Assembly: GCA_037833965.1 (NCBI GenBank)
Contig: AP031356.1
Span: 13,600,501 to 13,664,500 of the forward strand
Length of the DNA stretch: 64,000 bases
Reading direction: 5' to 3'
DNA from: Marchantia polymorpha subsp. ruderalis
Taxonomy: Eukaryota > Streptophyta > Marchantiopsida > Marchantiales > Marchantiaceae
In this document: positions 1 through 64,000 of the stretch, one piece after another
How positions within the stretch are numbered: the first letter of the stretch is position 1
How the letters are laid out: each line of letters starts with the position of its first letter
The notes under the pieces: generated by a model
The model's input: only the letters and a program-made list of their open reading frames with translations
Database searches by the model: none
What the model was told of the DNA's origin: nothing
Position numbers and translations under genes: made by a program

Positions 1-1923
1 AGTACAGATTTTTGTGACTATGGACAAACCATGATTTATGATATAATGAGGCGTAAAAGCTTTCCAGAGTATTTGAATGACAGTTCGGTCTCCTCCAAAC
101 AATGGTTCTTCTGATCACGAGTCCACTCCTGCACATGTACGACTAGGTGTGATTAATATTCCAAAGCTGCAGCCTAAAGTCAAGGCGAGGCAAAACTGTT
201 ACACCTGCAGTATCTTGCTACATCATTGAAAATTGACAACATACCAAATTAAATCTGTACATCTTCATGTCTTTTGTACGTAACGTGTAACACGTAGCAT
301 TATCTATATACTGCAAAGAACATAGTTACTCGTGGTAAGACTAGTACTATAATTTTTATATCATGGTGTGAAGTCGGTCGGCAGACCCTCGGATTGTCAT
401 TATCACATTAGAAACAACGCCGTTGTCTGATACTCTGTTCATCTCCATCGAACTTGAATACATAAAAACAACACTGGCTTTATAAACCATTCGAAAAAAG
501 TTATACAGCGGCTTGATAAAACTCAAGCCTTAGTATCTAAACCTAGGGTACCATGGCTGGTGGCTTAATAGAAATGGGGAGATGGGAGCAATAAACAGGA
601 GTAATACAAATGAGGTTGATTTGATAAAAGAAAATTTGGTGATAAAAATGATGTATAAGGTATGCTCACTACAAGATCTTTAACTATTGACGTAAGACTT
701 GAAAGGTCACGGGTTCATGACAGAGACTTCAGACACAATACTGATACTATGTATCATCTTGTTTGACAAGATGATGTATCGAGTTAAGTACGAAATCCAT
801 ATATGGGATTGTTAAGAGAAGCCTCTTAAAACCACCATATCTTATGTTCGGTAACATGGTGTACTGTCTGTTCTTGAGATACGTTACAATTTCTCAATGT
901 TTTCAGGCTTCGGATGTAACCATAGACAAACTGCTCGAGCAGCTAAATTTCAGAAGCACACAATTCAATGTTTGTACAAATACCACAACAAGAACTAAAA
1001 CCCTCGCAGAATCATTTCTCCTGAGTAATAAGAGTCATTATCCTGAGGGGGAGAAACACTTGAAACTCTTCCCGATCCAAACAGAATTGGCAGGCTATAT
1101 TGAACTAGAGCAATCAAAACTAGAGCATGCTAACAAAGATCAACTGGGTTGGATACACAAAAACCGAACTCGATCTATGAAACCGAACTTAAAACCTCTC
1201 CAGAAATGAATAACATGCTCATTTCCAACTTTAGAAACATAAAGAGATCGTTGACCTCAAGTGCAATCAAACAAGAATCCTTGGATTTCATCTTCAATAA
1301 TAGGATATATAATAAAATTTGATAAGCAGTTGAGCAAATCTAGTTTCAGTTTGATCCACCTCAAGTTCCAGTTTCAGTTCCATACAGGAAGGAAGAAGTA
1401 GAGACATTCCGTAGCGTGATACCACGGATAAAATTCCTTCAAAATTATCCACAAACCTCTAATTAACCAAGTACATCTCTGGAAGAGGTTCACTGTAGTT
1501 TCAGAAAAGAGGATTCTTCTCCACCATGTGACTAATGCAGGTCATGGAGTCAGAATATTCATTATTCTCCAGCTTATCCCATCATTTTTTTAGTGGGGTT
1601 ACCTCCAAGAAATGTATCACTCTCTTTAAAGCACTGTAAATCGTATTTAGAATAAATGTGAAAAAGTTATATTGAAACATAAAAACTTTAAAAGTAGGTC
1701 AGAGAATAGAAACCATAAAAGTTTAAGATATAATTATCCCGTGGTTAATCTTGATTACTACTGGTCTGTTCGTCTCAACATAAAAGAAAGACAGATAGCT
1801 CTTGGTACTATTTGGAAACATGACACGAGAAAGGGACTCTCCATGGACAAATTCTATTCGTACTAATAAAAATTGACAATCTTCAAACATTAAGCAAACT
1901 TATAAGCAAACTTGTTACATTTC
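1..1923. other. Intergenic, no confident gene
   Basis: No recognisable coding sequence. The longest open frame is 844-1209 on the plus strand (121 codons, ATG start). Its product is polar and Lys/Glu/Leu-rich in the middle and matches no family I know. It may be chance or an orphan exon. The segment lies downstream of the minus-strand heme oxygenase gene, so its right edge probably holds that gene's 3' UTR and polyadenylation region. Confidence 0.4.
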
Positions 1924-3408
1924 TTAAGGCAGATATGATGCTTTCTTCGCTCTCGCTAACACGTAATTAGTTTCATCCACCCATCTTTGTTCGTTCTCGA
2001 GCAGGTGTACAGATATGGCGGGGTTCGAAGGGGTTCCTGTCATTCCGATACTTATTAACATGAGCTCTCTAGAAATACAGGTGAGTGTGGTGATTTGTAC
2101 CTCTGCAACTTTGTTAAGCTTTTCCTTCACGGCGGCTAATGTAGTCGAAAGATCACCTTCCCATTTGTAAAACTCCAATTCCTTTCCTTCTAGAACAGAT
2201 TCACAAACCTGCAGACGTCGATGAATGTTAGATTGACGTACTCGGTAACTAGCGAGTGAGACAAAAAACATCTCCACATGCTGCTACGTAAACATTAGAT
2301 CCCAGCTAACGTCAGATAGTCAACACCGTATGAAAAACAGGGTATTACCTTCTTCCCAATGAATCGACCACCGGCAGAATGTGCAAAATACACGTTGTAA
2401 AAGTGACAGATGAAAGCAGGAGGATCAGACTCTGACAAATTCTTCAATAACTCGGCATAAGTTATTCCTTCCTCTGACGGTTCTGGAATTTCATTTCCTT
2501 GACTCTTCAACCATTCCAAGTCCTTAGATAGTGCCGCTGACCTTTCAAGTCCAGTGTTCCTAAATTCTGCATCTGCGCCAAATTCATTTAGCCGTCGGAC
2601 AAAATGAGATCAATGATGGCAACATCCTGGGAAAGACCTTGAGCTTTCGTAATGATGAGAATGATGTTTGTAAATGACTAAAATTTCACGAACTAAAATG
2701 GTGGAGATGGTGATGGTGACATCAAAGGGGCCAATGTTACAAAGGCGCATCCCTCCACTAATAATGAGATGCAGAATAGTGAAGCAGAAACAATGTAAAA
2801 AACAGTTCCAACAAACATGATACGAAACAAAACTGCCACTGTCTACTCAATGCGAGACTGGTCGAGGAAGGTAGATGATACATACAAGAGGGGTGTGAAG
2901 CTGTAGCCATGATTTCTTCCATACAATCGAATACAGCTTTGCTGTTAACTAGGAATTTAATGAACCCCGCTATCGTGGGTTCCCACTTGGCAACAGGCTG
3001 AACATCTGCTTGTTTTTCGCCTTCCTTCGCCTGATCCTTCGTGTGCAATTTCATGGCTACGAACCTCATCTCTTCTACAAATCCCTTGTTTTCCCCGGGA
3101 TACCTTTGCTTGGGCTTGGTCGGAGTGGCAGATTCCGGTCCAGCCCTGACGACCAAACTGTTCCCATGAGTAGAAATCCGGCTTTTCCACCCACAACTAC
3201 TTCCATGCGTGGGGGAAATCCCACTGGAGCTACCACTCGCGCTCGACAGCCCAACCCCACCATGAACACTCAAGCACGCAGGCTTCGAGACATTCTGCAC
3301 TCGCCTCTGGCAACTGGACGCGTTCGACGCCGAACCCCCCCTGAAGCTGAACGCGCTCAAGGCCAAAGAAGACGATTGCTGCAGCAACTCAGACAGAGTG
3401 AAAACCAT
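1924..3408 (-). CDS. HO1: Plastid heme oxygenase (HO1/HY1 type), four exons
   Basis: This enzyme opens heme to biliverdin IXalpha, the precursor of the phytochrome chromophore, in the plastid stroma with reduced ferredoxin. Exons (minus strand) are 3408-2886, 2572-2349, 2208-2101 and 1995-1924. All introns are GT-AG and the phases match, giving 308 residues. Residues 1 to about 95 are Ser/Ala/Gly-rich with few acidic residues, typical of a transit peptide. The mature enzyme starts near [19 protein letters not shown]. His122 in the [13 protein letters not shown] motif is the expected proximal heme ligand. Exon 2 carries [11 protein letters not shown] and the distal-helix block [17 protein letters not shown]. 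Exon 3 carries [12 protein letters not shown] and [11 protein letters not shown] start at ATG 3408 because the open frame further upstream has no ATG. The last exon (23 residues, WVDETNYVL) is only loosely like the family C-terminus and is the weakest part of the model. Land-plant HO1 proteins are about 280 residues, so the length fits. Confidence 0.9.
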
Positions 3409-5738
3409 CGTAAATCCCCGAAATCGCCTCGCACAAACGCACCCGAATTCGCCTTCTACGTTCCGAATTCCACTCGCAACGGCAAGCGCTTCCAAGTTTC
3501 GAACAGGGACGGCCTCAGATGATTCAGGGCGCTGCTGGTGCAGTGGCGGTCGCGGAAGCTTTCGGAACCTGCACTGGCACCTCCTCGTCCTCCGTTGCTC
3601 CTTTGTTTTTCGTTATGTGGGTCGGGTCAGAGAGGCTGCTGATGACTGGACTCGGTGGCAGGCAATCCATCCCCACATTATGTCGTCTTGCCCTTCTCTG
3701 TCTGCCTCTGCCATATCTCGCCTCTCGCCTCTCGCGCTGTCGCTCACATCAGAGCCACAAGAACACTCTTCTCTTTTCTTCTGGTGGAATCTGCTTACTT
3801 AGAGCGCAGTTCGGCTTTTAGAGAGACGTGTGGCTTTGCTCTCTACCTCCCGTATACGCCAGTCCATGTACCATACGGAACTGCTCCTCTGCTTCGGTTG
3901 CGAGCCCACAGGCATCGTGAGGGTGTGCGCTCCGAAGCAAGCCCTTAGCATCAGGAACTGGATCGACTTCACGCCGTGCCCAGTGGTCTTCTAAGATATC
4001 CATTCTCCATTTGATTTCTTTGTCGGATTTGCTCTATCAGCTCTCCGGCCCATGGGATTTGCCTCATGGTAACATACGGCACTTTTATCACACAACTGTG
4101 TATTATATTGCCACACGGTTTCAACATACGAAGTCTTCCTGCGCCAACATAACGAAAAGATTTCGTTGTTCCGTGAAATGTCTCCCACCCTACCAACAAT
4201 TACATTAGTTATGTCTGTCTATATGTCTTTTGGTCAATAGAAATATCTTGATGTAGTTTTAACACTTTGAGCTTATGTAGTTTCAATGTTGGTTGAGTGT
4301 ATGTTGTAATACATACTTTTCGGGCTGAAAGCCGGATACAAGATGTGTGTGTTCGCATTTATCTTACTACATCAGTAACCTTATTTTATCTTCAACTGAT
4401 TATTCAAATCAAACACATACACTATTGGATCTCCATGTAAAAATTTGAGGAAGACCTAGAGCAGTCTGTAGTAAGGTTTTTCTTTTTTCTTTTTTTTATG
4501 TTGTGCATAAAGACATAGAGATGAGCATTTTAGTATACTTATAGTCTTCATACTTATTTAAAAGTGTAAAACAACTATAATCATACTTCAATAACATATA
4601 AAATGAGATATATGATTATACATGCGCAGTCAGTTTATTATTTATATTTTCATTACAAAAATATTGAATTGATGAGGAAATTTGTTCTAATTTATACCAA
4701 ATAAAATATACTTTAATGTGTTATGAATATTGGTATATCTTAACTTGCAGATTTTCTCGTATTCATTTTCTGCTTATCGTGGATTTTTCACAAGTAGGCT
4801 AATAAACAAGACTAGTAAACAAGACCTCATTGTTAAATATTGGAAATTTACAAAAAGTAGTGCATGTGTTGTATAAAATAGAATCAAGATATTAATAAAA
4901 AAGAAATGAAGGAGAAGGGCAAGGTGTTTCGTTCCACTCACTATGTCAAATTTTTTTTGCAGAAAAAAATCTGAAGTTTCTGTATAGCCGAAGAAAAACT
5001 TCAATCAAAGCCCGTAAAAATCAAATAGACAAGTTTTAAAATTAAAATTTACTTTTCCATACTAATGTCTTCTTCAGTTCTAATCCGATATATAAGCCTT
5101 TTCATCCCTAACGTCAAAATTTTCAATCGTGAAGTACACCAGGCATTTGGAATGAAACAGAAAGAAAGGTAAACAATCTTCGACACTTCACCAACTCAAT
5201 ATTTGTACACATCTTCAAACAATTATTTTACGAAATGCAAAGTAAAGATGCAATCACAGTTGATTTTCTTGTTACGTCTCCGGTTGCTCGTTCGTTAGCA
5301 ATTCGGCAGAGAATCGGAGGGTTGATCATATTCTTACTGCACAGCTTCAGGGAAAGGAGCGAACCGTATGCAATCCGGTACTTAACGTCATAAACAAGTT
5401 TTACGATTGTCGTACACGTTGCAATTGTTCCAAAGAAGAGCTTCTCAAGGCAGCGGCTCGTGTTCTAAAAGTTACCATGTAAAGTTTTGAAACCATTCTG
5501 GACCATTTTCAGAAGTTTTTTTAATTAAATGACATCGGATATGTGGAAAAGACTCGCAGTACACCAAGTCTTTGCTGTCTTGTGATCAAGCAACACAAGA
5601 CAGTTACTTCGGCATGATTTTTCTCCACAATCTTGTTTGTGTTACTTTTCATACTGGTTGGTCAAACTGTTACAGGGTGCACATGATCCATTCGACATAA
5701 CCATTTGATTTCTCGCAGGAGTTTATATCTATATATGT
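3409..5738. other. Upstream region of the heme oxygenase gene and intergenic DNA
   Basis: The first 600 bases (to about 4000) are GC-rich and contain several overlapping open frames on both strands. They are most simply read as promoter and 5' UTR of the minus-strand heme oxygenase gene. From about 4200 the sequence becomes AT-rich with no credible reading frame. No TATA box could be assigned with confidence. Confidence 0.4.
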
Positions 5739-5744
5739 GTGGAG

Positions 5745-6351
5745 ATGCCTTCGCCTATAAAGTGCATTTTTTCTGAAGCTTCCAAAGCTCCCTATCTCGA
5801 TACAACTACTTCAAATTTAACAAACCCATTTAAACTCCACCTGAAAGTGAAGGAGACCGGATGCAGAACACTTTTCATGACTGCACAGCGCCATGAGGCC
5901 GAGGTCCCATGTACCATCGGGCGAACAATCGTGGAGCGAGGAAGCAGCATCAAGTCCAAGATTGACTACGCTCCAAATTGTCACCCTCCTACCGCTGATG
6001 AGAAATAGACTATTGGTGAAAAGGGTCAATTGTCTTATCTTCATGACATAAATTAAGATAAAATGGAGAAGAAGGAGCTCATTTGCTGAAGACCCAGTCC
6101 CGAGATTAGTCGGAATTCGAGGCCCCGCGGATAAAAGCCCGTGTCATTTCCAAATGGCCAGTGTCAAGATGACGCTCATTTGCGGCGAGAGCAAGGCATC
6201 CACTCGCGCCATGAGCTCGTCCTCCAGTGGCGTGAATTCCATCCCTGTAGATCAACAGGAATCTGTGATAATGTGACGTATCCATACCAAAGACGGTGAG
6301 TCGGAAACTCGCCTCGGCAGGCATGCAGTGACCACATTTGGCCCACGGCAT
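5745..6351. other. Two small unassigned ORFs facing each other
   Basis: A plus-strand frame from ATG 5745 to 6008 (87 codons) and a minus-strand frame from 6351 to 6106 (81 codons) sit in a patch of balanced base composition inside AT-rich surroundings. Neither product belongs to a family I recognise. The minus-strand product has a fairly even, protein-like composition (for example HGASGCLALAANERHLD) and could be a relic exon. There is no evidence for splicing or expression, so both are recorded as possible relics only. Confidence 0.2.
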
Positions 6352-6359
6352 GGCAGATG

Positions 6360-9300
6360 TGTTACTACGAGTGGAGGCAATTCCAACTATGCAACAATCG
6401 TCACGGCGATTGGTGTTGACAGCCTACTTTGGCGTGGATTTTGAACCCAAAGAACAAGGCCAAATGGTCAACCACGGAAGAGTTGTTTTGAGTTGTAATC
6501 TCTAATGAAAGCAGAAATCGAGATCATACTAACGCAGTTGAGTAGAAATTAGACTTATATGGCCTCATCCCGGAATCGGTAAGTTTGATGCAACTACGTC
6601 TGTTGCTTGTGAGCACAGAATCACCAAGCACAAGAGATTCATGTGGGTCGTTATGGGCCTTTTATTGAGATTCATTATACACTTCAATGTGTGTTTGCTT
6701 CTCTTGCTTCTATCACTGATATAATGTTTTCCCGTGTTAATGTTCCATTCACTATGAAATCTACTGTTACAAAATGTCAGATTTAAATAAAATTCTAACA
6801 GTAATGTAATTCAAGTAATCCAAATAATAGTAATTAGTTGTACTATGGCTAATTTATATAGGTAACGGTTAGTTATCCTTTACTTAGGGTTGCTTAGCAG
6901 TACTATAGGTTATTCTCTGGTTGGTAGATGCAGGGTTATAGGGATAATTTGTGAATAGCAACTAATTCTAAAATAGTATCTTACACCAATAAAAGAATAG
7001 CGTATAGTTTAAATTATTTTTTTAAGACTAATTAGCCCTAAGTGAATTATAACTAACCCTCACTTTTATATAATTGGTAATTTGAGAATACGAGTGGGAT
7101 GCTAAAATAAATCGACGCCCATTATTAGCTCTATACACGGAGGAACAGAAACATGCACATATCGAAGAGTGTCCCAATACACATTGACTTGAACTAAAAC
7201 ATACTAGGTCTTATAGAAGTTCCAAGAGGACTCTTAAATATTAATAACAGTTATTGTATAAATTAACCATGTTATGCTTGTATCACCGAACTAGTCAAGT
7301 ACCATAGGCTCTTCTTTAGCTCAAGCACCATATGCTCATGTAAACTCCACTACAGCCCATCACTAACCACAGGCGATGATCAAATCGATCCCAGCTTTCG
7401 GTCGCCAATTCTCACAACACAACTACAGTACGTACATTTTTACGTTTGTTTGCCAATAAGACTTTGGCGTCATGAGACAGCTCGTTTCATGTTCGGTTTC
7501 TCTCAAGATATATGAGTGCTGTGGAGAACATTAGGGCAGCAAACGTTTGAAAGTTGATCAACAAATACAATTTGGGAGTAGTTCGAGAATAATCGGTATT
7601 CAACAAATTGGAAAAGAGAAAATTGACACATTTGTGAGCTCGGAACAAGGACGCCAACGATAGGTGAAGCTTTCTTTTCCGCATTTCTTGATTCCACACC
7701 CTACATGCACATTTCTCTCGTCACCCACTTTATTTCGATTGAGGGTTTCTTTTGTCACGGAAGGATGGACTTTTTGAAGCTATGCGCTTGTGTTGGTGAA
7801 AAGAATTAGTTGAAGTTCCAACTGTTTTTCTACCTGTTGCTGATTAGGAGGATTTTGGTATGCGTGAGTTTGCAAGATGATTCTTGCTGTTATCTTCTAA
7901 TGTCCGAATGAAGGCAATGACAGAAAGAAGATTTTGGAGTAGGCACAGAATGCCAATTTAAGCATTTCGTTCCTTTAGACTCGGATCGCTTAAAGTCCAC
8001 TTTAAGAGGATTTAGGTTTTAGTTCAAAGAGATTTATCTGTAAGCTTGTATGAGGCTCGCATCATTCTCCGTTTTAGTGTTCCGTTTCTTTAATTTTGGG
8101 ATAACCAGACCATAACCATCAGTAGCAGCGACCCATGCCCACCCATGCTTTGTGTGTAATTTATTTTCTATTTAATCATTGATGATTTTAATAAAAGTAT
8201 TAGTGTAAGATAATGACATGGATCATTTTCAAATTTTTTAATATGAAAGATGTGACTTAGATCGATCAAGATATGATCAAATGACATGAAAAAAAACTTC
8301 TGTTTGTTAAGGATACAAAGTACAATGAAATCTAACTAGATTTAAAGCATTGTTAAGTTTTAGTAAATTATTGTGTTCCTGTGGAATAGCCAGAGTTGAA
8401 GCACATAATCTGTCGGTGTCAAATCTGTGTGTTTATTTCTTTTTGTGTATTTTGTCACAACAATTTTTTTTTCAAAAAATTATCTCTTTAAACTTTAAAT
8501 AAATGATCTGAAAACATTCATTTAATGCATAATTAGAAAAAACCTTGCAACAAATGCACATATCAATCACATGTGTTATATTTTGCTACAAATAAAGATA
8601 ATTTGTTTTATTACATATGTTGATCTGGTTTGATAACTTAAGTCTACTCTATGTTTCTGAAAATACTCTTTATCAGTATTGACTATGTTGTACTTCAACT
8701 ACATATTCTATCATTCTTAATCAATAATTAATTCATTGAAAAATATAATACATTTTGTTATTGAGATATTTTTCATAACACTATTTTATTTCATCTTATT
8801 TATAAATACTTAAATTTTAATGGAAAATAATATTTTTAAGATATATTTAGTTCCATAGATTTAGACTTGATATTAGGAATATTTCAAATAGATTAATTAA
8901 TTTATAGCTCTCATACATCTTATTATTTCAAATTTAATTTTTTTTAAATATAAAGTTGTGCTTGAATTCTCTTGCTTATCTCAATGTCTTGAGTTTCATT
9001 TATCATTGCTTTTTTCACAATAATTAAATATCATATAATTTGCTTCATTAATACTTAATTTTTTGTGTCACAACTATTATTTGCATTTCAATAACATTCA
9101 AGAGTGAGCAATTTTAACTAATACTATCAATCTTACTATATTTTGCTCCCTTATGATATGAGTTAAACACATATTTTCATTGACAATCACCTTATAAATT
9201 AGATGGCTTAAATAGTTTATTCACTTTTAATATTATTTGCATGTCCATAAGAAATACATCTGAAATAAAAAATCTCATTTTATATAAATTCCTTCTATAA

Positions 9301-10343
9301 TTGAAGATAAATGTTAAACAGAATATATTTAAACAAGTATATTCAACAATTTTTGAATTCAAAATTTAAATTATATTAAAAAGATATAAAATTGTAATGA
9401 AATTATTTCCAAAAAAAATGTGTGCAAAATAAAATGTTCAATTAGTTTGATTAGAGATATTTTTGCAATTATTTATACATTTTAATTAAGTATATTTTTA
9501 TAAAAAAACTTTAAATATTAATAATATATTTTTTTTAATCAAGGTGAGATGGGAATTCTTACTCTATTTTTATTTACGTTGAAGCTAATCTATCACATAA
9601 AAGATATTGAAGTCAATTGTGAATTAAAAAATTTGTAAAAAGTTCAACATTCATTATTGAACTTTTAATGAATGTTGATGTGTGCAATCCTATATTTTGT
9701 CCAAAAAAATTTTAATATAAAAAATCAGTTGCAATTACTTTAAGATGTGATGAATGTATAAGTTTAATAATTTAATTTTAACTTTAATTTACGTAAATTG
9801 CGTATGTTTAATAAGTATCAAATTTAATTATACATTGATAAAATTGAAAAAGCCATTGTAAAGTTGCATATGAGCTAAACTAATTTTGATTAAAATTTAG
9901 TTGATCATCAAATAATAAAGAAACAAGACAATTATTTTGTAAATAATGTAATGCTAGAATATATGTATACATATGAATACATTAGTAAAATAATTTCATT
10001 TTTTAAATAAAAAAACAAAAATGAAAATCTAAAACAATAAGTGTTGACTTTCATTTATAAAATTAACAAAGAAAGAAAATCACTTCAATTTATTGTATAC
10101 ATGTCAAATTGTGCATGTCATTTGAATGGTCGATATGAGCATAGATAGAATTGCTTGAACTAATGATAAAAAATCAAGAGCATTGTATTTTTTTTGAAGT
10201 GAATTGAAATTAATTCATAACTGGTATGAATTTAATGATTTCATTATTAAATTTATAATTAATAAGTTTTTTATTATTTATTTAAAATAAAAAAAATCAA
10301 TTTTTATTCCAAAAAGGTCTATAGATTGTTTATGAAACTTGCA
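6360..10343. other. Intergenic, increasingly AT-rich decayed DNA
   Basis: No coding sequence was found. From about 8100 to the copia insertion at 10344 the sequence is extremely AT-rich, with poly-A/T runs and stop codons in all frames. This composition fits old, C-to-T-decayed transposon DNA in heterochromatin. The same AT-rich texture resumes directly after 17728, which shows that the copia element landed inside this block. Confidence 0.6.
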
Positions 10344-10348
10344 TTTAT
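10344..10348. repeat. Target-site duplication TTTAT, left copy
   Basis: TTTAT directly precedes the TG end of the left LTR. The matching copy at 17724-17728 directly follows the CA end of the right LTR. Five-base duplications are usual for copia integrases. Confidence 0.9.
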
Positions 10349-10614
10349 TGTAAACGGTAAATCGAGAAAACATAAAACACAACATATCAAATCACAACTG
10401 AGACACTATATAACGTGGTTCACCCTCAGGGGCTACGTCCACAAAGGAATACGCTCGAGAGAGTTTACTGTTTGTTTGAAGTGATTCTCTTCCTATCACC
10501 CTCAGGGTATATATACCCAAGGTAGTCAACTACCTAAGCTATAAATAGCTACATATGCGGTTAACCAAGGTTAACTAACCTCAGTTAACTCCTTAACCAG
10601 AGTTAATATCAACA
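10349..10614 (-). repeat. 3' LTR of the copia element
   Basis: 266 bp, TG...CA. By eye it is base-for-base the same as 17458-17723. It contains the 14-bp palindrome GGGTATATATACCC, which holds the TATA-like core, and three GTTAAC palindromes near the U3 end. On the element's strand this is the downstream LTR, which supplies 3' processing. Confidence 0.95.
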
Positions 10615-10626
10615 ATCTCCCCCTTA
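10615..10626 (-). promoter_or_regulatory. Polypurine tract
   Basis: The minus strand reads AAGGGGGAGAT immediately before the TG of the 3' LTR. This is the expected plus-strand DNA primer position and composition. Confidence 0.88.
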
Positions 10627-10639
10627 ACTCGCGTTAAGG

Positions 10640-11064
10640 AGTCTCAGTAACCTCTCTAACCTATATTATTACTCAGCGGAAAGTTCTAGACAGAATGCTG
10701 ACTGAAGTTCCCTCTTTAAACGAGACTTAACTGGAACTAAGCCGTAGCCATGACAGGATAGAGTAATAATATACATAGGTAACTCAACAATATCTCACCT
10801 TAACTCATGTCAAGGAATTTTTTTAGTCGCCTCTCTAACCTATATTATTACTCTCATACCAAGATAGAGTAATAATATACAGAGGTAACTCAACAATATC
10901 TCACCTTAACTCATGTCAAGGAATTTTAGTCACCTCTCTAACCTATATTATTACTCTGCGGAAAGTTCTAGACGGAAACCTATCACAAGGTTCCCCTTTA
11001 AACGAGAGTTAACTAAAACCAAACCGTAGCCATAAGAGGATAGAGTAACAATATACAGAGGTAA
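10640..11064 (-). repeat. Tandem hairpin-forming repeats between pol and the 3' LTR
   Basis: The motif CCTCTCTAACCTATATTATT starts at about 10651, 10830 and 10933. Each copy is followed by a near-inverse version (AGAGTAATAATATAC and variants) at about 10760, 10865 and 11042. The pairs can fold into stems. The middle two blocks form a direct tandem repeat of about 102 bp. The region is non-coding and lies just after the pol stop. It may act as a structured 3' UTR; that role is inference. Confidence 0.75.
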
Positions 11065-14000
11065 CTAAGAACAATATCTCTCGTGCTCCCTATGCACAAC
11101 TTGCATAGTAGCACAATGTTGCCTGAAACTCTTCAAAGGAATAACTTTGGTCAACGCATCAGCTGGATTGAGTTTACCGTCAATCTTGACTAGCTCAATT
11201 GTTTTATCAGACACCGCTTGTCTAATAAAGTGATATCTGATGTCGATGTGCTTCACTCGGCTATCCATGACTTGATTCGCAGCCAAATGTAAAGCACTCT
11301 GGCTATCACAATGAAGATTGACCACGCCTTGTGTTAGTCCCATCTCCATGATAAGCTTATCTAACCAAATAGCTTCCTTTGCTGCTTCTGCTGCTGCCAC
11401 GTACTCAGCTTCTGTTGTTGACTGAGCTACGCACTTCTGCAAGGTAGATCTCCAACTAATGCTTCCGCCGCCAAGTGTAAACACATATCCGGTTGTAGAT
11501 CTCCTCTTGTCTAGATCTTGTACATAGTCAGCATCAACATAGCCAAACAGGGACTTGGCATTGTCTAATAAGCCATCAAACAATAAGCCATAATCCACAG
11601 TACTCTTCAGATATCTCAGAATCCATTTCACTGCTTCCCAGTGAACTTTTCCAGGATTTGACATGTACCTGCTCACCTTTCCCATTGCTAGAGCAATATC
11701 AGGTCTAGTGCACACCATTAAATACATGAGACTGCCTACTGCTTGTTCATAGGGAACACATGACATTTTTCCCTTTTCCACAGCATCTGTAGGACATTGG
11801 GCTGCGGAAAGTTTAAAATGTGCCGGCAGAGGAGTCCATACTCCTTTCGAATCGGCCATGTTGAACCTGTCAAGTATACGGCGAACATACTTGTCCTGAC
11901 TCAGCCATAGCTTCTTCTGTTCAAAATCTCTATAAATATCCATGCCTAGTATCCTTCTTGACTCCCCCATATCCTTCATCTTAAATGCAGACTTCAGCTG
12001 GCTTTTGCATTCATCGACATCGGATTGGTTCTTTGCCAAGATAAGCATGTCGTCAACGTAGAGTACTAAAATGATGAGATTGAAAGTCTCATCATTCACC
12101 TTCTTCATATAGACACAAGGATCATACACGCTTCGTAGAAAACCTTGTGCCTTCATAAACTCATCAAAACGTGTATTCCACTGCCTAGGAGCTTGCTTCA
12201 GTCCATACAATGATTTCAGTAATCTACAGACCCATCTTTCCTGGCCTTTGACCTCAAAGCCAATTGGTTGTCTCATGTAGATCTCCTCCTCTAAATATCC
12301 ATAAAGAAAAGCTGTAACCACATCCATCTGATCCATAACAAGACTGAATGTTGCGGCCAATGCACATACCAGACGAATTGTAGCGTATTTTGCTACAGGT
12401 GAAAAAACTTCGTTATAATCCACACCCTTTTCCTGTGTGAAACCTCTAGCCACCAGTCTGGCTTTGAAGATTCTTGCATCATCTCCTGCTGGATTGTCTT
12501 TCAGCTTGTACACCCACTTGGAGTCAATCACTGTCTGATTTTTAGGAAGCTCAACCAACTCCCAAGTCTTGTTGTCAAGCAGTGACTGCATCTCTCGCTC
12601 CATAGCAGCATTCCATTCAAGCTTGTTGACCGAAGCTTGAGCTTCTCTGTATGAAGAGGGTTCACCTTCTTCCAGGATCAACGCCATACCATCCTCCTCT
12701 TCAAAATCAAGATCACGATCCTTGAGAATAGATGAATTTGCCCATGCACCAAATCTCTCAGGCGCTCTACTAGATCGTTGTGATCTCCTAGTAGACGTTT
12801 CCATTTGATCTCTGTTGTCTGGTATTGTTGCAATAGGCTCACCAATAATAGCCTGCTCCTGTGGTTCTTGTTCCTCAAGAACTTGCTCCACATGTATCGG
12901 TGCTTCTTCATGTGACATATCATTAGTGATAGAATGATCATACTCCCCCACAACAATATCAGTGAGTAAAGATTTCCCCTTGTTAGCCTCCACATTCTCC
13001 CCCTCTTTCAATAAGCGAGGCTCATTGAAAGAAACATCTCTACTAACAATCACCTTGCAGGCAACAGGATCCCATAGCCTGTAACCTTTCACGCCACTAG
13101 CATATCCAAGAAAACGACATTTCTTGGATGTAGGTTCTAATTTGTTCCTGTGCTCCTTAGGTATAAAAGAATAAGCAGTACACCCAAAAATCCTCAAACG
13201 ACTATAATCTGCCATCCGTTTATGTCTCAATTCAAACGGTGTGGAGAAATTGATTGCACTAGAAGGAGAAAGGTTTACCAAATAAGTTGCGGTGTTGACA
13301 GCTTCGGCCCAAAATTCCCCTGGTAAACCGGATTCGCTTAGCATACTCCGCACTTTCTCCAACACTGTTCGATTGAGTCGCTCAGAAACAGCATTTTGTT
13401 GTGGAGTATAAATCGTCGTGAAATGGCGAGTAATCCCCTCCTCTATACAATACCTCTGAAATTCCTCACTAGTATACTCGCCACCATTATCTGATCGTAA
13501 ATATTTCACCTTGTGTCCAGTCTGAGTCTCAACTTGTATGCGCCAACTTTTGAAGGTTGAGAACACTTCAGACTTGTGGGTAAGAAAATATACCCACACA
13601 TACCTAGAGTAATCATCTATAAAGGAGACATAGTACAACTTTCCAGATAGTGAGGAAATAGGAGATGGTCCCCACACATCACTATGTACATACTCCAGTA
13701 TGTCCTTGGAATTATGAGTTCCAACGCCAAAAGTTTTCCTATGTTGCTTTCCCATGATGCAATGTTCACAAAATGACAGATCAACTTTACCCAAACCGGG
13801 TAATACATTTTTCTCATCAAGAAGAGACATGTATCGATCACTCATATGGCCTAATCTGGAATGCCATACATGAGACATCTCAACGCGAGATCTGGTAAAG
13901 TGAACTTCGCCACAAACAGTGATGCCCTCTAACAAGTACAGATTATTATGCTTGTATCGCCGAAGAATAATTTTCTTATCACATGATCTGACATCTAACA

Positions 14001-14310
14001 CGCCCTGCCGAGAACTCCATTCTAAGCCGTGTGAGTCCAACACTCCAAGAGAGATCAAGTTCTTTCTCATGTTAGGTATAAACCTAACCTGGTTCAACGT
14101 ACGGTTGACACCATCAAACATGCGGATCTTTACAGATCCAACACCCTCAATTCTACAGGGTTGGTCGTTTCCCATAAGAACTGAACCGTTTGATACGGAG
14201 AAAGTACAAAAGAACTCTCTAATGTAACAAATGTGATAAGAACAAGCACTGTCCAGAATCCATACATCTCCAACAACTTGCGGTGAGTTGTAGAGGGCAT
14301 ACCTCTGGCA
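11065..14310 (-). CDS. pol: Copia pol: protease, integrase, reverse transcriptase, RNase H
   Basis: This is the catalytic part of the copia polyprotein, in the same frame as gag and separated from it only by the TGA at 14313-14311. The first internal ATG is at 14175, but coding extends upstream: the protease active site WILDSACSYH has its Asp codon at 14253-14251. Counting from ATG 14175, the integrase zinc finger is H105-x4-H110...C136-x2-C139. The integrase triad is D166, D229 and E265, an exact D,D-35-E spacing. The integrase C-terminal region runs to about residue 390. Reverse transcriptase (RVT_2) covers about 530-790 with YVDDM at 706-710. RNase H covers the C-terminal 160 residues (YVDADY, STTEAEY, HCDSQSA). 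No frameshift occurs over 1036 codons. The product would use initiator tRNA priming and integrate nuclear cDNA. Confidence 0.96.
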   Translation of the reverse strand, partial: CQRYALYNSPQVVGDVWILDSACSYHICYIREFFCTFSVSNGSVLMGNDQPCRIEGVGSVKIRMFDGVNRTLNQVRFIPNMRKNLISLGVLDSHGLEWSSRQGVLDVRSCDKKIILRRYKHNNLYLLEGITVCGEVHFTRSRVEMSHVWHSRLGHMSDRYMSLLDEKNVLPGLGKVDLSFCEHCIMGKQHRKTFGVGTHNSKDILEYVHSDVWGPSPISSLSGKLYYVSFIDDYSRYVWVYFLTHKSEVFSTFKSWRIQVETQTGHKVKYLRSDNGGEYTSEEFQRYCIEEGITRHFTTIYTPQQNAVSERLNRTVLEKVRSMLSESGLPGEFWAEAVNTATYLVNLSPSSAINFSTPFELRHKRMADYSRLRIFGCTAYSFIPKEHRNKLEPTSKKCRFLGYASGVKGYRLWDPVACKVIVSRDVSFNEPRLLKEGENVEANKGKSLLTDIVVGEYDHSITNDMSHEEAPIHVEQVLEEQEPQEQAIIGEPIATIPDNRDQMETSTRRSQRSSRAPERFGAWANSSILKDRDLDFEEEDGMALILEEGEPSSYREAQASVNKLEWNAAMEREMQSLLDNKTWELVELPKNQTVIDSKWVYKLKDNPAGDDARIFKARLVARGFTQEKGVDYNEVFSPVAKYATIRLVCALAATFSLVMDQMDVVTAFLYGYLEEEIYMRQPIGFEVKGQERWVCRLLKSLYGLKQAPRQWNTRFDEFMKAQGFLRSVYDPCVYMKKVNDETFNLIILVLYVDDMLILAKNQSDVDECKSQLKSAFKMKDMGESRRILGMDIYRDFEQKKLWLSQDKYVRRILDRFNMADSKGVWTPLPAHFKLSAAQCPTDAVEKGKMSCVPYEQAVGSLMYLMVCTRPDIALAMGKVSRYMSNPGKVHWEAVKWILRYLKSTVDYGLLFDGLLDNAKSLFGYVDADYVQDLDKRRSTTGYVFTLGGGSISWRSTLQKCVAQSTTEAEYVAAAEAAKEAIWLDKLIMEMGLTQGVVNLHCDSQSALHLAANQVMDSRVKHIDIRYHFIRQAVSDKTIELVKIDGKLNPADALTKVIPLKSFRQHCATMQVVHREHERYCS

Positions 14311-15258
14311 TCATAGGCCATCCGTGTACAAATCGTTCGCCTCAGTATCAAGATGTTCAGCAACGTTTGCCACTGAAGGGGAGGTTGTACTGGCCATCCG
14401 GCAAAACTTTCTGATGTGGCCTTTCTTACCACAGCTCCAACAAACAACATTCTTCTTGTCAAATGGTTGAGCCAAAAATTGTACTTTCCTTCGGTCAGGA
14501 GATTTTGATCTCTGTCGCTTCAAGCCTGGACGTCGTGAATCGTGGATGTCTCTCGGTTGTGACTGACCTTTTGCCATAAAAAGTGCTGTCCCAGAAGTGG
14601 ATGGAACGGAAGGAGATAACAAATCCTGCTCAACTGCATCCGTCAGAAGTGCACTTACAACCTCGTTGTAAGTGACTGCTGTGTTCTGACGATGAAGAAG
14701 AATCTTCGATAGTGTCTGATAGGTAGATGGTAATGAGTGAAGAAGATGCATTGCCTTCTTTGTGTCAGTAAGCTCCTCCCCCATATTCCGAAGATCCACC
14801 AATAGATTTCCATAGGCGTGAATGTGGTCTTGTATGTGTGTGTCAGGCTTCATAGTGAACCGTAACAATCGCATGTAAGTGTTCATCACAATCGTTGGAT
14901 TCTTTTGATGGAACCGTTGTTGAAGCGCATCGAGCAACTTGGAAACTTCAGAGTACTCCTCAACCTGCTTGAGTATAGTAGGGTCTAGATATGCCAACAC
15001 AGTGCAAACTGCCTGGTCCTGAGCGGTAGCCCATTCAATGTCATTTATGCTAGAAGGTTTTTCTCCCAAGCAGATAGTGAGACCCATGGATCGTAGTTTC
15101 ACTTTTACTTGCTTTTCCCAAAGCAAATAATCACCGTGGCCATCGAAAGGTATGATGTTATATCCAAAATTGCCACCAATTTGTCGACCTATAGACTCTG
15201 CACGTCGAAAATGAGAGACAATAGCAGCTTCCGAGTCAATTTCCTCCTTTTGATTCAT
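14311..15258 (-). CDS. gag: Copia gag (nucleocapsid)
   Basis: A 315-residue Gag that forms the virus-like particle and packages element RNA. It starts at ATG 15258. The N-terminal half matches the copia UBN2/DUF4219-type capsid layout (DGHGDYLLWEKQVKVKL, then LLRFTMKPDT and MHLLHSLPSTY). Residues 245-260 are basic. The zinc knuckle CWSCGKKGHIRKFC at 273-286 is CX2CX4HX4C. The frame ends at TGA 14313-14311, and the same frame then continues into pol, so gag and pol are one reading frame of 1397 sense and stop codons broken once. Either the stop is read through at low frequency or it is a recent point mutation, plausibly CGA to TGA by deamination at a methylated CpG. Confidence 0.93.
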   Translation of the reverse strand: MNQKEEIDSEAAIVSHFRRAESIGRQIGGNFGYNIIPFDGHGDYLLWEKQVKVKLRSMGLTICLGEKPSSINDIEWATAQDQAVCTVLAYLDPTILKQVEEYSEVSKLLDALQQRFHQKNPTIVMNTYMRLLRFTMKPDTHIQDHIHAYGNLLVDLRNMGEELTDTKKAMHLLHSLPSTYQTLSKILLHRQNTAVTYNEVVSALLTDAVEQDLLSPSVPSTSGTALFMAKGQSQPRDIHDSRRPGLKRQRSKSPDRRKVQFLAQPFDKKNVVCWSCGKKGHIRKFCRMASTTSPSVANVAEHLDTEANDLYTDGL

Positions 15259-15599
15259 CGTTCAGGTCCTGAAAAGTGCCCAAATGCTCTAGTTGTGTCG
15301 AGAGCTTTCCACCGATACCCAATTTGACTAGATTCTGATGAAAAATATTTCTGAGAAATATTTATGACGGAATATTCCTGCACTGTAGGTCCGACCGTCA
15401 CCGTTGATATCACCGTCACCGTTACCGTCGTTCGACCGTTGCCCCTCTGACCGCGACTGTAACCACGTTCAGATCAACTACATCAGCTGTAACCACAGTT
15501 GGTCTAACCACGTCAGAACTCGACCAAGTTCACTTCCAACCACGTTGCAGTGCCCTAAACCGCACGGCTAACTACCCTAAATATTTCGTAGTCGGCAAA

Positions 15600-16080
15600 A
15601 TGGGGGGGTGCCACCCTGCGGTCGAACTGTGGCCTAACTTGCGCGGGGGATGGCCCTCCGTGGCCTCCCTCCTTAACCTTGTGATTTGTCCTTCCTGCCC
15701 TAACCGCGCGGGGGGAGCTCCTTCCTCCCTCCCTAACCGCGCGCGGGAGTGTGGCCCTCCGTGGCTCTTCCTCCCTCCCTAACCGCGCGCGGGGGTGGAA
15801 GGAGTAGGCGCTGCCTGCCCTAAATGCGCGCGGGGGGGGGGGGGGGTGGGAACTCCCTCCTGCCGGAAATACTCCGCTCCTCTCCTGCGGGGAAGGGGGG
15901 GATTACTCCCTCCGACCCTACTCCCCTCCTCTCCTGCGGGCTCCGCTCCTCACCTGTCGCTACCTCCTGCCTTCACGCGGGAGGGGTAGCTGCGGAAATA
16001 CTCCGCTCTTGTTACTCCAACTCGTACCCTAACTGCCTGCTGCCACCTCCAGGTACAAAAGTACTCCCTCCTCACATTCA
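15600..16080. repeat. GC-rich low-complexity block with repeated CCCTCCCTAACCGCGCG motif
   Basis: Variants of CCCTCCCTAACCGCGCGCGGG recur at about 15700-15840, followed by a run of about 15 G near 15832-15846 and further CTCCGCTCCTCTCCTGCGGG repeats to about 15980. Nothing else in the window is this GC-rich. It lies upstream of the captured plus-strand gene fragment and could be its former promoter/5' UTR or an independent repeat expansion. Open frames through it are by-products of composition. Confidence 0.7.
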
Positions 16081-16196
16081 ATTGTACCGTGGCATCGAGA
16101 CTTGATCACACCATGTCGAATCGAAGTGAAAGGCGATCGCAGCGTGACGTTACAATTCGCCTTTTGAGAAACGACAGTGTATCATAAGCTTGCAAA

Positions 16197-16933
16197 GTGG
16201 GACTGTGGCCGATAGTCGTCCTTCTGTTTACTCCTTCAGCTGCCTCGAAACGTTCTCTCTGCGTTCGTGCGGTACACGCACGAGCGGGCAGAATGTTAAC
16301 CCACCTCAATGTGTGGCGGGGTGTTACGAAGGCAAATATCTTCTGCTCACCACTTTCGGAACTTTGCAGCGTAGAGTCTAGTCGGAGCAGTTTTCAACCC
16401 CCGGGGAGTGATGAACGTGATGGCACCTCAAGAGCGAGAGAGCCGCGGGTGCTTCGGGCAGCTGTCTCCGGTAATACGGAAATTCTGAGAGCCTTCAGCC
16501 CAGAGAGGTTGTGAATGCTCTGCGGGAGGACTATGCGCGTTTGTACTTTCTGACAGGAGAGTTTCTGGATTCTCTCTACACGGAGGACTGCTTGTTTGCT
16601 GATCCTACTATTCAGTTCTCAGGACGAGATTTGTATAGACGTAATTTAAAATTGCTGGTCCCTTTCTATGAGGATCCTTCACTCACCCTTGAAAGTATCC
16701 AGGAGGACGAAGATGGTGACTCAAAGTTCGTCGAAACTTCTTGGAAATTGAGAGTTTATATAAAACTACCTTGGAAACCCTTCATTGCTGTGGATGGTCG
16801 CACCAAGTACAGCTTAAATGCCGAAAATAAAATCGTGGAGCACGTAGAGAGCTGGAATGTGACAGCGATAGAAGCCTTGGGGCAGATTTTTAAGCCCTCC
16901 GAGAGGGCACTTTGGAAGACCTCCACAAGTTAA
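16197..16933 (+). pseudogene. Captured host gene fragment: NTF2-like (DUF2358-type) protein, frameshifted
   Basis: The frame 16511-16933 (140 codons) encodes a compact domain with ALREDYARLYFLTGEF, then YTEDCLFADPTIQFSGRDLY, LRVYIKLPWKPFIAVDG and VESWNVTAIEALGQIF. I recognise this as the plant NTF2-like/DUF2358 family (Arabidopsis At2g46100 type, probably plastid), a cone-shaped fold of unknown reaction. The frame has no ATG of its own at a sensible position. The upstream frame (ending 16514; candidate ATG 16293) reads into EILRAFSPER and appears to continue the protein, so one base seems lost near 16508. The coding strand is opposite to gag-pol. A host sequence between an intact LTR pair, antisense to the element, indicates transduplication. 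The alternative, an older insertion of host DNA into the leader, has the same outcome. Confidence 0.75.
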
Positions 16934-17102
16934 CTTTACTAGAAGTCGCGCTGACGGTAGTCGAGCCTATTCCCTTACTTCGAGGTGAAAAACCTGACCA
17001 CCATCACCATGACCTTGCAAAAATCCCCAGCGGCAGAAACACTCGTTTCCAGGCAACAATCCCTTGGATGATTGCCCGATGCAGAGTGAACGACGAACTA
17101 CT

Positions 17103-17143
17103 AGTAGAGCAAGTGCCGGCTACCAAGTAGAGCAAGTGCCGGC
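17103..17143. repeat. Short tandem duplication in the copia leader
   Basis: AGTAGAGCAAGTGCCGGC occurs at 17103-17120 and again at 17126-17143 (period 23 bp). It lies between the captured gene fragment and the primer binding site and could mark a junction made during reverse transcription. Confidence 0.7.
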
Positions 17144-17443
17144 CTTCTGCTACGATCCACGACACAAGAAGAACGAATTCCACCACCAGTCGCCCTCCGA
17201 GAGCCAAGATCTCACACCGCCCGAACTCCGACGCCTCAACTTAGCTCTCGACAATCTCTCCAAATCTCAAAACTTCAGTAGCTTGACAGAACTTCTACAA
17301 CCTGCAAACACTTTCACACTCACTTCAAAAAATTATCAACAGAATCTGTCACTGAGTCCGTCAGAAAACCTTCTGTTAGAAAAACTGTCACCGTACGAAA
17401 CCAACCCGACAAAACCCTCCGACACTAAGTCCGAACCGAACTC

Positions 17444-17455
17444 GCTCTGATACCA
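17444..17455 (-). promoter_or_regulatory. Primer binding site for initiator Met tRNA
   Basis: The minus strand reads TGGTATCAGAGC two bases inside the 5' LTR. This is the classical plant copia primer binding site, complementary to initiator methionine tRNA. It fixes the element's orientation. Confidence 0.93.
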
Positions 17456-17457
17456 AA

Positions 17458-17723
17458 TGTAAACGGTAAATCGAGAAAACATAAAACACAACATATCAAA
17501 TCACAACTGAGACACTATATAACGTGGTTCACCCTCAGGGGCTACGTCCACAAAGGAATACGCTCGAGAGAGTTTACTGTTTGTTTGAAGTGATTCTCTT
17601 CCTATCACCCTCAGGGTATATATACCCAAGGTAGTCAACTACCTAAGCTATAAATAGCTACATATGCGGTTAACCAAGGTTAACTAACCTCAGTTAACTC
17701 CTTAACCAGAGTTAATATCAACA
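17458..17723 (-). promoter_or_regulatory. 5' LTR and promoter of the copia element
   Basis: 266-bp LTR serving as the element's promoter on the minus strand. A TATA-like core lies within GGGTATATATACCC at 17614-17627. Upstream of it in U3 are three GTTAAC palindromes at 17669, 17679 and 17693, plus related TTAACC/GTTAA half sites, a plausible activator-binding cluster. No factor can be named from sequence alone. Confidence 0.8.
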
Positions 17724-17728
17724 TTTAT
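17724..17728. repeat. Target-site duplication TTTAT, right copy
   Basis: This is the second copy of the 5-bp target duplication. Its perfect match to 10344-10348 shows that the two LTRs belong to one insertion and have not recombined with another copy. Confidence 0.9.
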
Positions 17729-18555
17729 CACATTTGATGAATCTAAATTTTTCAAAAATCTAATTGAAAGTAAAACTAATTTACTTGATTTTATTCATTT
17801 ATATAAATAATTGCAATTATTTAATAGATCAATGATAAAATTCCAATTTATTTATTTTTATTTATTTCAAATTCAAATTTAAAAAATGATTTAAATTTTG
17901 ATTATTTGACACTTTTAAAATTGCAATGTATGAATTATATTGATATTAAAAAATTATATTTATATAAAAAATTTATCACTTTTCAATAATTATTATATTT
18001 ATATAAATTTCTGTTTCATATGATTTTGTATCATAAAATATTATAAAAATTATGTTCAGATATTGATTAAAATCTAACAGTTTAAAAGTATTCTAGTTTC
18101 TTTTTTGTTTTCAAAAAATAACTCGATTTCTTTAAATAATTATTGAATTTATTTAATTTAATAAAGAACCATGTCTACATCCGAATCATTCTTCACTTTA
18201 TTTTTCAATATGGGTTTTGAGGTAGAACTTTTATCGTCGTTTTGTTCTCAAAGTATATGTGCAAATATCCTTAGGGTTACTTAGAGAGAGAGTGATTGAT
18301 TATTCCTCTACCAAACGTAGAAAATCCATTGCCTCTAGCAACAGGTGCCAATAAAAAATTCAAACAAAAATGAATTAAATTTAAATAAATTTGAAAATTT
18401 TATTGTTTATAATTTTCATTAAAAAAAATTTCATTTCTAAGAATTTAACACAAAAAATTAATTAAAATAATAAAACTAATTTTTATAATAAGTATTTATA
18501 TGATAAATTAAAATTTTCATGCATTTTTTAAATTTTCAAGAATCAAGTGTTACAA
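17729..18555. other. AT-rich decayed DNA right of the copia insertion
   Basis: Very AT-rich, stops in all frames, no gene. It continues the AT-rich block that the copia element interrupted. Confidence 0.6.
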
Positions 18556-18559
18556 ACTA

Positions 18560-19232
18560 ATATAGTGTGAACATACATACTTGAGCCATACTTAGTGCAG
18601 TGTAGCATTCTTGCATATCAATATTCCTTTGGATTGCATCTAATCTGCGATAAATGCGCTCCAAAGTAAACCATTGCAGTTTCGTTCCCATAGAAATCTA
18701 TTGTTTTTTTTCTAAACCCGATCGAAAGTTCTCATACTTCCAGAAGCTGTACGGATGTTACAATGACCCAGATTGTTCCGGATCCGGATGAACATGAAAC
18801 TGAAACTTTTTGCTAGAGTTTTAAACAAGTGGTTGGGACCACTGAGCGATTGATTTAGAGCGGCCGGTTTCACCACTGACCCGGATATTTGAAGTGACCA
18901 GAGCCTCACTGCCTCGTATGTTTTAAGTGACCGGAAACCCACTATCTCCTAACCCGCTACACAATAGTTAGGCATTTGCGCCTTACCTACTTTCACATGC
19001 TTTTACCCCTTTGATGAGAATTCCGACCTTAGCTCAGAATTTGGAATATGACTAACTGTGTCCTAGAGACCACCTGGAACACCTCGCAATGTGTATAACC
19101 TACTTCAGACTTCCGGATCTAACTAGGTTCTCCCGCATGCATCCGCCTCCGGCGATCTCCTACTATCGGTCCCAACCGGCTATACTCCGGATATATCTAC
19201 GAGAAAATAAACAAAGTAGAAGAAATACAACA
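18560..19232 (-). repeat. Probable LTR remnant of another copia-type element
   Basis: Here the sequence switches to balanced composition. On the minus strand it begins TGTTGTATTTCTTC at 19232, directly preceded by a purine-rich GGAGGAA that resembles a polypurine tract and LTR start. TATA-like TAGATATATCC follows. No partner LTR was found and the other end is not defined, so this is a tentative call. Confidence 0.35.
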
Positions 19233-22200
19233 TTCCTCCACAATGAACCTTGCCGCTAGACTCATGACTTGCATCATGTCACAAGAGAAACACTTTTCTT
19301 TGCTAGTTGGAAATTACACAAACTCCACACATAAAACAAGATACTAAACTACTAAGTCGATTAGCTCTAAATATTAATTTCTACATAACCTTATCCAAAA
19401 AAATACTCACTGGAAAATCCCGGAGATCGAGGACCTGAGCTCGTATCGACCCCAAATCCTAAATCCTAATGATGACTTCCAGCGCACTGTCTGGGTTTCG
19501 GTCGGGGGCAAAAATATCCATGGAGAAGCTTCTTGAGAGGCTTCTTCTCCTCCAAACCGTCCGCTTCCGGTAGTACTCAGCTCCAAAGTTTTGTCGTCCT
19601 TTTCCAAGTTGGATTCTGGCACGTTCCTTTAGCCGCTATTTGAGTTTAAGTAGCTCTGTGGGACATCTAACTCCTAATTGTATTGTACTAACCTAATTCT
19701 AGCATAATACTACCTAGTCTAGTTCTTATCTATTTCTTTTGTCCGGTTTGTTGGTACAAAACTGGAACTGTGTGGAAATTGATTCCCACAAGCAGTACGT
19801 AGTAGGAGATAATAAAAATTAACTCTAAAGTTTAATTAACTTCAATATTTTAAAGTTGATAATAAACTTAATAATAGAATTTTTAATAAATTTATAGAAA
19901 AAAATTGAATTTTATAATTCTAAAACCTTTTTATGAAAAAAAATTGAGCTTCATTTTTAAGATCTTCATAAGTTTTTTTACTATAGTAAAGATTTATTTG
20001 GATTTTTATAAACTACATTATCAATAATAATAATATGATAAATTTAAAATTTTTAATCTTCTGTTATCATTCCTCTTTAGAATTTTGTGATGCATAATAC
20101 ATCTTTTCTTTTTTGTTATCTAGAGATAAATAAAAATAATTTTTTTAAAAAATTTTCAAATATTTTCAAACCATAAAATTTACATTTAAGTATCTCATAT
20201 GAGCTTTTAAAATATTTTTTTAGTTATATGTTTGAGTTATATATTTTTTAGTTTTCAATCAAACATGTTGATTTATATTGAGTTTTAAAATATTTTTTAC
20301 ATATATTTTTTGATTATCAAAAATATAATTTTTAAAAATAAATACATTATACCAAAATTATTGAGAATAATTTTTGTCTTAATCTGTCAAATTGATTGAG
20401 CTTAATAAAAGATGTTGAATGTGAGCATCCATAATTTCTTTGGTATTAACAAATTATTTTATATAAAAACTTGCAAACCATTTAATACCCTATATACTTA
20501 AAGAGAATTTGTAGCTAGAAAATTCTTCAATCCTTTAATTTAGTAAACAAATCTAATAAGAAACCCAATTCATTTAGTTTAATTTTTTTGTGAATGATAT
20601 TATATTATAATTATAGAAAAAAATAATTGATAGAAATGAAATATTTTCTTTTCTATCAATTTATATAGAATATAAGAATATATTTATAGAATATAGGCTA
20701 ATTATTTATATAATATAGAATATTTTCTTTTCTATATTCATATAGAATATACAATATATTTTATAGATTTTTTTCTATCTATTACAAAAATATTAAATGC
20801 AGTAGTCAATAATATTTGAACTGAAGATTAGATACATTTTCTAAAATATTTACTGAATTGCATTTAAAATACTTTCAAGTATATTCATTAAATATAAAAA
20901 ATTTGTAAAGTTTTTGTTTTGTTTGTATTAGGGGTTGAAAAGATTTGTAGAATGAAAATGATATATTTATACAATCTAATGTGTCCATGATGTCAATATT
21001 TTATTTTGGTGATTGGCATTAAAATATTTTAATTTTGTAAGAAACAGTTCGATTTTCAAAGGAATAAAACTCTTACTTTATTTTCAATTTACATCTTTCT
21101 TCAATTGATAATCAATCTATGATTATCAAAAATTTATGAAAAAAATTTAAAGTTTATGTAAAACTAAGATTAAAATTAGATTGAAAATCTAGAAATAAAG
21201 AATTTTTCTAGTATGTATCTAAATAAAATTCATTCTAAAATTTTGTCTCTAAATTTTGTGAATAATTTGATTTTGGATTTTACAAGGCTTAATTAATTTT
21301 GAAATTTTGAAAATTCTGAAATTTTCTGATATTCGTCTAATGATAACATTTCAAGAGAAATATTCCATGTATAAATAGTAAAATGAAAAATCAAAATATT
21401 CAATATTTTAAAAATGAAGTAAAATTTAGTTCAAAAAAATTGGGTGAATAATACAAATTACATTATTTTTTGAATGACAATTGCAAAATGATAAATCTAA
21501 GGCTATATTATGAGTAATATAATATCTCTAAAGTATACAGCTTGAATTAGTATTATCAAAGTCTCTTTACTTTATGTATGCATATTGGAATCAAATTGAT
21601 TCCAGATTTTTTTAGGTGTATGAATTGCAACAATACATTTGTGACTTGGTGCAATCAACTTGTCTCAGGCTGAATTATTTCAAAGTTGCACAACCTAAAT
21701 GCATTTAGCAAAATGTAGCTATGGTGCGAATACGCTGTTAGCGAATGGGGCACAAATGGCATCAAACGATAAATACATATTGCAACTTTGAAACACAATA
21801 TCAAATAATATAGATATAGATGGGTTTTTGTAGATAAATCACAACTTCATCCATATTAAACGTAATTAGAGAGAGTCAGAATGCCTTTATTGCTACACAT
21901 ATTAACCGTATGAATTTAAAAAAATGTAAAACTTAAAATTATTTGTCTATCAAGACATACGAAGGGCCTGTGATCCAACCTAAGAGTAACAAAATTACTG
22001 GAGTTGTATCTGAGACATTCATTGTATGCTGCGAATGTACATGCAAAGAATTGCAAATTACACATCTATCTACAATCCAAGTGGTATGATATTAAGCGTG
22101 CAAAGAGTGAACAACTAACCGAAATCTCTGTCAGTTTTTTTATTTTATAAACTAAAATCATGTCAATGATCTGATATTGAACCACAGCACAAATGGTCAA

Positions 22201-22480
22201 ATATGTGTATATCTGCGAGAACACGAGAACACGAGACGGGTAAAAGGTCAAGAGTGGAATACAATATTCCTTTCACGTTTTTTCAAAAGGATGGGCTCAA
22301 GCCGTACTCCTGTATGGTCAAGTTGAGTGTTCTTGTACGGTGCAGGCTGTAACCCTTTGTACATACGCTGAATCTAATGAACTGGACGACACCTGAGGTT
22401 ATCAGCCTCAGAGCACGTACGCCGGAGAAGAAGTGCCAGGGTGCAGTACTGTACGTTGCATCAACCACGTAGTGACGCTA
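19233..22480. other. Geneless, mostly AT-rich decayed repeat DNA
   Basis: 19233-19780 has balanced composition without a credible gene. 19800-22250 is extremely AT-rich, with repeated oligo-A/T and TATAGAATAT-like motifs near 20660-20770. No coding sequence, RNA gene or clear element ends were seen. Confidence 0.55.
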
Positions 22481-23431
22481 CCAGTTTATTTAGCGACGCC
22501 ATAATAAATGCCATGAAGGTCGGGCAACACTGAAGAACGTCGAGACTCGAGAAGCAAATTGCCAGCGGCCCGGGCGAATCTGCGCCTCCAGAACCTCGGG
22601 TCACACCTGTCGCTGACGAGAGATCGCCGATATCTCTGGCAGACTAGGACACGACAGAGCACCGAGAATCTTCCGCAGTTCGGGACCTCGACAGACAGAA
22701 GAGAAGAGGGTCACAGGGTTCGAACCAGAGATCGGGCGGAGAGCCGAGTTCTTGTACGAAGAGGTCGGGGAGGTCATTAGGGTTTGCTTGGAACGGAAGT
22801 CAAACAAACAAAAATACTCTGCCCAGGTCCAACTTGCTGTGCAGCAGCTATCCATGTACTGTAATGTAATGGGGTACATGTACATGGCACTTTCACTGTG
22901 ATGCTGAGTTTAGACTGCTGGGAGGCAGGCAGGCAGGCAGGCAGGGATTGAGGGAGGGACAGGTACCCTGGGAGGGAGAAGGAAAAGGAAGGGAGGGAGA
23001 AAGGAGGAAGAGGAGGAGGGGGATGGCAGATGATGATGAGTGAGAACGTGTTGATGTCTACGGGTTCTTCTGTTCACTGCCTTTGCTTCCGTGTCACCTT
23101 TTCTCTCCCTCCTCGTCGTCTGCGTCATTGTAGCAGTCTCGTTCCGATCTGTGATTTTCCCTGATCTCCGATCTGGTTCCGCTGAATTGGTTTGCTCTCT
23201 TTCGCGAGTGTACAGTCTGTGTGAGTTCGAGTGTGACGAGATTTTGGTGTGTCGTGCAATCAGCGGCAGCGAGGGTTGGGCAAGGCAAATTGTGGGAGGA
23301 GTGAAGGAGCGTTATATTGAGAAAACTGTCGTTTGCCTCCAGGCGAGGAAGGGTGAGGATTTGTAGACGCAGCAGAAGCAGGAGGGCAGACAAGCAGTCG
23401 AGAGAAGTGTGGGTGTAACTAGGCGTTCAAA
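22481..23431 (+). promoter_or_regulatory. Promoter and 5' UTR region of the SNF7 gene
   Basis: GC-rich relative to the flanks. It contains a (GGCA)5 microsatellite at about 22924-22944, purine-rich GGAGGGAGAAGG tracts to 23025, and a CT-rich stretch at 23097-23120 (TTTTCTCTCCCTCCTCGTC), typical of plant 5' UTRs. The start codon lies at 23432. The open frames here on both strands have no recognisable product. Confidence 0.5.
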
Positions 23432-25973
23432 ATGTTCGCTCGGATTTTCGGGAAACCGAAGGAGGAACCTTCGACGCTCAGCACGCTCGACAAACTAAAT
23501 GAGGTGGGTTGGTTACGCTTTTGTTCTGTGTTTTGATCGCTTTGTGGTTGTGTGAACAGCGGATACGACCCATGTTCATCTTCGCAGGAGATCGGTGTGT
23601 TGGCCAGTTCTCGCTCCGCGTTCACCTCCTGTCTTGCCAGGATGTTCGGTTTGCTCGTTTATCGTTGTGGGCGGACGCAGTAGTGGACAGAGGATTGATT
23701 TTGAAGGACGATGTGAATAAGTGCTACTTGTACCGGAAATTTTCAAGTGGTGAGGGCTTGTAGGGCATCATGGAGATAGGGCAGGAAGGACTTAGGAGTC
23801 TCCGCGCTTGCGGATGGTTCGACAAGTGTTTAAGCAGTACGGATTATATAGGTTCTAGGAAGGGTGGCGATTGTTATCAAGCTGTGCTTCGGCGGCTGAT
23901 TTTACCTCTCTTAATGATTTCGCCCGAAGAGAGGCACCTTCACTATAGTGGAGGAATTCGGTGGATTGCTCGGAGAATTATCTTTTGTGCCAGAACCTAT
24001 TTGCTTCTGGGTGGAGTGCACGCAAGGATATTGTCAGTGGCATGATTCTCTTAGAAGGAAACGGCAATGGGATCACAGAGTTCGGATTTCTTTGAATCTC
24101 CGACCGTTTCAATGATCGTCAATCCGAGAAAGATAACGGAATTTTCCAGTACAGATCCATGGGCATGTTTCAATACTTGAATCACGAGTTGACAGAGGTA
24201 TTTTTTTGGTGCGAATTTTAACTCAGGATGTTTTGGGCCCCCGCTTTTGTATGCAGACTTTGGAGATGCTCGAAAAGAAGGAAAAGGTCTTGCAGAAGAA
24301 AATAGCTGTAGAGATAGAAAAAGCTAGAGATTACACTCGGGCGAAGAATAAGAGGGGTATGAACGCTGAACAAAGCAACAATGATTTCTGATTGGATTGT
24401 GCCAATTAGTACGAGGAAACGATTCTCGTCATATCCTGCAGCAGTAACTCATCAGTATTAGGTGTAAACTGTGAGTGTGTTCTGCATGGTACGAAGTTGC
24501 TTAGCTGTTTCCGAGGTATTTTTGACTAAGTGTGTATATGTTGATAATTGGTCTGGTTCATTTCATGGGTTGGTCGACGCATATCCTTATTTACAATCTT
24601 GAAGTTGGATCAATGAAAGTCTCGCGTGTCGAGAGGGTGCAAAGGTTCTCACACTTGGTGTGCCAGTCAGCTGTTGAGGATAATCATATCATCTGCGAGT
24701 AGGGTCAATATTAATTGTAGAATTCAATCTTTTCGGGAGTGAACGAGCTTGCCTCTACTTCTAGTTGTTGAAAAGTAATGGTGGGGATAGTGTTCATGGG
24801 TGTGCAGCTGCGATCCAGTGTTTGAAGAAGAAAAAGCTTTATGAGGTCCAGGTGGAACAGCTTGGTAACTTTCAGTTGCGAATTCACGATCAGGTTCGTT
24901 TTCTTCCTGAAACCATTTTGCTTTGGCGGTACTCTTCATTCCATTCGGTAATCAAATTTTACGTCTTCTTGCTTGTTTCTTGAGTTTCAGAAATGTCTGC
25001 CTTAAAATGAGAAGGATGGTTTGGACGAACAACCTCTGAGAAATTCCTATTTTGGGCGTGATTTGTGTTATATTTTGCAGATGATCATGCTGGAAGGGGC
25101 CAAGGCTACTACTGAAACTGTCGATGCTCTAAGGAGTGGTGCATCGGCTATGAAAAATATGCAAAAAGCCACGTACGTATTCCGTACTTGCATCTGACAA
25201 TGTATAGTGTGCATTTGGATTAGTTTGTTCTGACATTTTAGCTTCGTTGTCTCCAATTCTTATCCGATGGTGCTGTGAAGAATCGAAAGATGTTGAGTTG
25301 AGTAAACCAACTAAATATGTTTGTGTTTCAAATGGTGACGCAGAAACATAGACGATGTCGATAAGACTATGGATGAGATCAACGAGCAGACTGAGAATAT
25401 GAAGCAAATTCAAGAAGCTTTATCTACTCCAATTGGAGCTGCTGCTGATTTTGACGATGTACAGTACCTGTATTCTCCTCTGTGCTACTTTTTCTTTGGG
25501 AAGAATTTGAAATGTTGTGCTTCACAGCTGAGAATGGAACATATGAAGACAACAAAATCTTATCCACCTCTAAAAGTTGTCCTTGGAAGTCTACATTGCG
25601 GTTGGGAGACAAAAACATTGTAGAGTGCCACTCGTTTACTCCTCTATCGATCATCGATCTGATTTGCTCCAGCGAGGGCATGTTAATTTGTTGACAACAG
25701 GTTGAGCGATGATGATTAGGTATTTAATAGGTATATTTGTCTGATGTTACTCCTGTCAAATTGTTGTTATTTCAGGATGAGCTGGAGGCCGAGCTTGAGG
25801 AACTCGAAGGAGCCGAACTTGAGGAAGCATTGTTGCAACCCGCGACTACCCCAGCAACGCAGTTACCAACTGTTCCTACTCAAAGTCGTCCTATGTCAAC
25901 ACCTGCCCAGCGACAGCCTGCAAAAACCGAGGATGATGAGCTTGCAGCCCTACAAGCCGAGATGGCTCTATAG
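23432..25973 (+). CDS. SNF7: ESCRT-III subunit SNF7/VPS32 (CHMP4), six exons
   Basis: The main filament-forming ESCRT-III subunit, which acts at endosomal and other membranes in vesicle budding and membrane scission and is disassembled by VPS4. Exons are 23432-23503, 24257-24356, 24808-24893, 25081-25172, 25344-25458 and 25776-25973. All introns are GT-AG with compatible phases, giving 220 residues, the family's normal length. The N-terminus MFARIFGKPKEE is the amphipathic, basic membrane-binding start. The helical core includes LEKKEKVLQKKIAVEIEKAR, AAIQCLKKKKLYEVQVEQL and VDALRSGASAMKNMQKAT. An acidic hinge (DELEAELEELEGAELEEAL) leads to a Pro/Thr/Gln-rich linker and a C-terminal helix DDELAALQAEMAL, the MIT-interacting motif position. 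The net-basic front and acidic back are typical of the family. The first intron (753 bp) is long, as is common for 5' introns of plant genes. Confidence 0.96.
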
Positions 25974-28600
25974 TGAGATTCTATTTGCTTATCAATGAAA
26001 TTCTTCGCGTTCACCCTTAGGCAGCGGTAAGCTTGTATCATTATAGTGTTTGGACAATCGGGAATTCAAAGTTCCCGGGAGCCATGTTAATACCCCATTC
26101 TATCGCAAGCGTAGTAGTTTCCACTCATCATTGCTACTGGTAACCTGCGATGTCCACCTGCGAGTCTTGTCCGGTCACTTGATCTTGTGTGCCCCAGCCA
26201 AAGAGTATCAAAGGCAGACCTAGTCGCTGAGGGTGGAGATTGATGGAGTAGGAACTTGATACCTCTGATCGACTTCAACTTGGGGTATCTTGACTTTGAC
26301 AAGACTCCTCTTCTTTCACCCAATGAAGCTGTAGAGTATTTGTGTAGCCAAGCATGACGATCTAATTGTGATCAGTGGTGTGCTGGAATAGGATGTTTGT
26401 GCTTTCTCTTTGAAAAGCATTCGCAAATTACTTGTGATTGTAGCTTTTCCTTCTTCGAACCTAGTTGGTAAACCGTTTGAATAAAACCACCTTTAGTCAG
26501 AATAGGCGTCTTTGATGGTATATAGTGATACCCAGTTTTATTTTTCTTCCTTGATGAACATATGGAGTGTCTTAACTTGTCAAATTGACTTATTGTTGCC
26601 TCCCATCTATCCAGTCACATGAATCTTTATTTTCGTTTTCTTGTTCGTATCTCGCACAGTTGATTGGCAATGAACTCAAGTTTTTAAGAGTCCTATTCTT
26701 TACGTAAATTTATCCATCACGAGATAATGTATTGAAGGTTCCGGGTATTCATTACCTTATTTGGACTCATAGTGAAGCAAGGCAGAGGTACTTGTACTCT
26801 ATAGCAGGTTGGATTCTCAGCACTTCTTCTTGGCTAGATATTAAAAAAGGAATTTTTGCAAGCATGTTACAGGCCAGTTCATGGCCTTCGGTTTTGAAAG
26901 AAACACCAGTATCATCAGCCGGTTTTTAATTCCCGATCACTGATTTGCAGGCTGAGTTTGTGGATGATTCTTGTTTCCGTAGCATGTGTTCAAGCAAGCA
27001 CATAAAACTGCATGAATATTTACTTTGTCCTTCTTGACTTCCAAAACAGGATTTGTTCTTTAACCTGCACCCTACCCTAAACCCTAAACCCCTCTTGGAG
27101 CTATTTTTCCACCGTTTAACAGTACGTCTGTGGGTTCATGATTGTGTTATGCATCGACTCTGATATCAGGTTGGTTCTCTTTCTGTAGCTGTACTTATGT
27201 TCAAGTCCTCGAAAGGTTTCAGTCTCTTTAGCCGACTGAAACTGTCCGAGCGTCTATTGATTTGGTAAAGGATATGTTTAGCAAGAGCTGGAATAGGTCT
27301 GATGTCAATTTATATTTTAATTTTGCGAAGTTTCCTTTATATATACACAAATTGCAACTGCTCGTATTAGGAGTATCATGTCATATCGAGACTTGTGGGT
27401 AAGTCTTGATTGTCTTTTCACTTCGTGCCGTTGATTCTCATTGCCCGAAACGCTCCGCACCGTAAGCAGTTACAAATTATCAACGCAATTTTTTTAGACT
27501 TTCTTGTGTCAAGACATCCAGTGTAATCATGCTAGTATGTGTGCAGCCATCATACAGCTCAAAAGTCGGTGATTAAGAGGCACACGACTTTTGTCATTGA
27601 ACTAAGTGAATAACGATGGTCGTGAACTTGTTTAAACGAAGTATGAACCAGAAGAAAAACTGGACTGATTGTGCACATTGACGCAAGTGAGTACTGTATT
27701 CAACTCCTGTAGGTAGTTCAGCTACAAAATTTTGCTGTATGAGACGGACGTTGTTCTGATGGAATCTCGGGAATCTTCAGCCGAAAGAAGAATCTAGAAA
27801 GGAAAGATCTAGCACGTTGGGTGACTGTCGTCTGTGACGATTGCGTTCATCTTAAGAGAAAGTCTAAAACCCTTGTGTTTTGCTCAAACTATGAATCATA
27901 GTCGTTATCTCGATGACACTCTTCGGCGGAATAGCTCATACTTGCCCCGGGAACCCAAAGTTTTTGGATGAGGGAAGGACGGATTTTCAGTGTAAGTCAT
28001 GATATTGGAGGCTCACTAACGTGGTTATTCCTCATCAACTTGAAGACAATTTGAACAATGAGTTCCATACCATGTTCATGCTTGGCATCGACCTCTTATT
28101 TCGAGACTACTGCTGAGGTCCAAGGTGATCTCTAGGATACTAGTAAATTCAATCTGACACTAATAGATTCCTAACAAATTCATGTCGTAAAGGGTTGGTC
28201 AATAGATGATAATGTGGTAATGCTTTGCTCATGGGATCTATATTGACCTATATCTAATTATTTGATGAATTAAATTATGACATATTAGAATCTTAGAGCT
28301 ATATTTATATATTGGAGTAGTAGTTCTTGAACATTAGTTGGCGTGTCATTAAGATAATTGAAACATTCTAATTTAATGATTTTAAAATGAATCATTAAAA
28401 ATGATTCTAAAATAACGTTGAAATTCAAAAAATGTTCAGAAATATATATATTTTAGAAAAACTGGCATCATGATTACTTGAGTAATTTTTAGTGATCAAT
28501 GATCATGTTTATAAAGTATCACAAGTCTTCTGTTAAGGCATTTGCCAAATCTTTCATAAATTAGTCTATTATGATATCAACATAATTTTATATATGACCA
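25974..28600. other. Downstream of SNF7, no gene recognised
   Basis: Balanced composition to about 28140, then AT-rich. It probably starts with the SNF7 3' UTR. No protein frame of note. The only landmark is a short telomere-like run at 27070-27093. Confidence 0.45.
27070..27093. repeat. Short interstitial telomere-like repeat
   Basis: CCCTACCCTAAACCCTAAAC followed by CCCT: about two and a half units of the plant telomere repeat CCCTAAA. It is too short for a former telomere. Such telo-boxes also occur in plant promoters. Confidence 0.7.
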
Positions 28601-28605
28601 CTATT

Positions 28606-29690
28606 TTAAATTGCTTGAATTTCCTTAATTTGTTTACAATGCATGCAAGATGTACTCTCTTTCTTCCAACTAATCATAGAAAAATCACTCTCCACACGCG
28701 TTATACTACGATATACTTTAGCAAACTTGCATAGTTTGGAAAATCTACATTCAAGAGCATTCCATGCTTCATGAAAGTCTATTGACATTTGATACACTGT
28801 GTTATGGAATATATCTTCTCCTTGATAAACAATACTCAGTTGTTTGTGTTCTCGTTCTAAGCTGTCAATGTACTCATCGATGAAAATTTGATCAAGTCCA
28901 CGAAGCTTGATGTAGACATAGTCACGAATTTGCAAGGAAGACATGGGTTAAAGATGATGCTGGTGCATTGTTACAATACTTTTATGTCTTTATTGCATGT
29001 ATTCCTGCTGCAATACTAACATTCAAATTTCCAACAGAACAAACCACAATATCCTTTTCAACTTGACACAGTTTATTGAATGAAATCTCAATGAACAAAC
29101 CACAACCTCGATCAAAGTGCACAATAACATTCTTGGAAATCTTGTAAAAACTTTTAGTACATCAAATATCCTCATCTTGTTACTAAAATAGCAATTCAAA
29201 AAATGTACCTTGCATTTCTGTCACATACCTAAGATAAGAGATGAATCTAGAGAAAGCATTTTACTATTGTGTGACCAGCAACGTAGAATAATGATGCAAG
29301 GTTTTAAACAAAATGTCAATCTCTGTAACTATTGGGATCAATGAAAATAAAGCATTTCACCACATGACAGTCGGTTTCAAATCAAAATTTTTCAGGTTTT
29401 TGTATTCAACAATATGGTAACGATGAGTTGAAAATCAACGTTATACTTTTTACAACGATAACCAACGAGTCGTAGCGACCTTTGGATACTTAGTTCGCAT
29501 TTCACTGATCAAATTTTGCTGTCGACATAGGTATCCAATGATGACAGTTAACATCAAGTAAAATTCTTTGTTGAGATATACTGAAATAAATGTTTGAACA
29601 ACAAGATCAAGTTGATGTGCATCACACCAGAATCGAATCAAGTAACAACCTTCTTGTTCAACTCAAGTAAAAACACAAGTCACTATTCCA
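28606..29690 (-). pseudogene. Degenerate hAT-type transposase, copy A
   Basis: Minus-strand coding remnants broken by stops and frameshifts. From the 5' end: WCDAHQLDLVVQTF, then YLCRQQNLISEMRTKYPKVA and TTRWLSL (29641-29450). Next comes a damaged KPTVMWWNALFSLIPIVTEID-like stretch (about 29370-29300). Last is a clean frame 28944-28606 with HEAWNALECRFSKLC, ITRVESDFSMISWKKE and MHCKQIKEI. The Cys/His AHQLDL motif, RRQQNL helix, TRWLS and the C-terminal ESDFS block are what hAT-superfamily transposases and their domesticated relatives show. Terminal inverted repeats and an 8-bp duplication were not located. It is not functional as written. Confidence 0.6.
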
Positions 29691-29702
29691 CGTACTCGAT
29701 TT

Positions 29703-30418
29703 GTGAGACCGGATGTCGCACATCTGTACTAAGTTATAGAAATAGTCAAGTGATTAATCATAATTAGCCAAAACATAGCTAAGTCTAGCTAGTTATGACC
29801 AAATTAGTTAGTTATAACTAAGTTTATCTAATCATGACTAAATTTAGCTATAGTGTCTATAGTTGGCGGAATAATTAGCGAAGTTCTAAAAGAGTGGAGT
29901 GAGCACTTCTATTTTGTCTTTTACAAAGGTTTAGATTCCAAAGTATAAGATATTTGACTATTAGCTTGAATTTGATTTGTTTGACTAAATGTATGAAAAA
30001 TGATTGGCTAGATTAAGTCTAATGTTGAGTTAGTGGCTAGGAAGCTTTTAGAAGTTTTAAAACCTCTAATGGCATGTCGCCATCTCAACCTCGGATTTAG
30101 ATAACTTCTAGAAGGTTTAAGTAGGCCAATGACATGTTGTCACGTATAGTGTGTTAGCAAACTTACTTGGGTTAAAGTGAGTTAAGAAAAATTACCACTT
30201 GTTAGTATAATAACTTCTCAATTAGTATAAATATAGAAGTAAAATAGCATCTCTCAAGCAAGTTTGGAAAGTTCATATGTAGAAATTTGTTTCATATATA
30301 AAAGAATGACAATTTTCAGTCTCTTGGAGTGTCGATGTGTGTGTGTGAGTTGGAGTGATACATTGAGTGATTGCATGAGAGTGTGTTTGAGTTATGAGTA
30401 TGAGGAGTAATCCTAACA
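29703..30418 (+). repeat. Probable LTR remnant between two hAT copies
   Basis: Starts TGTGAGACCGGATG and ends ATCCTAACA (TG...CA). It has a TATA-like TATAAATATAG near 30221 and a GT/GA-rich tail. The next bases (30419-30445) vaguely resemble a mutated tRNA primer binding site. It carries no protein frame. A second LTR was not found, so a solo or decayed LTR is the best guess. Confidence 0.35.
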
Positions 30419-30499
30419 TTCTAGAACCATGATAAGCTATCACAAAGGCATATGAGGTAAATTTGAGTGAGAGTCAGCCCGGAGGTTGTAGATCAGACG

Positions 30500-32040
30500 A
30501 GGGTGATACTTTATGATGACCTTGATTAGAAGGAGAAACTTCGCCTCAATGGTGATGAATGCAATTAAATCCGCCATCACATGCGCATGGTCTTTGTCGT
30601 CATTACGATACAAAAGCTAGATGGTCTTGCAAGCTTGAGCGTGTAAATCGCCCATCTTGAGCTCGACCAAAAAGCATTTATGACAACATTTTTTTGAAAT
30701 TGGGAGTAGCATAAATCGCAAATGAAAGCCAATTCGTGCACAACTGAGTAAATAAGATTCCAATAGTATTCTAGACGCTCAAACGCGTTTTATTCAGCTG
30801 ACATGTTCGCCAATTGCATGCAAGCGTAAACAAACAACATAGACGGTGTACATGATAGATGTGGCGTTTTCCAGAATTACAAGCACTATGCAGATTGGAT
30901 CAAAGTGAGTACCTCAATATTCATTGAATCTTCAGAAGGTCAAAGATCAGACAGTCGCGAAAAAGTTGTCGTCCAACTCATGGGTCAAATTGATGTCGAG
31001 TTTCTCCTTGTCTTCATCACAAGCACGTGGCAGATATTGGATTGGACGTTTGGTTCGTTTCAAGCGGCAATACATGTATTTGACGTTGCTCCAGCGTGAC
31101 GGTGAAAATAACATCATGGAGAGTAACTTGCCCAATCCATCATCGCACAACAAAACTATACATCTTGCACAACAGATCATAGTTCTTGATGGATTCGTTG
31201 ACAAAAAGTGCTTCCTTGAGATATGCTTTGTAGGATGTATTTCCTAGCACAAATTGTTTAGTGGATGCGCGTCGCACCTGTACACTTTTTGGACAATGTT
31301 GTTGTCATGCAAAAGACGAAGCAGCGCACGCATAACGTTACACACATTGGGGATGAATGCCGAAACAATTCTTGGACGTTGCAACTTGGCCTCGAGTTCA
31401 CTAATCACGTCCCCAATCAACTCGACAGCCGAATCATTCTTGAAATATGTTATTACATAGTTAGGGATCCGGAGCAGTGGATCTTGGACAATTAGTTTTG
31501 ACTTGCTTTAGCTCAGGGCGTTGATTGCATTGTCAAACTTTAGAATAATCGCCATCACATTGGCCAATGATTTATACACAATGGTCTGTTGGCTGTTGTG
31601 GATACTGCGCAACAAGGTGGTGATAATTGTTGTTGGATTTGGCGGCTTCTAAATGACATGGCCACCTTCTAGAATGTGTATCATGCCGAGTGGTCAAAGT
31701 AATTGAAGTATGACGCCGTCTCATACATGGCAATAACATCAATTGGTTAAACATTTTGTTCTCGGTTGATGTAAGCGATGGATACACTTTGGTGCCCAAC
31801 AGTTCTGCTACGTAAGGTTTCATGACTATTCCCTTGAAGAAAATTGTCGATGTCTAGGTCAAATGCAGCTCCAACACGTCAATCTTGGCACGTTTCGCAG
31901 ATTAATAGTTCGTTAGATGGAACCTCCGGTTTGTCGTTGAATCAAACATGGATTTCTAGCATTTTACTCGCAGCATCTTCAACCCTTCCGGAGAAGTTCT
32001 CACCATGAAGATCTTGATGACGACCACACGCACTCATGGT
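30500..32040 (-). pseudogene. Degenerate hAT-type transposase, copy B
   Basis: Minus-strand relic with many stops and frame changes. The start region near 32037 reads MSACGRHQDLHGE... and KMLEIHV. The middle (about 31460-31240) reads PNYVITYFKNDSAVELIGDV, ISELEAKLQRPRIVSAF and RCDAHPLNNLC. The next part (31204-30947) reads LLSMMLFSPSRWSNVKYM and DEDKEKLDIN. The tail near 30640-30540 reads KMGDLHAQACKTI. The CDAHxLN motif, followed by a residue block ending FSPSRWSN, matches the layout of hAT transposases (target-DNA domain, then RW motif). It holds its own Cys-x-x-His motif, so it is a separate copy and not the other half of 28606-29690. Confidence 0.5.
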
Positions 32041-33899
32041 TCAGCAAGAAGCAATTCACAAATGTTTTGAAGAGTCAAGTTTATTCCGCATTTCATAGAA
32101 AAATTTACAAGCCATTCATTTTAAAATAACTTCAAGAACATTTTAAAGTAAATTAAATTTTTTAATAATACATTTTTTTTCCTAGAAAAACATTTATAAT
32201 GTTTTGATAATCAAGATGTAGTTTTATCAACTTGCTGTGAATCCTATGCTTGTTTATTGTGAACAAGAATATATACTTATAGGAATCTCTACGTACTTAC
32301 ATTGTATTATCGCTAAACATAGATTTGGATCTCATAGGTTTGAAATTGAGGAATGACGTTGTTTTAATATTGATAGGAGTGAATGTATTTGTAGATTATG
32401 TGACGGCATATATATTGAGTATGAAGAATATGTATTTGTTACTTGTACTAGATACAAAGACATTAGATTTGCTCATAATATAGATACAGAGAATTTCTAA
32501 ACTTTATTACAATTAGTTTCTTTTGACTTAGGTTGTTATATTGGGTACATCTTTAGTTACTGTTCTAGTGCTCCTGGCACTAACCAATGATTGATATTTT
32601 CACTTGTTTTTAATTTTGTTACTACTGTGTTTTTCAGATTTTTGATCCTTTGGGCTTGATCTCTTATCATTTATCATATATATCCAAATTGTGTAGATAT
32701 CATTATCTTGTTTTAATGTTGAAATAGAGTATACTGAAAGAGAGCAACAAATGATCCAATTTGAGTTCAACCATTGCAAGATTATTGCAATGCTTAAACT
32801 CAAAATAGATCATTGGTCATATGATTAGTCAAGATTCGTGGTTGACTTTCATTGTGTACTTACGATACATTCACATTACCGGTTAGTAAGATAAAGTGAA
32901 CATGAATGAGAGAAGATCTGCATATCATTTGATGATTATAAGGAGTGTTGCACATATGATAGATGTTATTTGAAGGTTATACATGTGGTTGCCTATTGTT
33001 ATTCAGATAGAATTTAATCTGGAAAAACTTACGAGTTTCTTCTTAATCATAGGGCCATGTTTTAAACATATCAAACAAGCTAAACATTCACAAATACATA
33101 GAGAAAGCATGCTGATTAACTCGAATTATCTTGATCATATGAAATGATTATTTATAACACGTAGCAAATAAACAGGAGAGTAGACATGATTGGAACTTAA
33201 ACCGTAGGTCTAATTTTTCATGTTCAAGTAACTAGAAATTAAACACAAACCCTAAGTTTCGGATTTCTTAGTGTGACGAGAAATAAGTTTGTGGTGCATG
33301 TTGACTTGGTATTTAGTGTAGTTAATGTATAGGATTGTATTACTTGATGTATAGACGGCTATACTATATTTGTTTAAACTCAAATACCTAAACTTTGATG
33401 ACGATCCTCGTCTATGAATAGAAGAGAATATGACGGTTGGAGGTTTACATATCTTTGGACACCTCCAACCATCCAATTGATCTCATTGGATGATGTACAT
33501 ATCTTTGTACCATCTGATGTACTTGAATCTAGATCTAATGTTCATGATGTAATCTCAAGAGTACGCTGTCTTGTATATGAGGATGTCAAAGTTCCCCTTA
33601 AAATTGGAGCTTAATATTTGATTTGGTTTGAGATATTTCAAATTATCACACACTATATCAAATCATAATACATTTTAAAATATCACTCTTTGGAGTTAAA
33701 GTAAAGTATCAAAATCTTTGGGTTTCAAAAAAGTTGTATGATGTAATGTTTCCGGTTAAGGTTGATGACTTGATCGAGTAGTTTCATTCATCCTGCCAGA
33801 AACATTAGGATTTTTGTCGTGTGCTAGTACATTCATAGTAGAGTTGACGTTGACATTCGAGTTTAGAATTGAAAAAATATGAATGTAATGATTTTATTG
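32041..33899. other. AT-rich intergenic DNA
   Basis: No gene recognised. Small open frames (for example 33414-33614) have no family signature. A short imperfect inverted pair, CCAACCATCCAATTGATC against nearby inverted bases, is visible near 33460-33500. Otherwise decayed AT-rich sequence. Confidence 0.45.
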
Positions 33900-34021
33900 T
33901 ATATACACCCAAGAAGTGGTCCACGGTGTCATTTCTGTGGACCACTGCTGCGCGATTACTTGGGTGGCATTTCTTGGGTGTGTGCGGTTTATACTAAGTG
34001 GGTGTGTGTTGGGTGTATATA
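33900..34021. mobile_element. MITE-like element, 122 bp, with 12-bp terminal inverted repeats
   Basis: The ends are TATATACACCCA (33900-33911) and its exact reverse complement TGGGTGTATATA (34010-34021). Inside is a 10-bp perfect hairpin, AGTGGTCCAC/GTGGACCACT, and repeated CTTGGGTG-type words. If the outer TA is the target duplication, this is a Stowaway/Tc1-mariner-like non-autonomous element. It has no coding capacity. Confidence 0.55.
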
Positions 34022-34744
34022 GAGTTAAATTAATATCACCAACAAAATTTGGACATAACTACCTCGTTATCATGGATTGAGGTGATTACTACGACCGATC
34101 TAAAAAATATCACTTCAAAGGACCTCCGCCATCGATCATCTCCATCTCGGCATGGCTGCTTCTCCCGAGAATTTCACTTCAATGTTTATGTTCTATCGTG
34201 TTGTTTATCAGCCATTCGGTGGCCAGCAGAAAGTCACATTGAGAGTTGCAACACAACCTGCCATGTCCTGAGAATACTTCTGCTTTAAGACAGAACGATT
34301 TGTTCTGCACTTCCTCTGAAAAGCGAGGAAAGTTTCGAGGAATTTGACTCCTCAAAAGCGGGTCCGCCCGAAAGTTCTGGAGAAGGAAATGAAACGTGAC
34401 GCCCTACAAACGAGCAGGAGCGTAGGTTGCAGAACATGTTGGGTACTAGACGACTCGACTCGATTAACTAACTCATTTGAATGTTTACTGTAAGATCTGA
34501 TCAGCTCACAAGCACAAGTGAGATCGATCCCAGCGTGTCATAGCCGAAGCAGGGTGGATCAGATTTCAGAAGCATTGCGAAAGGCTGCCTGCAAAGTTGA
34601 AAATTACATGGTGCTGCACAATTTCGCGAGGAGAAATTCGAGCGAAAGATATTGTACCTAGTTACATATGGAATCTATACCAGATCGGGATGAGATGTGC
34701 TCGAGAGGGCAAGAAGAAGTCCGAAGAATTTCGGACTGTCTGTC
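34022..34744. other. Downstream of the LURP-one-related gene
   Basis: Mixed composition with no recognised gene. The part next to 34745 is probably the 3' UTR of the minus-strand LURP-one-related gene. Confidence 0.4.
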
Positions 34745-36172
34745 TCAGTGATCGCTGTCAGAGTCTGAAGAGTCTCTATAATTGCCACTTCTCTCTTTAC
34801 CTTCATTGTGAATGGCTTCCATGATAATCACGACAGCAGCAACGAAGGCCTGGTCAATCTTCGGGGGAATAACCACCCCGTACTTCCTCTTTCCCGTCAC
34901 CTCGGAATATAACGACATGTGACCTTGTTGGACCTGCACCAAGCAAGCAAGCAAGCGCAGCCCACACTTTCTTAGACATCGACGAGATTCACGTTCTGCT
35001 CGTTGTCCCACGTACAATTCACATTCGGCAGGCAGATCCCATTTATCGGACATCTTTCACCATCTTAATGAATGCGCGAAACATCAAATGCCTGAGCTAA
35101 GACTGCTCCTGAGACTGCCACAATCGAAGTCGTTGTGAAAATTCTATTTCGTGGACCATGAGTTCAAACTGAAAGGACAGCTGAATCCTATAACCACATC
35201 AAAGAATCTAGCGAATGTTGTGACTCTTCTCTTCATGCAAGATGCCAGTCAGAGTTGTCAGTTGTGCACTCGCGACAGACAGCAATCACCAACCCAGTCA
35301 AGCAAAACGCACCTCTGCGACCACGACTGAGCCTCTGTAAATGATTTTGTAGTTACGGCGAACAAAGTCACCCTTCACTTCAAAGGTAGGCTGTAGATCG
35401 TCCTCAAGTTCAATCTCGAATGTCTCTGACGCTTTGTCCCTCATGTGCTTGTCCTTGACGGAAAACAGCCGCTCGCTGGTGTCCTTGTTATACACTTGAT
35501 ACGTATCGTGAAAGGAAATACTCTGTTGCACAATATAGAAAGATGAGAAGTGATTACAATTGAAGTCTACCAAGAACAATAAGTGAGGATGAATCAAATC
35601 AACTTGGTGTGGGTGGAAAAAGTTGTCAACTTTTCGGACCGTGGAGAGTGAAGAAATGAAGTAAGACATTAAATGTGATGGTTTTAGCAGGAGGATTAAT
35701 GATGCTGAAATTCTCAGCTGCAAAACTACTTCTCGTGAGGACAGTGAGAGGTTTATCATCCATTTTGAAGATCCTGTGGGAAGATCAAGAGGGAAGACCT
35801 GAATGGGACTTTCACGCTATCACAGTTGTTCTCCAAAAGCTCATCTTCCCAAGGTCCGGGAAACAATCCAAACACATGAAAACTTAAACTAAATCCTTCC
35901 GGGCACAAGCAATCTTATACGATGCAGGACATTTCGAGCTTGAACATATCCACCTTCTTTTGAATGCTGACTACAGGACAGTCATCACCATCCTGTACAA
36001 CGGTCAGCTCCCTGAGTAGCACTTTTGTCTGATACAGCTTGAAGAGAGCATTGCCACAGGAATCACTTATAACCAATTGACCGTGATTGAAATCCATGAT
36101 ATGTTTGGCAACGGTGAGCTGAACCTGTAGTGGTGAGCAAAACTGTGCCCCGACAATGATCGGATTGTCCAT
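34745..36172 (-). CDS. LURP-one-related (LOR/DUF567) protein, three exons
   Basis: Member of the plant LOR family, whose beta-barrel with a central helix is related to the Tubby C-terminal domain and phospholipid scramblases. Some members are induced in defence against oomycetes. Exons (minus strand) are 36172-35954, 35522-35313 and 34933-34745. Both introns are GT-AG and in phase 0, giving 205 residues, the family's usual size. The order of blocks is right: PIIVGAQFCSPLQVQLTV, then QLVISDSCGNALFKL (residues about 32-46), SISFHDTYQVYN (74 on), ERLFSVKDKH, DLQPTFEVKGDFVRRNYKII, VVVAE and the C-terminal helix KIDQAFVAAVVIIMEAIHNE. The tail is short and acidic (DSSDSDSDH). ATG 36172 is the natural start, although the open frame continues upstream to a good splice acceptor at about 36255, so an extra 5' exon or a spliced 5' UTR is possible. 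Confidence 0.88.
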
Positions 36173-39120
36173 CTCCTTGTAGAGGGTCCAGGAAACAATT
36201 TGTGAGGATCGGTATCCTTTGATAAATTCGCAGGAAAGCAGATCCGACTCTTTCTACAAAGAAGAAGTCAAACTGTGGTGGACATGACAGTGGTGAACCT
36301 CAAGGATGAACTGCTGTTCCAAGAGTGGGTGTAACTCAGAAGGGCCCCTGAAACAAACTTGTACGAGATAGAACGAAGCCGGGAATTGTCCACGAAAACT
36401 TACAACTGTGAAGACTGTCACCTGTGAAGAGCTTGCAGTGGAGAGCTCGAGATCGGTCCCCGTTAAAATTCAACTCTGGATTGATTAGGGACAATTCACA
36501 TCATTGTGTCGCGATATCATTTCAGCGCGAGGTTTGAATGACGTCCTGAAGAGGTCTTGAGATCCTTGATCTCAGCAACAATTCTATGATCTAGAGCACG
36601 ATACAAACAAACTAAAATTGGCAAGGAAGCTGGTGTGTGGGACCACATTCCTGACGTACACCTAGACGTTGTAGGTAGCAAATATTCTACTCTTAAGTTG
36701 CCCATATTTGCTGCACACGAAGGCTGTACGGGGAGGAACAGGATTCTTCTCATCGTGGACTGATAGTGAAATCCATGCACGTAGAGTCGACATCTACTCC
36801 CGTCCAAGCTCCTTCTGAGAGTTTTCCATGAAATAGTTCAGAATTCATCACAATAGCAATGTATGTTTTACTATTACAATAATCTCCCAATTAAGTTCGC
36901 ATCTTGATACTACGTATATGGCTGGTGAAAGGATAGTCGTCCAGGTTTTAATCTTTTCTATTGAGTAATATGATAAACTTACCAACATTAATTAATAAAT
37001 TTATGAATAATTCATATATAGTTTTAGATTTTCTAAGAATAATTGTAAGTAATCTACGTATGCTTGTTTTCAAATTTATTATGACAATTTTTAACTAGGC
37101 GAATCAATGGTAAAGAAAACAAAACAAAATTACCAAATTAACTTTAGAAGTGATATAAGTTGAATAACACAGATGTTTCCAATAAAATGTCTCCAGTTTA
37201 TAAATACAAATTTAGTGAAGCAATTGAAAAAAATGTGTTAAACAAACGGTAACAAATCTTAAAAAGATCTGACTAAATATCTTTTCAATATGATTGGTTA
37301 TGTTGTTGAGTTTGAAGAAATGCTTTTACATGTTTAGGGCCAATTTCCCTATTCCAAAATTGGCATAGCAAAATGTTTTGCATTAAATCTATCAATTTTG
37401 GCTAAATCAATCACAAAGCTATGAGGTTGCAAAAGGTGTTGCTTATCCAAGAGTGACCTGAAGTCAACATATCCTCTCGTTTATTGCAAAGAGCTTCAGA
37501 CGAACTTTGCGTGTTTATTGCCCAATATTATCTAAGAAACGTATACAATATGATTCATACTAGCTAGTTGTTTTGTACTACTATAGAAATACATCTACTA
37601 ATTCCAGATGAGTAAAAATCAACCAAAAATGGGTTTCCAAACACAAAAATCTTCCAAACTTGCATTTTGAACTAAATATTTCTTGATACTCATTTTTTGA
37701 ATAAATTTTGTTACTGTACACATGGATGTCACTTAGTGGAATACTCAACAACATCCGTGAAATTCTCTTAATAAATAGGTCATCAAGTGAAATAGCAAAG
37801 ACCATGGGAAAACGGCAGAAAATAATATAGTTATGGAACCAATCGGTACAAGTAAGTAAGCCCCAATATCATCACAATGTAATATGTATATATAATAATA
37901 ACACTGCTTAGTAAATCCAATTATCTATGCTAAATGTTCTATATATCACAAGAACATCACCTTAAATGATGCTGTATATACACTATAATGAAGAGAGTGA
38001 TAAACATGTCGGTGAGTGTAGTAGTCTCTATTTTGAAACAATTGAACATAGCTACATAGCAATAACCTTAACGACTTTTGCTGTTAGAGCTCCACTTATT
38101 TCCAATTGTATTTGTTGTGAGACAAAAAATCTTGATGTATTGTCAAGCCTAGACATATTATATGACACCTTATGTGTATGCTACTGTAGTGGTAGTTTGC
38201 ACTAAGACAAATTGGAACAAGTTGAGACTCTTAATATATCAAGATTGTCATGTAGTTACGAGTCGGCTCACGAAGTTTAGACACTTACTATATTTAGCCG
38301 TGAAGTTAGGGTTCGGGTCACGAGGGGTATAGAGTCGGGGACGGCTCGAAGAACGTTAGTTCTTCGAGTCGAGCCTGGAAGCGTAGGGAGCGTAGAGTGA
38401 CTTTCCCCTTTGCGTCGACCTGGATTCTCCGAGTGTGGAGTGGGTTGGGCTTGACTCATGTTTGTGACGGTGACGGTTTGTTGCCAGTAGGGTAAATGAC
38501 CGACGGGAATTCCAGTGGAGAATATCCCGTTCGTTTCACTCGAAGTTGTGACATTTGAGTGTGTACTCTCTCGCGCCTTATATGTGTGTATGTGTGTGCG
38601 TATGTGTATGTGAGTAGCATGTCAGCGATGTAGAGTGTATGGCGATATGTATTCGCACGACAAGATAGATTGAAAGAATGTATTTGAGTTGTCCGTAAGT
38701 TGGCAAGAGTATGAGCTCATGTGTTAGCTCTAGGTCAAAAGCATGTCTCTCTTTTATGTACTGTTATCACAAGATTTTTATTAGTTAGGTTTGATTATAG
38801 TTTTTGTAAAAAAATTATTTCATTTACTTCAAATTTTTATATTGTTAAATGCAAAAATAATTTTGGAGGATATTAAAGTCTAAGAATATGCTTTATCACC
38901 CGAATACCATAATATTATTATTTACAAAATTGATACATATAAAAGCATCAAGTTTATGTGCCAAATCTTAGAAGAGTGTGCTACTCTTACTAAGAGTTCT
39001 TCTAACCTGTTAATTTAATACTAATTTACAACACGTCAAAAATGATTGGCCTTGGATCTCGAAGTGCACCAGTTTTTTGACAAACTCAAAAATGCCTCAA
39101 GAGAAGCTCCTCATCCATAA
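36173..39120. other. Intergenic, upstream of the LURP-one-related gene
   Basis: 36173-36830 has balanced composition and should hold the promoter/5' UTR of the minus-strand gene. 36840-38220 is AT-rich. 38230-38770 is a GC-richer island containing a perfect 10-bp hairpin CTCGAAGAAC/GTTCTTCGAG at 38345-38368 and a GT-rich TATGTGTGTATGTG tract, possibly an old LTR. No protein gene recognised. Confidence 0.4.
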
Positions 39121-39123
39121 GTG

Positions 39124-39166
39124 ATTACCAACACATATACCGAATTCGGGTATGTGTGTTGGTAAT
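39124..39166. repeat. Inverted repeat, 17-bp arms
   Basis: Arm 39124-39140 (ATTACCAACACATATAC) pairs with 39150-39166 with one mismatch, around CGAATTCGG. It could form a hairpin in DNA or RNA. No adjacent gene explains it. Confidence 0.75.
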
Positions 39167-41155
39167 ACAAATCTGTCTCTCATTAGCAGTTTGTCTTCAT
39201 GTTTCGGCCCTTGCATCACCTCATTATCCTGACTAACATGATGATGAAGAGATTTTCTATTTGTCATTACGATAGCTCGATCCCTGTCACAGTCGCATCG
39301 AAATTAAATCTGTCGGAGTCAAATCGATCGGATCATCAGAAATAAAAATGCGGGTGTGTTTGGATCGTCATTGCAGCGGACGCGCATGGTCTGTTTGCCA
39401 AAGACAAGAATTCCATTACAAGTTCGAGTAGACCCAATAGAAATTTACGATAAGACATCCATCCGCGTATCAATTATTATCACTCATAGCTGATGATGGG
39501 ACTTAGGCATGATCAAACATGGGAATGATGCTTTTAATGCAAAGATTAATTGTAAATATCTTGTTCATAGAAACACTTTTCACGGTTTTTGGTGGACCCT
39601 TTTGGATCTAGCATTGTTAGCATTGTTGAGTTCCAGCGGCATTTTTGGGTTCATTGTTATTAAATTTTTGTAACCGGATAACTTGCACTAGAACATGGAT
39701 GATGTACTGCGGGACCATTGGAAAGGACCATCGAGCAAAATGAATTGTGTTGTGTCGAAGTAAATGTTTTGATAATATCAAGTAGTTTTTTAATCAACAT
39801 ACTTTAAATATTCTTTATCATAAACATTGTGTATGATTAAATTTTTTTTTTATATGTATTTTACATAAAGTAGACATAATTGGTACATGTGAAAGTCTCA
39901 CGTAATGATAATGGAACAAGCCCTTGGGACCCGAAGGGTCCACTGGCTAAAAAATACGAAACAAATTATCCATTCGCTGCCAAGGAGAGAATCACTGGCT
40001 AGTGCCTAGAGCGAAGATTAATAATATCTCTAAAGTAATAATCTAAATTGTAGTAAATTATGTGTAACTCTAAAATATAATATCTAGTACAAGTAACAAA
40101 GATATGCTCTTTGTACTCAATATTCATACCTTCATATGAATTGCAAAACAGTTCACTTCTGGCAATATTATTCTAACGTTCTTCCTCAATCTGTAGACTA
40201 TGAGACCACTTGCTATAATATGACGATAGAAATTCCCGCAAATATATCTTCTCGCGGGAATAAACAAGCATAAGGTTAACATGAAATTGATGGAACTCCA
40301 TTTTGGTGGCGGGTCTTTTACTAAGAATTTTTTCTTGTAAATGTTGTCGAAGTGCCATAGATTGTAAATCCCAATATCGTTCCGCCACATTCGATACCAC
40401 ACTTCGAAGAGTGTCCTTAGTAAAGCTTGGTGAAGAAGAAGTGGAGTACCAAGATATCGACCCGAGCAATGTAGGTCTGTAATGGGCAAATAAAGAACTT
40501 AACCCTGAAAGTGAATAGTAACTGTTTGCGCAAGTCGAATAGCATAGGGGGTTTGTTTCCTAACCCCCAATTCTTCTTGAAGATAGTCCCTTAACCTTGA
40601 TAGTGAAGCTTTCAGATTGGCTTTCAGCCATTGCGACCATGCATGCGAAGTCGCCGAATGAAGTTATCTCCTGTCGGGAAAGCTCATCGTAAGAAACTCT
40701 CTTCAGCTTGACGCGGAAATTGCGTAGCCTACGTGGCGGTTGTGACGGGTATGACCAAGAAAGCCCACTAGAGAATGAGCCGATTCTGAACCAGGAAGCC
40801 AGTCAATGGCACGGCCCACGAAGGAATTCAACGCTACCGCCACCGGGAAGCAAATTGGTCTGAGAAGCTGGACATTTGCGCGTGTATGGACTGGGCAGTG
40901 ATCATTTTCTGTGGATTCTCGTCCAAGTTCCCACGCCCAGAGCCCACGGTTGAGTCCAGAAAGGTTGTTCGTGATCGGAGATCGGGGTCGAAGACAATTT
41001 GTTGCCCATAGGCGTTTAGGGCGGAGGAAGCGGGAAGCAGGAAATTGGAATCGGCTGTCGTGAATCGCCGCGTTCAGTCGGGCGAGGAAGAATCCAAGCT
41101 CTGACGCGGTGAGGGCGGCGGTGGTGAAGCGGGAAGGCGAAGAAATTTTGCCACA
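39167..41155. other. Intergenic, upstream of PRP6
   Basis: AT-rich to about 40480, then GC-richer toward the PRP6 start, where the promoter and 5' UTR must lie. A minus-strand frame at 40469-40173 has a fairly protein-like composition but no usable ATG at its start and no known family. It is left unassigned. Confidence 0.4.
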
Positions 41156-43984
41156 ATGCAGGCCCCCGTGTTGCCGAAACCGCGGTTGGATTTTCTGAAC
41201 ACGAGGCCACCTCCAAATTATGTCGCCGGTCTGGGACGAGGAGCCACCGGGTTCACGACTCGTTCTGATATCGGACCTGCCAGAGCTGCCCCAGATTTGC
41301 CGGACCGAGCAGCGACTACCATCGGAGGAGCTGGAGCACCTCCGGTTGGTGCAGGGCGCGGGAGAGGGAAGGGTGGAGTGGAGGAGGAGGAGGAGGAAGC
41401 AGAGGAGAAGGGATACGATGAGAACCAGAAATTCGACGAGTTTGAAGGGAATGATGTGGGGCTGTTCGCCACCGGGGAGTACGATGAGGATGATAAGGAA
41501 GCTGACGCGGTTTGGGAGAGTATCGACAAGCGTATGGACTCTCGGAGAAAAGATAGACGCGAAGCTCGTTTGAAGAAGGAGATAGAAAAATACAGGGCTT
41601 CGAATCCGAAAATTACTGAGCAGTTTGCGGATTTGAAGAGAAAGCTGGTAACCCTGTCCACCCAAGAGTGGGAAAGTATCCCTGAAATTGGTGATTATTC
41701 CATGCGTAATAAGAAAAAGAGGTTTGAGAGTTTCATCCCTGTTCCTGACACCTTGTTGGAGAGAGCCAAGCAAGAGCAGGAGCATGTCACTGCTCTGGAC
41801 CCTAGAAGCAGAGCAGCGAATGGGGCAGAGACTCCTTATGGGCAAACTCCTGTTACTGATCTTACCGCCGTTGGAGAGGGCAGGGGCACTGTGTTGTCTT
41901 TGAAACTTGACCGGTTGTCGGATTCTGTGAGTGGACTGACTGTCGTCGATCCCAAAGGTTATCTCACTGATTTGAAGAGCATGAAAATTACGAGTGATGC
42001 AGAGATTTCTGACATCAAGAAAGCTCGATTGCTTCTGAAATCTGTAATTCAGACTAACCCTAAACACGCTCCTGGATGGATTGCTGCGGCAAGGTTGGAA
42101 GAGGTTGCTGGGAAAATCGGGGCTGCTCGAGATTTTATTCAGAGGGGTTGCGAGGAGTGTCCTAAGAATGAGGACGTTTGGCTGGAAAGTTGTAGGCTAG
42201 CTACTCCCGACAATGCAAAGGCCGTTTTGGGAAGAGGTGTGAATGCAATACCCAATTCTGTCAAGCTCTGGATGCAGGCTGCCAGATTAGAACATGATGA
42301 TATTGCGAAGAGTAGGGTTTTGAGAAAGGCCTTGGAACATATTCCCGACTCAGTTAGGTTGTGGAAAGCTGTGGTTGAGCTGGCCGATGAGGAAAATGCT
42401 AGAGTACTTTTGAACCGTGCTGTTGAATGCTGCCCACTTCATGTGGAGCTGTGGCTTGCTCTCGCTCGTTTGGAAACCTATGAAAACGCTAAGAGAGTAT
42501 TAAATAAAGCTCGTGAAACTATTCCAACTGAACCTACGATTTGGATAACTGCTGCCAAACTCGAGGAAGCAAATGGAAATGCTTCTATGGTTATGAAGAT
42601 TGTAGATAGGGCAATACGATCTCTGCAGGGCCAAGGTGTCGTTATTGACAGGGATGCATGGATGAAGGAGGCCGAAGCAGCAGAAAGAGCAGGATCTGTG
42701 GCAACATGTCGAGCAATTATCCGGTCCACCGTAGGTATTGGAGTTGAAGAGGAAGACAGGAAGAGGACCTGGGTGGCAGATGCTGATGAATGCAAGAAAA
42801 GAGGCTCAATTGAAACGGCCAGAGCCGTGTACGCCCATGCATTGAGCGTGTTCCCAGGCAAGAAAAGCGTGTGGCTTAAAGCAGCACAGCTGGAGAAGAG
42901 TCATGGAACGAGGGAGTCCCTGGATCTTCTATTGAAGAAAGCGGTGGGCTACTGTCCACAGGCAGAAGTCTTGTGGCTTATGGGTGCCAAGGAAAAGTGG
43001 CTAGCCGGAGATGTCCCATCTGCTCGGGCTATTTTAGAAGAGGCGAATATGGCTATCCCTAATTCTGAGGAGATTTGGTTAGCTGCCTTCAAGCTAGAGT
43101 TCGAAAATCACGAGCCAGAAAGGGCAAGAATGCTGCTTGGGAAGGCCCGTGAGAGGGGTGGAACTGAAAGGGTATGGATGAAGTCAGCTATTGTGGAGCG
43201 AGAGTTGGGCAATGTGAAAGAGGAGAAGGAGCTGCTGGAAGAAGCCCTGCAAAGATTTCCTGGTTTTCACAAACTATGGTTGATGCTTGGGCAGCTGGAA
43301 GATCGTCTGGGAAATTTAGAGACGGCAAGAGATGTTTACGACAGGGCTCTTAGACACTGTCCTAACAGCACACCTCTTTGGTTGTGTGCTTCCCACTTAG
43401 AGGAGAAAATTGGAGGTCTGAGTAAAGCAAGAGCTGTTCTGACCAAGGGACGACTGAAAAACCAACATAACCCTGAGTTGTGGTTAGCAGCCATTAGAGC
43501 AGAAGCACGAGCCGGAAACAAGAAGGAAGCAGAAGTATTGATGGCGAAGGCTCTTCAAGAATGCCCTTCCAGTGGTTTGTTGTGGGCTGAATCTATCGAG
43601 ATGGCACCCAGGCAACAGAGGAAAACCAAGAGTGTAGATGCATTGAAAAGATGTGATCACGATCCATTTGTCATTGCTGCAGTGGCCAAGCTCTTTTGGC
43701 ATGATCGGAAGGTCGACAAAGCAAGAAACTGGCTGAATCGTGCCGTCACACTAGCACCTGATGTAGGTGACTTTTGGGCACAGTTATATAAATTTGAATT
43801 ACAGCACGGAGTTGAAGAACTACAGCATGAAGTCCTGAAACGTTGCTCGGCAGCTGAGCCAAGGCACGGAGAACGGTGGACTCGTGTGTCCAAAGCGGTG
43901 GAAAACGCTCATCAGCCAGTGGAGGCTATCCTGAAGAAGGTTGTCGCAGCTCTGGGCAAAGAAGAGGGTATTGTCGGCGCATGA
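41156..43984 (+). CDS. STA1: Pre-mRNA splicing factor PRP6 / STABILIZED1 homologue
   Basis: Core U5 snRNP protein that bridges U5 and U4/U6 in the tri-snRNP. The Arabidopsis homologue STA1 is needed for splicing and stress tolerance. The protein has 942 residues with no intron in the frame. Residues 1-160 are the PRP1 N-terminal domain, including [40 protein letters not shown] and an acidic/Gly stretch ([20 protein letters not shown]). Lys/Arg-rich helices follow ([20 protein letters not shown]). From about 290 to 925 there are tandem HAT (half-a-TPR) repeats with the W-x-x-x-A-x-L-E pattern, such as [31 protein letters not shown] and [12 protein letters not shown] 41156 is chosen because an in-frame stop lies shortly upstream. 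As I recall, Arabidopsis STA1 has an N-terminal ubiquitin-like extension before the equivalent MQA start; it is absent here unless it is encoded by an upstream exon. Human PRPF6 has about this length. Confidence 0.96.
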
Positions 43985-44920
43985 GAAGTCATCTTTTCGT
44001 TCAGTACTCTGAGCCTGATCGGCTTCGAATATGTACTCCGGTTCTAATAGAGCTGTCGAGCTGGGGTCATACTTGCAATTGTGGAATGCTGGTGCTTCGA
44101 TTTTTTTCTTCTCCATGGCGGATGCTGAGCTACGAAGCTGTCGCCGAGTATTCTCACACCCTGAAAGCACATGAAAAGGATTCAGTAAAGCAAGATTGTT
44201 TCACAGCGATGAAGCGTTTGTGGATGGGGAGTCTGCTGGTTTGGGTTATCAGCATTCCTTCTGGGAGAAAAATCCAACTGCAAGTATGTACAAGCATCCG
44301 TTTGGTGGGAATATCTCAAATCATACTTAATTTAATCCCCGGGTCCGTTGTATTTAGTCCACCATGAAATTGTCGAACTTTGTGGCACTTTGTCGGGATT
44401 CAAGACAAACATTTAGATGTTAGAGTCTGCAATGGTTCTATTGTAGTGATATCGAACTCGTATCTCGGTCAAACTTCGACCTGTGCTGCCTGTTCTCGGG
44501 TGTCGTATTGTTTGTACAAACATTGTATGGACGGGGATACTGCGAGCACAGGACTGGGCATAGTCAGGCGTTACTGTTTTTCAGAATTTTCTCCTCACAT
44601 GCGAGTACTGAGCATAAATTTACAATGCTCTCTCAGATAAGTAAAGTGTTCAAGAAGTGCACGGATCAGTCATTGTCTATGTTTTGGTGGGACTTTCGTA
44701 TTTCATCGTGGCAGATGTATCGCCCTTCTACCCCATGTTCCTCTTTCCCCTTTCCCCTTTGTCACATGCCTCATGAATTATGTTGTTGAAGAACGGCATA
44801 TCAACTTGAATACAGCAACAGTTTGTAAATTTAAGAGTGGTTCTGAAGAAGTCCGATCCAAAGACTTCGCCCCTAGTATTTGTACTGTTTTCAGCATTGC
44901 GAGCTAGCGATCCATAGCGC
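43985..44920. other. PRP6 3' UTR and intergenic region
   Basis: Follows the PRP6 stop (TGA at 43982-43984). T-rich stretches from 44100 on are consistent with a 3' UTR. Open frames here overlap the end of PRP6 or have no recognisable product. Confidence 0.4.
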
Positions 44921-45256
44921 CTAGTGCTCACACTTATTATTGTTTATTGGAATATCTTGTTGTTCTTTACATTCAGGGATTTCACTCATCCGTATGCAGT
45001 ATGCAGGTAAAATTTGTGTTCGAATGTCGTGACTAACTTTATCTAATATTTCATGCTTTTTCTGTCTGCTACTTTGATTTCCGCCGAGCAGATTCATGTA
45101 ACCAAAGATTCCGCATTTCGTACTATTGCTGGTGGCAACCAGATACCGAGGTCTTTGGTTTTCGCTCTTGGGGAAAAAGTCTACATCGTCCTCAACCGGC
45201 GTAACTTTCACTGTCCCGAGGTCTTGGTTTTGGTCGTGAGCTGCTGTCGTCGCCAT
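44921..45256 (-). CDS. Possible small protein gene, unknown function
   Basis: Minus-strand frame from ATG 45256 to the stop at 44921, 111 residues. The first 60 residues look protein-like, with an acidic patch (TPVEDDVDFFPKSENQRP) and YLVATSNSTKCGIFGYMNL. The second half is Lys/Glu/Gln-rich. I do not recognise a family. It would be convergent with PRP6. The open frame continues 37 codons upstream without another ATG. A chance ORF cannot be excluded, and part of it could be an exon of a spliced gene. Confidence 0.3.
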   Translation of the reverse strand: MATTAAHDQNQDLGTVKVTPVEDDVDFFPKSENQRPRYLVATSNSTKCGIFGYMNLLGGNQSSRQKKHEILDKVSHDIRTQILPAYCIRMSEIPECKEQQDIPINNNKCEH

Positions 45257-46646
45257 TTCCTGTTGCCTTTCTCGGTATACGCTTGAAAGAGCTCGATATT
45301 TCTTTTCACGTGCGCCAACAATCAGCTTGGATTGTGAGCTACTCGTCTGTCTTGTTATTCTGGTCAAGCCTAGCTTTAGCCTCTTCTGAATGTCACGGCT
45401 GTGAGCTTGAAGCTCTGCCGGAGCCTGTTTATCGCCCCTGCCATGTTTTGACGTTGGCCTGTTTCCTTAGGATCTGTGCCATATTTTGAAAATATCTACA
45501 CAAATCCCCTTTAAGCAGTTTTTTCATCTTGCCTTCAGAAGCAGCTGTAGCTGGCTCGGGAAGATACCGAAGAAATAGTTGGTTTCCATTCTGATGACGT
45601 TGCTTACAACTTCGGATTTGCCACAGAAGATGCTTGTAAGAAGGCCGAGTAGAATTGACGAGAATCGTTATGCGATGGGTGGAAGGGGCATGGTCGTGGC
45701 CGGCAGTGGCCCTGTGGCCCGTTGGCCAAAGAGAAAAGGATTGTCACGGCAAGAATTGTTCGACCAGAAGCACGGTGGTGGTGGCCCCGGAACGAGCAGG
45801 AGCAGCAAACGGGCAGAGCGGAGGGTGCAGAATCTGCAGAACTTAGCTTTTTTTCTAGCTTTTACTTATGAACCAGCCTGTCTCACACTTTGAACGTCCG
45901 TCACCATGCGCTGGCCGTGGTGTTTCAATCGCATACGACACTGGTGCCAGTTGGTGTAAGTAACAAGACAAATTCGAGGGAGAGAACATAATACTGGCGG
46001 CGCAGGTGACAAGATGACATGCGAAAGACCGCTGCTATTCAGGCCTCCTGGTAGTGGAACTTTGGCTTAGTGAGAGAGAGAGAGCGGGCGGGAAGAGAAT
46101 TCAACCAAGATCCTGGCTACGGATAGACAGACACCGGGATGGAAGAGTTAGTGCTCTGGTTCAGGTGCGGGTTCCAGCCAGCCATGAAAGACAAGGAACA
46201 TGGCTGAGTACGCTAGCTACCCCACGCTCTCAGCCGGAAGCACTGACTAACTCACTCAAGCTCTCTGCCTGCACTACACTCTTTCATCTGCTTTACGCGA
46301 TCGTCACCTTATAGCAGGATCTCCTACAACCCAGCACTCATTTGATTCAGCAGCAGCTACTCACTCACCACCGCAGCCGCTGCTTGCTCCTCTTGCATCC
46401 CCCGAGATCATTCACCTGTACGTCTGTCCCTCTCTCTCTTTCTCAATCGGTCATCTCCTTGTTGTGGAGACTTTAGTTCCCTTAGCTCGAGGCAAATCCT
46501 TGCCCGCCTTTCAGCGCGAGCTTCAGATCGAGGGCTCTTGCTGACAGCTATCAGGGAGGATTCCTGAGACCAACTCTTGGGAGGTGACAGTCGATTGATT
46601 GTTCGTACGAAATACGAAATTCATCTGAAGCAGTCAGATCGTGAGA
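45257..46646. other. Intergenic and 5' UTR of the small acylated-protein gene
   Basis: 45580-45890 holds a plus-strand frame with a Gly/Arg-rich stretch (GGRGMVVAGSGPVARWPKRK) but no known family. 46070-46650 has (GA)n at 46071-46084 and a CT-rich tract TCTGTCCCTCTCTCTCTTTC near 46425-46445, a texture typical of a plant promoter and 5' UTR leading to the ATG at 46647. Confidence 0.4.
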
Positions 46647-46805
46647 ATGGGCTGCATAAAGAGCAAGCAGGAAAAGGAGCCGTTGAGCACCACCGGCGAA
46701 GCAGCTCCCGCTGCAGATGCACCTGCTGCAGCTCCTGCAGCTGAGGAGAAGGTGGAGGCCGCTCCTGCAGAAGCCGCCCCTCCTGCAGCAGCCGCTGCGA
46801 CATGA
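46647..46805 (+). CDS. Small Ala/Pro/Glu-rich protein with N-terminal acylation motif
   Basis: 52-residue frame, ATG 46647 to TGA 46803-46805. The protein starts MGCIKSKQEKEP. Gly2 followed by Cys3 and a Ser/Lys context is the classical signal for N-myristoylation plus palmitoylation, the same start as Lyn-type kinases, so membrane anchoring is expected. The rest is low-complexity Ala/Pro/Glu (EAAPAADAPAAAPAAEEK) and probably disordered. A CT-rich 5' UTR precedes it. The codons are regular and GC-rich, unlike the flanks. The function is unknown. It could also be the first exon of a longer protein, but the stop is firmly in frame. A minus-strand ORF over the same bases is a composition artefact. 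Confidence 0.65.
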   Translation: MGCIKSKQEKEPLSTTGEAAPAADAPAAAPAAEEKVEAAPAEAAPPAAAAAT

Positions 46806-49800
46806 GGTGGAGCAGATTGAGAAGGAGAAGGAGAAGGAAGGCAGGAGGTGAACAGTATTACAAAAAAGGAAAAAACTCGGCACCTCCGTCTCCTCTTTAC
46901 TACTTCTGATACTCACGCTAAGGACATGGAAGGATGAAAGGAGCAGACTTTCTCCAACAGCTGTCTCATCACATCGAATTAGTTGCGATCGATCATGGCG
47001 TGGGATTTTTCTCGAGCCTTTGCTCAAACTGGATACTCTCACGCTCTTTTTTATTCCTTCACGTTCATTCTTTTGCTACTTTTGTAATACATGTTGGGAG
47101 AATCCTCATTTAGGTAGCTTTTTTATAGCTAGCCAGCTTTGATCGATCATGGCATGTGATTTATTTCTGCAAGCAAGGATTTTTTAGGAGTACTGCATGG
47201 AACTACAAGGAGAGCAGACAAATTGGCCGGACGAATCTGCAGATGCTGATGTGAGCCAGACGAGCACAACCCTTCAAACGCGTGCTCACACCATACTCCT
47301 TCAAGCAAGACCGAATCGAGAGATAATCTACGGAGAAGAGCCAGTTCTAGTCGACATGCAGATATACATAACTGATTCATTGATCTTTGTAATATTGTGC
47401 ATCCATTGTACTTTGACTATTGTTTTCAATTCACATACAGCTACTGCTGTCCATATTGGTTGTTGAATAAATCGATCATTCAGATCTCTTAGTTCTACGA
47501 TTTCTCTATCTCAATTCTTCCGGTCTATGGTATGTGCAAGAGCTTGACTTCAGTTGACAGGAGGGGCCCTTGAGCTGCATGTGCACACATGTCCGGTATG
47601 CCAAATTTCCTCTTATGATCTGACGAGAGGGCAACGACCTACAAGAACAAGCTTGACGAATGTATGGAACGAAACAGAAATTGATTTGACCAAGTTTTTG
47701 AACCCTTCTTAGATAATCGGAATGCATCATAATGGTCAATCAAGGTCAGAAAACTTGCAGTTACTCAGAAGCTTGAATCCCGATCGGCCCGGCCCAGACA
47801 GAGTTACCTTTATCGTTCTTCTCTCCTAAGCTTTCAGGTATACTGCGAAGATAATATCGAAACACGAAAGGAAATGCCATAGTAGCCATGACGCGCACTG
47901 AACGAACACTGTTGGTACCGAAGCGTGTCAAAGGGGCTCAGAGCTGCGGAGCTTATCTGCTCCGGTGTCCCGGGAAAGCCGTCATGCTAAAGAGCTGTAT
48001 TTGATGCTTTTCTTTCTACAAAAGTTTGCCGAGCTTATGCAAAACCTCTAAATATCTAGTCCGGCCCGGCACAAACGAGCCGAAGAAAGATGCCCCTCTT
48101 TCCACTTCTTTTGCCACAGCCCGAGGAGAACGGGGCACGAGGCACATGCTCTCATGGAGAGAAAACAAGGGTCGAAGTAAGAATCTGGTCTGGACAGCAT
48201 ACGGATTTGTCAGGGCAGCGACAAGAATCATCATAACCAGCTAAAAACCACGGCTAGGACTAGATTCTCACTCACGAGTGGATTGTGATGGTAGCAACAT
48301 ATTGGAGCAAGTTGCTGACTCGGGTCGAGTCCAGTGGCTGGACCCGGACTGATATGTGAGTAGAGAAGCCTCAGTTAATCCAAACAAAATCAAGGACATG
48401 AAAGAGAGAAGCATGGTGAGGTAGGTGATCATCGGATTCCTCAATTATCTTGGAGCACAGGATATTCAGCCACTTGTGACTTGTGGAGAATCTTGGAGGG
48501 TGGACAACCCAGACAAGCTTTGACGACTTCGTTAGTCGAGAAATACAATCCTGCATGCATGCTGTGGGTGGCGATCGATGTGGTCGTGTTGGATTGACCC
48601 CTGTTCCGGCACTGGACGATATTAATTTGTCACCCAGACTTTTCCTTGCTAAGAACATATATTTGGCCAGTTTTCGTGGGGACACGCCAAGCTTATCCTG
48701 CACCCATCCACAAGTCAAGTTGACCAAAAGATCCATGGAAGCCTGGGTGTATCACGAAACTCTTTACAGGAGGGCCTCAACAAAGTACTACTACTCCTAG
48801 ACTTGTTTGAGACATGGAATTAAAATTGTACAAACGCTCAGACACTCGGTTTTTGGACCCAGGACTTGTCACACCTCCAGCTCATAGATTTTGTTGCTTC
48901 TCTGAACGTCCAAATGTCAATCGAAGGCTTTGGTTGGGTGGGGTTATAGAGTCGACAGCCGACGCAGGCTTTTCTAATGTGAACAAATATTACTTAGATT
49001 TTGGTAGATTCTTGGGGCACATATTATGTTCGGGCTTCCACAGCGATTCGACTCTGAAGCTCCAACTAAAGCAGACAAACTTTATCTCGCTTGAAAATCG
49101 ATTCGCATGTCACTAGGAGGAATGTTTGGGGCAATATTTTATTTCTTTGAAATGGAGAACAAAAGCAGGAATCTTCCTACTCCATGTAGGCGGAGCCTGC
49201 GTAGGCCAGCAGCACCAGTATGAGGTGCTTTTCTAAAAGGTGCGGGTGGTCAGATCATCGTCCTGCGTACAAGGACGAACGTCCATGTGACGAGTGGTAA
49301 GTTCACGATCGTCTTTATTGCTGAGTAGCTTAAACTTAAACAGTTGCAGCTTCTCCTCGACGCTCTTGAGCAGACGTTTGAAATGGAACTCTACCAGTCT
49401 TCTCCGGAATTCTGTAAATCCAGATGCTCACACCCGTCACAAGCACATTCGTCCTTGCAATGAACAAGGTTAGTTCAGGCAGCTGCTCAAGGGTGCAACC
49501 TTTTGCTTGAAGGTTTTGCATCTCCTGGAAAACTTGAATGTCTTGCCTTTTTGTATTCAATCCGACAGAGGGCTTGGATAGGACTAAAAAAACATTGCTG
49601 CGGTACCTTTTGGTGAGAGTATTGGGAGTTTTGTGGTTTGAAAATTTGGAGCAAACGTGACCGAGGGTCTCATTCAGCGAGTTACGGTGGACGTTTGCTA
49701 AAGCACTTTTTTGATTCTTCTGGAACTTGGGCGAGGAGTGAAAACGAAGAATCACCGGTGGATGGTACAGAACGAAACGTTCTCTCCGACGTCACTGACT

Positions 49801-51780
49801 TCTGTACTTTGCTTTTCGTTTGGTTTATCCTTTATGCCAAGAGATCATGTCCTCGTCCTTGTCACGAGGAAACAGTGGCCTAGGCTGCGTAGCTAGCCTT
49901 TCGAGCCCCCACCGCTGCTGAAGATGGACCGTCCATTGTTGGGCTATTCCACAGCAACTCACGAGATACACACTGCTTCTCTAGCTCAAGGGTTCCTGTT
50001 CACTATGCGTCTACGACAGGACCTCCTGATCCTGCTGATGTCCATGCTGACGCTCCTGGTTTTCCAATCTCATCCGCCGCTCTCGTGGAGATCGATTCAC
50101 ATTTATTCCAACGACAGAGCAGAACTTAATGCTCAAAAGCTAGTCCTTCGCCCGATTCATATTTCTCCATACAGACCACTGCTAGCTTCTACAATCTCCA
50201 AAGGTTTCGCTTATTTCTAGACTTCATGACAGGTTGTCAAAACGAGATTCACACACGCTCTCACATCCCCATGACAGATCATCTTCGTCTAGAAATCGAA
50301 CGTCGTTAATCCAGATTAGAGAATACTTTGATGATATCCAGTCAGAACTTAATTTTGTTAGGAGCCATGGGTCGTGACCTGTTGCTGAAAACGGGCCGAA
50401 TTGTTTCAACTTCAAAGACCGCCTTTAATGTGTGCAGTTGACTGAGTCTCATGACTAAAGCTGCAAGTCAGTGAAGTGCTGTTTCTGGTCATGTTTCCGT
50501 GGTGTGCGCTGTAATACTCTCTGATCGCAAGGATAGCTCTGAGCTCGGAGATTTTTCTCGCACGCGATAACCTTTGGTTATAGATTAAGTGAGGCCAGTG
50601 ATCAGCGCTTATGTCTGTTTTGAAGTTGGACGGTGAAACTTGATAAGCTCACGCGACGAGTTTTCCATACCTTCAATGTTCAGATAGACACTGGTTTGTG
50701 AAGCTGGATCGTTGGAAGTGCAAACTTTCTAAACAAACTGCTGACTGCATGTGCGTCTGAAACCACAAGCGCTTGCTAATCGTGTCAGTTCCATTTATGA
50801 GCATTAGTGTCGAACAAGAATGACATGTGGAGCTCGGCTTATCTGGCGGAGGTGCTTGTGAAATCAGTCCTACGGAACAGGCCTAATGTACAATCTAAGT
50901 ACCTCATGAGCCAATTCGAGCCCGCTAGTCAGGTCAAGGAATTCCGGGTCTGGGAACAAACATGAGAACACGTGCTCCGCCGACGAGACAGACTATCACG
51001 AAATGCAAGGAGACAACGAATTTCTACATTCCCTGAACGCCTGTTTCCTGGATCGGACTCTTGTCGTACTGTCTCGGACCTACTAGCCTTGCAGCAATTC
51101 ATACATCGGCTGTTATGTATCGCAGCTCGCTTTTGAGCTTGGGTCCCGCCTTCCACCATTACCGACAATTGCCCAACTTCCGTTTCGGCAGTGCATGGTA
51201 TCCATCAGCTTACAGGCCATCTTTCAAGGCCCGGCACATGGGCTCTGCTCTGCGTGCTTTCTTGCCCTACATCATCTACTTCTCTGTCCTCTCCGTTCGG
51301 CAGCAGAGCAATGAGCGCTCTGAGTATGACATTGTGCGCAGTTGCTTTGCGCAGATCGAGCCATTGCTGAGCACGTGAAGTGCACTGCAGGATGTGCTAT
51401 GTTCTCAAAGGCCGAGCTCTTTGTCATGATTAGTATATGGAGCGGGGGAAGGGGTTGTGAACGAACGTTGTGCTCCGCGAAACCGGCTCTCTTAAGCGTC
51501 CCTCCTGACCCTTGGACAGATATTGTGACTCATATCTGGCCTTGTTACAATGAGACTTCTCCGTCATTTTTCCTTGATCTGGCTGAAACTCTCTGCTTTT
51601 GTGGCGCTTTGTTCCGCCATTGAACACCCTGATCTAAAACTCTGTTTTTGTGCTCCCCCTCATTACATGAAAAGGTTGCCAAGTGGATAAAAAACTTGAT
51701 GGGCATACCACCCTTCAAGTGCTAGTACCCCATGAACCCTAAGAAGGAGGAAATAAATTGAACCAGGCTAGGCCCTTATA
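46806..51780. other. Gene-like composition but no recognised gene
   Basis: 46806 to about 47480 is probably 3' UTR of the small acylated-protein gene. The remainder has balanced base composition and many short frames on both strands (for example 48371-48736 minus, 49924-50220 plus and 51115-51378 plus). None shows a known domain, transit peptide or convincing splice chain. The region could hold non-coding transcripts, lineage-specific small genes or old gene debris. Confidence 0.4.
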
Positions 51781-54330
51781 GTCCTTATCTTATGCATTTT
51801 ACGATATCCCCATTGTTTAATCAAACAGTTGAAAAAAAATATATTTAGTGGTAAGAGTTAAGTGATAACTATATTAGAAAATTTCTTTTAATTACTGATT
51901 CTTTTGAAATTTTTTATAGTGTGTAAATTTATTTTTTCTGAAAAATATTTTATGATAATATTTAATTATTCTTGAATTTGAAAATATTGAAATATATTTA
52001 ATAGGATTTTTTTTCATAAAATGTTTAGTTGTTTGAAAAAACACACGTCATGAAAATATTATGAATAATAATCATAAATCTTTACTTGACAAGAAAACAT
52101 GCAAAGTGTAATTTTACTTGATATGAAACAATTTGATTAGATCTTAGATCTAGCTTTTATGCTCGTGTGAATATGCATTGAGTTATAGTTTACTCAAAAA
52201 AAGAATTTGTAGATTAATTTTAGTTGAATTTTGATGAAGTTGAACTGATTAGCAGTGAGTTGGAACAATTTTTACAGTTACAGAAGCAAAAGATGAAATA
52301 ATTTTTATCTTATAAAAATCATTGATTATACTGTACATGATGTTATACACTGACTAGAAGTTCATCAAATTATTTCTTGATTTTGAATTGAATTTAGATT
52401 TGAAGCTTTTGTGAAAAATTAAAAAATCTTAATAAGAAAAAGTTATCAATCAAAGAATTGAAACTAGATTAATGTCATCAGTTTAAAAGACTGCATCCAT
52501 ATTTTTTATTAAAAAAATATTTTAAGAAATAATACTTAAACATCAGATGACATCAAAATCTAAAAAATTACTGAAATCAGGTTATAATTTTAGAATAAAT
52601 TTTAACTGCAATCTATAAGAATATTTTCTACAAAAAAATTTCATAAGTATATGAAAAAAATGAAAAATTGATTTTATATGAACAAGATTACAACACAAAT
52701 GTCTGTTTGTATATTTGAAACTAAGCATGATGTTTGTAAGATTGTAAATATACTTGCAGCATTTAGCAAGATAATGATGTAAAATAACATAATAAATTGA
52801 TTATAAATATTCAACTGAATTGGCCATTGAAAATCTTAAACACTTAAATATAAAACGAAAAGTCCATAATACAATAGAAACCATACAATCAAGTTCTTGA
52901 CAACGTCTAAGAGCTAGAAGAATAATAATTGTGATCAAGACATGGACTTGTGTAAATTAAAAGTAATAATTGTAGACTAAACATAATCTTAATCAACTCA
53001 AAATCAAACAAAATCACTTTAAAAAAAAATAAATTGTTTGATGATTCAATAATAATAAATATTAAATTTATGAAAGTGATTCCCGAAAGTGATTCCCAAA
53101 AGTTTATGAAAAATTAAAACAAAAGTGATGACATTAAATCATGAAACTTTGACAAATATTGATACTGAATCCAATTCTTTGAGTTTAAATATAAATATAT
53201 TCTAGATCTAGATATTTTGTTTAGGTTTGAAAATTATATAAGCTTAAACTTTACCTGATATTTCACTTTTGATAGATATTTGTATTTATGTTTTTGATAA
53301 ACACAATTATATATAATAGTTTATTTTCTAAAATTAATCTTTTTTGTTATATTTAAATTTGTGCTAAAATTTTAGGTAAGTATAAATTTATAGAAAATTA
53401 TATACTTTAAATGAGATTGCATACTCACCATGAACACAAGAAATGTATGAATCATCATTACATGTTTTGTTTTGAAACACGAACGTGTTAAGGTTAAATA
53501 AATTTTGTGTGTTATAAAAAATCTTGATCAAATGTCTTATTAAATAAAAAATTATTAGATTAAGTAATTAATTTACGTTAATTTGAAAATATCAAGATAT
53601 GAGTTGACTTTTAAATAATTTTCTGATTAATTCATTATTGGATGGCGTTAATATCATGACCTACATAATTCATTTTACAATATTTTCATTGACTACTTTG
53701 TAGATTAAAATTAACTTGAACTAAATCATAGCAAAAAAATAAAATTAAAAAATATATAAACATTTTCTTGTAATTCTTTTACAAAATCACCAAGTAGCAA
53801 AATGTATGGTGAAACTCTTTTAGAAAATAACTTTGATCAAGACATTAGCTGAATTGAATTCAATGTTAGGCTAAACTAGCTTAATCTTCTAATTGGAACA
53901 TGCATTTCTTATAGAGTTATATCTCATGTTGTTGATTTGCTTCATTATGCTTTTATTTTTTTGATTTGTAAAGAAGATATAATGCATTCTATATATCACA
54001 ATAAAAATAAAAATTATTTTTCCCATAATATTAATAATATTATTAATATTTTTTTCAAATCTACAATACCTACATATTTAGCTTATTATGTTAATTTATG
54101 TGAACTCAATTATGTACCCACATTTGAAATTCATCTCAAGAATGACAAAATCTTTGAATTAGTGTTGGCTAAGTAGTTAGGAGTATAAAAAAGTATCTAA
54201 ACTTCCATAATTTAAATGAAATAAAATTAAGTGTTCTTTGTCTAGGAACTATAAAAAAAAAGGAAAAGAAAAAAATATGAGAAGTTTTTATTTTTTTTTA
54301 GGATTGAATAAGATATAAGGAAAAGTGACT
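51781..54330. other. AT-rich decayed repeat block
   Basis: Very AT-rich, no coding potential beyond short chance frames. It contains a perfect AT palindrome AATATTAATAAT/ATTATTAATATT at about 54028-54051 and a short tandem GTGATTCCCGAAA/GTGATTCCCAAAA near 53081-53105. Texture matches the other heterochromatin-like blocks. Confidence 0.55.
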
Positions 54331-56418
54331 AGAGAATGATTGTTTGTATTAGGGTGCTTTCTAGGTTGAAAACGGCAATACCGCTGCAGTCTACAAGAGA
54401 CACAGTACAGATCTTCTTTGGTTGGCCTGAGCCGTCTAGTATTATTGGGGAGATCTTCTATCTACATGATAAAAGAAGTTGGCCTGAGCTGTGTAGTATT
54501 GTTGTTGCTTTGTCATATTCAAATGACAAAGCAAGTAGAAAAGCTTGGCTGCTACATACTAGACTGAAGGTTTGAGATGATTTTAGACCGTTTGCAATTT
54601 AGTTCAGTTTTGCCCAACTTTGAGCAACTTGATTAGATGTTTCAAGATTTTGTGGTTGGTCTATGAAGACATCCAGTGTAAGTCAACATTGTATGTTATA
54701 GATGGGCGGGGATCAATTTTTGAAGTGTTTCTTAATTTCTACCTTGTGAGGGTTTAGAATTGGAGAAGACAAAGGAGGAGTAAATCGACCAATCGTGTGC
54801 AAGCAAAATTAGGGTTAGGATTAATAGTGTAAATTGATATGCGTACATTTTTATTCATTTGCATTTTTAATCTATACAATCAACTACAATAAGTGACTAC
54901 TTTTCTGCCAATCACATGTAGAACGCAAGATTTCCCATCCTCGTTGTCTTAAAAGTCTGACAAAATTGCAAATCTTAAAACGCCAAAGATCCTCACTTTT
55001 CCTCTTCTGATAACTCTTCCAGTTCCTAAACTAAGAAATCAAATCCACAAATTTGTTCCAAATCTTCTTCATAATGCACGGCATGCAAAATGCGCGACAC
55101 AAGATCCTTTGAATTGAAAAAACAACAAAAAAAACTACAAATTGAGAGATTTGAATTCTAATAAATGAATTTTTGATTGCAGACACCAGTTCATTTCCAA
55201 ATTGCCACCACGGTTATTTAGCTTGCAACAATAGATATCAAATCAAGCTAATGAACTTCAAAGCTTCAAGTGACAAAAACTTGAACTCTTCATTAAAATG
55301 AAGAACTAGACACCAATCAAACAAATGAAAATAAATCTAACGTGAGTTAGAAAAATCCGCTCTCAAGAGGAGACATGAAACACCTTCATCATATTCAATT
55401 GCCCTGACAATTGTACTCCAAAAACCATTATCGTTCATCCAACGTCCGCTTGGACAAAAAAATAAAATTATACAAATGATTGTCAAATTTGAATACTAAA
55501 ATGCTGACTTCCTTCCTTTCCCTCTCTTTTCTTGGTTCACTTCTTGTCAATGAATGGATCAAAATTTGACTCTAATCCATGCCTCCTAAAACTTGGTAGA
55601 TGTCACATTTAACAAATATAGGTTAGATTCATCGTTTACAAATCTCAAAATTTGACAGAAGCCACATTGTACAAATATAGGTTAGATTTGAGAAGAAGCT
55701 ACTCACTTCATAATAATATCATCCTTCATCTTTTTGTAGCAGCTTGTCAATTTCAACCACCAAATATGTTATTTATCTACTAAGAAGCAAGTTTCATGCT
55801 CTAGAAGAAACTAGTCAAATAATGATGTTCAAGGATTAATGTTGTAGAATTCATCTCCGAATCTCAGGTTCATATGATCTTTGATACCAATCTAATAGGT
55901 GGTTTTGAAGCAAACATGTTGCTTTTGAAGCAACTTGTTTTTCTACAAGCATTTTGGAATGCGACACAACACTCTTTAGTTCTCGCTATACTCTTTGTTC
56001 ATGCTTCTCACTACTTCTTCTTAGTTGCTAGATCTTCTCTTCCGCAAGATATCTAGAGTCTTGTACATGATGATTGGAAGATTAGTACCTCATGCTTCGA
56101 TAAGCTTTAGCTCCAATTCTGATACGGTACCAAGATATATTTGGCCAAATTGATCAAGAATCATTTGGACAAAATGGAATGAGATCCAAATCTCACATTC
56201 CACAAGTTTTTCACTCTAGCTGAAGCTTTCAAATTTGTATTTTGAATTTATTTCAACTTCAGCTTTTAGACAAAAATTATATTGAATTCTTAATTAACTT
56301 AATTCTTGATAATTAAGGCCTCATTTTTCTAAGATTTTTCAAGCTCACTATATAAAGACCAATACGGAGATGAATTTTATTTTATTGGGATAAAATTTCT
56401 CTTCAACATCCTAATCGC

Positions 56419-56452
56419 TGCAATTTGGATCCAATATTGGATCCAAATTGCA
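56419..56452. repeat. Perfect 34-bp palindrome
   Basis: TGCAATTTGGATCCAAT at 56419-56435 is followed directly by its exact reverse complement (56436-56452) with no spacer. It sits in AT-rich decayed DNA with no gene nearby. Confidence 0.9.
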
Positions 56453-57522
56453 ATTTGCTAAAAAAACATTCAACAAAAGAGATCTTTGTCAACGTTTTTG
56501 TTACGTCACATAATCAACAACATTTTCTCAAAAAAAATCTCAGTAGTTTATAGAATTAGCTAGGTTTCAATGTACTAGAATAAATAGAAGTTTCAAAATA
56601 AACAAAAAAAGATCTACAAAGCACATATGCAATTCTCATGCAATCACCTAAAACTATGATATCAATTGTTATGCAGCATGTAAGAACCTATAGACTAACT
56701 ATCAATATTAGAACGTACACACATGGAAACATGTGTTTCAATACTACGGCTACATCCATAGACAAGCCTCAACCTTTATGAAAAAAAAAAACTTCTATTG
56801 AGATTATGTCTAAAAATGTCATAAATTTTTTTTGTGAGCTCTTTTATATAATGAAAATGTGAATATCCTAAGTTACTACGTGTAGATAACATGAGTTAGA
56901 GGAAGACTTGAATTAATTTCTAACAATTAGAGCCTCTGATTTAAAAATGAAATAATCTTCCAAAAAACATATCATGTAATGGATAGATGAATAATTCATG
57001 GTAGAGTAACTCAATTGCCAATTAGATTAACAATTGTGATATGTTTGTATTAGTGTATGACACTTTGTGTATTGTGATATTTCATGTACTGATGATATTT
57101 TTTGTGGTGCAATGAATATATGACTATTATCACAACTCATGCATTGGTTATTTAGCAGGTAGATACTAAGATGTAGAATCAAACACAATAGTTAGAGTAG
57201 ATTGTGCAATTAGTGTTGTTCGCATTTGAGGATTTGTTAGAAGAGATACCATTGTTTAAAATTGTCAAACTCATGTGAAAAAGTTCAAATTACTTATATT
57301 CAATTTTGGAAGTTGAGCTCCAAAAAGTTTCAATATGATGGAGAATAGCTGGTGCAATAATCTAGAATCTTTTAGAAACAAAGTATGCTTGTTTCAATTT
57401 TAATTTGTTCTTTTATGTGATAAATATATTGTGATTTCTTGGTGAACGTTTTCAAAGATAAAACATTAGCGTGATACACTTGTGTTGATGTATGAAAATT
57501 TGTATGTTGCGATGTTTGATGT

Positions 57523-57546
57523 TATATATATATATATATATATATA
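57523..57546. repeat. (TA)12 microsatellite
   Basis: Twelve uninterrupted TA units. Confidence 0.95.
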
Positions 57547-58200
57547 TTTATTTATATTTGTGATGCAATGAATATATGCACAACTTGTAAAATACATAAA
57601 TTTTTTTTAATATATTGAATATATAATCATTCTGAGTGTGTAAATGAGTAACACCTTTTTTCAACTCATATGCCGTTGTGGAAAAATTTATGGTGCTTAT
57701 TTGCAAAAATGTTTAATACGTTGTGTAATTCATAAAAATTACCCAAGAATAGTTTAGATTATATTTTATAAAGCAATAATTATGAAATACACTTTATTTG
57801 AAAAGATAATCTTGGAACAATTGATTACTATTACTGTTATAATTTAGGCAAGCAACATCGTGCTTTGATATGAACCGTTTTTCATTCAATTAATTTTTTA
57901 TATTTGAGTAGAATTAAAAATCTTTAGGTTTTTCTAATCAAAACCTATTTTTTAAAGACGAAGTTAATGTCAAATATGATTTTGAATTTTACTTGTATTT
58001 CCTATATCAGATTTTATGTTTTGATATATATTTTAAGTTTGATGTATCTTATGCATTAATAATATATTTTTATTTTAATACGATCACAAGAAAAGTTGAC
58101 TGATGTTATCAATGTTACGATAAAGTAATGTTAGATTGTTTTATCACATGATTAAAAGCAAATTTCAACTCTTATGCGTACCAAGACCTCTCAATCTCCC

Positions 58201-61200
58201 TATCAATTTGGAACATTGAGTTCAAAACTTGAGAGTTAAGATGTTGGTAGAGAAGCATACTTCCTTAGCCTTCAGGTTGCATTATGAGAGGCAGATCTGA
58301 GTTAAATTCTGCCGATGATTAAGTTCATCTGATCTACTCTTCAAACCAATCTGATACTCTCCCGCTTGTAGCTAAAATCCATTGAAGTAAAACAGTAAAT
58401 GTAAGTAAGCAAAGTCAAATCCATACGACTTTCTCAGACTGACAAACTGCAGTGGCTATCAAATTGTCCGCAACGATAGGGTACCAAACTTTCCAAGAAT
58501 CACACCTATCAGTAAACTAACCTGTCTATAATTATGTGATGGGACTCCCATCACACAAATTAATTTAATGAATTAGCACAAATTTGACGTGAATCTTCAT
58601 GTCGAGACGACCATCGACAATAGCTGCGTTCGGTGCTACAACGTTATGGCACGGGGGTTTCGAGCGGCGATTCGTCCAGGCCTGCATGGCACATTCAAAG
58701 CAGAATTAGTCTGCAGTTGACTGAAAAGACGATCCACGTAGATCTAGCAGATCGTAGATCAAGGTCAGTTGGTGATGAAATGTTATCAGTCTCGAAAAAA
58801 ATCCGAGAGAGAAGAGGCGGATGATCTCACATAGAAAAAATCTCCCATGTTAACCAGGAGCGCTCCGGCCACTGGCCCTTCTCCACAGCACCGACCATCT
58901 ATGTCTACAGACCTGCAGTCCACCTACTTTTTCTTGCTTGAGGATTGTCATCATGAAGGGGTGCGTATCGTCCTGTGCTCCGGACCTTTCAGATTTGACT
59001 GAAAACTTCGGATGGAAAATCCATATCAGAGCGTAAAATGATGACTGTTGAGTTCACAAGTGTGGTGACACTCTTCCACTCCCAGATATTGGACAAGACG
59101 TGTCAAGTAGGCGGTTGATCGCCTCAAACCCGCATTGGTGCGTATGAGATGCCCTTCTGCATCACATGTACACGTTTTGGTATTCAGCTGTTTTTTCCTT
59201 TGATTACTGATTCGGGGAAAAAGATCATAATCAATCTAAAGTTTGGGGTCAAAAATGTGAAGTCTTATAGAAAGTTTTCAAAGAAAGGGAGAACGGTTTC
59301 GGCCATGTTCACTCTGTTCTGGGTCTCAGGACTTCCTAGCGCCTGGAATTTTTGAAGAGGTTGTAGTAATCCGGTTTACCTCTGCTGTGATTTGCCCTTT
59401 GGCCAAAAACATGATAATATGTCGTGGTACACATCATTTTCCCTACTCCTCATAGACGTGAGGCCCTTTCAACTCCACCAAAGGTAGATATATCATATTC
59501 TAGACCAACTGGTAGCTGCACATCGCCACATCCAACTCTGTGCTCTAGAGGATAATGACAGAATTCTAGAGCTTGACGTTCGATCTCCTGCATGATCTCG
59601 AGCGAATTTGCATGAAACACCATATAAAAATACGCCTCCGACCCCCCACCGCATCCCTCCCTCCCCTAGATCTTTAATTTAGAAATGATGTGAGAGCTGG
59701 ATAACTGGATAAGCCTGCAGTCGGAAGGGCGAGATCTGCCAGACGACACAACCAATGGCACAATCACGAGAAACCAAAATGAAGAATTAAACGACCAGAA
59801 AAGATGCTCAGGAAAATCAAATCAATAGGTGCAGTGCAGAGAAGTGCAGAAGTTACTGTACAAACGTTTCGTGATGCCTCCCCGCACCTTTCATACGGTG
59901 AGAGGTCGTACACATGTCTTGATGTCTACTCTAGAATAAACCGTTGTTCTTGTTTTCTTTTCTCAGGTGGTTCTTGCTCAGACATGTCTGAGCACTCGAA
60001 CCCTTTACAAAGACTTTTGAACCATCGCTGATAATGCGGGGACTCAATTCACGCACTGACGAAAACGTACCGATATTTATCCTCATATCGTATCGTGTCC
60101 GGACAGACATGCGAACCAGGTCAGGACCTCAGGGTTGAGTTAAATGCTGCTAATTCCAAGCGATACATGTCTCTAGTTGTGGACATGTATTTCATGTCTA
60201 CCTACCTATTACTTCCCCGAATTAGATGGTACATATGGACCATATGACCCATCTAATTCACCATATGATATGGTGCACACAACCTGAAATGAGACATCTT
60301 GGTCCAATGAATGTGAACCATTTGGAGATCTGTTTAATGTTGGGGGCCACTATGTATTGAGCTTTCTTCTGAATGGCCATTTACTGTATACTGTCCTTGT
60401 ATCAGTTTGCATCCTGTACACCTAAATCCTACACAAGAATGAGGGATTTTCATAAGCACGTGAAGGACTTTACAGCATTGTCTTACAAATCATGAACGAC
60501 CTATCGATGCCATCAGACAAACATGTATACCAGTTTTTGTATCCTTGTAAAGAGATTTCAAGTTTTTATTCTGTTTTATCATAAAGCGACAGTTCCCGGA
60601 ACGAAGATGGCTAAAAGCAGTGGTTAAGATCTAAGACGAGTGTATACCTTTCGTGAGACTGACCTTCCGTAATCAAAGAATGAGGTCGAGTTATAACGGT
60701 AGTTAGCAGAAAACACCAATATACATGCGATGGAAACCGGATTTATTGTATGATGAAAGGATGCCATCTACATCTCTTTTTCCCTAGTAAATATGTATGA
60801 TAGCACAGTATGGATTGGCTATCTCCAAGTAGCGAAGGAAGTAGTCGAGAGAATGATGCCGAAGCAGTAGCTACGAGTCATCATGAAGTCGGAGCTACGA
60901 TGACAAAATGGTGATCCTTGTTCTGATGTGGTTGAGTGAGGTGGCTCTGAAGTATCAAGAAGAGGATTACATAGAGGTACTTCATATGATGGATCGTGAT
61001 GCGCAGGCTCAACATGACCAAACTGATACTGTGAAGTAGGTGACTGAAGTTGAGAGAGGTAGGAGAATGAGCAATCATAAAAAGCTAGGCTGGCAGAGGT
61101 CACTTAGGAAGAATTTCGCAGGGATCCAGATCCACAATTTTCCTTCGGCAGAGAGAGACTTACAAGCTACAAAGGATATTAAAAAATGTAAAAAAATTGT

Positions 61201-61640
61201 GATGCCAAGTTAGAATAAACGAAGGGTAGGTTTCGCACGATGTTTTTTTGTGGATGTGATTCGTTAGAAGTGGAGTGGTTAGCCCACATACTAGAAATTA
61301 TGAACCCTCTCGGTAATACAAAGAAGTGTAAAGAAGAGATGTATAAGATGTTGGCTTGTACGTCTAGTAACTTTCAGGATTCACAGTCAAGATTTGCACG
61401 TGGTATTGAAGAGATGCATGTCAGTGTAGCGTCAATTGGACAGGAGGCATGCATATAAGAAATCACGTGATGATTGAATGGTCAGCAGACTAAGACGCTA
61501 CAGCTCGTTGTAACGGCTACGTAGTGCAGCTCTTGGGAACCTTACATAATTGTGTATATATAGGAGCATGCTCATTACGAACAGTATTAGGAATTCTTGG
61601 TGTACTTATCTTGTAATTAAGGGGTTCGACATTTGTGAAA
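58201..61640. other. Balanced-composition region, no recognised gene
   Basis: Short frames only. The frames 61103-60819 (minus, Ser/His/Pro-rich) and 61240-61458 (plus, 72 codons) look mildly protein-like but belong to no family I know. An imperfect inverted repeat lies at 60220-60258. Confidence 0.35.
60220..60258. repeat. Inverted repeat, 10-bp outer arms with inner palindrome
   Basis: AATTAGATGG (60220-60229) pairs with CCATCTAATT (60249-60258). Between them CATATGG-A-CCATATG (60232-60246) is itself palindromic. The centres of the two layers almost coincide, giving a possible hairpin. Confidence 0.75.
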
Positions 61641-61641
61641 G

Positions 61642-62379
61642 CAATTTTTTTTTCCTATGTTTTAAAATATATGAAGTATTTGGTTTTTGAAGGTGCCGCA
61701 ATACGAATTTATTTTTGGAAATCCGTACATTTGGTTAATTCATATTTTCTGAGATAGAAATGAATGCAAGACAAAATCTACAGAAATAATGTTGTTATTT
61801 CTGTATGACAATACTTCTCGTACATAAAGCTGTCAGTTGTGTTTTGTGGGTATGTTGGGTGATTTCTTGGATGTTGGCTAGTAATGACATATTTTTTGAC
61901 AAATTTTGTGATATCTTTCAGAAATAAGTAATTATTGAAATCTTCAGATTAAACTATCACCTTTTCATTCTATAATCTAATTACTAATCAATTGAACATA
62001 TTTAGGCTCAAATTAAAACTAATCACACTTTAGATATGGATAAATATGTTTTACCTTATATGTACAACTATGGATCTTGCAGACGAGACCAATTTCTTGA
62101 TATAAATTTAAAATGAATAAGGTTCATACTTCGTTGATATATTAGAACCTATTATTCTTTAGAACTAATAATAATATCACCTTTTTAAAAGCATCATTCC
62201 ACAATTTTCTTCTGGTTCAAAATCTTAACAACATTATTTCTGTAGATTTTGTCTTGCATTCATTTCTACCTCAGAAAATATGAATTAACCAAATGTACGG
62301 ATTTCCAAAAATAAATTCGTATTGCGGCACCTTCAAAAACCAAATACTTCATATTTTTCAAAAGATGGGAAAAATAATT
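61642..62379. mobile_element. Non-autonomous inverted-repeat element with ~155-bp arms
   Basis: The left arm (about 61642-61797) and right arm (about 62226-62379) are reverse complements. The inner 127 bp (61671-61797 against 62226-62352) differ at only one position by eye (GAGATAG against GAGGTAG). The outer 30 bp are similar but diverged. About 430 bp of AT-rich, non-coding sequence separates the arms. The structure fits a foldback/MITE-type DNA element. Target duplication and exact ends could not be fixed. Confidence 0.75.
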
Positions 62380-62452
62380 TTTGTTTTTTGCCTATAACCT
62401 TCCTTTTTGTAATTTTTTGCCTGGAACCCAATAAATAAGCAATTAAAAATAC

Positions 62453-62494
62453 TAGCTACGATAACCAATATTAAAATATTGGTTATCGTAGCTA
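62453..62494. repeat. Perfect palindrome, 20-bp arms, 2-base spacer
   Basis: TAGCTACGATAACCAATATT (62453-62472), spacer AA, then its exact reverse complement (62475-62494). It lies about 75 bp beyond the large inverted-repeat element. Confidence 0.92.
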
Positions 62495-64000
62495 CTTACC
62501 TAACGTTCTTTATTTTCATCATGCATTATGTAATTGTGTAGAAAAAATAACATACATATCACTGCAATGAGCAAAGTAAGTAGCCGACTTCAAGAATATG
62601 GCTATTCTCTTAAGTAATTATGCATAAGATTAGTTTCTCTAAATCATTATTGTGAACCAAGTTTGCTTTCATGTAAAACTTCTAAAGTGCAGAAAAATTG
62701 TGTGTATAGATTTCTTCTGGTTCTAGATACACTTTGGTTATCAGATCATTTAGAGGCATAACGTAGTTTGTTGTCATGAATAAGTCATAGCTACTGTTGA
62801 TATCTAGAATAAACTTCATGAGAAATTTATACAATGGTTTAAAAAAAGTTAATAAAAATCTTCTTCCCTGACTTGACGCCGAAGAATGTCCATTTCTTTG
62901 ACATTGAGTCGTGCCTCCGACCTTGGATAGTCTTTATATCTCAAAGTTTTTCCCTAAACACTTGATAACAATATCTGAGAATGTTGTTTGTAAGGGTGTC
63001 AGTTGCAAATTAGAGAACGGTGGTATATATGAAACCTTTTAAAAAATAATTAGTATGTGCACGAAATGTGTAAATTCTATACCTCATCAAGGTACAATCT
63101 GTCTATGGTCGCATTGCGCTGTAATCCGTCACATTGTTCTTACTTGTCTCTTTGTTTCTCGTCTGCGTGATGGTAATTTGCACTACTTCTCGGATTGATC
63201 ACAATGGATCCAAACTTCTAAAGTACAAGTACTCTTACACAGTGAACAGATTGAAACTGGTTCAGCAAAATCTGTAACATTAATCTCACAAGTTTATATA
63301 GATCGAAAATGAGGAAAACTTGGAAAGAAAATCAATCTGGATCTTGATAGAACTCCAGACAATAATGTACAAGCAACTTTACACCTCGGCCATAACACTA
63401 GTCATTTTGTAACTCAATTGCAACATATTCGCAGTTCGCAAGGATTGCAAGAATAGTGTAACGAGTCTGAAGATTTTGGATGGTGATGTAACAGGTATTA
63501 CATGTTTATTAGGGTTAAGAAACAATCATTAGTTCGCTAGCTTTCAAGTCCCACCACTATAATGTTCAATTCTTCCAGTTGTGCAGGAAGGTTTCAATTC
63601 TTAGCTATGAGTACGCTAAATCAAGTTGAACCTTGGTTGAGATACCAGCATACATTCTAGATATTCTAAAACTCGTGCTTCATCATGAATCTATGGTGTT
63701 TTACTTGTTAATAATTAGACTACAGCTTACATGTTCGGTAAAACCCACACCACGTTCTGTGTCAGCTCTTCAACTCCTTCACAGGATGTCAAAAACCGAT
63801 ATTTTCTGAAAATTCTTGCCCTTTAGTCAGTCAACCCTGAGGACGAGCAGAAACTAAACTGAATGTATGTGGAAATCGGTTGTCTGGAAGTTAACCTTAA
63901 ATTAAACCAATCTTGAGGGGCCTGCAGAGCTATAGTTTGGTTAACTTGTTTATTTATTTAAAGAGGTACAACTGATGATAGTCAAATCGTATATTCTAGA
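62495..64000. other. Intergenic, no gene recognised
   Basis: Mixed AT-rich sequence with no credible frame, RNA gene or repeat structure. Confidence 0.45.

Follow-up and report, generated by a model that had tools for sequence, protein, structure and literature searches.

A spliced host DUF2358 sequence in antisense orientation within the leader of a Ty1/copia element of Marchantia polymorpha

The stretch of DNA analysed here (the window, 64,000 nucleotides) contains a Ty1/copia element that carries, between its primer binding site (PBS) and gag, a spliced copy of a host gene of the DUF2358 type, antisense to gag-pol. The sequence confirms the feature and makes plain what it is: very probably, the message of this gene was captured as RNA in antisense orientation and the resulting chimaera then spread. 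LTR elements are known to capture genes. It is unusual to find the cargo antisense in the leader and to see the donor, the empty site and the spread as well. Every stage of the capture can be followed in one genome (241 Mb in nine contigs, given below as C1, C2 and so on, with the window on C7), namely an intron-bearing donor, a pre-capture sister, a common junction and four later insertions. An earlier sequence-only reading of the window had proposed host-gene capture followed by spread, an interpretation supported by the intron-bearing donor and by three further elements with the cargo.

The element and its leader

The element (10349..17723, minus strand, as are all its parts below) is bounded by two LTRs that agree at 266 of 266 positions, the 3' LTR at 10349..10614 and the 5' LTR at 17458..17723, and is flanked by target duplications of TTTAT at 10344-10348 and 17724-17728. 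A PBS, TGGTATCAGAGC, can be read beside the 5' LTR at 17444..17455, and we take it to be the complement of the end of the initiator-Met tRNA. On the other side, AAGGGGGAGAT (element sense, 10615..10625) adjoins the 3' LTR and presumably acts as the polypurine tract. The identical LTRs and intact PBS claimed by the sequence-only reading are therefore both present. The gag ORF (14311..15258, 315 aa) matches Retrotran_gag_2, and in the pol ORF (11065..14175, 1036 aa) integrase (rve, residues 163-258) precedes reverse transcriptase (RVT_2, residues 535-783), which is the copia order. Paired LTRs, short target duplications, an adjoining PBS and polypurine tract, and an integrase 5' of RVT_2 place the element in Ty1/copia. 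At the angiosperm rate of 7e-9 changes per site and year, the window copy would be less than about 0.8 million years old. The gag and pol ORFs share a frame and are separated by a single in-frame stop (14311-14313), right before the protease region. A 163-base direct repeat (10622-10784 versus 10904-11066, 83% identity) lies between pol and the 3' LTR, and elsewhere in the window there is an inverted repeat with 155-base arms (61643-61797 and 62226-62380, 95% complementary, spacing 428 bases). A tRNA scan across the window returned none.

Most of the leader is the element's own. Its gag-proximal part (15259..16069) and its PBS-proximal part (17004..17457) both match a sister element at C3:20387118-20394050, which has the same LTR type, a target duplication of TAGGC, leader parts at 97% identity and no cargo. 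Identity to this sister is 97% over 15259-15799 and 17004-17456 and 99-100% over 15863-16008 and 16025-16071, and alignment is poor at 15800-15862 and 16009-16024, inside a G+C-rich repetitive stretch. Because a cargo-free element matches at 97-100%, the flanking leader is element sequence, which rules out the roughly 2 kb of foreign DNA first proposed; the foreign part is 918 bp (16070-16987). At the corresponding site of the C3 leader, ACTCCCTCC and TCACCATGACC enclose 40 nt (GGATCAG...ATGTCT), an arrangement also kept by a diverged sequence on C6. In the cargo copies, the cargo and a 16-nt junction stretch, AAAAACCTGACCACCA (16988..17003, no strand assigned), replace about 40 nt of this C3-type leader, and the C3 element is best read as showing the pre-capture site. 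As a whole, the 16-nt stretch aligns to neither the donor nor the C3 element; it is possibly what is left of a poly(A) tail. At the 5' (left) junction of the cargo, 2 nt are common to element and donor, and the 3' junction has five A only. The cargo has no target duplication, since the longest string common to both flanks is 5 nt and lies away from the junctions.

The cargo, its donor and its copies

The cargo (16070..16987, plus strand) derives from a single intron-bearing host locus at C4:5932429-5934934, to which it aligns in seven pieces, six of them at 96-100% identity. The first piece reaches only 90% because the window lacks 45 nt (at 16362/16363, compared with the donor and with the C7b copy described below); the remainder has 4 mismatches. 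Part of donor exon 1, comprising 5' untranslated and N-terminal sequence, occupies 16070..16507, and exons 2-7 (16508..16987) follow at 16508-16556, 16557-16622, 16623-16705, 16706-16752, 16753-16831 and 16832-16987. The seven pieces abut, and the six GT-AG introns of the donor (331, 184, 247, 392, 141 and 248 nt) have been removed exactly, ruling out a DNA copy; at the level of sequence, this identifies the cargo as RNA-derived and antisense to gag-pol. The frame at 16511..16933, open but without an ATG, matches DUF2358 (Pfam PF10184, E 2.9e-22) with 79.5 bits against a cut-off of 24.3, so the match is not due to chance. The NTF2-like/DUF2358 domain was thus correctly placed on the strand opposite gag-pol (plus versus minus); the extent given for it, 16197-16933, does fall inside the cargo, but the true cargo is longer at both ends.

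The donor has an open frame of 247 aa when its first intron ends at GTCGCAG, with DUF2358 at residues 106-218 (E 1e-21). In the captured RNA the 3' splice site of intron 1, at which exon 2 of the cargo starts, lies 58 nt downstream of this in-frame acceptor. This shifts the frame, and the cargo therefore could not have encoded the full donor protein even at uptake. The idea that the donor itself is disrupted, based on the cargo-type joint breaking the frame, was dropped, as the acceptor 58 nt upstream opens the 247-aa frame. Searching the genome with 16197-16933 gave matches at five places, all five candidates being scored: the donor, the window copy and three more. Beyond the cargo copies, DUF2358 matches were listed on C8 (two) and C3 (one), together with two weaker ones, at 40 and 45% identity, on C2 and C3; no close copy of the cargo is among them. 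The genome thus holds a second, intron-bearing copy of the NTF2-like gene, with the introns and intact frame that had been suggested as a check on capture.

Other elements with the same cargo were likewise to be expected, and three were found, at C7:17147631-17154768 (C7b, target duplication GAAAT), C4:2820774-2828022 (TAATT) and C9:17566627-17571404 (AGTAC). Together with the window copy (TTTAT), all four share the 3' junction of the cargo, each within its own 5-bp duplication. The common junction and the separate target duplications argue for one capture and then spread, with the chimaera mobilised as a unit, evidently at least four times. The window, C7b and C4 copies share the start of the cargo, donor base CCTCACATTC, and differ slightly in the element bases before it. 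At six sites (348, 450, 490, 752, 792 and 931), all three copies covering them differ from the donor; the C9 copy covers and shares the last three of these differences (752, 792, 931), and site 562 groups C7b, C4 and C9. A tree of a 1893-bp pol segment joins the same three elements with a support of 99 and places C3 next outside; by itself this segment unites all four cargo elements with a support of just 67, a point against the reading given here. The LTR pairs have no differences in the window and C7b elements, one each in C4 and C9, and three in the cargo-free C3 element.

The copies have also decayed in different ways. The C4 cargo has lost 92 nt (16261-16352); the C9 copy lacks the whole stretch from 13968 to 16566; and in C7b nothing matches 14297-15688, the part that holds gag. 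In place of the gag region, C7b (C7:17151580-17152371) has an inverted copy, 542 bp long (99.8%), of the element's own pol, followed by a 141-bp piece resembling a dispersed sequence at 91% and by a 68-bp piece resembling a repeat near contig ends at 98.5%. The inverted piece starts at self-complementary GGTTCTTG..CAAGAACC, which makes foldback priming a simpler origin than a second switch onto RNA, and suggests that it arose in this way. At C1:51000-69500 a repeat recurs at a spacing of 17,333 bases; part of it reads N, and several contigs have matches to it near their ends. An Rfam search of two stretches of this chromosome-end repeat, both partly N, gave one 5S rRNA and nothing else.

Routes into the leader

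Given its antisense orientation, the cargo may have arisen by one of three routes, namely copying of host RNA as the second strand was made, insertion by a LINE, or repair with cDNA. The route we favour, and to which we give about an even chance, is a switch of the reverse transcriptase onto host mRNA in plus-strand synthesis. In the textbook cycle, extension of the plus strand runs from the PBS into the leader. While growing away from the PBS, the plus strand would have left its template during reverse transcription, taken the host mRNA as template from the 3' part to the 5' part, and rejoined the leader about 40 nt farther on. Template use of this kind in plus-strand synthesis yields an antisense cargo, and a switch in minus-strand synthesis a sense one. 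Three points count against this route. Transduced genes are not usually antisense, according to a review (PMC7264820); the five A at the 3' junction might be left over from a poly(A) tail, as LINE insertion would have it; and the element family has a second insert, described below, with a LINE-like or repeat-like duplication. These last points fit target-primed reverse transcription of the host mRNA by a LINE into the leader of a resident copia element, which would later have transposed whole. The intronless cargo resembles LINE-made processed pseudogenes in being spliced, and the second leader insert of the family sits in an A-run, with the same sequence on both sides in one element. However, the cargo differs from such pseudogenes in having no target duplication (the shared string of at most 5 nt lies off the junctions) and no clear poly(A) beyond the five A, which might be a remnant of one; about 40 nt of leader were lost; and no LINE was found, the 906-aa ORF of a candidate repeat not looking like LINE pol. 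Under this reading the orientation of the cargo would be a coin toss. We consider LINE insertion rather unlikely. In the third route, free host cDNA would have been used to close a double-strand break in a resident element's leader, and the element would have transposed later. Short target loss, the 2-nt overlap and the 16 nt of odd junction sequence would all fit end joining, and the related C7b does have, at its former gag, a mosaic of one inverted pol piece with two pieces of foreign repeats. As such a repair requires free cDNA of the donor mRNA in the nucleus plus a break in the leader, and nothing specific speaks for it, it seems improbable. Further leader inserts could separate the three routes.

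Whichever way the cargo entered, its frame might be one that serves the element and is kept by selection on the protein. All cargo copies (4/4) have it open; however, it has no ATG, is preceded in the window copy by a stop just upstream, is frameshifted relative to the N-terminus of the donor and is absent from 12 of the 15 leaders compared, and the C9 copy has lost the 5' half. Nine codons vary among the donor and the copies, eight by replacement and one silently, where a replacement fraction of 0.72-0.78 is expected without selection. These numbers are small, but the changes fit drift and disfavour a selected gene, which we regard as very hard to credit; the cargo probably makes no donor protein.

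The cargo is not a normal part of the family. Among 15 leaders compared, all from this one genome (the C9 cargo copy lies outside the set, and a gag search listed 40 of 251 candidate places), the DUF2358 cargo occurs in 3 and a second insert in 2. With 12 of the 15 leaders lacking the domain, the possibility that it belongs to the element family as such is ruled out for this genome. The first ~290 bases beside gag are common to most of these leaders, including that of the window element, and the PBS-proximal part varies by sub-lineage, as if it had been replaced several times. The second insert (~0.9 and 1.1 kb) is found in the leaders of C5:6701899-6709197 (where it occupies C5:6707734-6708625) and C9:2692037-2699639. 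It matches C4:20370951-20372078 at 97% in one piece; no other long match is listed apart from the two elements and this place, which has no match to the window element and contains a 114-aa ORF with no Pfam match. As the match contains no intron, an RNA origin is not established for this insert. A relative at C4:13307995-13320122 is without it and has an A-run of ~12 at the site; in the C9:2692037 element AAAAAGAAA stands on both sides of the insert, and the C5 element has lost the left border. If the A-run marks the 3' end of an RNA, the second insert would be antisense too. The leader of the same C4:13307995-13320122 element also contains a 5.3-kb repeat (C4:13308370-13313680) with many further copies, and a 906-aa ORF on the other strand relative to the element's neighbours; its assignment as a LINE was dropped, this being the ORF judged above. 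A single donor was also rejected for the leader stretches of the C2:24222223 and C4:27568397 elements, whose matches are many-placed or short.

Possible consequences and known systems

RNA driven from the LTR would be complementary to the donor mRNA over up to 918 nt, and might form duplexes with it or enter small-RNA pathways. Measured against the donor model spliced as in the cargo, identical 21-mers number 659/898 in the window copy, 790/943 in C7b, 591/806 in C4 and 318/410 in C9, an identity that would permit small RNAs to act on the donor. Silencing of the donor by the cargo is possible, and the element allows a direct test of any such effect in small-RNA libraries. In a moth, silencing RNAs from LTR-linked antisense partial copies are described in PMC9674220, and small RNAs from captured genes in maize in a review (PMC13317346). 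A broader idea is that antisense copies of host RNA enter the leader of this copia family again and again, with transcripts and small RNAs that lower donor expression or shield the element. We consider this doubtful, a long shot on present data. If true, it would mean a DUF2358 mRNA in one sub-lineage and a 1.1-kb host segment in another, element silencing tied to a host gene and so shielding the element, and an immediate source for the antisense ORFs that plant LTR elements carry.

Among the entries listed from one open-access library, no title or abstract start was found that describes antisense host mRNA in a copia leader, or host-gene capture by LTR elements in liverworts; PMC9985172 has passages on liverwort genomes, and a word search of PMC3726574 gave no mention of orientation, antisense, introns or template.

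According to the 2020 review PMC7264820, transduced sequences are usually in the sense of gag-pol. Bs1 of maize, with parts of three genes joined in one ORF (PMC13317346 and PMC7264820), and other LTR elements with transduced genes resemble the window element in holding host gene sequence that was copied onward, and here too host sequence lies inside the element with an intron-bearing donor elsewhere. The usual, though not required, sense orientation is not found, with the cargo on the plus and gag-pol on the minus strand; and in contrast to Bs1, the window element has a single mRNA, antisense, in the leader and not coding for the donor protein. Antisense sequence within a plant LTR element is also a feature of Grande, RIRE2 and Retand. 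According to PMC7264820, the region between pol and the 3' LTR holds most antisense ORFs of plant LTR elements, and most of these ORFs are of unknown origin; those of the three named families lie there, in most family copies, with no known host source. The window cargo, by contrast, lies in the leader, in few copies and with its donor in the genome; instead of a conserved protein in most copies, we find it in 3/15 leaders, with 8 replacement changes to 1 silent. The window element shows one actual way for host sequence to enter a plant LTR element in antisense. Pxyfem of Plutella xylostella is, like the window cargo, a partial, spliced host cDNA joined to LTR-element sequence, to which it stands in reverse complement in the transcripts; PMC9674220 ascribes this to template switching with short shared sequence at the switch. 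For Pxyfem, small RNAs against the donor have been seen and what surrounds it are LTR-element remnants, whereas the present case is known from DNA alone and its elements are nearly whole.
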